A stretch of DNA of 64,000 nt, from positions 13,059,479 through 13,123,478 of the forward strand of contig OZ026837.1 in NCBI GenBank assembly GCA_964023205.1, given 5' to 3'. The notes under the pieces are model-generated. The model made no database searches. It was given only the letters and a program-made list of their open reading frames with translations, and was not told the DNA's origin. Positions 1-64,000 of the stretch are shown piece by piece (within the stretch, counting starts at the first letter, position 1; each line of letters begins with the position of its first letter). This stretch comes from Lutraria lutraria. Lineage: Eukaryota > Mollusca > Bivalvia > Venerida > Mactridae. A program made the translations under genes and the position numbers.

Positions 1-335
1 TTTATTATTCACGTGAAACAATGGTTAAGAGGAAATTCTTTTATGAAATTCTATATTTCTGCATACTATGTTGTTTGCTCCAAAACTACTTATAACCTTT
101 CTCTTTTATCAACTTGAACTTTATTTGCTGCGAATTATCATTATAATATAATTATTATGAAATGTCTATTTACCACTATCTTCTTTTTGCCCTCTTAAAT
201 ATGTACTATTGTATTTTGTCATTTGTTGTATGCATGTGTTTGTGTATTACTGTCTGTTGTATATATGATTATGACGATGAGCTCAACGCTTAAGTCAATT
301 AAGAAATATTCTGTTCTGTTTGAGATTACCCCCTC
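1..335. other. No gene seen
   Basis: AT-rich sequence with no convincing coding signal. The open frame on the minus strand here runs through the palindromic repeat cluster that follows and has no recognisable domain. Confidence 0.5.
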
Positions 336-339
336 CGTT

Positions 340-430
340 TTCAAATGCCCCACCCGGTAATCTGAAAACGTTTTCAGATTACCCCTGGGGCGCTTTGAAA
401 ACGTTTTCAGATTACCCCCCGGGTAATAAT
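340..430. repeat. Palindromic GAAAACGTTTTC cluster, left
   Basis: Positions 356-383 are a perfect 28-bp palindrome centred on AAAACGTTTT. A second copy of the core, TGAAAACGTTTTCA, is at 396-409. Both run into C-rich ends of the type ATTACCCC. A degenerate cluster of the same words in roughly mirrored order is at 940-1062, so the two may be the ends of one small element. I do not recognise the family. Confidence 0.6.
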
Positions 431-592
431 TCATAATAAAAGAGAGCTTGCACACGAAAAAGGAGATTACAATTTCAAACACATTAATGCATACATGTAT
501 TACAGTTGTATGAGACTATACACGCGGTCCTTATGATGAAATCATACGACGAAATCAAATGATGTCATACACTGACAAGTCCATTCCTTCAT

Positions 593-785
593 TATGGAAT
601 CCTATTAGCGTTATTGCGCAATGCAATCATCAATCATTTTGACCAAAAAATAGATAAAAACAATTAACTATTGTTGGTTTTCTGAACACAAGTAAGTGTG
701 GGATTGCACAGGCAATGCCTTGCATTTTTCGTTAATACATTTGAATAAAGGCGCGTACTCTCCATGACCCTAATAGGATTCCATA
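593..785. mobile_element. Small element with 16-bp perfect terminal inverted repeats
   Basis: TATGGAATCCTATTAG at 593-608 is the exact reverse complement of 770-785. The ~190 bp between them are non-coding. Size and ends fit a MITE; no target-site duplication is clear. It lies between the two palindromic clusters. Confidence 0.45.
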
Positions 786-924
786 GTTTCATATAATTAT
801 TGCGTATATATTCAGTTTAGAAATACAGGTATTTTATGTCAATAAACCATGTTGACTGTGAATCATTTAATATGAATTATACCTGAAATATAAACGTTTT
901 CGTCACAAAGAATCAACATAGGGA

Positions 925-1062
925 GGGGGGGGGGGGGTTTATAAAAACGGGGGAGGGAGTTTGAAAACGTTTGAATGTTACCGGAGCCGGTACTCTGAAA
1001 ACGTTTTTAAGTTACCGGGGGGTAACCTGAAAAGGGGGGAGCTTGAAAACGTTACAACGGTA
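925..1062. repeat. G13 run followed by degenerate GAAAACGTTT cluster, right
   Basis: A run of 13 G at 925-937 is followed by G-rich segments and at least three degenerate GAAAACGTTT words (about 962, 997 and 1050) alternating with TTACCGG. This mirrors the left cluster at 340-430. Confidence 0.5.
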
Positions 1063-1074
1063 TGCACAAAATAA

Positions 1075-1560
1075 ACGAAGGGCCATAATTCCGTGAAAAA
1101 TATGATCGAATCATAAAACCTTTAGAACATGCATTGGGTATCTTGATAACAATAGTTTCTTGAAAGTTATCAAAATCCCTTCAGAAAACAAGGAAACAAG
1201 AGTATTTCGCTGTTACAATCACACAAAATAAACAAAGGGCCATAATTCCGTCAAAAATCGAATCACAAAACCCGGAATATATGTGTGAGGGTTCTTCGTT
1301 ACAACAAGTCTGTGAAAGTTTCATCAAAATCCCATGAAAAATGTAAGAGTAGTATCCTAAAAGAAATGTAGGATTTGATTAAACACAATGACCCCGTGAC
1401 CTTCACCGTTGACCTACTGACCTGAAAATACCCAGGTCCTGAAGAGGCTGTCACGAGGAACCTACATATGAAGTTTGATGAATGTATGCGCAAGCGTTTT
1501 GATTTTATAAGCAAGGTTAAAGTTTGGTACAAACAGACAAACAGAGAGACCAAAAACAAT
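1075..1560. repeat. Dispersed repeat containing AAAGGGCCATAATTCCGT
   Basis: The unit 'acaaaataaac-aagggccataattccgt' occurs twice, near 1065-1095 and 1220-1250, followed by 'aaagtt.tcaaaatccc'. The tail ends with an AC/AGA-rich stretch and 'gaccaaaaacaatatgcccccg'. A related copy is at 63385-63770. I associate this repeat with bivalve genomes; its class is unknown to me. Confidence 0.5.
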
Positions 1561-2129
1561 ATGCCCCCGATCTATCGGCAAGTTGTTTTCTTGATTCATC
1601 AGTGATAGCTAGTCTATACATTTCAAACAATGAATAAAGCATGTCTACAATAATACATTGTACTTTTGCATAGACCCCACAAGTAATTATTTCAACTGCC
1701 AAATGAATCAATTTTATATTTTATTTTGAAAGTTCTTAATGGTTGTTTGTGTAAAGATGGCAAATTCAGAGACTATCAAATTGTGGGATGATTCGGACAT
1801 TTGTTAGGGATTTAAATGATGTGGCAATGATTTGAAAGTATACCAACACAAGAATGAGTGTCTCATAATGGTTCTTTCAGTAACAATTATAAACGTATAT
1901 ATATATATATGTATACATAATTTTATACACCGAAACTACTGGAAAAATACACAAGAAAAGAAACAAATACAAGCACAGTACACAATTACAAAACAATACA
2001 CAACTGCCCAGAAATATTGATAAAATATTATTATGAGAAAGGCCCAAGTGTTCAATTATTAACACAAATACATATAATGACATTTCTAAAGTTTACATGT
2101 GTTTTCACCTAAACCGTGCAGAAAGTTGT

Positions 2130-2285
2130 ACAAACAAGAGGTCCGTGATGGCCCTATATCGCTCACTTAAGCATTGTAACACTAAGGGATAATTAAATCA
2201 AGGAAAGTTATTTGACATGGTAAAGAGTTATCTATCCCGACTGTTTAGGAGTTGTTGAAATCAACTGACCATGGAAATGAATAAA
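2130..2285 (+). repeat. Dispersed repeat A (GATGGCCCTATATCGCTCAC), short copy
   Basis: It begins 'acaagaggtccgtgatggccctatatcgctcac' and continues with 'gtaacactaagggata' and 'gttgaaatcaactgacc'. The same order of words is seen in the longer copies at 6943-7700 (plus) and 51945-52705 (minus). Non-coding. Confidence 0.6.
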
Positions 2286-2434
2286 CATAAAATGATGAAA
2301 CCAATGACTACATATGTAGTAAACATTAACCGATGGATAAATATTCCTGTTATGAAAAAGTACTTGCTCAAAAAATAAAAGAATAGATACAATGTATCGC
2401 AGTTTTGAACCTTGAGATCTATCAACATTGTCTG

Positions 2435-4172
2435 TCATTTAAATAAATCCTTCTCATAACCAAATAATTCAAAATCATATCTGTATATTTTAGTAATTGC
2501 TTTCAACAAGTGCTTAGGGATTTCTTTATAGGCTTCGAGCATCATGGAACGTCTTTGTGATTTAAAATTTTCCGTCTGATCATCGATTGTTCGTTGTGCG
2601 ATTTCCAAAAACTTCTTTGAGGGGTACAGCATAAAGTCTTGACTATTTAATTCTTTAGTTGGAAATGGTGTGTTGCGATCGAAGTAACCATTGTATTGAA
2701 ATGCTTTCCAAAGTCTTTGAGCTACTTTGCTTTTGTTGAAACAAGATTGACTCATTTCCTTTTCGAGTTTAAAATTATACTCGGTTAATGCTTCTACCTC
2801 TTCAATTACCACTGCACGCTTAGATATATTCTGTGTCAAATGAAGCCCATACATCGCTAAAATGTAATCAGAATCATCTGCGAAAGTTTCCATTGTACCT
2901 ATAGCCGCATATTGGACATGACATGGACTGCAGAGCGAGTGAATAGGTTCCCAATGCTCATTTAATTTACGCGGCCAAATGTTTGATATAGCGGTAAGAA
3001 AATCATTGAATGACAAATCACTCGCACACTCCTGTTCTCTTTGAGTAGGAACTTCTTTTGACATCCTAATTAGAAGTTTTGCAGTACTCCAAAAATCTGG
3101 TAAAACAAATTTATCTATATAAGCCGACCAAAGTCTAGCAAAGGGATCCCGGGTGAACATAAATGCTTTATGTGCCATAGCCTTTCGCTGTTCTATGTCA
3201 TTCATATCAGCATAGCGAATGTTTCGATGAGGGCCGAAGTGAACAAAATATCTATCTATATCTGAAGGTTTTCTAATGTTTTGATTCGTAGGATAATCGT
3301 GACTTACAAATCGCAAAACTCTTTTCCAATAGGTGCAGCCAACTTTCGGAACAACACAATAATATATATCTTCATACTGCAAAAATTTACCATGACGTTT
3401 CATATTATTCCAGTAGGATGTGTTTAAGTACGTATGGCATTTTTCATCTATTTGATTCAATTTGATTTTCATTTTTTTATTTTGAATATTAAACTTGTCA
3501 GAATCATGTGTAAGTACGACTAGATCTGAGTTTTTTTCCGGTACAGGGTCGATGTCTTGTGAATGTTGCTCATAACGTCCACCCAACTGTACGTAAAATA
3601 AATAAGAAAAACTATTTAGACATAATTTTTGTTTCAAATTTCTTAGTCAACACTGATCAACACTTATAATAAACACAGCTAGGACTGTTTTCATTACATC
3701 CTACTAATTTCAATGCGTAGATGAGAACAAATTAAAAGCCGACATTTAACTGTACAGTATGTAGAAGTTTTACTCAATATGACTATGAAAGGACTGCTTA
3801 AAAAACAATCATACATTAAGTTTGACATTAGTGGATAACTTACTGTTATGGTTGACACATGTCTCCCTGAAAAAAAGCAACAATGGATAAAACAAGGAGA
3901 TAAGTCGTCGGCGCTTCTTTTAAAGCAAATTACCAAAAAAACTATACATTCGTAGGAAATAACAACAACAACTGAGCAACAACAGCAGCAACAGCATAGG
4001 GTATTGATGCCAGCAGCTTTTCACGTAGAGACCAAGACCTGTTAGAACATGCATTTAAACAAGGAAACATACATATTATTTACTGACCTTGCAGATAAAT
4101 CCATACTAAACACAAAACTACACTGGCCGTGACATTAATAAAAAATAGATTCCAGAAATATTTTCGTCCCAT
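2435..4172 (-). CDS. Carbohydrate sulfotransferase, CHST/HNK-1 family, three exons
   Basis: Golgi type II enzyme expected to move sulfate from PAPS to a glycan. Exon 1 is 4088-4172 (28 codons plus one base), exon 2 is a 23-nt microexon at 3844-3866, and exon 3 is 2435-3586, giving about 419 residues. Exon 1 encodes MGRK and then a hydrophobic anchor (residues 5-28); its ATG has A at -3 and G at +4. Donors are CAAG|GTCAGT and ACA|GTAAGT; acceptors are TTTTTTTCAG and TACGTACAG. Skipping the microexon would break the frame. The PAPS 5'-phosphosulfate motif PKVGCTYWKR is at about 116-125. The 3'-phosphate motif RDPFARLWSAYIDKF is at about 182-196. The family's HWEP...CSPC stretch follows at about 247-258. 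No damage is seen. Which CHST member it is, and its acceptor sugar, cannot be told from sequence alone. Confidence 0.88.
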
Positions 4173-4449
4173 CTTTACATATCATGGATAAAAGTTTATT
4201 TTACGGTGATATAACCTCCGCACTAAATAAATTACTTTATGTATTAATTTGTATTTGAGCATACAGTATACGCTTCGGCAATCTTGTTTTTGAGATACCA
4301 TCTTTCAATTTTCTTTACTTTGATATTCTCAACTTATATACAAGCACGTAATGATCGACAATTTGTTCACTTACCTGTTCCAGTTTTATGATCTTACGTA
4401 TAACAACCATAATGGACAACTTACCTCTTCGAAAAATATTCGTTATTAT

Positions 4450-4481
4450 CAAGGACTTATATACATGTATATAAGTCCTTG
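4450..4481. repeat. 32-bp perfect palindrome upstream of the sulfotransferase gene
   Basis: CAAGGACTTATATACA at 4450-4465 is followed directly by its exact reverse complement. It lies about 280 bp upstream of the start codon of the minus-strand sulfotransferase gene. The arm CAAGGACTT...AAGTCCTTG recurs at 17431-17475 with a longer spacer, so this is more likely the collapsed end of a small inverted-repeat element than a regulatory site. Confidence 0.6.
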
Positions 4482-4504
4482 TTAATATGAACGCCCAAAA
4501 TTAA

Positions 4505-4925
4505 GTTAGTCACGAACAATAACAGGATGGCAAAAATGACCATATATCGCTCACCCTAGAACAAATAATTAATGACCAGGTAATATAGTTTTCATCTCGT
4601 ATAACCCGTTTCTACATACATTTCGATCAAACTCACAAGACCTTCAGGTCATACACATTCACAGAAAATATTATTATGATTGGTGAAGAATGTGCTATAG
4701 TGTAAACAAGCAGCTAAATATAGCAAAACTTTTAAGTCAAGGGCACGTAAGTCTTAAAGACCTGATCCGATTTCACCCACAATCGAACTTGCCCGGGATA
4801 GTGCGGCCATATACATTGTGACCGATGAAGATTGGTTAAGAGCTGTGGATGCTAGAGACTAATTGTGGACGGACGGCATACGCCGGACATTCTTCGGTCC
4901 TTAAAGCTCACCTGATCTATCAGGG
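4505..4925 (+). repeat. Dispersed repeat A, degenerate copy
   Basis: It starts 'gatggcaaaaatgaccatatatcgctcacc' and ends 'gtggacggacggcatacgccggacattcttcggtccttaaagctcacctgatc'. These are worn versions of the words that bound repeat A elsewhere in the window. Confidence 0.45.
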
Positions 4926-6942
4926 AACGTATCAATATATCTACCCCGTATTTCTGCACTGGTTATTCAGTTATCCTCAATATTTCAACTTGAATTATTG
5001 AATTATCATTATAAGTAACAACGACTGTTGCAAACTCTGAATGTTTGTGCTGGTTCCAATTATGGTTAACTATCTTTTGATGGCCATATATCACGTCAGC
5101 CTGTCCGGTGTTTGTTATTTTTACTGAGGTCAGGTTCATTCCAAAGTTGTAGGGTCACAAGAGACAGGTGGAAAATAAAATTTTGAACTCATATGTTAGA
5201 GGGCGATTTCTGTATTTTTGGTTGGTCAGGTCTGTCCCTAGAAATAATAATTACATGCTAGTGCGAAATCTAGATTAATAAAAATATCTGTAAAGTACAT
5301 AAAAAATCGGTCGAACATTTCTGTTTGGTTTTACCAGATGGTTTACATTGCTGTATTTATGTACAATAGTTCGTTTGATTGGAGCTTGCACGTGAATTTA
5401 AATAATCTAGCTGATACATCTGTATCGATGCATACAGCTAGTAACATCACCTTTTAATGCATAAATTAAAACCTGCTGAGTAATGCGTATATTTTTTCTT
5501 TATTTCAAATTATCGTTTGGACCGTTTATTTAATAAAAAATGCGGTCTTATTATCATGATTTCACAGACACCTGTCCATTTTTTAACATTTGTTTAAAAA
5601 ATCATTTTCTTTAATGACATTTCTATGTACGTGATTCTATCATATTCATTACATTCTCTTGAAAGGAAATCCTGAGAGTTTGAGCTAATTCATTGTCCAA
5701 TGAAACGTCCGCATTTCATTTGAAATAACAAAATATATCGCATAAAACGTGCCGAGATTCTGGTGAAGAGAAAGTAAGTCACTTATGTACAGCAATAAGG
5801 ACAAACTGTGTATCAATTATGGAGCACATTTCGAATTTTATGCAACACATCACTGCTCTCCTTCTCGCATCGCTTCGCTTGTGATATATCACGCAAAGTT
5901 AAAAATATTAACGATAAATAATGCTGTACGTATCAGTTACTGATTTTATTTTTGATCTGGGTAAGATTTTCTGTGGTTATTAAGTCTTTCTAAAAGTTCG
6001 TTTCAATTTTAAAGGGAGATCATTTTAACTACTTTAATATTTGTTCCCCCTTTATACTAACTTAACATTAATCTTAATTGCTTTGATAAACTCTCTAGGC
6101 CGGTTCGATAGGACCCTCGTAAGAAGAGAATACGCTAAAAAGTAAAACCAATATTAGTTAAACCGTGTGGATAAACTAATGCGCATTCTGAAATTCTAAA
6201 CAATCTATTTGTTCAAAATATCATTTTTTCTTGCGAGTGATAACAAGAGTTAAGAAAAGGCCATTTCAAACGGTACTATCATGTTGTTTGGTCACATGAC
6301 TGGCCTTCTGTCTCAAAATAGAATAGAACATGCACGACTTTAGCATATATTTATACAATACAAGTACAATAAAACCGTATTTTGCGATCATTGCATATTA
6401 AGACAATTGAATATTAACATGTTTTCATTATATATTTCAATTTGATAAGAAGCCAAACTCAACCTGGTTTTTGTTTCGTCAAAAAGATGCACAAGTTTAA
6501 CGTAAAACAGTGTTGTCTAAACATGTTATACGTTTAAGAACACAAAAAGTCATGGTTAGGTCAGAAATAAACAAAAACGTGTCCACGGTAACCCATCAAA
6601 TTTGACGCCGACCTTAACTTTTAATTATTTACGTAAAATAGTGAAATTGAACTTTACTGCAAGTTTACACTAAATTGTCACACATTACCTAACGAGGCAA
6701 GAGTTACTTACTTAAAAAACTGATAAGAAATGCAACATATATTTCTAAAGATGTAAAATCACATTGTTTACATGACCTTTTTTGTGATTTCTCAAAAACA
6801 GTTTTAACAATAAGCGTAGCTGTAAGTTAACAAACATGATTATTAAATTCAACAATGCCCTGCTCGCTTTCACAAAAAAATAAAACAACAACAATGCATT
6901 TTACCTTGGAAATAGGAAAACTATGCCCAATTTAATATAAAA
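4926..6942. other. Two kilobases without a recognisable gene
   Basis: AT-rich, many stops in all frames, no splice-bounded open frame with a known motif, no tRNA-like structure. Nothing else stands out. Confidence 0.5.
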
Positions 6943-7700
6943 CAAGAGGACGATGATGGCCCTATATCGCTCACCTGAGCATTGATTGTAACACTAAGGG
7001 ATACTTAAATCAAATTATTTGACATGGCAAAGATTATCCCGACAGTTTAGTAGTTGTTGAAATCAATTGACCCCCAGGACCAGTCCAATATTGACCATGG
7101 GGCCACGATTTGAACAAACTTGGTAGAGATACACACGAAAATGCAACATCAAAAATATCAAAGCCCAAGGCCACATGGTTTAAGACAAGAATATTTTTAT
7201 TTTTTTCCTATATTAGTCTATATAAATCATGTGACCCCCGGGGCGGTGCTAAATTTGACCCCGGGGCCATAATTTGAACAAACGTGGTAGAGGTTCACTA
7301 GACAATGCCACATACAAAATATCGAAGCTCTTGGCCCTGTGGTTTTGAACAGGAAGTTTTTTTCAATTTTCCTATATAAGTCCATATAAATCAAGTGACC
7401 CCCGGGGCGGGGCCAATTTTGACCCTAGGGCAATAATTTGAACAACCTTAGTAGAGGTCAACTAGGCAATGCTACACACCAAATATCAAAGCTCTAGGTC
7501 ATCTGGATTTTGAGAAGATTTTTTAAGATTTATAAAGATTTTCAAAAAAAATATTTCGATTGCTTTGGCAACCAGAGTTCTGCATGGAATGGAATTCTTT
7601 GAACAACTTTGGTAGAGCTTTAAGCGATGGACGGCGACGGACACAGTTTGATCCTAAAAACTCACTTTGGCAATCTGTGCCAGGTGAGCTAAAAATGTTT
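6943..7700 (+). repeat. Dispersed repeat A, ~750-bp copy
   Basis: It runs from 'acaagaggacgatgatggccctatatcgctcacctgagc' to 'gccaggtgagct'. Internally it carries three tandem sub-units of about 160 bp, each with 'gtgacccccggggcgg', 'ttgaacaa..t.ggtagag' and 'aaatatcaaagc'. The minus-strand copy at 51945-52705 has the same sub-unit structure. An open frame over the right end (7560-7844) is incidental. Confidence 0.65.
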
Positions 7701-7849
7701 GATTTTCACATACAATATTCTGCCAATAATAGGACTGTCAGAAATAGCTTTGCACACCTTGAAACAAAAAGGGTAAAGCCCGGAGAAGTGGAGAAACGGC
7801 TTGGAATGGACATTCGACGGAAATACATGCACAAGGTAAATTAATGCAG

Positions 7850-8775
7850 AAAAAGTCGAATTGGGACTAGTGAATACTAATCATAGACCGTCACATCTCG
7901 ACCAATAAATACTTACACCAATTAAAATAAAAACGTTGTTTGAATAGTCCACGTAGGTGCTTGATATCATTCACCTTTGAATATGCTCAAAGAATTCTAG
8001 CTCTGCTTTTGGGATACAGGAGATCATGTTTACACGAATCCTGACTACCTCGAGTTAGTAAGTGCTCGTATCCTCAATGTCAAAGACGTCATTGAAACAC
8101 AACTTCTATGCAATTTAGCGAAAACTGTAAATCGGAGGTCATTGTAACCTAATCATAATTTAAATAATATGACAACATTACTGTTATATCGTATCATGAA
8201 TTTATTTTCTTTGTGCTCTGTTTCATGAATTTAACTTAACTGGTTATTAGCTCAGGCAAAACATTACCAGAGATTATTTTTATCGAATACACTTACGTAT
8301 TATATATTTATTTCTAAAGGAATATACCGGAGAATGTATTGATAGTTGTACAATTACGGATATCACCAATTTGCGGATATCACATATTTGCAGATTGTTG
8401 ATAGATTTGATAGGCAGGCAGACAGGCAGACAGACAGACAGACAGACACGCTGCTCACGGCTTCAAAATGGGAAAATCATATTCACTAGTTCTAATTGTC
8501 ATGATCAGATGATAAGTGCCATTAATGAACATATATATGATCTTGTAATGAATTTGTTGGTGTGATAATTGATGAAACCACTTTCACAGCAATCCACAAG
8601 AAACTTAAGTGCTTCAGATTTAATTCAACTGGAACTGTTCTGCATTTTATTGACTGTGTTAGTGTTTAACTTTAAAGATGGGAGGGCGGAAATCTTAGTC
8701 TAAGTAATAAAGGAAAATTGTTCAGAATTAGGGTGAGACATGATGCGTGTTATTTCAATGGTCAGTGATTATGCG
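7850..8775. other. No gene; CAGA microsatellite at 8411-8448
   Basis: A (CAGA/CAGG)n run of about 38 bp is at 8411-8448. The rest is AT-rich and shows no gene. Confidence 0.55.
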
Positions 8776-8779
8776 CGAG

Positions 8780-9180
8780 TTATGACTTAATGCAAAGACG
8801 GAGTAGGTGCGCTTTTGGGCAGGTATAACACACAACTTGTTCAGGTCCATTGTGTGGCACATCGTTTGGCTCTGTGTGCTAGCCAAGCATGTAAGGAGAC
8901 ATCATCGTTTGCTGAGTACCACCAAACTGTCAAGACAGTGTATAGGTATTTCTAGAACTCAGCTGTAAGATATAATATTTTACGTGCAATGGAAAGTGTG
9001 TTGAATAATGTGCTGAATAATGAATATGCAAGATATTCCAACGTAAAGTGAACATTGATGCTAGTTGAAAAGTGGCCCTTGTCTCAGTCTTATTTATGAC
9101 TCGTTGAATCAAAGAAAATGACAGATTCGAAGAGAAATATGTGGACAAATTGTTGTCAGTCATTTGTTGAATCCACCAAG
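8780..9180 (+). pseudogene. hAT transposase remnant, ZNF862-like, middle part
   Basis: The translation around 8835-8945 reads VHCVAHRLALCASQACKE and then a YRYF segment ending in a stop. The C-x2-H-R-L-A-L word is a hallmark of the hAT RNase H-like domain in the ZNF862/ZMYM group of domesticated and free transposases. Downstream 'SAVRYNILRAMESVL' stays in frame until further stops near 9050 and 9100. No N-terminal BED finger or C-terminal dimerisation region is found nearby. The matching C-terminal part of a similar element lies on the opposite strand at 51156-51910, too far away to be the same copy. This is a dead fragment of a cut-and-paste transposon. Confidence 0.6.
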
Positions 9181-9479
9181 GTTACATTCTATCACATCTT
9201 CTATAATTGAATATGGAGAGGCGTACTATAACAGTATAATTCCTTGGTTATGTCCAGTAGATGAATTGGTTCACCCAAACAGAATGACGGAGGATTAATG
9301 GCACTTAACAATTTGAGAGGGAATTCTTAATCGGAAACCTGCAATATAATTATTAAAGACTCATTTCATGATTTCGCTTTACTTGTAAAATACATGCTGA
9401 CAGCACCAAATACAACTGTAGCTTGTGTCCAAAATAATTTTAAGACTATAGCTAAAGCTGACCTGAAACACGAGAAGGT

Positions 9480-9715
9480 ATCAAGCTTGATTGGACTTTT
9501 TGTTTGTTTGTTTGATCGAGTTTTACGCCCCTTTTCGACAGTCAAGAGTCATATGAAGCGGACACTACCTAACCAACGTTCCTTGGAAGTACCACTACTA
9601 GATCCCATCCTCCGTAAGCCGTTGCTGGGCCCTAACCCTAGACCCTCTGTCAGTGAGAGGTTGCATTGACTTGAAGTCAGCGACCTTATTCACTCGACCG
9701 TGGGTGCGGGTCTGA
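9480..9715. repeat. Dispersed repeat B (TTTTACGCCCCTTTTCGACA)
   Basis: It contains 'gttttacgccccttttcgacagtc.agagtcatatga.gcggacac' and ends with 'ccctctgtcagtgagaggttgca'. A second copy with the same head and tail is at 21655-21865. The tail resembles a worn tRNA-type B box on the minus strand, so a SINE is possible. Confidence 0.5.
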
Positions 9716-10531
9716 AAATTGATTAGAATGATAGAGGAAAATGTTTAGTGATTTCCCAGCAGGAAAGATTAGAGTAAATTCAGCATACTAGTAAAACGAA
9801 GAAAGTAAGTGATGTGCCAATATCAGTTAATAAATCTATATGTGTATAATGCATATCATGAAAGTATAACTGAGGTGATGGACATGACAGAACATCATGA
9901 ATATTATGACTTGAAAATATCTCATTCAGTTCATGTTTGTATTCATCTATGTTGCTTGTCATAAAATGATGCAAACATGTACCTTGATAAAAATATGTTT
10001 TTTATTTCATATGATAAATAAGATTGCATTTTGGTTAAATAAGTTTTGTTTAATAAGTTTAACTCTGAAATACATATTGTCGATTAATGTATTTTGTTAT
10101 GATATCAATGCATACTGGAAAACATTTCTAACACCCAATATTGCAATGATATTTAGATTGACTCTTGACAATTTAATTTGAGTAATGTCATTACAGTCTA
10201 ACTACGTATCTAACGTGCACCAGTTATTTCATTTATGTCTTCATATCCCATCACCATACTGGAATCAAGCTTATGACAGATCCGAACTACCTCGGATGTT
10301 TTATTAAGCTGTAACTTGCTCTGAGAAATTGATATACACGTATTAATCATTAAAACATTAAAAATATAGGAATGTCGAGGAAACATAATACTTGATAACT
10401 GCTATGTCATTCATGTCCAACTTTGGCGGACATGGTCTTATCGAGTATCTGATCGATTTTCAAGGGAAACAACTACAATTCATGGGTTTATATACAGTCT
10501 ACCTATTGTTACCCTCCTTGCTTGCGTTATG

Positions 10532-10567
10532 CTGACTTTATTAGGGGTCATAAAGTAATAAAGTCAG
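10532..10567. repeat. 12-bp perfect hairpin
   Basis: CTGACTTTATTA at 10532-10543 and its exact reverse complement at 10556-10567 enclose a 12-nt loop. It may be a tiny inverted-repeat element; no function is implied. Confidence 0.5.
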
Positions 10568-11489
10568 TCACGCGTAACAGATAAAATATGTTATCTTAAT
10601 TGATCCAAAAATCGATATTTCACTGTATAACTTTAAGATCCCAACTATTATGTACGTCGTTAAAATGGACAGAAACGTATGATATTGACATTAATTTGTT
10701 TCATCAGTAAAATTAATTTTGCAAATGCGAATATTATGAAAAGACTAAATTCAAGAATCCTAGTAATAATTTTGTTATTGTATGCACAGTCAAATAGTAA
10801 TTTGATTCTATTCTGCATATAAACACATTAGCTTACAATACATTTATTCTCACTACTGAAACATGGCTGTATAATGTTTCATCCATAAGTGAACATTAAT
10901 GGTTAATTAACAAAAACATCTTTCAGTTGTGCAGCATTTATTTCAAATTCATACAAATGCATTTTATTTTAAAGTTTACTGATATCATTTACTTCACTGA
11001 ATTCATATTGCCAAGGCCTGATACAATTGCATGTTTACTGGTAGTTTTAAAATAGCTTATACCTGTATTATACTCTATTCAACACACTGCACAAAAGAAT
11101 AATTAAGTTATAATTGATGCTATACTAAATTCACAAAGAAGTACTTGTATGCATGTGCTTTCAGCTGGAACAAACATCACAATATGGGCATTCGCAACAA
11201 AATTTATACAAGGTAATAACGATTTAAGATTATACAGTTGTCCTTGGATTTCATGTTCACATCAAACATTAATACAGCAAAACAGTGCCTGAATATATTT
11301 ACACCCAAAAGTGTTCATGTAAAGCAATGTTTATCTGTCTAAATGTTTATCACATAAAAATCACATTAATCACTGATATCTGTCTTTACTAATGTCACCA
11401 TAAATTGTTTAACGACAGAAAAGTGTTTAAAAGTTCATAATCCAAGAAATTAATCGATTAGAATTTGGAATCTTCATAGATATAGAAAA

Positions 11490-11725
11490 ATAATGAGTTC
11501 GACGAAGCATCCATTTTCGTTTTGTTTTTATCTAAGTTAAGACACCTCGTACCTTGACTAAACTTTTAAGATAAAAATCGTCGATTTAAGAATTTTTCTA
11601 AGATTTTTTTCACTCTTAGACAAAAGTTAAGACAAATCTTACAATGTTAGTGAAAACTAAGATAATTTCGGGATTCTTAGATAATTTTTCATCTTAGTTG
11701 GTTTGTGAATACGGGCCCTGGTGTA
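11490..11725. mobile_element. Half of a MITE ending GTGAATACGGGCCCTG
   Basis: The stretch is rich in 'cttaga/ctaaga' words (self-complementary stems) and ends at 11725 with 'tttgtgaatacgggccctg'. CAGGGCCCGTATTCAC is a terminal sequence I associate with non-autonomous DNA elements in invertebrates. The matching left end is not seen, so the copy is probably truncated. Confidence 0.35.
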
Positions 11726-12352
11726 TATAAACAGTACAATCAATTTCTGCAATTTGATTGAAATGATATCTAACAAATATAACTCGACGTGCCCAATTGT
11801 TTGTGAGTCAATGTGAGATGCGTATAAAAAATCAATAATCAGGTAAAGTTAGCAACCATATAAAGGGATCTCAAAAATATGATTTTATTATCCGTCCTTT
11901 GTTTACACATCATTGAAAAAATAGATATACAAAGTAGGTAATCTATATTATTTTATGACATGTTTTTATAAGTGACATGTGGACGTATGCCAAAATGATA
12001 TATTTAGCATATAATTATATTATCAAAAATGAATTAATAATAAATTTCATTTAATGAAATGTCATCGTCTATTTAAGGTCAATTAGAACAATAGATGAAA
12101 ACATTAGAACAATCGTAAAATATAAGAAATATATATTACTTGATCTGTAAAAATATTTACATTATGCCTTCCATTAGGCACATCTCATAAAATAGTTGTC
12201 AGATGCCTTTTCTTATTTTTTGCAACATGATTAAAAAATACTGTGCTGTATATCTATATATACTTTGTGATAAAAAAATTGGAACGTTTTTATTGCAAGT
12301 AAAAGTCAGTTTCACATCTGTCTAGGTAGAATAAGACCTACTTCAATTTTAA

Positions 12353-12378
12353 CATCCAAAAAGCTAATGGGGCTTTAA
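12353..12378. mobile_element. End fragment of the TTAA/AGCCCCAT MITE family
   Basis: 'aaaaagctaatggggctttaa' matches the right end of the copy at 39970-40339 over about 21 bp, including the terminal TTAA at 12375-12378. Upstream sequence does not match, so only one end remains. Confidence 0.45.
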
Positions 12379-12724
12379 CAATAATGAAAACCATTTTTTC
12401 ATTTATGTTATTTTTTTATAATATCAACAAATTTGGTTATAAATATCGATTTTGCTTTTATACGGAAGTAAAGTAAAATATTTCACATATTCTAATATTT
12501 TCATCCATGTTGTAATATGTTTTAGTCTTCAACCTCAATTATCCTAAAACTTGATTCAACGCGTCCAATGTTTATTACCCTGTATAATACATCATGCTGT
12601 GGCTGTATATACATAGATACCTAATCAGCAGATATGATCTTCGCCAAATGATCGTTGTTTCCGTAAACGTACGTAAATGTCCGAGATTTGCCGAACGATT
12701 GACAAATTGAACTTAAAAAATCTA

Positions 12725-13105
12725 AGGGGTAGTTTTAAAAATCACCAAAAGGGTCGAAGAAGATATTATTTGATTGTTTTCATATTTTACATGGTGAAAG
12801 AAATTAAATTTTCAAAACGAATGCAATGAGTACAAATTTGATCACATTTCCCCCCAAAAAGTTATGATGCTAAAAACATCAAATTTTCATTGAAAAATCT
12901 ACCAATTTTACGCTTTTTACATTGAATATAGAGGGAATCGATAGGTGTCTTTTTCAAACGCAAAAGGGTCGAAGAAAGAATTATTTCAAAATAATAAAAA
13001 ATACACCATAAGAAAGATAAAAGATTAATTAAACTTTTGTGATGAGTACAAATTTCGTATTTTATTTTAAATAGAATAAAAGTTATGTCGATTATAGTGA
13101 AAACC
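12725..13105. repeat. Diverged direct duplication, ~230-bp offset
   Basis: 'caaaagggtcgaagaa' followed by 'gatgagtacaaattt' and 'aaaagttatg' occurs at about 12745-12880 and again at about 12960-13090. Two old tandem copies; no coding signal. Confidence 0.4.
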
Positions 13106-13831
13106 CCCTTCTTTGTTTAATGTAAATTTTTTATCGATTTTCCAAATCAGCATGTCCGCGAAAGTTGGGTATGTATCAATCTCTGATCTGTTTTTTTTTG
13201 TTTTGCATATTTCCGCCACTCGGCGCGAGTTATGATGCGGACCAAAGAACTACGTCGTGTTCTACATTCGCCATGCACATGTTGAAGTGGTCCTCGTTCC
13301 ATGTTCCCGTGCAGGTCTATGTAAGTTCCGTTTCGATAAGTTTTTCAGTAATATGATTAGATTCAGTTCTGTCAATTCACCTGTTTCTGGGATCCACCTT
13401 GTCTGCTTCATCTGAACTTTCATTAATATTTTTGCTCAAGGATCAATAACAAAAGTAGTTGTTTGCAAATGTAATATTTTCCTCTGAATCAGCAGGTACT
13501 AAAACTGCCTTAAATCCCTCCGAAGAATGACTGCTATTTTTGTAGCATTTATAGACACATCTACACTAGGCCTAACTTATATCTGTGCAGTTGAAAAATG
13601 AAACAATTTCTTTATTTGTAAATGAATGTACACTAAAACTTAGAAATATATGCTTGTACATGATATCTATAAAATCCAATAACGATTTTTTAAAAGCGCG
13701 ATAATTCCGTGCGCTACTGTGGCCGATGTAAAAACAAAAAAATGCACGTGAAAAACATGCAGGGGCAAATTGAAAAAACATAAAAATAATAAATGTGTAG
13801 TTCAGTCATGTGTTGACCTGAAAAACATAAA

Positions 13832-13903
13832 ATGGGTAGATTAGCAATCACCGACAGGGGTATAGCCGTCGGACTTATTCAGGCGGGTGTGTCAAAACAA
13901 GAG
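13832..13903 (+). pseudogene. Possible N-terminal exon of a Tc1-like transposase
   Basis: ATG at 13832 opens a 24-codon frame, MGRLAITDRGIAVGLIQAGV then SKQE, which looks like the first helix-turn-helix of Tc1-type transposases ('RG.A.GL..AG.s...VA'). The frame ends at CAAGAG|GTAGGT, an acceptable donor, or is simply broken there. A Tc1-type C-terminus on the same strand lies 2 kb downstream at 15894-16110. The two may be remains of one element with unrelated sequence between them, or two separate fragments. Confidence 0.4.
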
Positions 13904-15890
13904 GTAGGTCTACATTTTTCATTAGTTCATGCAGACGGCTCATCTGAATTTATTGATTTGTACACATTATCTGTATAAATAATTGTTTTATAAGGTAAAA
14001 TAGTGAAAATATTATTTTAGCAAAAAGTTTTCCCGACATATTCTCATTTATCCGTCCATCTTTCAAGCAGATTTCCGACAATAGATTTGTCCGTATTATT
14101 CTGAAATGGACTTTATTCCGTTAAGAAAATATTAATTAATATTTATTCAAACCAATATTGTTTCAATGTCTTGAGGTTTTTTCTTGCAATACCACTGACA
14201 ATATCACTTTTGTTACCCTGTTTTATCTTATGTGTGGGCTACCGCAGTGAAATAAAATTGGTCAATAAGTTTATCGATAATTAATCGACATTTAACACTT
14301 TAAGTTTCTAGAAGAATGGACCGACATAGGAACAACATTCGACAACATTGTTTCAACAATTATATCGTGTCAATGAGGGCAAAATGTCTAGCTGTAATAC
14401 GGGCTAATGGGGGTCATACCTTATACTCACTGTGTAGTGCAAGTTAGTAACAAGTATTCAACGTGATAAAATGAAGAAAAACTGTGATTTCTGTTTTTCA
14501 TTTTTTTTTTTTATGTTATTTGTGACAATGAAACCGAGATCAATTAATTAAAATGCATATTGTATATACATCTTTCTTTTATCATTCATGCTTTAATATT
14601 TCCGGAGATATTAGAATTTATACAACTGCACAATTATAAGTTTGGCCTAGTGTAGAAGTAATTATTCTATAACTTGATTGGACTAGGTCGTGTTTTATAA
14701 TGGTAAGGTTTTCGGATAGATGATAATTCAGATATATCAAATAATGTTTGATAACTACCTGTGTTTTAAACAGATATGTTCAACATGAGGAATTGATAAT
14801 TGAAGCTAGATATTTACAACACTGTAAGGTCTATTTTATTTGTCAATATAGCCTGTATGACATAAATGTAATCAGAAATGAGAGAGGAAGACATTTCATC
14901 TATGAACAGGGAATTAATGATATGCAACAATATGTCAGCCATACTCCTGACTTATAAGATACATTGTGCTTGTAATAATTGCAAATGATCCCACAAATTT
15001 GTATAAAAAACGCAATTGATTGTTTAATACACTTGTCTTTAGTTATACACATAATATACAGGTATGTATGTATTTCATAAAGAAAAACATTTTATCACAT
15101 CCTCCAAAAAAGTTGCATACTATACTTATAAATGTTTGTTTTTTCTAAATTTCTTCTTTCAGCCAAGCCATCAAATGTTTTGGCACCCATTGACCAAGAA
15201 CACCTGACCGGGATAAATAGAGAGAGAAAGGAAGTCAGCAAAAACTTTCCTTCACCTGTCTAGCTTCAAAACGTCTTAAGAGCAGACTAAAATGTGAAAT
15301 ATCATTATTTGAGAATCTTTATCCTGGATTGTCTCAGTTTGCCGAGAAGTATAGTGAAATGTTTTAAGGTAATAACTTATTTAAGGATTTTTATTTAGAT
15401 TGAGTTTATGATACAAAATATGACAGTTATCTATTTAGTAGTGCATTGTTCAGCATATTGTGAAAGAACTCTGTGAATTTTTGCTATGTGTCAATTGTAA
15501 GATTTTAAATCACTGAGTTTTTGTTTGATTCAAGATCAAATGTGCAGTAATGGTATATAAACAATATCAGTTTTCTTTCATAATGCACTGTATACATTTG
15601 ATGGTTTTGATGTGTGTAGTCTAGTTAATATGCCATGTTTACTGCATTACTGTTTTGTAGTTAGGAAACCTATAAGAATCTAATTGTAATCATATCACGA
15701 ATAGAAATTAATATTTCTGTAAAAACAGAGGTGTGTGTTTATTTATGATATAAGCTTTCAGTTAATTTAAATAAATAGTACTGAAGACATTCATGAAGTT
15801 ATGTTTGATGCCTAGCTCTGTATCCAATTGTTTCAGATAAAGCAATTTAAAGTACACTTACACCAATTAGTACCTTGAAAGGGAAACTAT
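13904..15890. other. No gene seen between the two Tc1-like fragments
   Basis: AT-rich. The open frame at 14748-14957 has no recognisable motif, and no part of a Tc1 catalytic core other than the C-terminal fragment that follows is visible. Confidence 0.4.
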
Positions 15891-15893
15891 TGC

Positions 15894-16110
15894 TCGAATG
15901 GACTGACCCGCTCGACCTCCCGACCTCAATCCCATCGAACACGTCTGGGCTATCCTGCAGAGAGAGATATCTGAGCGTCCTGTCCAGCCAACAACCAACA
16001 GACTGCTGAGAGAGGCACTTTCGGAACAATGGGATCGAAACCCACAATTTAAGACGGCTCATCAGAAGCACGAGGAGTCGATTTCAGCACTTATGCGCAT
16101 TTTTCTCTCA
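15894..16110 (+). pseudogene. Tc1/mariner transposase C-terminal fragment
   Basis: Reading from 15898, the frame gives PARPPDLNPIEHVWAILQRE, the diagnostic C-terminal DDE block of Tc1-like transposases. The D of PDLNPIE and the E that follows belong to the last catalytic segment. It continues with ISERPVQPTTNRLLREALSE and QWDRNPQF. A TGA sits three codons before the block, where the family has a W in 'DWPA', so the copy is dead. The frame then runs on without stops to about 16150 with no further conserved words. It ends about 250 bp before the left end of the large P-type element and is not part of it. Confidence 0.75.
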
Positions 16111-16362
16111 AAGTTTCTATTCCCCACACATACTAATAAAATGCCTAATTTTGATCTTGTCCTCATTTCGACGCTCGCTACGCTCGAATGATTTAATGTA
16201 TGGATTACATGTTGCACTCATGATATGCAGGTATCTTTAAAAAGAATACCAAAATTCAACTATTATGTATGTAATCCTAAATCAACGATAATGCCATACA
16301 GAACAAAAAGTGATCCTTATCAAATTTGAGAAGTATAATTGGCTATAACGTACCGTATCAAT

Positions 16363-16866
16363 CAAAGGGGTTTGTCAAAAAAAAAAAAAAAAAAAAAAAA
16401 TCCATGTACTCCATATATATATAGAAGGGAAAGAACTTCGACCATTCGAATTTTCCAACGCGTGTTATAAACTTCCATGTTATTGCAATGCAGTACAAAA
16501 TATTTAACTCATATATAGTGCAACGTGTGGGCAACTCAACACGCTAACAGAAAATATATACTTTTACTACCTTTAAAGATATTCTAAACTCGCTATTGAA
16601 GATTTTTCACTCGACAAATTGTCAAATTTTACAAAACGAAACACTGTCGTAAAATCGCAGCGTGTATACCGGTATACATGTACAGAGCGGAACTGATGAA
16701 ATACTGACAAAACTTCCTGGGATTGGTCATAAATCATAACAATGCAATATAATTTACTAATTGGCAATGGTTTCGCATCTCACAATGGTGTCTTAGCGAA
16801 GAATTTACGTTAAAAACAATCTGACAAGTATTTTCTCTTTATTAAACCATGGCAGGTCATGTGATT
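16363..16866 (+). repeat. Left terminal inverted repeat of the 20-kb element
   Basis: It starts CAAAGGGGTTTGTCA, then an A24 run (16377-16400). From 'ccatgtac.ccatatatata' it is nearly identical to the reverse complement of the right arm through 'tcgcagcgtgtata'. Similarity weakens but persists to 'ccatggcaggtcatgtgat' at about 16866. The helicase ATG is 163 bp inside. Confidence 0.85.
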
Positions 16867-17428
16867 GATTTGTTACGTACAATATCATTGTTTGGGTGGT
16901 TTGGTTGACTGGTGCTGTTAGCTAGTATGCGGTCGGTAACGGTGTGTGTACAAGCAGTATACCAGTCACATTTGCATTTTGTAAACAAATGTGAACACGT
17001 CCCCATATAGTTACGTACTTAGATCTAAATGAACAGACAGCAACAACTTGCGGTCGATATGGCCTTAAATGGCCATAGTATGTTCATATCGGGTCCAGCT
17101 GGAAGTGGTAAGTCATTTGTGCTGCCAATGATTTACAACAGCATGAAAGATCGCGGTATGAACGTGCATTTGACCTGCACGACATGAGTTGCGTGTGCGG
17201 TGTACCCCACTGGGATTGCCACAACAATTCACAGATTTGCTGGGATTTTAAAGGCAGGTACTGTAAATTTATATATATGAAACGGTTAAGAAGGAAGCGC
17301 ATTAAATTTTCAAGTGGGTGGGGAGTGGAATTATTGCCAATTTTAATTCCTTCAATTGTAATAGTATTTTGTAAGTGATTGGTCCTAATAGACATTGCCT
17401 TTTTTATTTCATGGCTGTGAATTGGCAA

Positions 17429-17476
17429 TAACAAGGACTTTTATACCTACATATTTATTTATATAAGTCCTTGGTA
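17429..17476. repeat. Inverted CAAGGACTT...AAGTCCTTG pair
   Basis: 'acaaggactttta' at about 17431 and 'tataagtccttg' at about 17464 form an imperfect hairpin with the same arms as the perfect palindrome at 4450-4481. Likely two copies of one tiny inverted-repeat element. It sits in a helicase intron. Confidence 0.5.
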
Positions 17477-18989
17477 ATAATATGTTTGTCTCAGATCGAG
17501 CAATATTTGGTATTTACGTATAAAGTACATTTAATTGTACAACGTGACATTGATCAGGGATGCTATATTACATGTAATTGATTAACCGTTTGATGTGATT
17601 AATTATATTGATCCGTATACTGAATGGAGTGGCAACACAGACTTTCATATCTTTTAATTTAATTTAAAAACTTATCTGTCGAGGTTTATTACATATATAT
17701 CCTGTGTATATAAAGTTGTAGACACAGCAAATGTAAAGAACATGATTGATAGTCTGGTTCCTGGACGTGCTGTACAATTACGTCAGGCTGAGGCAAAGCT
17801 TAGTAATGGCTGCATACATTGCTATAATGCACAGGCAGCGGAATATTCTTATTTTGACTGATTATTTGTGATTTTATGCCTAATTTTGATTGTTTATGTA
17901 GTAATATTGTAACTGCGGCAAGATATTTTAATGATCATTCCAAAAGATCTTTTCTGATCATTTAAACGGACATCTGTGATATATGTTATATAAGTAGGAT
18001 TTATAATTTCAGTTATTAATTACTAACCCTCACAAGCACTTGATCACTTGATATAAGAAAATACCCATATGGTACAGAGGACGCCACCATTATTGCGCTT
18101 TGTCCAATAACATAGCGTAAGGGAAAGGAACTCCAGACTAAGAAAATGAATGTGAAGTTTGGTGACGTTGTCGGAAGAATTAAGGAGGCGGACGTAAGGC
18201 AGCTTTTGTTTCCAAAGTACCATCTTCAATAAAGTTATTTTTAGTGAAATATTAAGGCAGTCACCATTAGAAATTCAGCTAAAAACTGCCATTAATGAGG
18301 TCAGTATGGGTGTGGTTTCTGCCACGTGTATTGATTTCATTAAATCATTATCAAGACCTCTACCAGAATGCCTACACATCGATTATACATGTACCTTGTT
18401 TTCAACTAATCAACAAGTGGATTTTTTCAATAGAGATAACATTCTGAAAATGCCAGGACAGTTGTATGAATTCCAAGCCTTGGACACTGGAGAAAGGAAA
18501 TATTTAGATCAACTTACATCTCAAAAAGTTTTATGGCTAAAGATTGGTACCGCAGTTATCTTAATCAGAAATTTGTCAGGCACCCTTTACAATTGGCTTA
18601 AAGGAAGTGTGTGCAACATCGATGCTGATGGACCAGTTGTTGAATTCCCTACAGGCACAGTTAGAATATCAAGAATTTCATTTGATGGTAAAATTGTAAA
18701 TTATATAATAATATGTTCATACTAACCCAATATACATCAAATGAAATTGCTAACATATACTGCATGATTGGAATTCAACCACTGACATGTAAGTTGAAGG
18801 GTTTTCTCTTTTTACTGGGAAGAGGCCTTAGCCTGTTGATTTTGGGAAGAATTATTGCTAAAATTGCTGATTTTGGAAATAAAATAGCAGGTGTAAGTTA
18901 GGACTTTATGGGAAAATGCCCAATTTTCTTTTCAATGAAATTTTCAATTCAGAAGAGGCATTTGATAGGCCTCTTGTTATAGGAGGTAA

Positions 18990-19108
18990 AAAACTGTGAA
19001 GTTGATCTAAATATTTCCTCCTCTGTGTACAATAGTTCGGGCATTTTAATAATGCTATCTCTATTGAAAGAGCCTACTTGTTGATTAATTGAAAACAAGG
19101 TACACGTA
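18990..19108 (-). repeat. Inverted partial copy of the helicase exon
   Basis: On the minus strand this reads CTLFSINQQVGSFNRDSIIK followed by MPELLY, against CTLFSTNQQVDFFNRDNILK in the exon at 18385-18520. The nucleotide match includes 'taccttgttttcaa.taatcaacaagt' and, after an internal deletion, 'ggaaatatttagatcaactt'. It lies in the following intron, facing the exon about 600 bp away, so the transcript could fold back on itself. Confidence 0.75.
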
Positions 19109-19457
19109 GTTTCAAAGTCTACCGAAGACCATATAAACATAGAATATATTTTTATCTGTTCATGCAATGAACAAATCTATATGATTTATAACCACTTTCT
19201 GTCTTATAAGTTATACAGCAGTTTTAATTTAATATATATGAAACATTATGTTTACCCAAAACTTTTCGCTATGTTACTATGTATGTATATATACATACAA
19301 TTTTACTTCATCAATAGCATGCTTATCAATATGAAGTACATTTGTATCAGCTAATAAAACTTATGAACTGCTTTTATGTTTTCAGTTTTCAGTCCTTCTG
19401 CAAATGCTAACATTGCTACAAGAATCCAGTACCCACTTAAACCAAGTTTCGGTATTA

Positions 19458-21095
19458 GACTTTTGCGGTTTAAGACGGTGACGGTGGTGGACATCGGATT
19501 TGGGATTAAATTCGGGGGTCATCTCAAAATTATTGATTCATACTATTGTATAGGGCAAGTGTTACTAATTATTTTGTTTGCATGTCAACTCAAAAACATG
19601 CTTATTTTACAATTTTATTCATTTTCAACAGAACTAGAACTAAACCAATAGGCCTATAAACCAAGCATACGCATAAATTTCGGTACTTTTTGTAATGAAT
19701 CTGTTATACGACTTTTGGTTGTCTCGAATTAATTATGCCAGAGGGCGTTTCTGCTGTCGCCTAGCTGCGTCTACCAGGTACCTGTCGTCTATGCGGCCCT
19801 TTCCCGTCACTGGCATCGGGCGACTTTGCATTTCAAGTAACTCCTAAATTGGCACATACTCAAAAGCTCTAAGCTGATTCGGTGTGAATGTAATCGTAAA
19901 CAGAAATTTGCACATTCATGAACAAAACTACTTACGTCTGTATTTGTCATATTGTTAAAATAAAAATTTGTTAATGAACAAAATACAAGTAAATTAATAA
20001 TTCAAAATTATCACGAATCTTGATTATTTATAGTTGTAGTGTAATTACCCTGATAATGATAGCAACATACCTAAATATACGCATCATATATATCATAGGA
20101 CATCTGAATGATGCTCATCGGTTTGGTTTAATGCGCCACATTGGAACTGAGCTACCTTTTCCTACTTGGAGAATTGAAGGCTACAAACCAATATTTGCAC
20201 CCGTCCGTACATACGGTGCTCTGTGTATTCGCTAGTATCCACAACTACAGCTGAGCGATGGTTTATTGATATGTTACACCAGAAACACTATGACAACAAG
20301 TAGATTGTTAAGTTTAGGACTTTTAAATGTTTACACTGAAAAACTGCTGGACTCTGGAAATGTTTTAGATGTAATCAGCCGGAAAAGGAATCGTAAAATT
20401 ACACTGTTATTTGATTAGAACTAAATACATTTCGTTATGTGTCTTATCGTAAATATTTAAGGTACATGTAGATCTACTGTTTTGTTGTTTGCATTTGATA
20501 TCTGTGGAAATAATAGACATGTGACTTCATATGCAGTTAAATTTATTGGTCTATTTAATAAATAGTATGTACATGCGAATTATTTGCAAGTGTTAAACAA
20601 ACTAACCTCAGTCGAAAGGTATTGCAGTGTGTGGATGCAAAAAGGGTCGTGGAAGATTTTTACGAACTTGAAACAGGCATAGATTTTCAAGCGAGATATC
20701 TAAAACGCACTTGGGCCGAGGTACACAATAACCCCCACGAGCATTCAGAATTGTATGTATACACCATTATTGGTCAAACTACGCCCCTGGAAAGTATCGA
20801 AAATTAAATGGATATATTCGACAGTATCGTGTTTGTGTTGAGCTCAAGTGTTATAAATCAGCAGGAAAAATATGGAGACAACGTCGGGAAGTGTTACCAC
20901 GTGTAGTACATATTTGCCGGATCTTGTGTGCCGGAAAAAAACCCAAATCTGTTTAATTCTGTAAATATGACTTGACATCAAAATAGCACGCATGTACTCC
21001 AATGTAATTCATTTTCATTGTAAATGTAAGACGACCCCTTTAATTTAATCCGAAGTTCGACACCGTCACCGTCATCGTCTTAAATCGCAAATGTC
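19458..21095 (+). mobile_element. 1,638-bp DNA element inserted in the helicase
   Basis: The ends read GACTTTTGCGGTTTAAGACG and, on the minus strand from the right, GACATTTGCGATTTAAGACG. Similarity continues through 'TGACGGTG' and 'GGATTAAATT'. It is flanked by TATTA at 19453-19457 and 21096-21100. Removing the element and one TATTA restores the helicase frame exactly across PSFGITIHKAQG. The duplication could also be read as ATT if the element ends are AGAC/GTCT. A short transposase-like fragment lies inside. PIF/Harbinger is a tentative class. Confidence 0.82.
20090..20235 (+). pseudogene. Possible DDE_Tnp_4 (Harbinger-like) transposase fragment
   Basis: The frame gives IGHLNDAHRFGLMRHIGTEL, then PFP and IFAPVRTYGA. 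A 'GHLNDA.-F-L...IG...-FP' block resembles the region around the second catalytic Asp in DDE_Tnp_4/HARBI1-type transposases as I remember them. About 45 codons only, with a stop at 20233-20235 and nothing convincing on either side. A second open stretch at 20622-20807 is unrecognised. Weak call. Confidence 0.3.
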
Positions 21096-21654
21096 TATTA
21101 CCATCCACAAAGCACAGGGAATGAGTTTAGATAGGTATTCTAATGTTTTTGAAATAACATTAGGCACAAGATGTTCAGTAAATTAAAGATAGTGTGTGTA
21201 TTAATAATTTGGGAACCAGACATCTGCTAATTTATTTTCATGCAGATGTCTTAATAAAATTATGAAAGGTTATTATCATAATAATTGAGATTTATATCAC
21301 CCAATATTTCTCTGATTTGACACAATCATGATTAACTCTTCACCAAGAATAGTTTCTATTAATTTTGTTATAAAGATTTATAAATTGAACACTGATTTAG
21401 ACTGCTCACATGACATAATAATTCCTTTTTTTAGAGTCAATGTTGACTGCCAGCAAATCTTTTAACCTGGCCAGCTAGGCGTAGCATTGTCAAGAGCTAC
21501 AAGGGCTGATGGCTTACGAGTTATTAACTTTGATCCAAAATACTGCATCCGACAGCCACAAATCATATTTGAGTTTATTTCCAAAGAAACGCAACCAGTA
21601 AATGATGACATAACTTGCTGTACATGAGTTATCACAAGGTATATATTACTATCA

Positions 21655-21865
21655 CAATTTCTGTTTGTTTATAGTTGGCGTACGCCCTTTTCAACAGTCC
21701 GAGTCATATGAGGCAGACATTTACCTAAGCATTGTTCCTGGAGAACCAGTACTAGACTCCTAACCTCTGTAAGCAGCTTCCTACTTTCTCACAAGAAGAA
21801 ACATGGTCGGTAGCAGGGCTAGAACCTGCCACCCTCTGTCAGTGACAGGTTACAGTCATTTTGCT
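21655..21865. repeat. Dispersed repeat B, second copy
   Basis: It contains 'gcgtacgcccttttcaacagtccgagtcatatgaggcagaca' and ends 'ccaccctctgtcagtgacaggtt', in the same order as 9480-9715. On the minus strand 'GGCAGGTTCTAGCCCTGC' resembles a tRNA B box. Confidence 0.5.
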
Positions 21866-22301
21866 GTTTCAAATCAGTTGGTCAAATGTTAAGGTCATCC
21901 TGGGGGGCATTGTGTTTTAGTCTTGTTAAAACTTTGCTTGGAAAGAATAGTTTCATACAATAGATTTTTGTTTGCAGTTGATAATAATTATGTACATTAT
22001 GTAAAGGAAATGAAATATCATGGTTACTTTCATAAACACATATGGCATGCAACATATTTTAATTGTGTGATTTAATGATTTGTATATAAAATAACAGTAA
22101 TAGAATTATATGTTTCTTAAAAGTGATTTATTACAATTATTATGTTCAGTTTATTATTTCATCATATAATTGATAAAGTCTGCCAAATATATTCAAACCT
22201 AGTGATGTACATTTTAATTTAATGACAACAAAACTGTAAACAAGTGTATAATATGTAATATTCACCAAGTTAATTGTAATAATAGTTAAATGCTATGTTG
22301 T

Positions 22302-24650
22302 TTACATTTTCACTACTTTGATTTTACTGACATTGGTTTCAGTTTTGGTTGATTTCCGCTTCCTTAGTGGTCCAGGTAATATTTCACATCCACCTGATGG
22401 TTGGTGTTTCCGTATACCAGCATTTGACTTAAAAGATATTACATTTTGTCCAAGTATCACACTGTTCATAGTATTTTTGTATTGTACTACATTGGGGTTA
22501 CTGCTTGCACCATTATATGTTGATCGTTGTTGGTTGAAGTTATTTTCTATGGCGTCTGAATTGATTAGTCCAGGAGTTATGAATATACCACTGCTAGATT
22601 TATCATCGAAAGACCTTTTACAGAGTTGTATAAAGCCTATTAAGCATGAGTGTAGGTCTTCATGACACTGATAAGACATAAGACTCTTAGATCTTTGCTC
22701 CTTAGGCACACTATCCTCCCAGGCTTGGAACCAGCAGTCTACCTTTTCAAGTTCTTTCAACCTCTCATCATCTGCATTTTTGATTGGTCGCATGTCTCTA
22801 AAAATACGGACAACAACTGAAGTTTGTTCTAAAAATTCTAATATTCCTGATAATATCATCCCTTTTTCGCCAAGATATATTTGATATTGTTTCATTAGGT
22901 GCAGCATTTCGCTATTTAAGACATCTTCAGCTAAGTAATTACGCATTTTAAGTTGATTGTCAGGGTAAATGTGTTCCTTTGAAAGATTTTTATGCAATTG
23001 AAGAATCGACCAACATCTGCCATTGTACTGTATAGTTTGATTGTAGTGTTATTAATCTTTGTACATTTAGTAGTCATTTACCACTAATTCCTGATTTTAT
23101 TAATTTTTTTCTGATTGTTTTCAATACGTGTGAAATGTCCATCATAAAAACTATTTTGTTCAGATTACATGGACTTAATGCAGTGAATGTTTGAGTTTTA
23201 ACATTGATATTGATTTTCATAAAGCTGCGGTTGCATTGTGCACCGTCAATACATGTGTACATAATTTTAAAACCATGTGCTGTTAACCTGTCAACTGCTT
23301 CTAAAAATAAAAAATACAGTTCTGCTGCTTGTACAGAATCCGAGATAAAATGTGCGAAAGGAAAACGAAAACCTGTAATTCCAAGGAATAACATTTGTAG
23401 TACATGTGTCCCTAAAACACTGTCCCTTTTCCCTTTTCTCATTGTATATAACATGTTTCCATCCTCACCAAGCTCGGTTAACCCTGTTAACTCAACAGCA
23501 TCCCAATTTTTAGTAATTTGTAAATCTGTCTGTATTGACATTTGGTCAAATATTATACCCCCACTCCAATCTTTAAGATTTCTTCTTTTGGCTTTAGTGA
23601 ACATCCACAAGAATATATTGTCTTGAAACCCAATGTCTTGTCTAAAACGATTTTTGTAAAGAATAATCGAAGATGCTGAAGGGAATATCAATATTTTACT
23701 AAGTCTTAATAATTCATATGCCTGTTGACTTTTATTAAAGAGTTGAAGGCAAACAGTTATAAACTTCTGTGACCATCTTCTTCCCCTTGGGTTCACTTTA
23801 ATATTATTTGCTTGCTCTATTAAAAGTGCAACCATTTCTTCATTAGCTTCAGGGATTACTTTCTTAATATCCATTTCTGTATTTTCCCCTTTATTTTCTT
23901 GTCCTTACTAGTACCTGAAGGGTTGTTTTCTTTGTTAGAAATCTTATTACAAGTTAATGTCATTTTTTGGCAAGTGCGACAGCAGCCGTTTATATTGTTA
24001 AAAGGTACAACCCTGCTACAATTCAATGAACGAATAGATCGAATAACTTCTGATTCCTTTAATTTTTTAATGGCCTCAACTGTATGAAAACGATTTATTG
24101 TTACAGATTGAGTCATTTTCACACCAAAACAAAGTTTTAGTTTCTTAATAATGTCACAAATTAGTTGCACACAGTCTGTATGATATCTGTTACTTATATG
24201 TAACTTTTTCAGTTCTATATCTGTGTTATTGATTACTAGAGACCATGTACCATTCAGATGAAATTAGATTTCTTTAATTATTGTATGTCCATTGGAAGTG
24301 CTTTCGGTCTTGAGATGGTATATAACTGAATCATTTTCAATGTTTTTTTGCATGTCACTTGGTATAATGTCATATATTTCTTCAATGTTTGAAATTTTAC
24401 TTTCACTGGTGAAATCAACTTCAGTGTTGAGTGGTTATACAGATATACCTCTGTATAATGTTTTACCGTCCTTTCTGATTCGTTTAATGCTTGGACACAT
24501 TTGATTTAAATGCTCAATAAAAAGTCTAATGCTAGGTTTTTCAGATAAAACAATGTGACCACATTCAATACCCTCAAATATGAAACTTTCATACAAGTGG
24601 TTTATTTCAACTGTTGACTTTTCATCTTGTGCTAGCCTTGTCAAAATCCT
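22302..24650 (-). pseudogene. P-element/THAP9-type transposase, broken
   Basis: Cut-and-paste transposase with an RNase H-like DDE core; the likely enzyme of the 20-kb element. The first visible exon starts at about 24650 after a TTGTACTTAG acceptor (ILTRLAQDEKSTVE). The catalytic region, read from 23874, has WSGGIIFDQMSIQTDL (first Asp), TELGEDGNMLY, GTHVLQMLFLGITGFRFPFA, then CIDGAQCNRSF (second Asp) and MDISHVLKTIRKKL, matching the D-x2-H-x2-K-x2-R word of the family. After a probable short intron (about 23081-23028) come NGRCWSILQLHKNLSKEHIY, KMRNYLAEDVLNSEML, and GLINSDAIENNFNQQRSTYN, where the E of DAIEN is the expected last acidic residue. A basic tail ends at 22302. Stops at 24435-24437 and 24264-24266 and a frameshift near 23880 inactivate it. 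No N-terminal THAP zinc finger was found next to it. Confidence 0.88.
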
Positions 24651-24770
24651 AAGTACAATAATAATTGAATATTGAAGTCATGAGCTGATTATTATGAAAA
24701 TGTATAAGACGTACATTATATACCGGTATACATTCTGCATTAATCTTTTGTATCACCAAATTATACTATA

Positions 24771-24989
24771 TACAGTGCAACTTCTCCAATATACCACCCT
24801 TTGGTTGTACATGAGTACAACCTCTGTATAGCAACACCCTATGGAAGCTAAAAATAGTGCCGTTGTTTAGAGGTTGTTGCTGTACAGAGGTTAAATTAAT
24901 AGTAAATATCAGCTCAGGGAAATTTTTAGGATGTTGTTATAGAGATGTTGTTGCTCTAAAGAGGGTCGCTCTGGAGAGGTTGTACTGTA
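24771..24989. mobile_element. TA-flanked pogo/Tigger-like MITE, 219 bp
   Basis: Left TACAGTGCAACTTCTCCA and right, on the minus strand, TACAGTACAACCTCTCCA are inverted repeats with TA at both ends. CAGT.CAACCTCT is typical of pogo/Tigger-type ends. No coding. It lies just upstream of the P-type transposase exon. Confidence 0.65.
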
Positions 24990-25069
24990 GCAAAATTATT
25001 TTGTTGTTGAAAGGTTAAATTAAGAGAGGTTAAATTAATAGTTTAATTTTACACCAGGAAAAAATCTAC

Positions 25070-25552
25070 TTTTGCCTTGTCAACACACTAGGGGGCATAT
25101 TTTTGTTCAGTTTTAACAATACTGGGTCAGGATGTTAATAAAGGAGTTCGATATTGGGTCAAAAACAAGGTAACCAGGTCCAATTAAGGGAAAATGTTGT
25201 GAACACTCAACAAATTACTTTTCTGATTGGATCCTCATAATACTTTTTTGTCAACTTTGATAATTGGTCTTATGCGATAGAAAACTAACAGCAAATTGCA
25301 GAAAAAAACATTTTAACACTCTATAAGTCACTGTTTTGATTGGATCTTCACCAAATCTTGTTTGACTGTTTGTTTTAATGATATGTAGGTCAAAACATGG
25401 ATCATCTGGGGTCAGACACTAGGTCAACAGGTCAAATCACAGGAAAAGCTTGATTTCAGCAGACCTCATGACACAGTTTCAAACAATGTTTTAACAAGTA
25501 AACAATGATTGTCATGTGAGCGATATAGGGCCATCTTGGCCGTCTTGTTTCA
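25070..25552 (-). repeat. Dispersed repeat A-related copy
   Basis: It contains 'ccttgtcaacacactaggggg', 'tgattggatc.tca' twice, 'ctaggtcaacaggtcaa' and 'gcagacctcatgacaca'. It ends 'gtgagcgatatagggccatcttggccgtcttgtt'. The same order is seen in 60885-61255. A short tail of the same family is at 29875-29915. Confidence 0.6.
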
Positions 25553-26120
25553 TTTCATATAATTTCCTAAAATAAAATGGGTTATTATCCCTAAAAAATT
25601 TGTTTTGCCTTTATTATCAACCAGATACAGAACTAGTTTATTTAACTTTTAAAGAGTTTGAAATTGTCTAATTTTGCATTATATAAATGGAAGCACTTTT
25701 GTGTTAATTTTAAAATTTATGTTTCTGGTTGAGAATAAAGCCAGAAAATAGGTTGGCTGATTTTTTCGTCTTGTAATTTTAATGCAGATTATGTGACAAT
25801 ATAAAGTTGTAAATATTTCTTAAAGAATTGGCCACACATTGTTAAATTTTGCCCATGGAAATTCACATACATGCAAAACAATGAGACCATTATTGAAAAA
25901 ATGTTGTTTTTGCTTAATACTAACTGGTCATGAAAAAGACGCCTGTCCAAATTGTTTTTGCTTCTTCTGGATTTTTTTATGTAAAAATAGCAATCTGACA
26001 TGTATTTCTGGTGCAAAATAATATATGAAATTGAACAAAAAGTATTTCCTATCTACTCAATGACAATTTTCTTGGCATTTACTGCAGACATACAGTTTCA
26101 AATAACCAGAATGATGCTAG

Positions 26121-29100
26121 ATGCTGAATATCAGTTTAGATAAACTAATAGCCTATAATAAATGTTCTTGTACTTTAAGCTCTGAAGAAAGGGATCAGAT
26201 TCAGCATCAACAAACTGGCTCAGCATTAGTTCATCAGGACATTGACTTAATTGAAGATATGTTTCATGAAGACATTGATGAAGAATTTGATGAAATAATT
26301 ACATCAATATCGCAAGAGGCCGTTTATGATGAATTTGAAATACCGGAGAACTTTTCGTTACCTGATGTTTTACAGAAGTTGGAACATAAAAATGTAGTAA
26401 CAGAATTTCAGTCAAGAGCCAATGGTATATTGGATAACATGTGCATGCAACAACTTAATTTATGTGTGAAAAAACAATTTTCAAAATTAAAGGACTTAAT
26501 ATTGATGAAACAACACCGAGGGCAATTCCTAACAATATTTTGTTGAGTTTTTGTAAAAGGTTTCATGAATATGCCACTAGTTCTGACTACCGAATGCAGT
26601 GTTTGTTGCTTTTTCCAAATGAGAATTTTTCTAATGAGCACTCGCATGTTTGCTTTAACATACTGTCAGAAATCAGGAAGTTTTTAATGAAAGAAAAGGT
26701 TCAATTGTTTGAAATTAGTAAGAAGGATATTGGAGACAGGAAAATCACTAATGCTTCTAGAGCAAGGATCAGGTATGTTGGAGGCTACTGTCTAAACAAA
26801 GTCAGGGCAAAGTATTTGAGGGCTACAAAACATCACATGTATTCGACTTTTGAAGAAGGTCAAATTTTATATGAAGAGGCACACCAATCTTTAAATATCT
26901 TAAACAGTTTAAGAGAAGAAGAATCTAATATACTGGCCTCGACAAACGAACCAGACTCTTTGATTGACATCGAGAGGCGCCAAAATCTGCAGAGAGGCTT
27001 AACTAACATTTCTGATGAATTGTTTCATTTTTTTACAGAACTGACTAGCCTATGTTTAAATGCATTTATAAGTGAAAACTTGGTAACATATGGGCAACAT
27101 GTTTTTGATGAATGTTTTTGTAAAATTGTAAAAAATGAAAAGATTCATAGTCTGTTTCTTAATTCAGTTTCTCAGACAATGACTTGTGAGAATAGTTCAA
27201 GTTTGCTTGTGAAAAAGCAGAATAATTTTTTTTTGTTGTAATTATTTATTTCCACATTCAATTTTCACACCATAAAAGAACACAAGTATATATATATATA
27301 GGTACAAATATAGTGTAAATATAGTTGTTAGTTATTTTACAGGCAAAAAACAAAATACATTGTATTTGATAATCTCATTTTTTCAATTTATATACCAATA
27401 TCTAATAATTATTTGTAATTTATCGTTTTTTCAAAAATCAATAGAGCGAAGAATAGAAGAAATCTAATGGTTCTAGTTTAAAGTTTCCAAACTATCCTTG
27501 GTAAAATTATATATATCAAAATCGTGTATTTATATCACCAAGTTAATCCACAAAAAAAACAAAAAAACACTGTATTAGTCTAATGATGAATAGTGCTTAA
27601 AGTACAAACTAGACCACAATTTGCCTTATTAATTCTTAACAGGAGCACATTAATTTTCATATGCAGAAATAGAAAAAAAAAGAAAAAAGAATTGCCTAAC
27701 TAAATCATAAATAATAAATAAGATGAACATTTGTTGAATGAATGAATACATGTGTACAAGCAAATATAATAATAGAAAATTCAAGAGTTTGTGTTATTTT
27801 ATAATGCGACAAATGAATAGGGTTAGTTTTTATTAGAAAAAAGACATTATCCTACCAAATATTTTTCAAGTTACAGCTATAAAAAAACAGAAAAAAATAA
27901 GAAGGTAAGGTTTCATAATGGCGTAAGTGTTTCAATTTTAAGTGAAGAAATCAAAAACAATTTCATTAGTTCACAAGAACTCTTACTGCTATATGATCCT
28001 AAGGTGCATTTATATGGCCATGTTATCAAATATGAAATAACAGAATGATACAGTTGTTTGGACTATGGGGTTTCCTGCTGTAATACAGTCATGAAACAAT
28101 GCCATTTTTTATTAAAACGGTCAATATTAAAAGAATTCCATGACATGAACTGTTCCGTCTTAAGATATGTAAGTAGGTACTTTTTAAAATTTGCAAGGGT
28201 AGGGAAAGTATCATTCATCTTACAATAATATATATACTTTTTTGCAATAATAATTACTTGATTAAAAATTTGATTTGCTAATGTTAATAAAAGTGGACTA
28301 CCCAGTATCAGTTCTGTTTTTGTCCAGAGATTGGTTATTTCTGGTTTGATATTATTGACCCAGTCTTTGAGATATTCCCAAAAAGAAGATACAAATTGGC
28401 AATTATAAAATAGATGACATAAAGTTTCTGTTTCTTGGTGACAAAAAGTACAGGAAGAATCATTTCTTAATCCCATTCTAGTTAATAGATAGTTTGTACC
28501 TAAGATTCTATGATTAATCCTATATTGGAACCATTGTAAATTTGAGTCCTTAGAAATCTTAAAAGGGATTTTATAAATATATTTCCACTCAAATTGTTCA
28601 GGTAAATTTAAGTCAACTTCCCACTTTGTTGTTGCTTTTAAAATTGTATTATTTTTAGTTAGTAATTTGTCATAAATATTTCTACATCCCTTTTTAGACG
28701 AGGTGATGAGCTTAAAAAGCAGAATAATGATAATGAAGAGATTGTTTTCATATTAAACAAACTTGTTATTTCGGCTGCTCAGTCAAATGTTATTTTTGAA
28801 GATATTGTTAAGAAATACATGATGGTATTTTTTGCACAGTTTAGGAAAGATGTGAAAACTGCATATAAAGTGACTAAGACAATGGTACATAGAAAGCAAG
28901 TCAAAGTATCAAAATCTAATAAAGACAACACTAAACAAAAACAACAGAAGAAGCCCTGTGTTGAAAGTAATTCACTTAACACCACTGAAACAGGCCCTGT
29001 TGCTTCAACTTCCACAGTCAGCACATCTGGTATTGTTCTTTGTAATGTATGCCAGCTTGATCACGACAATGATAACTGGATACAGTGTATTAAATGTATA

Positions 29101-29201
29101 ACATGGTACCAAAGAATTTGTGCAGGACTTAAACATGCATCAAGGTGGAAAAAATCGATGCTAATGGAGCACAGTGGATCTGCAAGGATTGCAAAAAGTA
29201 A
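26121..29201 (+). pseudogene. PHD-finger protein of the 20-kb element, broken
   Basis: An acidic N-terminal region (26121-26460; EDMFHEDIDEEFDEIITSI) shifts frame at an A6 run (26469-26474). It continues with FKIKGLNIDETTPRAIPNNI, then the conserved-looking SRARIRYVGGYCLNKVRAKY (about 26756-26815) and a helical region to 27226. A LINE (27227-28713) then interrupts it. Removing the LINE and one 15-bp duplication restores the frame into NDNEEIVFILNKLV, MMVFFAQFRKDVKTAYKV and a Lys-rich linker. The C-terminus is a PHD-type zinc finger: CNVC, WIQCIKC, WYQRICAGL, then WICKDC after a second frameshift at an A6 run (29149-29154). The usual His after WY is Gln. Stop at 29199-29201. About 530 residues if intact. 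I recall similar PHD-tailed uncharacterised proteins in cnidarian and mollusc genomes. A CCFC...CPNC stretch at 25905-25965 may be an upstream exon. Role unknown; chromatin binding or target choice is a guess. Confidence 0.75.
27227..28713 (-). mobile_element. 5'-truncated LINE, 1.49 kb, with 15-bp target duplication
   Basis: AAAAAGCAGAATAAT occurs at 27212-27226 and again at 28714-28728, and the host frame is continuous once one copy and the LINE are removed. On the minus strand the 3' end has a short poly(A) (T8 at 27227-27234). The coding part, from about 28705 to the stop near 28063, gives KGCRNIYDKLL, LQWFQYRINHRILGTNYLLT, RMGLRNDSSCTFCHQETETL and CHLFYNCQFVSSFW. That is the C-terminal zinc-binding tail (C-x2-C...H-x4-C) found after reverse transcriptase in L1/Tx1-like LINEs. 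Only the end of ORF2 and ~830 bp of 3' UTR are present. Confidence 0.88.
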
Positions 29202-30295
29202 CATTGTATAATATACATGTATGTATAATTATTGTTATGGATTGTAATATTTCAAGTTCAGACAGTTTTTAGTTATTTTCAATACTTACAAGTGATAGGC
29301 CATTTCCCATGCATAATGGCCAGTTAGGTTGATAAATAGCATTAGTGAATGAACAAGTGAAAACAAGTGGTTAGATCAATAAAATTGCTTTTGTGAAGGT
29401 TTATTTCTTACCAGTTTACTAGCATTGTTGATGTTGAGTGTTGAAAACTATTCGGAAGAAGAATGTATAATAAATTATAATGTAACACTTTACCTCATAA
29501 TCCCTCATTTTCCGATCTGTATGTATGAACCAAAATTTGTTTCTGGTTACATTTTAATAGGGTAGGTTGAGATTTTGGGGGGATGATTATTTTATTATTA
29601 GGAAGGTGAAAAAGTGAGAGTTGATGTACCATTCTTTGGGGTTTATGAAATGTTTAGGGTCACATTTAAAAATTAGGGTAGATAACCAGAATCAAACTTG
29701 TTTTAAAAAATTAATTACTGAAACACCACATTTTTTAAAGTTTTAGGCAAAACTTACTGAAGGTTAAATCAAATGTATATCGTTTGTAATTGTTTATACG
29801 GGGTAAATATTGCCCCTCGCCCCTGGTCACTTGTTTTCTCATAGGCTGATTATGTTTTCCCTCAGGATGTTTTTTCTGGTGTGCGATATAGGGCCATTAT
29901 ATCCCTCTTGTTGACTTATACCTGCTACAGAATTTACGAAATGTTGTCAGGCATATTTTAAGTTACATATCTGTTGTTATTTATGAATTAATTAGTACAT
30001 TAGGGTGTAATTGTATATGATTAAGAATAAGGATGTGGTGTGTGTCACAGTGCGCGTGAGGTATTGTTGTTTAGAGTATCAAGTTTCTTCTAATTCATTC
30101 TGTATGTTTGTGTATTATAAATGACGAATTGTGCCATTTGCTTTTCTTGTGGAAATAAACATTTATCAATCTAACTATATATCTGTCTATTGTTTTTACA
30201 GTTGACATGTTTGACCCTTCCAGACTAATATATACAGTTAGATTTAATAATATTTGATCCAAGTAGCATGCATTATTACAGAACTACATCTGTAG
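29202..30295. other. No gene; short repeat A tail at 29875-29915
   Basis: AT-rich, possible polyadenylation signal 'atcaataaaa' near 29372. The words 'gtgcgatatagggccattatatccctcttgtt' at 29880-29912 are the end of repeat A. Nothing else recognised. Confidence 0.5.
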
Positions 30296-30428
30296 CGGTG
30301 TGGTATATTGTATTATAAATTGGCTGGGATATACACCAGCCTGATTAGCTCAGTTGGTACAGCATCTGACAGCAGGAGGTTGCGTGTTCGAGCCCCGCAT
30401 CGGGTACATTATTTTCCTCCTATTACAT
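30296..30428 (+). repeat. tRNA-Lys-derived SINE-like unit, copy 1
   Basis: The tRNA-like part is 30339-30405. GCCTGAT pairs with ATCGGGT as an acceptor stem, TTAGCTCAGTTGG is an A box and GTGTTCGAGCCCC a B box. The D stem is damaged (GGTACAGCA). The anticodon arm is shortened, so it cannot be a working tRNA. It is followed by ACATTATTTTCCTCCTATTA, which also follows copy 2. Confidence 0.75.
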
Positions 30429-30789
30429 TTGGTGCTCTGAGTGTGTGACTAATTAGACCAGTCATCTAAAGTTCAAAATTGGCCTTCTGGGGAATAAATT
30501 AGTACATAAGCCATTTTTGGTATATTGGTTCTTTATGTGATAGAGAATGACCAGAAAAAAGTCCCCAAGAATCCTATGGTGCAAAAGCGAGATTTTTGGG
30601 CTAAAAGATGGAAAAAATGAATAAAACTGCGAATTTCTGGAATCCCTGTGTAACTCAAAAACAGTTCATTCCTGACATTTTAAATTTTCTACACTGGTAA
30701 AAATTTATCAGCAGCATCTTTTTGAATGTTTTTATATCGGCTTAGAATCCAAGATGGCCGCCATAATCCAATATGGCCGCCCAAACTTC

Positions 30790-32125
30790 ATTCGGTTTAA
30801 GATTAATTTTTGAATTGTCGTATAAAACATTTTCTGCAGTAAAAAACGGTCAACTTAGTAGCTTTTCCAGTATTTTAGCATTGAAAGGTATTTAATCAAT
30901 ATATTTTAGTAATTTACAGTATAAAGATTAATCAAAGTACTGGAAGTACTGACGGCAAGTCAACTTTGTCGTATTTTAGCATTTTCGTGGCAAAAACGCG
31001 GAAACTCGTACGACATGGCTTAAGTCACCACCATATGTTCGAGCACTACTTTAAATAGTGAATGAAACAATATTAGTAAATCTTGTTACCTCAACAGTTT
31101 ATGAATGAAACGTTTGTGCGTTTGAATACTTAAATATTATACATTGTACTTATAAGTTTAACAGTTTAAGTTGCCATAACATAATATTTCTGCAGTAATA
31201 ACTTCAGCTTTTATCAAAAGTCTAACTCTGCAATGTATTCGACAAGTGGTACTATTTTCTGTCCTGTTATTGGGCCGAGGGTAACTATTTTGAATATGAT
31301 GATGTAGGTAAGTATCACCTTCCAAAAACATAGATTTGGTACTTTAGTAATCAAGAAGTAGTTCTAGATAGCAAAAGTGTAATGACTTCTTTTGTTTCAG
31401 ACGATTTTTTTGTGGAGGTTAGTAGTTATAATTTACAATGAATATGTTAGTGGCGGTGATTTTTATTGATTACTTTTTATTACAATGTTGTTTATCTATC
31501 ACAATGAATCCTTATATTAATTTTCACTGTTGGAAATGCAATGTTTAATGTTGTTTTACGGCGCATCGACAACATAAGTCATGTAAAGCGAAATTTAATA
31601 AGAGGACGTCAAGAAGTATGTTATCAGATTGGTAAAAGGATATATAGTCATGTTAATAAGAAATGAAGCGCAACTAAAAATGTAAAATGAAATAGTTGCA
31701 ATTGATATGTAGTGACAAAAAAAAATAAGAGTGTGTGAGACTAATCTCATTTATATTGTATTATATTATAGTGATACAGATTATATAACATCAGATTAAA
31801 TAGGTTGATGCATGTGGTATATGTTTCTTTCGTTCTTGGTATTTGGTTTGGAAAGTGCCAAGTGGTGGAATTACATTCAAAGATATATTTTGATAAAGTG
31901 TAATTAACAACTTGGTATGCATTGTTAAAAAGAAATGTAATTTTAGTTTTAAAATACAAATGTATAATGAGCGGCAAATTTTTGTTGTGAAAAAAGGGAC
32001 ACTTAGTACTAGTATTTCAATTGCCTCAACATAGAGGCTCCAGGGACAGGTCTTTAACCATGAATATGTAGTGATTCAAGGGCTATTAGATATGATTTTC
32101 AGGATGATTCAAATACAATGGACCC
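30790..32125. other. Foldback interior, left part, no gene seen
   Basis: AT-rich; splice-like signals at 31307 and elsewhere are isolated. The 31747-31977 minus-strand frame has no recognisable motif. Confidence 0.45.
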
Positions 32126-32129
32126 ATAG

Positions 32130-33100
32130 TCCAGTTCTGAATGGATAAGAGACTGATATAAACGTATTAGTACTTTTCTGTTAGATCCTCAGTCAGTGAC
32201 AACTTTCAGGAGGTATTGAGTCTTCTAGGAATTACTTTTTTTAGTGATTTAATATGACTAATATGAATGTAAGTCTGGAGTCAAATATAACCCCTATAGA
32301 TAATTAAAGTCTGGTACAACCTGAATTGGTGTGTTGCCCATATAATAAGACATAGTTCCGGATGCATTTAAAAATGTATTGAAACTGTGAAACCATTTTG
32401 ATCCGACATAGTTTCATATCAAGTATATCATTGATGGAGCCGTCTTTTAACGAGGTTTTAGTTTTTCGACTCAAAACATCAAAGGATTCAAGTAAAACCA
32501 TCTACATAAAGGGGGCAGTCTTGTCCTGGATTTAAAACTTCAACTTCACTATTAATTTTGATACTAAATGGGGTGACCCACAGGATACAGCCCTGTGGCA
32601 CACCCATTTATTGTTTGTGTGGATCTGAAAGAGAGTTTCCCACTTGGACACCGAAGAAAGCCACAATAAAAGAAGTGGAAGGTGACATCTGAGTATTGCG
32701 TGATGATCACTAGAAAGCCCAGCTAAGGAATAGGAATTAGCAATGCTAAGAAGAAGGGAGTTCATCTGATTCCCATACATTATTAAACGTATCAAGTAAA
32801 AGAGAAAGAGTATGAATGGGCTTTTAAGAAATTAATTGATAATGAACTTTGTCTGGACCAGAGGATTTAATTGTACTTCTCTTGGTTTTGGAAGAGATAT
32901 TAAGTTGTTTCTCTCATCCCAGGTCTTGTGTGCCTGAAAAAAATCTATGTCTGTGTAGCCTAAATTAACGTTGCTAAGAGACTTTAACATGAAACGTTGC
33001 AGATGACACTTGTGGAAGTGACCACTTTCCCAGCTTATTTCATCAGCATGTCCGTCCGTCTGTCTAAGACCAATCCAAACTGCGGAAGCTAGCAATAGCG
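32130..33100 (-). pseudogene. LINE reverse transcriptase remnant (Jockey-like)
   Basis: Pieces in different minus-strand frames line up with the finger and palm region of a Jockey-type reverse transcriptase. In order they are LLLDTFNNVWESDELPSS (about 32745-32820), VQVGNSLSDPHKQ then MGVPQGCILWVTPFSIKINS (about 32545-32660), a CPLYVDGF version of the catalytic YVDD box (about 32500-32520, second Asp changed to Gly), and SDQNGF followed by the thumb start near 32400. Several stops and frameshifts separate them. Dead copy; no 3' tail identified. Confidence 0.65.
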
Positions 33101-33727
33101 AATTTGAAAAAAAATTCTTTGAGACCAGACTTATGATTACTCATGAAACGTTAGACAATAGTGAGGATGTGTCTAACATTGTTACTTCACTGCACATAGA
33201 GACAGCTGAAGGCTCAACCCCACTGACATCCACAAACTCTAGAAGCCACGACAAACTACAAATGTATGGTATAATGATGACTGTATATGGGCTACCTAAA
33301 CCCTCAAGGAAGCCCTAAGGAAATTCAATCTGAGACTAACTGATGAAAACTTTAATTAACTCCTTTTGTATATCAAGATCAAAAGCTCGAAAATCACTAA
33401 AATAATTGGGAGACTTTGTCTCAAAACTGAATAATATAACCTCGAGTAGAAAAACGTAGGTATATTGGTCCACAAAGTCAATGGAGAAGGCTTATCTCCA
33501 ATTAAGCATTTGTCTGTTGACAACAATGATACAGACTACCTACCCTCAGGAAGAGGCACTAGCTACTGCATTCGAAAAAATGTCTTCATCTGAGAACTAT
33601 TCAGAAAAGATTAAAGTGAAGAAACTTAGGAACCTTTTGCAGGATGTAGATAGGTCTTTGCATTTGCATCTTTCATTATTGTCTGATTGTTTATTTTTGT
33701 TGTATGACCTATCGACTCTATAATTTT
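33101..33727. other. Unrecognised stretch with short open frames
   Basis: Plus-strand frames at 33133-33318 and 33481-33723 are open but match nothing I know. They may be part of the foldback element's own sequence. Confidence 0.35.
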
Positions 33728-34395
33728 AGCAGCCATATTGGATTTACATCATGCATAATCAACATTAAAATACAAAAGTTCTCAGTATTTATCAATATCA
33801 AATGTTAAAATGTCTTAGGCATAATTCTAAAGTTGAATAATTATAGTGGTTCTAGAATGTCATTTTTGTGTTTTACACAGTTTATGCCAAACATTACATT
33901 GTGAGCTTTATAAGTTCAATATTGACTTTGAAAAGAAATTCATCACAAATAATATAAAAGTAATTTCTTTTCTTCTTACATTTGTAATTAGAATATGACA
34001 AAATAGTCAAATTTGGAATTAAACAGTAAAACAATTTGGCGGCCATTTTGGATTAGAGCGGCCATATTGGATTTATGCAATGAATAATCAAGTTCATTAA
34101 AATGCAAAAGTTGTTAATATTCAATACCAAAAGTTAAAAGTGTCTTGGGCATAATTCTGAACTTGAACAAATATAGTGCTTTAGAATGTCATAATCGAGT
34201 TTTTATACAGTTCATGCCCAAAATTACATTGTGTGTTTTTATAAGTTTCGCTATTTGTTTTTTTTAATAAATTCATCATAAATAAGATAAAAGTAATCTT
34301 TATTCTTTTTACATTTGAAATTAGAATGACTGATATAAGAGGCAATCAGTCAAATTTGGATTTAAACAGTAAAAACAGCATTTTGGCGGCCATTT
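33728..34395 (+). repeat. Two tandem ~330-bp copies containing GCCATWTTGGATT
   Basis: Copy 1 (about 33728-34055) and copy 2 (about 34056-34395) share, in order, 'gccatattggattta', 'ataatcaa', 'aaaatgcaaaagtt', 'aaaatgtcttgggcataattct', 'attacattgtg', 'aaattcatca.aaata' and 'ggcggccattttggat'. The right arm of the foldback follows directly. Confidence 0.75.
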
Positions 34396-34802
34396 TGGAT
34401 TATGGCGGCCATTTTGGATTCGACTCGAGAGTAAAACTAAATCAAAATGATGTCTTTTATCAATACACATCATCTTGGAGAAATAAAACTCATTTGGCCA
34501 AATAGTTTTTGAGTTATACATTGATTCCTGAAATTCCCAGTTTGATTTATTTTTTTCAACTTTTAGCCCCAAAATATTGCTTTTGCACCATGGGATTCTT
34601 GGGGACTTTTTTCTGGGTGTTATTCACCACAAACAGAACCAACATACCAAAATTGGCTTATGTATTAATTAATTCCCAAAAAAATTTATGATGACTGGAC
34701 TAAATCTTGGAATCCTAGAGCTAGGATGAAGCAAATGGCTGGGTTAGTTTAAAGAGCCTGTGGTTGTCGCGATTAATTTACATTGAATAAAAAGGAAGGA
34801 GG

Positions 34803-34931
34803 AATGTAGTATATACTATTTATAAACTGGCTGGGATATTCACCAGTCCGATTAGCTCAGTTGGTAGAGCATCTAACTTGGAGGTCGTGGGTTTGAGCCC
34901 CGCATCGGGTACATTATTTTCCTCCTATTAC
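34803..34931 (+). repeat. tRNA-Lys-derived SINE-like unit, copy 2
   Basis: The tRNA-like part is 34846-34910. GTCCGAT pairs with ATCGGGT, and GCTCAGTTGGTAGAGC is an intact D arm. GTGGGTTTGAGCCCCGC is an intact T arm. Compared with a standard tRNA-Lys, about 7 nt of the anticodon arm are missing, so no anticodon can be assigned. Head ('gtagtatat...tataaa.tggctgggata') and tail match copy 1. Confidence 0.78.
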
Positions 34932-35910
34932 ACATCAAAGAAGTGCCAAAGAAGTCCAGGATTTATCATGAGAAAAAAATGTGTTAATTTGTGCTACATA
35001 ATAACCGGGCCTATGATGCCTCACAGAACATATTTGAATAAAATAATGTTTTAAACTATTAAGTGCTATAATCAACTGATAAAATGCGTATATGTGAAAA
35101 TTATCTTATCTTTATTCCTGTAATATTTACCTTAATATTGTCATATAATTATAAAATTGGCACCATTACAAAAATAGGTAATTTATACATGCACTACTTT
35201 AGTAATCATACATGTATTAGATTACAAATACAATAGTAATCAAGTTATGAAATATGTATAAAGCTATATCTGTCAAGTAAATATTTGGCGGAATAATTGT
35301 TTGTAACCATGTCCGATTTTGATAAGCAGCCATATAAATAGAAATGAAAGGGAGATAACTGGGATCAAACGTATTTACACTTAGAAATTTATTGGTATAT
35401 ATATCTTATCACTTAATCAGCAGTGCATTAAGCTAAGGAAAACGGTCGCCGCAAACGATTTGTGACAGAAACAGTCATATTGAACGATTTGTTACGTTTC
35501 AAGATGGCGTCCGGCCAGTTAATGCGGATCCTCTGATTCAGATCCGAATGTACACAAAGCAGCAATATTCACTTTAATTCTGCCCTAGATTGGTCTTATT
35601 CTGCGTGTTCCAGGTGATATTTTCAATAGCTACTAAAAGTTCGGGCTATTGTGCTTTAAAATATTAGTTTGAACACTACTTAATTATAGCTTTATACACT
35701 TTATTAGGTGTCAATAGATTAGCATTTTGCCAATAACCTGTGTGGGAGAGTATATCAGGTTCTGTATAAGTAACAGCAACGTACACCTTGACGCATTGTT
35801 TACAATTTACTTGTACCTTGTGCAATCTTACCTTTTTACCACGCAGCCGGGAACCATGCATCAAATCGCTCACGCAATCAGTATTTAGCTTTCAACACGG
35901 CTTAGGCGAT
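34932..35910. other. No gene seen inside the right end of the 20-kb element
   Basis: A minus-strand 'CMVPGCVVK' reading ends at a good donor (AAAAAG|GTAAGA near 35832). Its Cys-x4-Cys start is reminiscent of a THAP finger, but it is preceded by a stop and no downstream part was found. Not called as a gene. Confidence 0.4.
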
Positions 35911-36419
35911 TGTCATGTGACCTGTCATGGAAGTAAACTTCAAGAAAACGGCGAATTGAACAGAAAAACACGTAAAATCTTCGCTAAAAGAGCTTTCCGA
36001 GATGCGAAATCATTGACAGTTAGTATGTTATAGGTGTTTTATTATGAATTAAGGCCCATTCTAAGAAGTTGTGTCAGTAATTTAACATTTCCACTCTGTA
36101 CATGTGTACCGATATACACGCTGCGATTTTACGACAGTGTGTCGTTTTGTAAAATTTGACCATTTTTCGAGTGAAAAATCTTCAATAGCGAGTTTAGAAT
36201 ATCTTTAAAGGCAGTAAAAGTATACATTTTCTGTTAGCGTGTTGAGTTGCCCACACGTTGCACTACATATGAGTTAAATATTTTGTACTGCATTGCAATA
36301 ACATGGAAGTTTATAACACACGTTGGAAAATTCGAATGGTCGAAGTTCTTTCCCTTCTTTATATATATGGGGTACATGGAAATTTATTTATTTTTTATTT
36401 TTTGTGACAAACCCCTTTG
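35911..36419 (-). repeat. Right terminal inverted repeat of the 20-kb element
   Basis: Inverted copy of 16363-16866 ending TGACAAACCCCTTTG at 36419, directly followed by the duplication GTATCAAT (36420-36427). Differences from the left arm are single-base changes and length differences in the A-rich run. Open frames across it (36247-36456, 36323-36544) are incidental. Confidence 0.85.
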
Positions 36420-36599
36420 GTATCAATTGGATATTGAAAACTTATATAAGACGTAAATATGATATCGGAAACGTAATTATTGAGACTGATTTTAGCGTCT
36501 ACATCGTCTACGACTTGTCTAATTTAATAATATGTAGCTTTTAGCAATCTGACATTTCATTTTATTGTTATTCTTTCAGCTTCCGGCCCATGGGCAACA

Positions 36600-37100
36600 T
36601 GTCGAGCCCGCTGAATGATGTTCACGACATCTCATCTCATTGAAGAAAATGTTTATACCAAGTTATTTCACATTCCTTTAATGAAATTAGAATGTACATC
36701 CCCAGACAAGGAAAATACATTTGACCTGAAAATGTGACTTATGGACCTATGTGTTGCCCAGACACATCATCTCATTGAAATAAACATAAATGCCCAGCTA
36801 TTTCAAAATCCTTCAGTTCATACAGAACAGTCCAGAGAGGGAATACACATTCTACCTTTATGACCTTGACCCTATAGCTACCGACCTACGTCTTATGTGC
36901 GACACACCATCTCAAAGTGTTCAAGAAATATGCCAAGATATTTTTTCAATACATCAGTGCATCAGGTAGCTACAGCATTTGACAGTTGATCTCTAAGTGT
37001 GACATTGAGCTATGAACCTGGGTCTTGTGCACTGCACATCATCTCATGATGTTTAATATTTATGCCAAGTTATTTTAAAATATATGACAATGCATAGGGG
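36600..37100. repeat. Four diverged tandem units, ~135-bp period
   Basis: The word 'catctca..g..g.....tttatgccaagttatttca' recurs at about 36628, 36763, 36903 and 37035. Between the units lie 'gaccttgaccctatagct' and 'gacctatgtgttgc/gacctacgtcttatgtgc/gaacctgggtcttgtgc' words. It lies just outside the right end of the 20-kb element. Confidence 0.65.
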
Positions 37101-37109
37101 AGATATAGC

Positions 37110-39965
37110 TTGGACAAGGGCAGACTAACGTACAGACACACAACTGACATTGTGGCGACTATGTCGAGCTAACTGCAAGCGGGTTCGACAATGAAATGCA
37201 CCCGTATTAATTATAAAAATTCACAGCATTTAATGCCGAGAACGAAATACTATTTAGCGAGGATTATCTAACTTGAGCACGAGCAATTACTTATCTGAAG
37301 AAATGTTGACATATTATCACGTTTACATCTCAAAACACAAAGTATGTCGTGAAGAACCACTATGTTTATTTATCTTATTCCTGGTAATTTTATTCATTAT
37401 ACCCCCACTAACGAAGTGCCTCACGAATGGGATGGAGAACTCGCCTGCAATTTCCAAAATAAGTGAAATATTGAGCAACGCGGTATATACATCAGGCGAC
37501 GCGGTATATACATCAGATAGTAGATAATCGCATGGTTTTGCATAACGACATTTCTGACAGTTTTCACATAAACACTATAGGCAGAATGAAAGCTGATGGA
37601 CAGACTTTTTAGACTTTGCAAGATCATAGCATATGATAATAGAAACATTCCTAGCGAAAGCAATGCAATATTATCTTAAAAATAAGGTTAAATAACGATG
37701 ACAACAGCGGCAAAGCCAATGAAAGCTGAAAAGGATACACTGAAACGACAGTTGAACATTAGCACGTCTCTTGGAACATTCATGGCCTGTCAAAACTAAA
37801 TTAACAGGTTCAGAAAACATTGTGCCAGAACAAGCTAAGTCTAGCGTTATCGTGACTATATTGAAATACTCACGCAACTGCAAGTTGTTCAAATATTCTA
37901 CAGAGGAAGCATTCAGGAATATGTATGACTTCATAATAAGAAGAAATCAGATTTTCATTGCAACATCGCCTGTGCAACGAATTCTTGATAAACACTGCAT
38001 CAATTTGCAAAAATAGAGCTTAATCAGTAAACAGTCCTTCTGCACAATTATTATGATATGGAAGAGTTCAATTGTTATTGTTTAATACTTTGGCGTAAAA
38101 TACTGTAAGTAGTTATTTATTCATTTCATAAACTTTGCGTGACATCATACATATTGCCTTTAGACACGTAAGTGGCCTGTATAGGAGCGTTTACAAACTT
38201 CTCTAGAAAACCAAACAAAGATATTACATACAATTCTCAAAATCCGAAGCGATCGATAAATATTGAGTTTAAACAAAATGCTGTAGACTTCTCTTGTTTT
38301 TCTTGATATATTTAGCCAGCTTAAATATGTTTTTCCTTATGTTACGAAAATATTCTTGCTTAAGGATACATTAATTCATTTATAACACTAGTATAAGTAT
38401 TTATGCACATACAGTGTGTTGATAGTTAGTATATGAAAAAATGTGGTATTGCATTATAAGGACTTAGAAAACGTGTTTTGCCGAAGTTGTTGTGTGTTAA
38501 GTATATAGCAAACTGGCAAACGTTTGACTAGTCCATACCTTTCAACTTTTCACCCTTTAATTGCACGCACTTTTCATTTGAAAATACTGTAGGTGGTGCA
38601 TATAAAGCATAGAAAGACAGCTCTACCAATGGCCTCTCGGGGCTAATCGGCGAATGTGCCAATGTTTCGTTGACTTTATTATTTTTGAGAAATATTCGGA
38701 TACATTCAAAATATTCATCAAATTCTTATAGACAGAATAAAGCCGTAACATTTTGCCAATATATTCCCCCACATGATTTATAATTATTTTACGTATGCCC
38801 GTAGAATATACTACGAACGGCATTACCAAATTTGCTTAAAGATCACAACCTTACACTACGACTTAGGCACGTTTACCTATGCATTTTGGTGTAGTCCATA
38901 TTCATTATAATTTGGATAACAATACTTAATTATTTACACAGGTACAATACCAATTGCGGCGAAGATAAAGCGTATACATGCATTTCAAAGACCTTACTGG
39001 TCCGGTGAATGAAGCCATCTCGATTTTTAGATCAAACTCATAAAATATAATTTATGTTATTACATCACCAGTATAAATTCAATTAAACTTCTCCCGTAAA
39101 AAGTATTGTTTTGTGCCACAATACACAGCGATCATTAAGATTTCCACTTTTTTCAATATATTGTGAGTAATTAAAATTGAAAAGGTAATTGCACTTGCAT
39201 AATTTGTCACTATTTAAAATGAGCGTAAGTCTATTGTGAAAATTGAAGGATCTCTTTGAAAGTTTTGTTACGATTTGAACGAGGTTTTGGATCTAAAGAA
39301 TTATTTATATAGTTTTTCTTCCGTATATTAATAACCCCATTGTGCTTCATGTAAAATAAATTCCCCAACCAATTGATTAGACACTCAATTTATCTGATTC
39401 GACATTCCACTGGGAAAATAGGTTGAGACTTAATTGGACAACACATGACTAATTGACAAACTAGAGACAAAAGCAGAATACAATGAACATAAATGTAATT
39501 TACATTTGAGGAAGTTTGTCTTGCTATATTAATTCTAACAGTGAGATAAGGAAGTATTATTACTGCTGCAGTAATGCCCAGTTTTGATTTATAGACGAAC
39601 AAGCATTGTAGAAAATTAAATTAAGTACGGTGCTTGTGAGTAAAACGTAAACATGCTCACTTGTTACGCCTTGGGAAATTTCTGTATGATATCATTTTCG
39701 TATTGAACATGGTATGGCATGATATTTAATCTTAAAAATACTATATCTTTAAGTTATGTGTATAAAACACAGCAATGAATTCAAACGTCTGATTTAAAGC
39801 AAACTACGTTGTTTTCATTGAATTTCCATTCTTTTAAGTCATGCACATCTACGTATAATCAATTCTAGTTGAACGGAACTAGCTGTGGTATGTGCTGTAA
39901 GTAGCAGGAAAGCAAAGAATTATCTGCAATCGATGTTTTAAATTTATTTTTTATTCTGAATTCTT
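37110..39965. other. No recognised gene; two open frames
   Basis: Plus-strand frames at 37273-37527 (with a hydrophobic stretch LFILFLVILFII) and 37771-38016 (ending RNQIFIATSPVQRILDKH) are open but unknown to me and lack supporting splice sites. A short direct repeat, 'cgcggtatatacatcag', is at 37480-37517. Confidence 0.4.
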
Positions 39966-39969
39966 TTAA

Positions 39970-40339
39970 GGTCCCATAAGCTTATACACGTATTGGTCTT
40001 TATAGGTTCTGTTTGTTCTACAACAGAGGAATACGGCGTGTTTTCCTCTCGGGCATACTTTATAGCAAGCAAAAATGTTTCCGAAACTACTATCGTATTC
40101 TTTTCAATATCATTTAAATAAATACTATTTATAGAACACCTGAGTTTTCCCGCAGTCATGCTATGCACTAGTAGCAAAGTGACGTCACGCGCTCTACATA
40201 TTTTTTGTTTACAAAAACAGTGAAATGAGTGTTTTCAGACGAAAAAGGGCTCGTTTCGTCGGTAATAATTATCTTAGGATAATATCAGCAATTGAATGTT
40301 TTTGCATATATTTTTCTACAGCAAAAAGCTAATGGGGCT
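39970..40339. mobile_element. TTAA-flanked MITE, copy 1, 370 bp
   Basis: Flanked by TTAA at 39966-39969 and 40340-40343. The ends are GGTCCCATAAGCTTA and, from the right, AGCCCCATTAGCTTTTTGCTG. The interior includes 'gttctacaacagaggaatac', 'tctataaatagta'-type sequence and 'gtgacgtcacgcg'. TTAA target duplication is the habit of piggyBac elements; the non-coding body gives no protein to confirm the class. Confidence 0.78.
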
Positions 40340-40344
40340 TTAAA

Positions 40345-41940
40345 TGACAGGAGAAATGATAGGATATCGACATCATCATCGATGCGTTGAAATTGATATG
40401 ATCCCAATATTAACTTTGATACGTTTAAAACATGATACTCAGCCCAATAATTCTGATCTTATTTTGAAAAAAATAATGGATGTTAAAACTTTGAAAAAAA
40501 TTGTACTGTGTTTTTAATGGTTGGAAAATAACTACGCCAGGAATTCTCTGTGGAATGATCCACTCCTAACTTCGTTTAATAGTTTTAGCGAACAAAACGC
40601 GCCATACAATATCAAATAGTCGTGAAGCCAAAATTACAAACAATTTTATGCATGAGATGTTCAAAGACACTTCAGAGAAATCGGAAAACGATCGAGTCTA
40701 GAAATTCGTCCTGATAAAAGTGAGTCCGTCGTGTGTTAGTCGCGTATATCGACGAAACGACAGTGGTGATACGATTCCTGATCGCTCTGTTGATAACAAC
40801 AAGACGGGCTTGTTCTTAAACAGAGACAACTCACTGGAGCATGTTATTCATATTGTTCTGGAAATGGAGTCTTTAATAGGGTTTTAAAGGTACATTAAAT
40901 AATCCCCACAGAATGTGTCATTTATGTATGAATACATTTCAAAGGCAATTGATATCGTGTTTTATCGCAGTTATATGACAGTATATATGATACTAGTAGT
41001 GGATTGCGGAGAAACAATCCCATTTGACATGTTCTGAATTGGAATTTGACAGATTCATAGGAAGGAAAACATCCGTTTGAGCAGTATCAGATACCTTAAA
41101 TGTTGGAATGAAATATCGTGCGGAAGAAGTGTTATTTATTATGAGCATTCTGGATATGGTTATAACAGGTAATCTTTTCTATATTTATCCGTCACTTCAT
41201 TAATTCACGACTTTTCCTTCTATCAATTTAATGGGAGAACGAGAACAATCATGCTTATAATGCTACATTTATAATTTAATATTATTTAATTCACATTCAA
41301 TTATACCATGACAGAAAGTTATTTTTTTCTAGCAACCGCTCATTCTAATATAATTGCACAATGATTGTTTTAAAAGATACATGTCAAAAATAGTTTTAAA
41401 GCGGCAAGAATCCAGTGGTTAGTGCCCTGAGTTCGAATCACAATCGCGGCTGGTACTACCCTTCTATTACAATTTGACAAAAAGGTCGTATTTCTTCCAC
41501 ATGTGGAGATGTTTACTTTTCCTTGTGGAAGGGTAAGTTAGGACTGCTTAGAATACAGTCCTGGTAAGAAAGGTGCTGTGAACATGCCGACGTATACGTT
41601 CAACAGAAAAATTGAGAATCGCTGTTAAACACACGGAAAGAAAGATATAGTTAATGGCAGATTATGCCATTTTATGTGTAAATCAACAGAGCGAAGTTAA
41701 ACCGATTTATACAGAATACAGAAAAGTTTATTTGGCTTAAGCATGATACATCTTATCACCGTGAAACAAATATAGAATAAATACATACATACATGCACAC
41801 AATCAACAATGCTATGAATATAAAGTACTATGAATATAAAGCACACATGTTATGATAAACATTTGTCTAGGGACAACATAATTAACTTATATAACATTAA
41901 ACCACCAATCATTAGATAAATAAATAATCATCATTGTATA
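40345..41940. other. No gene; worn tRNA-like fragment near 41417-41450
   Basis: 'gtggttagtgccctgagttcgaatcac' has a shortened A box joined to a B box, as in a deleted SINE head. The sequence after it ('tctattacaatttgacaaaaaggtcgtatttcttccacatgtgg') may be the SINE body. Otherwise unannotated. Confidence 0.4.
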
Positions 41941-41954
41941 AACATTACATGAAA

Positions 41955-42845
41955 TCAATACAAGATTGATCGTCGTCGGTCAAGGGCTTTGTTTATAAAT
42001 GTTCCGAGTTTGATAAGTTCTTTTTTGTTAGTTGAGGATATTAAGTGTACGAATTTAAACATGCTAGGATTTCTCCTGTAATACATTTTTATATAAATAT
42101 TTCTAATATCAGTATATACGGGGCATACAATAATAAGATGATACTCATCTTCAATGTCGTTTTTTTGTACATAGAACACATTTACGTTGTTCTCGGGGAG
42201 TATTAGTATATTTCCCAGTCTCAATTGCTAGAGGATGAGATGACAGTCTTATTTTAGATAGAATCGTGCGTATCTTCACATTAGTTATCACACTTAAGTA
42301 ATCTGCTAAAATGAAATGTTGTTTTATATTATTATACAGTGTAAGAGATCTGCTGTTTCTAATAACTTCGTTCCATTGTGAAATATAAATGTCTTTGAGT
42401 CTTATAAGAAGTATATTAATAAAACATTTGTGGTTCACCGATTCTGGGAATGTCCACACATCATTAAAGCCTGTCTCTTGTAAAATAAGTCTTACTCTGC
42501 TCACCCAATTGTTGTTTGTTTCTATGTTTTGTAATAACATACTGTACATATGTTTCAATATAAGATTATCACAATCGTTAGAGTTAATTTTTAACCAATA
42601 TTTTACTATACGTATCTTTCTAGTCAATAGCAATGGATAACGTCCGCACTCGCCGTATAGAGCATACTTATTTGTCGATTGTTTTACATGTAATAGTCTT
42701 TTGCAGTATTTCCGGTGAACACGTTCTAAAGTTTCTCCACTTATAGCACCCCAAACTTCACACGAATAGTTTAATATTGAACTAACATATGTATCAAACA
42801 AATTGAATGAAATTTCAATTGGTGTTTCAATATTATTTAATAATA
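41955..42845 (-). pseudogene. LINE ORF2 C-terminal fragment
   Basis: Minus-strand reading: ISFNLFDTYVSSILNYSCEV, WGAISGETLERVHRKYCKRL, LHVKQSTNKYALYGECGRYP and RKIRIVKYWLK, then RTILSKIRLSSHPLAIETGK and a CVLC...H-x4-C zinc-binding word near 42120-42190. This is the region after the reverse transcriptase of Jockey/CR1-type LINEs, as I know it from many mollusc copies. An extra A in the A7 run near 42172 shifts the frame; allowing for it, the reading continues to a stop at 41955. 5'-truncated at about 42845. No poly(A) or target duplication was found with confidence. Confidence 0.75.
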
Positions 42846-43777
42846 ATAATAATTATACTGTAATTGACTTTTTTGTTGAATGGGCAGCTATTTTATTTTA
42901 TTTGACTAACTATATCTGCTATATCTCTTTATGCGAGTAACTCAAATAAACAGCACATTGGTTGGCTTGCTAAATCTATGCTCAATTTTACAAGTATCAA
43001 AGAGGTTGTACACAGTCACAGTAAGCATAGCTTAACAGTTATTTCAGTATATATATTACACAATTATTAAATAATTTGAAGTATTTCATTTCAATAATGA
43101 CAATGTACATGTATTTGAGTTTTAGAATATTTTTTTAGATGTCATGAAAAAGAAAACAAAGTAAAATTAATGTGATATGCGAATAAATCGCGCTCATGAT
43201 TTACAATATTAGTAAGCTAAGGATAAATTGTAAAATGTAATAAATCGAAACATTGAAATAAGTTCAAATAATGCATATTGTTACATGTTTTCGACAAACT
43301 AAGGAAAAAGTTTAGGATCACCGTGAATAAGAATTTTATTCTTGAAGGACTTGTATTTGAATGATACAGAAACACCATCTTGATGATAAAAATGTACTCA
43401 ACCATAAATGACTTTAGAAAATAAAATTTGTAGAGAAAGTAAATATTACTGTGTAGTTGATATTTTAGCTTTGAGAACAGACAAGGAGTGTGCCAAAAGT
43501 GGCAATGGTCTCAGACAAGTAAAGTCACCAGCCTCTAACCGCTGTGAGGACGAATTCCAGCCGGGACCAAATTTTTCAAATGAAGAAGCTGTCAACTAAC
43601 TTACGGAATGTCGTTGTTTCTACCCAAGTGTACACTTGGGTCTTCTCCATCGTTAAAGCTGAAAAGTCGCCGACTGACCTTGGCAGTTTATGCGACTTTA
43701 AACCCCAGAGTAAAGAGTCTGCCAAATCCAAATTTGACAGTAACATATTTACTCCATCACTAAGGCTTTTGATTTTT
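42846..43777. other. No gene; possible SINE-like sequence at 43480-43760
   Basis: The stretch 'cctctaaccgctgtgaggacgaattccagccgggacc' and 'acccaagtgtacacttgggt' (a 20-bp perfect palindrome at 43622-43641) looks like part of a tRNA-derived repeat, but no clean A and B boxes are seen. The open frames here are incidental. Confidence 0.4.
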
Positions 43778-45017
43778 CCATGGTGTTCTATAAATAGTAT
43801 TTATTTCAATGATATTGAAAACAATACGATAGTGGTTTCGGAAACATTTTTTCTTACTATAAAGTATGCACGAGAGGAATACACGCCGGATTCCTGTTAT
43901 AGAAAAAAACACTATTAGGACTAGGGCTGGGAACGAATATGGTTTATGATATTCGAATATTCGTTTTTTATATTCGAATATATTCGAATATTCGTTTTCA
44001 TAGCTAGTTAGTTCTAATCCGATAAACGTGTCTGTTCCTCATACATCGTGTCCGAAATCGGTTGTGTCCGAATACTATGCATGTTTCAGTAAAGAGGTTA
44101 ACTATGAACTTAAATTTACATTGAAAACTAATACCAGTGTAATTGTATTTATTTTTTACTAATTCTAGATGTTATGAATATTTCTGTCGACATTACACTT
44201 GAAATAAAAAGCGTGCACGTGTTTGTGGTCCGTTGGTTGTTTATACAAGTAATGAAGGGAGGTAACTATAACGAGTTTGGGGTATCGTGTTTATTTGTCA
44301 ACAGAAATTACGAGTCAAAACTTTCTTTTTAAAAACATCTACATTGGGCGCAATGTTACAACTTACACGGGTTATTTACTGAAACGAAAGGGCTCCGAAA
44401 TTGGGCCAAAGAATGTCGGCGTTCTTAATATCTTTGATATTGATTTTTAAAGCAGCTCGCCGCCTTGGATTAAACCCCAATGATACTTAAGTGAAAAAAA
44501 TTGGCTGCGTGAAATCTGCGTATGGACCGACGTTTGTAGTCTCATAGCATAATTTGTCATTAACAGACATTCATATTTATAATTGAAATGGCTAACTTTT
44601 AATTAAATTCGTGCAAGCACATCGTTTAACGCAAAAGACTAGTGCATTAAGTGTTTTATTCTTGTCAACCAGGTGTTTGGACTAATTACTGACTATCCAC
44701 ACCAATTGATCGGATTAACAAATAATCGCTCCGTGCTATTGGTTATCTTGACGTATTTATGGGGGTATTGAGAATGGTGCGAACATTTTGTGCCTGCTTA
44801 CCAATTTTGGACGGACTTTTATGGAATTTATACACCTTTTATAGACAGATCTTGAAAACAGTTTTTGCTACTCAAACTGGCTCGAAAAGTTGAAATTCCA
44901 TTTTTTTTCGAATATTCGATTTCGTTTTTCATGTTCGAATATTCGTCGAAGTTCCGAATATTCGAATAAAATTCCCAGCCCTAATTAGGACCAATACATT
45001 TATAAGCTTATGGGACT
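43778..45017. mobile_element. TTAA-flanked MITE, copy 3, left-truncated and split by a hAT element
   Basis: The left part (43778-43921) matches 'gttctataaatagtatttatttcaatgatatt...gaaacattttttctt.ctataaagtatgca' of copies 1 and 2. The right part (44984-45017) supplies 'accaatac...ataagcttatgggact' and ends at TTAA (45018-45021). The break between them is exactly the hAT element 43922-44983. Confidence 0.78.
43922..44983. mobile_element. Non-autonomous hAT element, 1,062 bp
   Basis: ATTAGGAC at 43914-43921 and 44984-44991 is a perfect 8-bp target duplication. Terminal inverted repeats are TAGGGCTGGGAA. Both ends carry several copies of CGAATATTCG-type words within about 90 bp, the sort of subterminal sites hAT transposases bind. 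No transposase frame. It interrupts copy 3 of the TTAA MITE, so it is the younger of the two. Confidence 0.9.
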
Positions 45018-45021
45018 TTAA

Positions 45022-45609
45022 TGCGTGACAGCATTCAAAGAAATTAAGGAAGCGACCGTCTATGTTGCGATTGACACGAACATACAGTATGTAGATATTG
45101 TTATTTCCTTATTTTGTGTTTATTTGTGCAAATTTTTGTGTACAATACTAGTCTGCAGACATTGTAAACGAGCTTATTAAACTATGTGAGACACACACAG
45201 AGGCTAATTAAATCAGAGAACCCGAGACAGAGAATAGAGAGACTTCGCAATATTATGATTAGGTTGTATCCTTCTGTCCGATTCAATTAGCAATTCCATT
45301 TATTTTCTCACGAAGTAAATCGCGTAAATTTTAGATAAAAAACATTGGCTATATTGATTTCATCATGATGACTTACATATGAAGGACTCATCTCTAAAAG
45401 GTCGAATTCCACCTGGACCAGAAACATGTGATGAAACTGTACAGTTAGTTCAGGGTAGGTCGACAGTTCTGCCAAGGTATACACTTAAGAGTCGTCCTCC
45501 ACCATCAAATTCGTCGTATGAACCTGTCTTTAATTGCGACATTTAACCCAATCACAATATATCGTATGAATTCAAATGCTACATTTTAGGTCACATTTGA
45601 AATAATGTT
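45022..45609. other. No gene; upstream region of the Ly6-like gene
   Basis: No TATA box or other promoter word can be fixed. Nothing else recognised. Confidence 0.4.
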
Positions 45610-47955
45610 ATGTACAGAATATACAATTTCTTCTGTTGTGGTCACCAAGTTGGTACATCTCGGGTATATCATTTTTGTCCTCTATTTATTGCATTTTTTG
45701 TAGGTAAGGTGTGTCTTTAGTAGGTGGGTTATCGAACAGAGCAGATGAAATTCATGTGTTTCCATATAAATATTCCTTTCTTATTTATATTTTAAAGTAC
45801 TGTACGTAGTGAATGCTTATGAAGATTTTATAAGTGCGTTTTAACGCAAAACGCAACTAAAGATCGAATGTTCTTCAAAATAAAGCGTAAACGTTTGCAA
45901 TTGGAAGGAATGATTTTTCCCTGAATGAAAATGAAATTCAATTAATACCAAGCACTAGGACAATTATGTGAGTAAAATAATGCATAGAATTATTGGACAC
46001 AATTGAAACTTTGTTTTGTATCCACAGGCATAAATTTACCGTATTTAGTCATCCGATGTATTTCACCAAAACCTTGTCTTTTCTGCTTACACATATTTTT
46101 CGGAAATGACTTTACAACATGTGTTCCGCGAATTATTTGTTAAAGATGTTCAAACGAATTGTATACGAAGAGGCAGATGAGTTGGTACAAAACAATCTCC
46201 TTTACGTCTTGGTAACAGCTTTTTACATCACATTAGGAACTACATGTAGTTGTATTGTTTTTATCGGAGAACTCTTTCATGCACTGCAAGATACATTTAA
46301 TATGCGATTTTAATTTGAAGCTGTTCAATCAACCCTCGGTACTGTCATTAAGCGGGTCTGAAGCCGTTATTAAGTTTGAAGAAATTTAATTCTGAGTCAT
46401 GAGTTAATTTCATTGCGCTGAAATATAATTCTACGGTTCTTTCTTTCCTTGGCGTCTATTAATTTAAAAGAGGACAGCAGTTAAACAATTTATACTATAG
46501 TTTCACACTAATAACTACTATTATCATACTGATATTGTGGACCATTTTGAAAATCCTTAATTATATTGTAGTCATAGCCAGAATGTGTGTCTCCTAATTA
46601 ATACTTCCAAATCTCCAGTTAACCAGCTCTTATCTGTTGTTTTGAGTCATTATTTTTTGCACGCAAATGCTGCCAAACTATAAATCATTCATGTTTGTTT
46701 TGTATGAAACCAATTGTATATGTCTTGGTCATTAGCTCTATAAAAGACTATATGAATTTACGTTTTAAGCATAATTCATCATCCTGATGACCAATTCTGC
46801 TGCACTAATACCCAAATATTATTGAGACAAAAAATATTCGACTGATTACAGACTTAAATTAAAAGCATACTGAAACAAACCGAATTGAATATCAGAATGT
46901 TTTGCTAATTTCAGGGAGCAGTTTACAATGCTGGAAATGTATTGCTAATGACTGTGAAGCCGACCCTGAAGATAATTATAAAGCTTCTAAAGTAAAATGC
47001 AACGATGGTGATAGATGCATGGTTAGTATTATCGTGACTAAGATGTATACAACGTAACCTGATTGTTTGGATTAAGCTGGGCTTTTTCTGACGATAGTAT
47101 TTTGGGGAAGTTGATATTCATGTCATGAAATAAAACAAATATCTCACGTAAGAGATTTCTAGAAGTCTTGATATTATGAAAGAATATTACGGTAAGGCTC
47201 AATGTCGTTTCAAAGACATATCTCTGCTAAGATTTATTTTGCTTAGATTACGACATTTTTCTAACACGATACATCACGAATTTAGATTTAAATTTCTTTA
47301 AACTTTAGCTAAGTACATCTTTTTACATCGATTGTAGAGCAAGTTGTTACAACTTATATTAACTACTCTCGATGACTGCCTCAGGGAGTCTGACCAGTAC
47401 TCGCGCCGAAAGAAGGGTTGGAAAAGGTTCCGGTCAAATTCCGCCACTGACGGGATTCGAACCCGCATCCTCTGAGTTGATAGTCCGGCGTTCTACCCCT
47501 ACACCACTGGTCCTCCCTTAAGCTTTAAGATATCTGTAAAATTACACTATTGGTTGGTATCCAACTTAATAAGCTGTCAATATTTTTGCAGCTTAAGTAT
47601 TGTTATGCATTGGAAAAGTGACGAAAGTTATAATGGTGCTTTTGTAACGTGGAAATGCTTGTTTAATGTAACTCTCTTTTTCCAGAAAGTACGTTATCGC
47701 ATGTTCGACAATGTCACGCATTATGATTCTGTCATACGGACATGCACCAGTACGCCGTGTGATTCTACATCAGTCCAGGATTTTTCAGAGTGTGTAGCCA
47801 CACCCTCACTGTATATGATTGGTGGCTGCACGTTACGCTCGTGTTGTGATGACAGAAACTTGTGTAATAGTAGTGTAAAACTTGGAAATTCATTATTCGA
47901 CAAGTATAGTTCAATAATTTGTGTTGTAACTCTTTTCCTCAAGACTTTGAGATGA
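45610..47955 (+). CDS. Ly6/uPAR-like three-finger surface protein, three exons
   Basis: Predicted secreted, probably GPI-anchored, cysteine-rich protein; target unknown. Exon 1 (45610-45703, 31 codons plus one base) ends in a hydrophobic run, FCPLFIAFFV, that would serve as a signal peptide, with donor GTAGGTAAGG. Exon 2 (46915-47021) after TTTCAG gives GSSLQCWKCIANDCEADPED and KVKCNDGDRC. Exon 3 (47686-47955) after TTTTTCCAG gives FDNVTHYDSVIRTC, GGCTLRSCCDDRNLCN and the hydrophobic tail IICVVTLFL. Phases 1 and 0 agree at both junctions. The CCDDRNLCN word and LQCWKC start are the Ly6/uPAR signature. About 156 residues. The signal exon is the least certain part because its N-terminal region is long; an upstream alternative exon is possible. 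A polyadenylation signal follows at 48119. A minus-strand SINE sits in intron 2. Confidence 0.78.
47360..47517 (-). repeat. tRNA-derived SINE in intron 2 of the Ly6-like gene
   Basis: On the minus strand: 'GGACCAGTGGTGTAGGGGTA' with an A-box-like start, then GCGGGTTCGAATCCCG, a perfect B box (47448-47464), then a body 'ggcggaatttgaccggaacc...ggcgcgagtactggtcagac'. It is not a clover-leaf with a usable anticodon. Confidence 0.72.
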
Positions 47956-48118
47956 CAACAATCGATCTACAGGAAAGTAGAATGGTGTTTGAATGCATTT
48001 GATTATCTGAATCATTAAGGACTCTTTAGCCAACAACCAAAATAACTATTATATGTGTGACTATTGGTGTTGATCAATTATAAACGCAGTTGAAAATTCA
48101 TGTACACTTAATAGTCGA

Positions 48119-48124
48119 AATAAA
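48119..48124 (+). other. Polyadenylation signal AATAAA
   Basis: AATAAA about 164 nt after the stop codon of the Ly6-like gene; suitable position for its 3' end. Confidence 0.5.
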
Positions 48125-48129
48125 CATGA

Positions 48130-49190
48130 CATAGACCTTCATTGATTATTCTAAACAAGATACAAACAGAAAGTATGAACATGGTGCGTCACCCAAGATT
48201 TGTATCCCAACCAGCCATTCATTTCTTTTCTTCCGTATAAATTGAATTAGTAGTTTAAAGCAACTGAGCTTTGTCGCATCATTATTATGCACATCAATTT
48301 TTGACGAACAATCTGGGTTTCACTAACGCAAAGGAACAGACAAGCGATGTAGCACTCAGGTCATGCAGTACCAATGTCTTACTTCAACATAATAATTGCT
48401 TAGTAATACACAACCATGCAAAATAAACACGATGATAGTTTTACTGCATCCGAAACTGAAGACAAATATACAGCCAACAAATTCTGAGACTAAGACTTAC
48501 CGCTGAAAATAAAGCACACGGATTTGCTAAATAGAAAGCACACGGTTTTGCTAAATGTAAGTGCTAGTGAAGCTGACGGCATGCAGGTTAAAATCAAATT
48601 TGAGAAAATTCAGCTAGTAAAATAAATTAGGCGGCATTTATTGAATGTATCTCCATTCTATGAATCTTTTTCTAATGTATATTAAGGCAATGATACCAGG
48701 ACAATAGTAACGCAGCGTCAAAATCTATAATACACTCTGATGTATCTCTATTAATATGACATGTAATAACCTCCTGTTAGCAGGGAAAGTCAGTCATGAA
48801 ATGTGGAGTGGATAACTGAAATTAGTATTAAAATGTAAACAAATACGTATGCGGCATTTGCACTGATGACCAATGCTGGACTCTCCTTTGTCTAACAATC
48901 TTATTTACAGCCTAGTCCCATATAACCGGAATTCGAAGCGAATTGAAAACGAAAATTCAGAACTAAATTCGCAGTGCCCATAGCGCTATTCTTCGTTAAT
49001 CTTTGGTTTGAACGATTTTGCACAAATCATGTACCGAATACATAACAAACTTGTACCGAATGTGCCGAAAAGCCAACGTTATTTCTTCGAACTGCGCCGA
49101 ATTTCGTTTCGAACAAATCAACTAATACCTGACATTTGAGTAATGAATATAGCGAATGCACTATGTCACCTCAACGAATAAACCGAACGT
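48130..49190. other. No gene; CGAA-rich stretch at 48930-49190
   Basis: From about 48930 the sequence is full of 'cgaa/ttcg' words ('ccggaattcgaagcgaattg', 'accgaatgtgccgaaaagcc'). It continues on the far side of TTAA MITE copy 2 as 'cgaaccccaacgaatcaaaattcgatcgaatttccc' to about 49615. The MITE therefore landed in an older, unrecognised repeat. Confidence 0.45.
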
Positions 49191-49194
49191 TTAA

Positions 49195-49571
49195 AGCCCC
49201 ATAAGCTTTTTGCTGTAGAAAAATATATGCACAAACATTTAATTGCTGATATCATCCCAAGATAATTATTACCAACGAAATAAGCCCTTTTCGTCTGAAA
49301 ACACTCATTTCACTATGATTTTTGCTTTGTAAACTTGAAATATGTAGGGCGCGTGACGTCATTTTACTACGTGTGCATAGCATGACTGCGGGAAAACACA
49401 GGTGTTCTATGAATAGTATTTATTTCAATGATATTTAAAAATGATATTTAAAAAAAATACGATAGTGGTTTTGGAAACATTTTTTCTTGCTATAAAGTAT
49501 GCATGAGAGGAAAACACACCAGATTCCTCTGTTATAGAACAATAAGAAACTATTAGGACCAATATGGGACT
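49195..49571. mobile_element. TTAA-flanked MITE, copy 2, 377 bp (inverted relative to copy 1)
   Basis: Flanked by TTAA at 49191-49194 and 49572-49575. It starts AGCCCCATAAGCTTTTTGCTG and ends CCAATATGGGACT. Its internal order ('gcccttttcgtctgaaaaca', 'gcgtgacgtca', 'catgactgcgggaaaaca', 'tctatgaatagtatttatttcaa') is the reverse complement of copy 1. Confidence 0.82.
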
Positions 49572-49619
49572 TTAACGAACCCCAACGAATCAAAATTCGA
49601 TCGAATTTCCCAAATATTC

Positions 49620-51150
49620 CCGAGACGTACGTCTCAGCAAAGCAAATTGCATTACTTTTGCTACGGAATTATCTGCTTGCTACTTGTAATCAATGTTCTT
49701 ATTGACTTCCGACTAAAACATTTACTTCTAGGACTATAGAATTACTACACAACTATTACAAAACTGCAATACTACAATGATAAGACGAGGAAATAGAATT
49801 AAATACCAGTCGTGAACAGACCAAAGAAACTAAAGCAGTTAAACCTAAAATTAAACTGCCAGTTTGGAGCGAACGCTTTTACCATCCGATGGCTTTAGAT
49901 CCTCCTCTCCGGCTCTTGTAACATCATTGCCACACTTCTATAGTTCAATGTCATTGAATATTTGGGCATCAGATACAAATCCCATATCTCTAGACGTCAG
50001 AATCAAGTAGGACTTGAACTTAAACAACACAGAGTAAATCCTTCTTAGTTAATGTACTGAGAGCCACCTTTACGCAGACGCACGACAACATATTATACAA
50101 TGAAGTGTTTCACATGTTTATCATGGAACAAAAAATCATCGCGATTAAATTTCGACGCTTATACAAAAAGGACTGAAGGTCAAACACCTGCCGATCCCTC
50201 TGCGAACCTTAGACGAAGGCATTCCGAAATTCAAGATCGATGCATTCGTTAAATATGTGTGAAATTTTTGGCTTGGTGGCACAGGGCTGATAATCATTCT
50301 CGATTTATTTCTTGCACTTAATAAATAAATTTCTCTCCTGGTTTCTATAAAGTTATGTGCCATATTCAATGATTTTGTTTCGTTCACAGTCTTTATCGTT
50401 TTCGCATTCGTGAGGCAGGATTTCATACTGAAGAATAACAAGTATAAGACACAATGCTCATTCTTTTGCAAAACCATGGTTTCCATTGTTATCGAATCAT
50501 GATAGACTGATTTGATTCATTTACTCGGTCATTGATTAATTTTCTCAAAAAGCCCGTAGATAATCAATATATCAGAATTTCATTGCACCTCAATAAAGAA
50601 GTGTAGTCAGTGATGACGGGACGTGTTATAGAAAGTACAATCATGAAAGTAATTTTCTCATTGGGGAAAAACATTTCATTGAGACTAATTCAGTTTCAGA
50701 ATGAATTAGATTACGGAAGCATTGACAATGAGAAAAACTCGGAGGAATAAATACCGAGTGAAAGATGCGGCCCAATAGAGGATAGTCAATTTAAGACAAA
50801 CACTGGAACTTATGAGTGTTTTATACGACTATTGTGCTCAGAAAATATTACGAAATGCGGATTTTCATGAACAATCTATAGAGTGACGAACTAAACAATT
50901 GGGAGTTGACACGATATATTTTTGTTACTTTTCAATACAATGATTGCTTGACTTATCTAAAATTAAAACGCCAAGTAAATGATAATTATTTCGAATAATT
51001 ATGAATGCAAATCAAATTTGTCAAACTCACATTATTTTCAATTTAAAAAGAATACGAAGTAATATATTAAGCCTAAAAATCGCACATCTATCGTTGAATA
51101 TACAATGTATGTATGTATACGTTTTTCTTCAATAGTGTAGGGGAATCAAC
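49620..51150. other. No recognised gene; one 113-codon open frame
   Basis: A minus-strand frame at 50145-50486 (METMVLQKNEHCVLYLLFFS start; ETRREIYLLSARNKSRM in the middle) is uninterrupted but unlike anything I can name and lacks supporting context. Left uncalled. Confidence 0.35.
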
Positions 51151-51155
51151 GTGAC

Positions 51156-51910
51156 CTATTGACGCAACACAGTAATCGTAACAAGCTTGTTTTCTGTCAT
51201 TGGACCTGGGCAAGTATGGCCCTCTTTGTGTCTGGATGTCTTTGCTGAATTTAGCCATTGAACAATACTGTCTGTACGACTGTAATCTTCAAGTGGTGGA
51301 CCATTTACTTTAATCCGCAGTCGAGCTATCAGTGTTTCTTGGTTCAATGATTGTTTTATCAGATCTAGCTGGCTAAACCCTCTCTCACACTCAGCAGTAC
51401 TAGGCGATATGGTTAATATTATGTTCACAAGTGGTAAGATGTGCCGCACGTGTTGTGCATCTTCATTGCTCAGGACCCTTATATACTAATATTTCTTGCT
51501 ATTATACTGTTTTGAGATCAAACCACTCATCATATGCAGATTACCGTTCCTCATTTGTAAGTAAAGACCTGAACAATGTCAATAATTTATCTATCTCCTC
51601 CTCTCCATATGCCCTAAACTCTTCCATGTTATCTTGGTTCGGCCACTGATGAAAATCGAAAACGCTGAACAGCGAGTGCGGCTCTCCCCCCATTTGTTTA
51701 ATGAATCGCTCGTCAAGGAAAAATTCTGAGGCAGTTCAAAAGAACATCTATATCACTTGCAATCCGCTCTGTTGTATCATTGACTCGTCTGTTGCTTCTT
51801 TGGATCATTTCATTCCCATGAAATATTCCATCTGCAGTGTCCCTTAGAAACTTCCTCAACACTCTGAATTTCTTTCAAAAAAAACCCCTTGCTTTCTTGG
51901 CATTCTCATC
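51156..51910 (-). pseudogene. hAT transposase C-terminal region, ZNF862-like, broken
   Basis: Minus-strand pieces in order: NAKKARGFF...KFRVLRKFLRDTADGIF (about 51800-51900), RVNDTTERIASDIDVLLN (about 51735-51790), WPNQDNMEEFRAYGEEEIDK and LLTLFRSLLTNEER (about 51550-51645), SAYDEWFDLKT (about 51512-51545). Last comes the dimerisation block SPSTAECERGFSQLDLIKQS (about 51360-51420) followed by RLRIKVNGPPLEDY. The 'STAECERGFS..N.IK' word is diagnostic of the C-terminal hAT domain. A stop in the middle block and frame changes mark it as dead. The N-terminal half is missing; a different copy keeps the middle part at 8780-9180. Confidence 0.75.
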
Positions 51911-51944
51911 ATGTCCAGTTGATATTATATCCTTTCCCGCCTCG

Positions 51945-52705
51945 GGGCTCACTTAATTTATATAGACTTATATAGGAGAATAAAAATGATCTTCTTGTCT
52001 AAAACTACATGCCCTAGAGCTTTAATATTTTGTATGTGGCGCTGTCTAGTGGAGCTTTACCAAGTTTGTTTAAATTATTGCCCTAGGGTCAAGATTGGCC
52101 ACGCCTTGGGGGTCACTTGATTTATATAGACTTACATAGGAAAATAAAAAAAATCTTTTTGTCGAAAACTTCAAGGCATAGAGCTTCAATATTTTGTATG
52201 TGGCATTTTCTAGAGGTCTTCTACCAAGTTTGTTCAAATTATGGCCCCGGGATCAAAATTGGCACCATCCAAGGGTTTACTCTATTTTATATAGGAACAT
52301 TTAAAAAACCACATGGCCTGGAGCTAAGATATTTGGTATGTAGCATTTTCTAGCAGATCTTTATTAAGTTAGTTTTAATTTGGTTAGGGGTTAAAATCGG
52401 CTCTGTTCCGGGGTCACTATATTTTAAAGGCCCATATAGGAAATTAAAAAAATCTTCTTGTCCAAAACCACGAGGCCTAGAGCTTAGATATTTCGGATGT
52501 AGCATTTACTTGTTGAACTCTACCAAGTTTGTTCAAATCATGGCCCATGGTCAATATTGGTCCAGCCCCGGGGGTCAGTTGATTTCAACACATACTTAAG
52601 AGTTTTGGTAGATAATTCTTTGCCATGCCAAATAACCTTTCATTGATCAAATTATCCCTAAGTGTTACAATGCTCAGGTGAGCGACATGATGGCCCTCTT
52701 GTTCT
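51945..52705 (-). repeat. Dispersed repeat A, ~750-bp copy
   Basis: On the minus strand it runs from 'caagagggccatcatgtcgctcacctgagc' through 'gttgaaatcaactgacccccggggctgg' and four sub-units with 'ttgaacaaacttggtagag' and 'gacaagaagattttttt'. It is the counterpart of 6943-7700. Confidence 0.65.
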
Positions 52706-55075
52706 TAGTAGTACATGGTTTTCTTCTGAATTAAGACTGTCAACCAGGCATAGCCAGGATTAAGAGTGTCAAGAAGACTTAGTTTTAGCACTGCATGATT
52801 ACGTTCATAAGTAGATTCACTCAATTCAAATTTGAAGATATCACATGTACTGTGTAACAATTTAACTTCAATTTCACTTTGATGGTACCACACCAACCCC
52901 GATGATAACATGTAAACTAGTAGACTGCTTTTAGTGCATCACCTTGATAATATCTTTCATTAGTTGAATGTAGTATAATACACAATAAGCAGAATGTATG
53001 AATTATTTGGACGCTTTTCTTAAAATGAGGGATGCTGATACTATATTGTGCAGGAACTGGTTCAAAACTATTGGAAAGTGTATGATATAATTTTAACTAA
53101 ATCTTGCAGCAAAGATCAATCCAGAACTATAGAGAACCTTTGTGCAACATTGATAGGAGATTCCAGATACAAATACCAAGAATGAATCATAAGTAGGGAC
53201 GTCAATTTTCAAGATTAATTCTGATTTAAGGATTCCATTCGTCAAGTATTACAGAAGATTTAAGCAATACATTCTCTACCACAATCAAAGTGCCATTCAC
53301 TTAAACTGACACGCAATAGCCATTTCCAACACGTATGACAATATTCTCAGAATTGATAGGATAAGTTCAGTATTTCTGATTTAAAGCTGCACACCTCCAG
53401 ATGAGCAAACAAAAGTTTTAAAAGATAATAAAAGTGTAATAAGAATTCAATAATTATTCTCAGTTCATGTAGCATTGAAAGAAAATTACTGAATTTCCTA
53501 TTTATATATATGTTAAGGGACATAGGGATGTTATTGCTTAATATGACATATTTTAGTTACAATATGCTAATTGAAATGTCAGTTAAAATAATGCTAGTTT
53601 AAATAACTGTCTATATTCACTCTACATTTTAAGTTGTTTTGGGACACAAACAGTCAAAGTTTCCAAGTTTATTTCATACTCCATCCATGTATAACATGAC
53701 AATATGAGCAATGTACTATCCAAATGCCGCTCTGGCCAACAGTGACCAAGACGGTAACCTTTCCGAGAGACTGTTTTATCCACCATGTCTGTTTGTTATG
53801 CCCTCAATTGGGTTTTGGGGTAAGCTTGTATTTTCAAAGAGGAGAATTGTTTTCTAAGAATCCTCACTTGAAATAGAGATATTTGGACGACAGATGTTAC
53901 TTACAACATAGCATTATGTTGATCTTTTTTGCTGCCGCGCATATTCTACATATGAACATCTTTCCTGTTGGTTTATGAGAGTTGTATATCAGACCATCTT
54001 TCATCTGAATTGGGATACTATATTGATGGAAAATACGACCTAACTCAGAATATTAATTATCGCTTTACTTATTAGATGACGCTCGTAAGAACTAGAAATC
54101 GTTATTTCTATACTCTTCCATTTTCAGCACTGTTATCTTTGCCAATTACTATCAAAATGATAAGATATTGTGTAACCGTCGCCATAAAGGAAATAATTAA
54201 ATAATGGCAAGTACTTAATACTTTCAGACAACATCATTATTTCTTATATATTTCAGAAACCCTTTAGTACGAGAGTCTCAACAACTCTGATTAGATACAT
54301 TTCAAAGATAGCATACAAATGTCGTAAATTCTTGGATTTTGAAAGTGTTTTCCTGAAAAGAAATCCCCCATTATTTTCTGGATTAATACTACAATGTGTG
54401 GGAGAAAAAGAAATAAAAAATCTTTCCATATAACCAGATGACTGAGAAGACAAGGAAAATGTCAACAAGAGAATAGTGTCAAAGTTTGTTCCTGGTATAA
54501 AAAAGACTTTGCCTTCGTCTTCCTCTGGCAATGTCTTAATTGGTCCCTGAAAATAAATCAATCTATTACTAAGTAGTAAGAATATTATACCTATCATATA
54601 TATATTGTATGTATAAATGCACGTTTTGGGGATTGGACTTCGACCGGCGGAAGTAATTGTGATTAAAGCACCGTACTCACATCTTGATTAAAACTGCAGT
54701 GTTAGCAAATAAAAAAGCGGTATTGTAATAAGAAGACATACAAGAGCACATTATAAGTCAATTTGAAGAAAGGTATATGCTATCGGAAGAAGTGAAGGAA
54801 CTTGGGAAGCCTCGACTTTGATAGCCCTGGTAATATGTCATGTCAAGTTTACCCAAGACTGATTGGAGTCACAAAAGTCCGGTTTAGCATTGTCCTAAGC
54901 TTTCTCTTTACAAAAATGAATTCTTCATGAATTTACTGTACTTCTATATTTGAAAGCAGTTGCATCGGTTGACTTGTGACAGACATCTGTATCTCAGGTC
55001 ATTGACTTTAAAAACGTTGTCTGCAGGTGGTCAAGATGAAGTGGCAACTATACTTGCCGATGGCCGATGTACCTA
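52706..55075. other. No firm gene; one possible exon at 54253-54557
   Basis: On the minus strand 'gatttattttcag' at about 54545 is a good acceptor. It is followed by an open frame GPIKTLPEEDEGKVFFIPGT, then NFDTILLLTFSLSSQSSGYM, ending at TGA 54253. No family recognised and no partner exon found. The rest is AT-rich without signals. Confidence 0.35.
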
Positions 55076-55079
55076 AGCC

Positions 55080-55148
55080 CACCCGGTTAGCTCAGTGGAT
55101 AAAGCGTTGGTATACTAATCAAGATATAGTGAGTTCGAACACCGGGCG
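55080..55148 (+). repeat. tRNA-like SINE head
   Basis: CACCCGG pairs with CCGGGCG, GGTTAGCTCAGTGGATAAAGC is a good A box and GAGTTCGAACACC a B box with one mismatch in the T stem. The anticodon stem is weak and the loop has the wrong size, so this is a SINE or tRNA pseudogene, not a tRNA gene. The body probably continues to about 55270. Confidence 0.65.
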
Positions 55149-55284
55149 ATGCTCACACTGTTCGTGACAAATTTGACTGAATATGTTACATCCTATGTTA
55201 AATTGTCCCCAACCTCTGAATTATGTGGGATTGCTTGGTAGTAGCTTGCGGATAGAATGTGTTAGTACTGGTAACGGCCTATAG

Positions 55285-55570
55285 AACACCATAGAAGTCA
55301 GGTGGTTAAATCGCCTTATTTCGGGCTAATAGAATGTATCTTCATACACACCATACAAGTCATGTGAATATATCGTCTCATTTCGGGCTTATAGACGATA
55401 TCTATATACACACCATAGAAGTCATCTGAATGAATCGTCTCATTTCGGGCTTATAGACAATATATTTATACTATTTAAATGATCGAAATCCACAATTTTA
55501 TGTCCCAACGAAATAGCCATTTTATTAGTCATAGAAGTCAGGTGAATAAATCGTCCCATTTCGACCTAAA
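55285..55570. repeat. Tandem ~70-bp repeat, three adjacent units plus one
   Basis: 'caccatagaagtca.gtgaat.aatcgtctcatttcgggcttatagac' recurs at about 55288, 55350 and 55423, and once more at about 55535 after a 50-bp gap. Non-coding. Confidence 0.7.
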
Positions 55571-55933
55571 TGAAATCCAAGGGAGGAGGATAGGATAACA
55601 GCCCGCCATTATATAACTGAAATAATCTCGAAAATGGCATTAAATCCGAAGAAATAAACAAATAAAATTGAATCTATCCAGATTTCTCAATTGAAAGAAC
55701 TGCTTGGTTTGAAATTGATTGTCATTGCCAACATATATGCATGAATTTAACATTATCCGTGCAACTATTAATTTTATTGTTAAAAAAGTAATACAATTTA
55801 TTTGTGTTCTTGTAGTGTTTGACGTCAATAAAATGGTTTCCCTTGACATACTCCTTTCTTGTTGCTAAGGAGATATAAATGACTTGTTTGAGAGAATTGT
55901 TAAACGAGTATTAACTTTGCTTTTGAGGATTAA

Positions 55934-56502
55934 AGGGGCATGCCCTTGAACTGAAGCGTCTCGAATATAAATCAAATTGGTATCATTTGAATGCCAAAAT
56001 CAATTAATGAAAGTCCTGTAAAATATTTACGAAATGTCCCGCTATTTGACTCAAAATACACATTTCAAGATTTACCAAACCTGCCGATTACGCCTTAGAA
56101 AATATTCGTCATTTTCATAACTCGACCCTATCGGGATCTGTCAAAAGCGGAAAAAAATGTCAACAAACTGTGAAATGGTAAGTATTGCTCATGTCATGTT
56201 CATTGTTTGCGACATAAAGCTTATCTATCGATCAATTAAAGGTAAATATCATTGTTTTGCTGCTTGAAAGGCAGCGCGCACGCTAAGTTAAATTCTCAGA
56301 CGAATCGGAAATATCGTTGTCGTCAATAAAAGGCTTGTAAGCCTCTTATTTAAACCGGCATATAAATACCCACGCGTGCGTTATAGGGCCATTTTTGAAG
56401 GCACATTCTTCTATGACTTTTCGGAAATAATTGTTTTTACAAGTGATAAACGCATTTTTGGTGTATAAAACTCAAGACACATCAGTTCCTGGGCATGCCC
56501 CT
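55934..56502. mobile_element. TTAA-flanked element, second family, 569 bp
   Basis: TTAA at 55930-55933 and 56503-56506. The ends are AGGGGCATGCCCTTGAACTGA and, from the right, AGGGGCATGCCCAGGAACTGA, 19 of 21 identical. No coding frame. The end sequence resembles the AGCCCCAT ends of the other TTAA family only in its first six bases or so. Confidence 0.8.
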
Positions 56503-56509
56503 TTAAGTC

Positions 56510-59500
56510 ATCTGAATGGTATATCTTTGTATCAAAGGCACTACTAAAAAAGTTCAGATATTCCGTGAGTACGTCATATATGCACCCGTTATCAATAACA
56601 GCGGCTTTGATTCATTATTCATAAATGATGAGAACTTATGTTGAAGACATACATAAAGCTGCTCTTGTTACAGGCGGTAAGTTTAACTTCTAAACTTTCT
56701 AAAACCTTTTACATTTTCAACTGTAACAAATATCATTCATGTATGAATATTATTAATTATACGGAATCGGAAACGAGCTTAAACCCTCATTTTATTTTTT
56801 TTATCTTCATTTCTTTTCTCCTTAAAATTTATATATTCTTCATATGAAAACATCATATATTTGCAACAATACAAAATGTTATACGTGCATGATGATTCTT
56901 TACAAACTTGTATGTTAAAAATATATAACAATATGTAAAATAACATTCCATATGATTGTACGAGTATGAAGAATAAAAATAAATTATAAAAAAAAAGAAA
57001 AGTTTAACTTCTGCATTCCATACGCATAACTTGAAAACGATTCTTATATTGAACAAATTCTAAAACATTTAAAATTACAGAATAACATCGTGGATGAAAA
57101 TATGTCTACAAGCTCACAGACAACAAATTGCGAAAAAAGGACTGCTCAACAAACAACCATTCAACGCAGACAATATGTTAATTAAAATGATTATGATAAT
57201 CGAAATCTCATTCACACGCACATTTATACGCAAACGATTCCTGATATCATCTGAAATTCCAACATTATGGGTCAACCATAATATGCAATGCATGTTTACA
57301 ATTTTGTGACAAACAGCTTTTGAAGATTCGTAGTTGCGGATTGTCGCAGTAAATCGGGTAATAAGGATTATCAACTTGCGACTTTCGCCAGACTGTAGCC
57401 AGAGCGTCGTATGACTGTTTCAAGAAATGGTAATCGTCATGAAAAGTAATGGTCATAGTGCGGTATCATAAACTGAACACACGACATTTCTGCGTACTGT
57501 CGTACGACGCTCACATGTGTATACAGATGTTCTTAACGTTGCAACAATGTAACAAGTATTCTAAGTACAATTTTAACTGTACAATGTGCTTAATGTCAGC
57601 TTTTTTTCCGTAGCACTAGGACTGAAAGCATGAGACCATTGTGCAACAGTCTTGTAATGTTTTAATTTTCCGTACGACATTAGTGACTAGGATAAAATTA
57701 TTGTATAAGGAAGAAATTTATTTCCTCACAATCGTGACAATGCGCCATATGTCAATTATAATCGCCCGAACATCTTATTACTTTAAAGTATGACTATTTT
57801 CGTGTCATAAAGCAAAACACCACGGGTTTCATATGCATATAATTATGACGATGATGATGATATACCTTGTCAGTAGGCATTGTCAGGGTAGTGGTTGAAC
57901 TCTTTGAAATAATATGCTTCAAGAAATGAACATCTCCATAAATGAAAAAAAGATACATGTAGTTATGCTGGTTAGTAAGAATTAATTAACTTGGATTCCC
58001 AGATTACATTACTAGTACAACAGTAGACCCAACGGCATGAAAAAAAGATCTTGTCGCAACTTTGAGAAACAAGGCTCTGATTTACATAAAATACGACAGC
58101 AGTAATATGGTAATCTACAATACCTCGCATTTCAAAAGTGTTGCTTTAAAAAATCATATATTTTTGACAATTTGTATAGATCTTAATACTGTAGCACGAA
58201 TGTATCTTTTATATTTAACGATTACACACACATTTGTTTTGAAAGGTACATGGACTGTGTACGCAATTGTTGTCTTAAACATTCATTACTGTAACAGCAA
58301 CTATACATACCTAAATAATTGCTTCTCAGAGCACAGTTAAAATACAAGGACTGAAATCTTTATCCAGTCACTTAATATTGCAAATGTCTTTTTCATCAAT
58401 TTTGTGCCGAAGCCATCCTATTAGATATTTAAATACCCAGCCAAGTTTCAAAAGAATGAGAGGATTTTTTAACTCTAATATGATACAGCGGCTCTCGAGA
58501 TGGAATGCTTTATAAGTTTCCAAAACCCATCAATTTATTTTCTCCTGTTTTACATATAATATGGTTCTCATGCTAAGAGCCAAATGGATTGATCCTCTAA
58601 ATTACCAGTAACTACATTTATCGATCAAATAAGATTCTCATCGTTGGAGAGTTCAACATTGAGGGAAGAAACTTAAAACTGGAAAGTAACACACTTTGCA
58701 ATGATGTGATATTTTTTGTTTAAAAAAAAACGCAATTTCATCTAACGTATACTAAGTAAGTAAATAACTATGATAAGGTTAAATGAGTTTCGGAAGTCCC
58801 ACCGACATTCAAATGGGAGTTGGACGACTTTACCTGCTGTTCGGTGGAGGAAGACTACAAGCGTACACCTGGGTAGAACCGTCGATATTCCATTAGCCTA
58901 CTGGACAGATGTTGTCGTGCTATTTTTTGGGCTATCTGGGCCCTATTGGGATTTGAACTAACAGCAGTAAGCAACTGGTGATTACTAATCAAACACCATA
59001 AAACTCAAGCACGGAATCCCCTAAAATAATATACATTAGCTGTATCATATACTCACAAATATATGAAGCGATTACTCATGTTGATAATATATTTTGTAGC
59101 AAAAATAACCAAACGTCATCTACTAGTATGTTCAATGTTTCTATATTAGTTGTCTGTCTCGGTTTTTGTGGCTAATGGCGTGAATAGGTTTTGAATTGTT
59201 GAAGTAAATGAATGTATTGCATGGTATATTGATATAGATGTTTGCGATATTTTCTAATTGATATTAACATTTCTTTTCCAAATCAATTATCGAGACAAAT
59301 TGAATTCTATGTCTTAAGAGAAAGTATTATTTTCAGATTTTGTGAATTTTTAGACTTGATTTTAGATTTAACCAAATATAAACCAAATGATATACATTGT
59401 TGTATTTTGTGATCTGAAAAACACATGAATTCCATGCGAGGAAGTACTTGTTGGACTTTTTGTGTTATATGCTCATGGTATTTTCAATTAAGTAAAAAAG

Positions 59501-60880
59501 ATGTTTATCAAACGTCTACTCTGAAATACAATCAACAAAGCTTTAATGAAATTTGTCTCAAATACATGTAACTCTTTCAACTTTTGCACCCATTGTGGGA
59601 AATTTGCTTGCAGTCAATTGTTTAAGAAATTGCTTATCACATGCAATGCTCTGAAATCCAAGTATCCATTGCTTCACTGATGAAATATTAATTCATTTAC
59701 TAAAATAAATATTTAAAGGCATTATCACGTGACACGGGCTGTATCGAAGAACCATTATCATCCTTTTTGAACTAAGAAACAACGTCGAAACTTTACTTTT
59801 CGTTAAATGGATGTATGCAGGCTCTCATAATTACTTGTTTATATGAACTGAATTTCTGAAATTTGTTGATGAAATAAATTTTCTAGTGATAACTTAAGAA
59901 TTAAAGGATGTTTTTGTGCACTTTTAGAAAGATGAACTCATGTGCCTTCTGTGGAGCCGCAGACACGCGAAAATACTAGACTAGACATATAGCAGTGGTG
60001 CTTGAACGCTCCATGATTTCAGAGACCGGACACAGCCAAGAAAATGGAGGTTGATAAAATAAATATCATAACATCTCTCATCTTCTATTTTTTTCTTGTG
60101 ATAGATCAGTTATATAAGACCAATATCTGTAAGAAACATAATATAAACTAACGATGTCTTTCCATAAAATATCAAATAATGATACGAGTATAATTTCAAA
60201 TAATTATGTATGCTAGACTTAGTCTTTATTGATTCGTGTAGAGTTATACAGGAGCAGTCTTGATTATGGGGAAACAGATTTATCATTATCAAGTACGCCA
60301 AGAAAACTCCTGCTGTGCACCCGTTTCAGCTGCTGTCCACACTTCTTATTCCTATGCTGCTATCCACCAAAAACCTCAGATATTCGTTATACTAGAAAAT
60401 ACGTTGTTATATGTACCAAAAGTCTAATTTTAAGCAACTGCATTACAATTTATGGATAAAAATGTGCATCGATATGCGAACAAGTCAATTTTCTGGACAA
60501 AATGATCGAAAAATACTAAATGAGCTGCTGTGCACCACGGAATTTTTCTCTCGCTTCGATGTTCTTGTCCCAGGTAACTTTTATACCGGAGGTACCTAGT
60601 AAATACTATGGGTATCAGTGTGTCCAGAAAATCGTGTAGCATGTTCTTTGCTATAGTGGAAATTTGAAAGAAAAGCGAAATCAAAGAAATAAGCAAAAAA
60701 GTACCTTTTTCATCCAAGATGGCGGCTTTTTGTTTACGTTTTGGATGGTGCACAGCAGCGGGTATACCGGCACTGTAATTGCATATTTCATTATTCATAC
60801 GTTATGCGTGGGTTTACATTTTAAGATTAAACACTATTTTTCTGCTGGCCCTAGATTTGGTCATTTTTTTCTCATTATTT
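56510..60880. other. Four kilobases without a recognised gene
   Basis: Open frames are AT-rich chance runs. A minus-strand repeat with a B-box-like GTTCAAATCCC is at 58775-58990. 'gagttatacaggagcagtcttgattatggg' at 60228-60257 encodes a LINE-like R.S.LDYG word but nothing follows it. Confidence 0.4.
58775..58990 (-). repeat. Possible tRNA-derived SINE
   Basis: On the minus strand 'CACCAGTTGCTTACTGCTGTTAGTTCAAATCCC' contains a B box, followed by a GC-richer body than its surroundings down to 'cggtgggacttccg'. A box not clear. Confidence 0.35.
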
Positions 60881-60884
60881 GTTT

Positions 60885-61255
60885 AGCTCACATGAGCATT
60901 TCGTGCTCAATGTGAGCTTTTGTGATCAGTCCCTGTGCGGCGGTTTGCGTCGTGCGGCGTCAACTATGACCTTGTGAACACACTAGGGGCTACGATTTTC
61001 AAAATTACAAAATCTCAGACGCATTCGATAATGGGTCACTTGGGGTAAAAAAACTAGGTCACCATGGCAAATAAAGGAAAGACCTTGTGAACAAATACTG
61101 TTTGATTGGATCTTCATAAAACTTGGGTCATCTGGGGTAAAAAACTAGGTCACCAGGATCAGCAGACCTCATGACACAAGTTCAAAACAATGTTCTAATG
61201 AGTAAACAATGATTGTCATGTGAGCAATATAGGGCAATCTTGGCTGTCTTGTTAT
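60885..61255 (-). repeat. Dispersed repeat A-related copy
   Basis: It begins 'gctcacatgagcatttcgtgctcaatgtgagcttttgtgatc' and contains 'ccttgtgaacacactaggggctac' and 'gggtcatctggggtaaaa'. It ends 'gtgagcaatatagggcaatcttggctgtcttgtt'. Same layout as 25070-25552. Confidence 0.6.
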
Positions 61256-61259
61256 ATGA

Positions 61260-63380
61260 GCCATGTCTCTGTGCTAAAATAAATTAATAATAAAAGTTCT
61301 GTCGACTTTCCGAGATGTTTGCAGAAACCAGATTTACGTTTTGTTTGCTCAAGGGGATGGGAAATGGTATGAGTTAGTTAGCGTTGGTATTACAAGAGTA
61401 TTTGCTCGGTTAAGAGTTTGCAATCAAAGTTATATATTACTACTAAACATGCAATCGTCTCATGTAATTGTTCCAAGTCCTGCTCCTGTTCCTCGAGTAA
61501 CACATATTTTCTGAATCAAAAAGAACAACACATCAAAACATTTGAAACAATGCGTAAATTAACGTGCCAGAAACTCCTTTGAGATTTCATCTTTTGATTG
61601 CGACTAGCTCTTTTTATGAAAATGCTTTTTTTAGAAAATATGGATCAAGTTCCTAGCTGGTTTGTTATTCTGAACTGTTTTTTTTTTGAAAGCTGAATTT
61701 AATGAACTAAAAGTTTCAATTCATGAAATTTTCCATACTTTGAAGTGTCACACTACCGATTTTGCGTTTATATGATCATTTATCTCGGTTGGTCTTAAAA
61801 TATAAGCAAATTTGGTGTACACACCATTCATTTGCAGCGTTTGATTAAAAACATTTAAAAATATACACATAAGACTAATTAATATAGGTCTTGAAATTTC
61901 CAAGTCTTCATCGAAATAAGTTCACGTTATAAGAATTTATCCATGGAAAAAACACATAATTTTAGAAAAGGCATTAAAATTTACTTTATTCATGCTTCCT
62001 AAAAGGAAACAAAAATAATAGAAAGTACAATGCACCAGACCAAATATATCAAATTGAAAATACAGCATTTATTGCGATTCGCGATAGACACATTACGCGT
62101 ATTCCAAAATTCACGTGATATTTGAGTCAAAAAATCAAATTCCTCAAATTCAAGACTACACAAAAATGTTTTTTAGCCTTTGCAAGAACATTTATGCCAT
62201 CGTTTTCGTTCTACAAATTGACAATCTTACCACAAATTCACTATATGTTTAATATACGTATTCGTAACTTTAATTTGCTGTCAGACTTCTGTCAGAATTC
62301 CGAAAAGATAATCTCTGTACATATAAAAGTGTTGACGTGCTCTAAGAAATAATCAAAATGGCCTGCTCGCTGAAAGAAACTTGAAACCCTACAGAAACGT
62401 ATAATGTTGTTTAGTAAAGCCTAGCATTGTTGTTTTCTACCATTAGAGCTAGAATTCAAATGGTATTATCGTGATGGTTTGCTCGTTAATGGGCGTCTGT
62501 CAGCGTGTAAAATATGACAATTACCTCTCATTATTCTGCATTACGAGCACAATCTCCTACATCTCGGTGGACCGATCCTTCCGTCTAAACCACGAAGACA
62601 TGATTATGGTATTCTGTATTTGAAAATCCACGTGTGTATCGGAAACCCGAACATAGAATCACAAAAGTAACTCGCTATTTAAAAATCCATATTTAATTGG
62701 TAGATACACAGATTATTAAACTAGCGAATGGGCATTCTAATTAATGCTGTTTTTAAATAACACCAGGACAAATTAATTTCACGATGATTCGTTCTGATAG
62801 TGTATATTATAACATTATTATTTTAATAATCAATTGTAATCATAAACATATTTTGTATTTACAAATAAAATCAACCACACGTTTCTTTCGTAGTTCGTTG
62901 CAGTATTTTCTGCTTACATTTCCCAGTATATATATCGTTAACCTTGACGTTCAGAGGGAGTTGCATAACAAACATTACAGCGAAAATCGTTTAGATAATT
63001 TAAATATTTCAAATAAATAATGTTTCAGAAATGCAAAACTGACTTATTTGAAAAAGCTCCAACTACATCATCGAATGTCTTGTTTACGACTGAGTCCCTT
63101 AAAAAGATACGGCGTTCTTTAGAGAATTTAAAAAATAAGCATAACTGACTAAGCTACCGATCCGCTAAATTAAATACTAATTTATTAATATTTGAATGCT
63201 CCCTTCGAAAGAAAATTCAACAAAAGAAAAACAACTGCGGAATTAGGTCAAGCTTTAATAAAAACAAGTCTTTAGACATAATGCAGTACATGTATATGTA
63301 AACAAGAACGCAAAGCCAACCCTTAACTCGACTTATTTTATATTAACACAAACTAGAAGGACACGAATGACTCCGCTGAT
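61260..63380. other. No gene seen
   Basis: AT-rich; open frames at 62122-62352 and 62784-63020 show no domain, codon bias or splice support. Confidence 0.45.
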
Positions 63381-63384
63381 AGCT

Positions 63385-63770
63385 AAGTCAAAAAGGGGCC
63401 ATAACCCCAGTGAAATTGTTTTTGATCTTTACGAATATAAAACTTGACATGTATTTCATTGCTATGTATTACACACCCTCCACGTAAAATATGAAACCAA
63501 TCCATGAAATATTTCTTGAATTATTGATTGGAAACCACCTTTCAGCTAAGATTTAAGTGAAAAAAGGGGCCCATAACTCCCGTGAAAAAGTTTTGATTTT
63601 ACCAGGTTTCGAACTTGACCTGTATTTTATCATTAGACACCTTCATGCAAAATATAAAACCAATTAACGAAATATGCCTGATCGGAAACCATAATTTGAA
63701 CGGACGGAAGAACGGACAGGGGTAACACTTCATCCCTTCCGCCATTTCGAATGGCGGGGGCATAAAAACA
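63385..63770. repeat. Dispersed repeat with AAAGGGGCCATAACCCC, two sub-units
   Basis: 'aaaaggggcccataac.cc.gtgaaa' occurs at about 63391 and 63564. Each is followed by 'aacttgacctgtatttcat', 'aaatatgaaaccaat' and 'gaaacca'. It ends 'acggacggaagaacggacaggggtaacacttcat'. Related to 1075-1560. Confidence 0.55.
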
Positions 63771-64000
63771 GAATTTCTTTTACTGGACAGGTGGTGTAAA
63801 ACAAAACAAATCAAGTGTATGATTAGATAAACTTAAAACCATAGATAAATCAAAGCACTGAGAGTACTGTCAGGAACGAAGTTTAAATGTGTTATCTTAG
63901 ATAAAGCCAAACTTAGACAATTAAAGGACCTTCATGAATTGGAATTTGAAGGTTATGTATTATAGCCTTCATACAATGTACATCTATAGACCAGTTAAAC
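63771..64000. other. No gene seen at the window end
   Basis: AT-rich sequence with no coding or structural signal. Confidence 0.4.

Follow-up and report, generated by a model that had tools for sequence, protein, structure and literature searches.

The region 16355–36427 of the window (the whole 64,000-nucleotide stretch of Lutraria lutraria DNA analyzed here) is a single decayed copy of a DNA transposon. It is placed in the P superfamily because of its catalytic core, its ends and its target-site duplication (TSD). The copy has an 8-bp TSD and inverted arms of about 450 bp. There are good reasons to consider that it encoded a transposase with an RFX-like N-terminus together with a PIF1 helicase and a PHD protein, the latter two likely fused, and that an intact relative would move by the mechanism outlined below. 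A P-superfamily transposon carrying a PIF1-type helicase and a PHD protein was proposed in the initial annotation, and coding remains of each were found. The three genes of that annotation correspond to three coding remains, but these likely represent two genes, with the helicase and the PHD protein as one. The element is known here from one copy in which every gene and reading frame is broken. Therefore, this copy is dead, and none of the proposed mechanism works in it.

Table 1. Features of the element and its later insertions. Positions are those of the window.
Feature	Position	Strand	Basis
Left TSD, GTATCAAT	16355..16362	.	Identical to 36420-36427
Left inverted arm, outer 15 bp CAAAGGGGTTTGTCA	16363..16810	+	Pairs with 35970-36419; similarity fades after ~column 450
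PIF1-type helicase remains	17029..21638	+	tblastn of P0035; PIF1 in PDB, 1.6e-10
Helicase pieces	17029-17250, 18198-18686, 19379-~19450, ~21100-21135, 21433-21638	+	
Nested DNA transposon in the helicase, later insertion	~19451..21102	.	36-nt inverted ends, TATTA flanks
Proposed intron between helicase and PHD exons, transposase antisense inside	21639..26179	+	AG|GT donor, AG acceptor, both phase 2
P-superfamily transposase with stop codons and frame breaks	22302..24647	-	P0014 matches; PF21787; models of relative P0014
Protein with helical core and PHD finger at the C-terminus, frame-broken, split by LINE	26180..29201	+	tblastn of P0001 and P0002; 13 relatives
LINE, later insertion	27227..28713 (27212..28728 with duplications)	-	15-bp duplication AAAAAGCAGAATAAT; zf-RVT 6.6e-9
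Repeat block, probably later insertion(s)	~30299..34932 (approximate bounds)	.	tRNA-like heads, 178-nt inverted arms
Right inverted arm	35970..36419	-	Pairs with 16363-16810
Right TSD, GTATCAAT	36420..36427	.	Identical to 16355-16362

Boundaries of the Element

Between the two duplications, the element occupies 16363–36419 (20,057 bp). It starts with CAAAGGGGTTTGTCA and ends in the exact complement. The two ends are identical over these 15 bp, and the 15-mer has no further exact occurrence in the 64-kb window. The two copies of the 8-bp TSD are identical, as initially annotated; by arithmetic, the probability of a chance exact match at this position is ~1 in 65,000. The arms show 89.6% identity over 450 columns (E = 4.6e-170). 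Aligned separately, the arms agree at 312 of columns 1–330, but at only 21 of the 50 columns from 451 to 500. The arms, annotated as ~505 bp, are real, but their size is closer to 450 than to 505 bp. The duplication and the inverted ends are together well beyond chance. The proposed 20-kb unit is one transposon between its arms, but later insertions account for part of its size: a DNA transposon, a LINE and, probably, the repeat block. When these are subtracted, ~12.3 kb is left.

Transposase

The transposase remains run on the minus strand from 24647 to 22302, where the related protein P0014 is aligned at full length in three blocks by tblastn. PF21787 matches at 23074–23904 of the same strand (1.8e-13). 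An RNase H-type core resembling the P transposase was recognized, and the catalytic D, D and E are kept in 19/19, 20/20 and 17/18 of the rows having a residue there in alignment A3, which omits P0034. (Alignment A1 omits P0002, P0007 and P0008, A2 omits P0029–P0034, and A4 omits P0012.) The PF21787 match, the catalytic residues, the 8-bp duplication and the inverted ends together bear out the annotation of a P-type transposase. At E ≤ 1, neither the transposase piece of the window nor profile A3 matched the PDB by sequence.

The GTP-binding insertion domain PF21788 was matched in one of 15 related transposases. Among the eight listed GTP contacts, where the alignment is indirect, only K385 (18/20) and D528 (18/18) are kept. 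In the same indirect alignment, K400 is replaced by R and V401 by N in 20/20, D444 is kept in 1/20, and N447 in 0/20.

The N-terminus is different from what the label "THAP9-type" in the initial annotation implies. No THAP domain was matched at E ≤ 5 in the 15 related transposases, among which seven have the full N-terminus and four are without it. The minus strand of 24600–36419, which could hold an upstream exon, likewise gave no THAP match at E ≤ 1. The relatives are mostly predicted reading frames whose apparent start is at an exon border, and an unseen first exon is possible. The N-terminus of P0014 is instead modeled as an RFX winged-helix fold, with middling confidence for the model (pLDDT 68.7, pTM 0.52). 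Evidence for RFX is weak at the level of the sequence: the Foldseek match has an E-value of 0.068, and a profile search gives E = 0.0097, with designed repeat proteins ranking higher via repeated 1.3-bit pieces. The predicted structure suggests an RFX-like DNA-binding domain instead of THAP, and the label is not supported. Within the limits of the THAP test (7/15 full N-termini), the element is outside the THAP9/P-element clade.

PIF1-Type Helicase and PHD-Finger Protein

The pieces of P0035 from Mercenaria mercenaria, the source of the closest helicase (68% identity over 76% of the query), match the window in order on the plus strand. The identity is 61–73% in the three long pieces, 17029–17250, 18198–18686 and 21433–21638. 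A solved PIF1 structure in the PDB matches 18198–18722 at 1.6e-10, and this agrees with the PIF1-type helicase annotated here. The Pfam model Pif1_2B reaches 20.6 bits on the window copy, below its cut-off of 23.9. P0035 is a full PIF1 helicase with both the core (PF05970, 5e-29) and the 2B domain (PF21530, 1.1e-6). Nothing in the window corresponds to its residues 75–160, where the Walker B motif lies, and the remaining helicase is interrupted by stop codons.

The PHD protein was likely encoded by the 3' portion of the same gene as the helicase. P0001 is aligned in blocks over its remains by tblastn. Thirteen relatives come from several bivalves and other contigs with 25–61% identity and conserved core motifs; those from named animals are clams, which, with the closest helicase, points to a bivalve as the likely host. 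Several are listed as free-standing proteins of 529–566 aa. The PHD finger is above the cut-off of PF00628 in seven of the ten relatives scanned, and a PHD fold was recognized, but on the window copy all PHD models are below their cut-offs (PHD_5, 25.2 against 27). In the fold searches with the model of this protein, the PHD finger alone stands out. Structure searches, viral structures included, yielded no trusted match for the helical core, which could still have a known fold. The label PF27108 is precomputed for P0001 and P0003, and is absent from the domain matches of the ten relatives scanned.

One Fused Accessory Gene or Two

A candidate helicase exon ends at 21638 (AG|GTATAT), and a candidate PHD exon starts at 26180 (TTTAAG|C). 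Both borders are in phase 2, a fit that by itself is a one-in-three event. The homology to P0001 and P0002 starts near this proposed acceptor. The joined frame contains two decay stops upstream of the join and none directly downstream. The transposase lies antisense within this putative 4.5-kb intron. P0013 is a single predicted chain in which a PIF1 tail is followed by the PHD protein, and P0012 from Mya, named "PIF1-like protein", has the same join. Both match the window in the same order, helicase and then PHD. Based on the phase fit and these two chains, the helicase and the PHD protein probably constitute one fused accessory gene.

In the main alternative, the element is as proposed, yet the helicase and the PHD protein are separate genes with their own promoters. 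The Mercenaria protein P0035 stops exactly at the proposed donor as a separate protein of 430 aa, which is compatible with two proteins, and the free-standing PHD relatives point in the same direction. Against this, P0012 and P0013 unite both parts, the splice sites are in phase, and the free-standing PHD proteins could be single exons. Three separate genes are the less probable arrangement, although one to be taken seriously.

Possible Association of the Genes outside the Window

Scans of genome contigs and viral contigs confirmed no relative. Among the 13 × 21 pairs of PHD and transposase relatives, two pairs are on contigs of equal size and are putatively linked: P0011 and P0020 (6,360 bp), and P0006 and P0028 (1,746,463 bp). 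By the same measure of contig size, none of 1,339 helicase–PHD pairs and none of 2,163 helicase–transposase pairs coincide. The helicases in this control are mostly unrelated PIF1 proteins, and the control gauges chance. The PHD relative nearest to P0011 by identity is P0006 (52%; 9 of the other 12 compared). Likewise, P0028 is the nearest to P0020 by identity among twenty transposases (67%); ranked by bit score, the partial P0028 (753) comes after P0018 (830) and P0019 (807), which are longer. Joint descent of the pairs would give such nearest neighbors. There are signs that the gene set recurs elsewhere.

A P-type transposon could have been inserted into an older PIF1/PHD element or gene, in which case the outer arms would be those of just one of them. 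In keeping with a nested insert, the transposase lies on the opposite strand between the helicase and the PHD protein; other nested inserts are present, and P0013 joins the two parts in one chain without a transposase. However, no inner ends were found for the transposase as an inner P element: around it are only short inverted pairs at the chance level (the best flanking pair is 22 nt with 86% identity). The two PHD–transposase pairs on equal-sized contigs, mutually nearest by identity, also argue against nesting, which is considered unlikely.

The helicase and the PHD protein could also be passengers, that is, host or foreign genes picked up without any part in movement. Animals and Helitrons commonly carry PIF1 helicases, and function is not readable from a dead copy. 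Yet the PHD relatives recur with core motifs that a neutral passenger would be unlikely to retain, and there are putatively linked PHD–transposase pairs. This origin is quite improbable.

A Helitron-type or RAG-type element instead of a P-type one is highly implausible: the match to a P-type transposase excludes it, provided that the transposase did not arrive as a nested insertion. PIF1 is typical of Helitrons, which are marked by a Rep (HUH) domain with PIF1 and by the lack of inverted ends and TSDs; here, inverted ends and a TSD are present, and no Rep family was found in the 10 window frames scanned. A PHD finger is typical of RAG2, according to the accessible text of PMC7204232 and PMC4411706; the TSD is 8 bp, not the 5 bp of a RAG-like/Transib element, and the fold match is weaker.

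Proposed Mechanism and Its Implications

For an intact relative of this P-superfamily element, the following cycle can be proposed. The RFX-like domain of the transposase would bind the long arms, as the THAP domain does with those of Galileo (PMC3688188). Its RNase H fold would cut both ends and insert the element with an 8-bp stagger by the P route. Repair would follow, either of the break at the donor site or of the gaps flanking the new insertion. The helicase encoded by the element might open DNA ahead of the repair synthesis, so that the sister chromatid or the homologue could serve as the template for restoring an element of ~12 kb. PIF1 aids long repair synthesis in yeast, and a large element would therefore gain from its own PIF1. 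The PHD finger might keep the helicase, perhaps the whole complex, on open chromatin with methylated H3K4. These roles of the helicase and the PHD finger in mobility are inferred. Breaks that P elements leave at the donor site are mended through homologous recombination or end joining, with the Bloom-type helicase of the fly, and P elements favor promoter regions (PMC7776569). The PHD finger of a sea-urchin RAG2L binds methylated H3K4 (PMC7204232).

It can be speculated, rather tentatively, that the element represents a separate lineage of the P superfamily in bivalves and perhaps more widely. Such a lineage would have an RFX winged helix in place of THAP, a rebuilt GTP pocket and a transposase antisense in the intron of a PIF1–PHD gene. 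A helicase tethered to chromatin would drive the repair synthesis, and transposition would in effect be copy-making. P elements are the textbook animal transposon, and their transposase is commonly identified by its THAP finger and GTP binding. If true, a lineage with the catalytic core retained but another DNA-binding domain and, it seems, other GTP contacts would reveal which parts are exchangeable. A PIF1 carried by the transposon would make it possible to test whether donor-site repair, until now attributed to host helicases, can come under control of the element. Next to RAG2, a PHD protein as partner of a P-type transposase would give another case in which a DDE transposase is paired with a likely histone reader.

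Comparison with Known Systems

In the literature searched, which lies outside Repbase, Dfam, bioRxiv and most subscription journals, no P-type transposon with PIF1, PHD or RFX was found described. The statements below on published systems refer to the accessible parts of the cited articles. In the pearl-oyster genome, PIF1-like helicase domains are counted as transposon-related, and a comparable element is not named there (PMC9646362).

The Drosophila P element and zebrafish Pdre2 (THAP9-type) share the P-type core and the same catalytic acids with the window element, as well as ends starting with CA and the 8-bp TSD (PMC7776569, PMC10983969). They differ in having a THAP domain, terminal inverted repeats (TIRs) of 13–31 bp and a transposase gene, with neither a helicase nor a PHD protein mentioned. 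Most of the GTP-contact residues are not conserved in the window lineage, according to the indirect alignment. Galileo, a P-superfamily transposon of Drosophila, likewise has long TIRs, 0.5–1.2 kb (PMC3688188), so that long arms are already known in this superfamily. Its TSDs are 7 or 8 bp with the consensus GTATTAC (PMC3688188, PMC4168063). It differs in its THAP domain, and a helicase or a PHD protein is not mentioned in these sources.

The RAG-like transposons (ProtoRAG/TransibSU), including those of molluscs, combine a DDE transposase with a PHD-finger partner, as here (PMC4411706, PMC7204232). Unlike the window element, they have a Transib-type core, a 5-bp TSD and a kelch-PHD partner, and a helicase is not mentioned in these articles. 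KolobokH, of Kolobok, is a cut-and-paste lineage with a RecQ helicase, encoded on the opposite strand in one rhodophyte element (PMC9587614), but both the superfamily and the helicase family are different. As far as these sources go, each separate idea thus has a precedent: the PHD partner in RAG-like transposons, the helicase, of the RecQ family, in KolobokH, and the long arms in Galileo.

Features inside the P-superfamily element

The decayed P-superfamily element carries the features listed in the table. The nested DNA transposon is located in the coding part of the PIF1-type helicase. In the same helicase gene, part of the exon (18373–18466) is duplicated in inverted orientation downstream, at 19028–19121 (94 nt, 80% identity), and the minus strand of this copy is still helicase-like in reading.

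Features inside the element (window positions)
Feature	Position	Strand	Characteristics
Nested DNA transposon	19451–21102		36-nt inverted ends (89%), TATTA flanks
LINE fragment	27212–28728	minus	zf-RVT domain; perfect 15-bp duplication
Repeat block	30299–34932		Two tRNA-like heads in direct order, ~4.5 kb apart

Between the two tRNA-like heads of the repeat block are inverted arms of 178 nt. One of the heads reaches 41 bits as tRNA in Rfam, and ARAGORN found no tRNA.

Sequences shared with or lying outside the element

A dispersed repeat of ~95 bp is seen at 25456–25549, within the proposed intron between the helicase and PHD exons, and at 61159–61253, far beyond the element; the two copies are 90.5% identical. 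Also beyond the element, an open frame of the sulfotransferase family (402 aa; PF03567, 2e-40) is present on the minus strand at 2435–3643.

A close relative of the transposase of the element, P0018, is recorded under a Sedimenticola MAG, on a contig of 7,313 bp. This contig is probably animal host DNA within the bacterial assembly.
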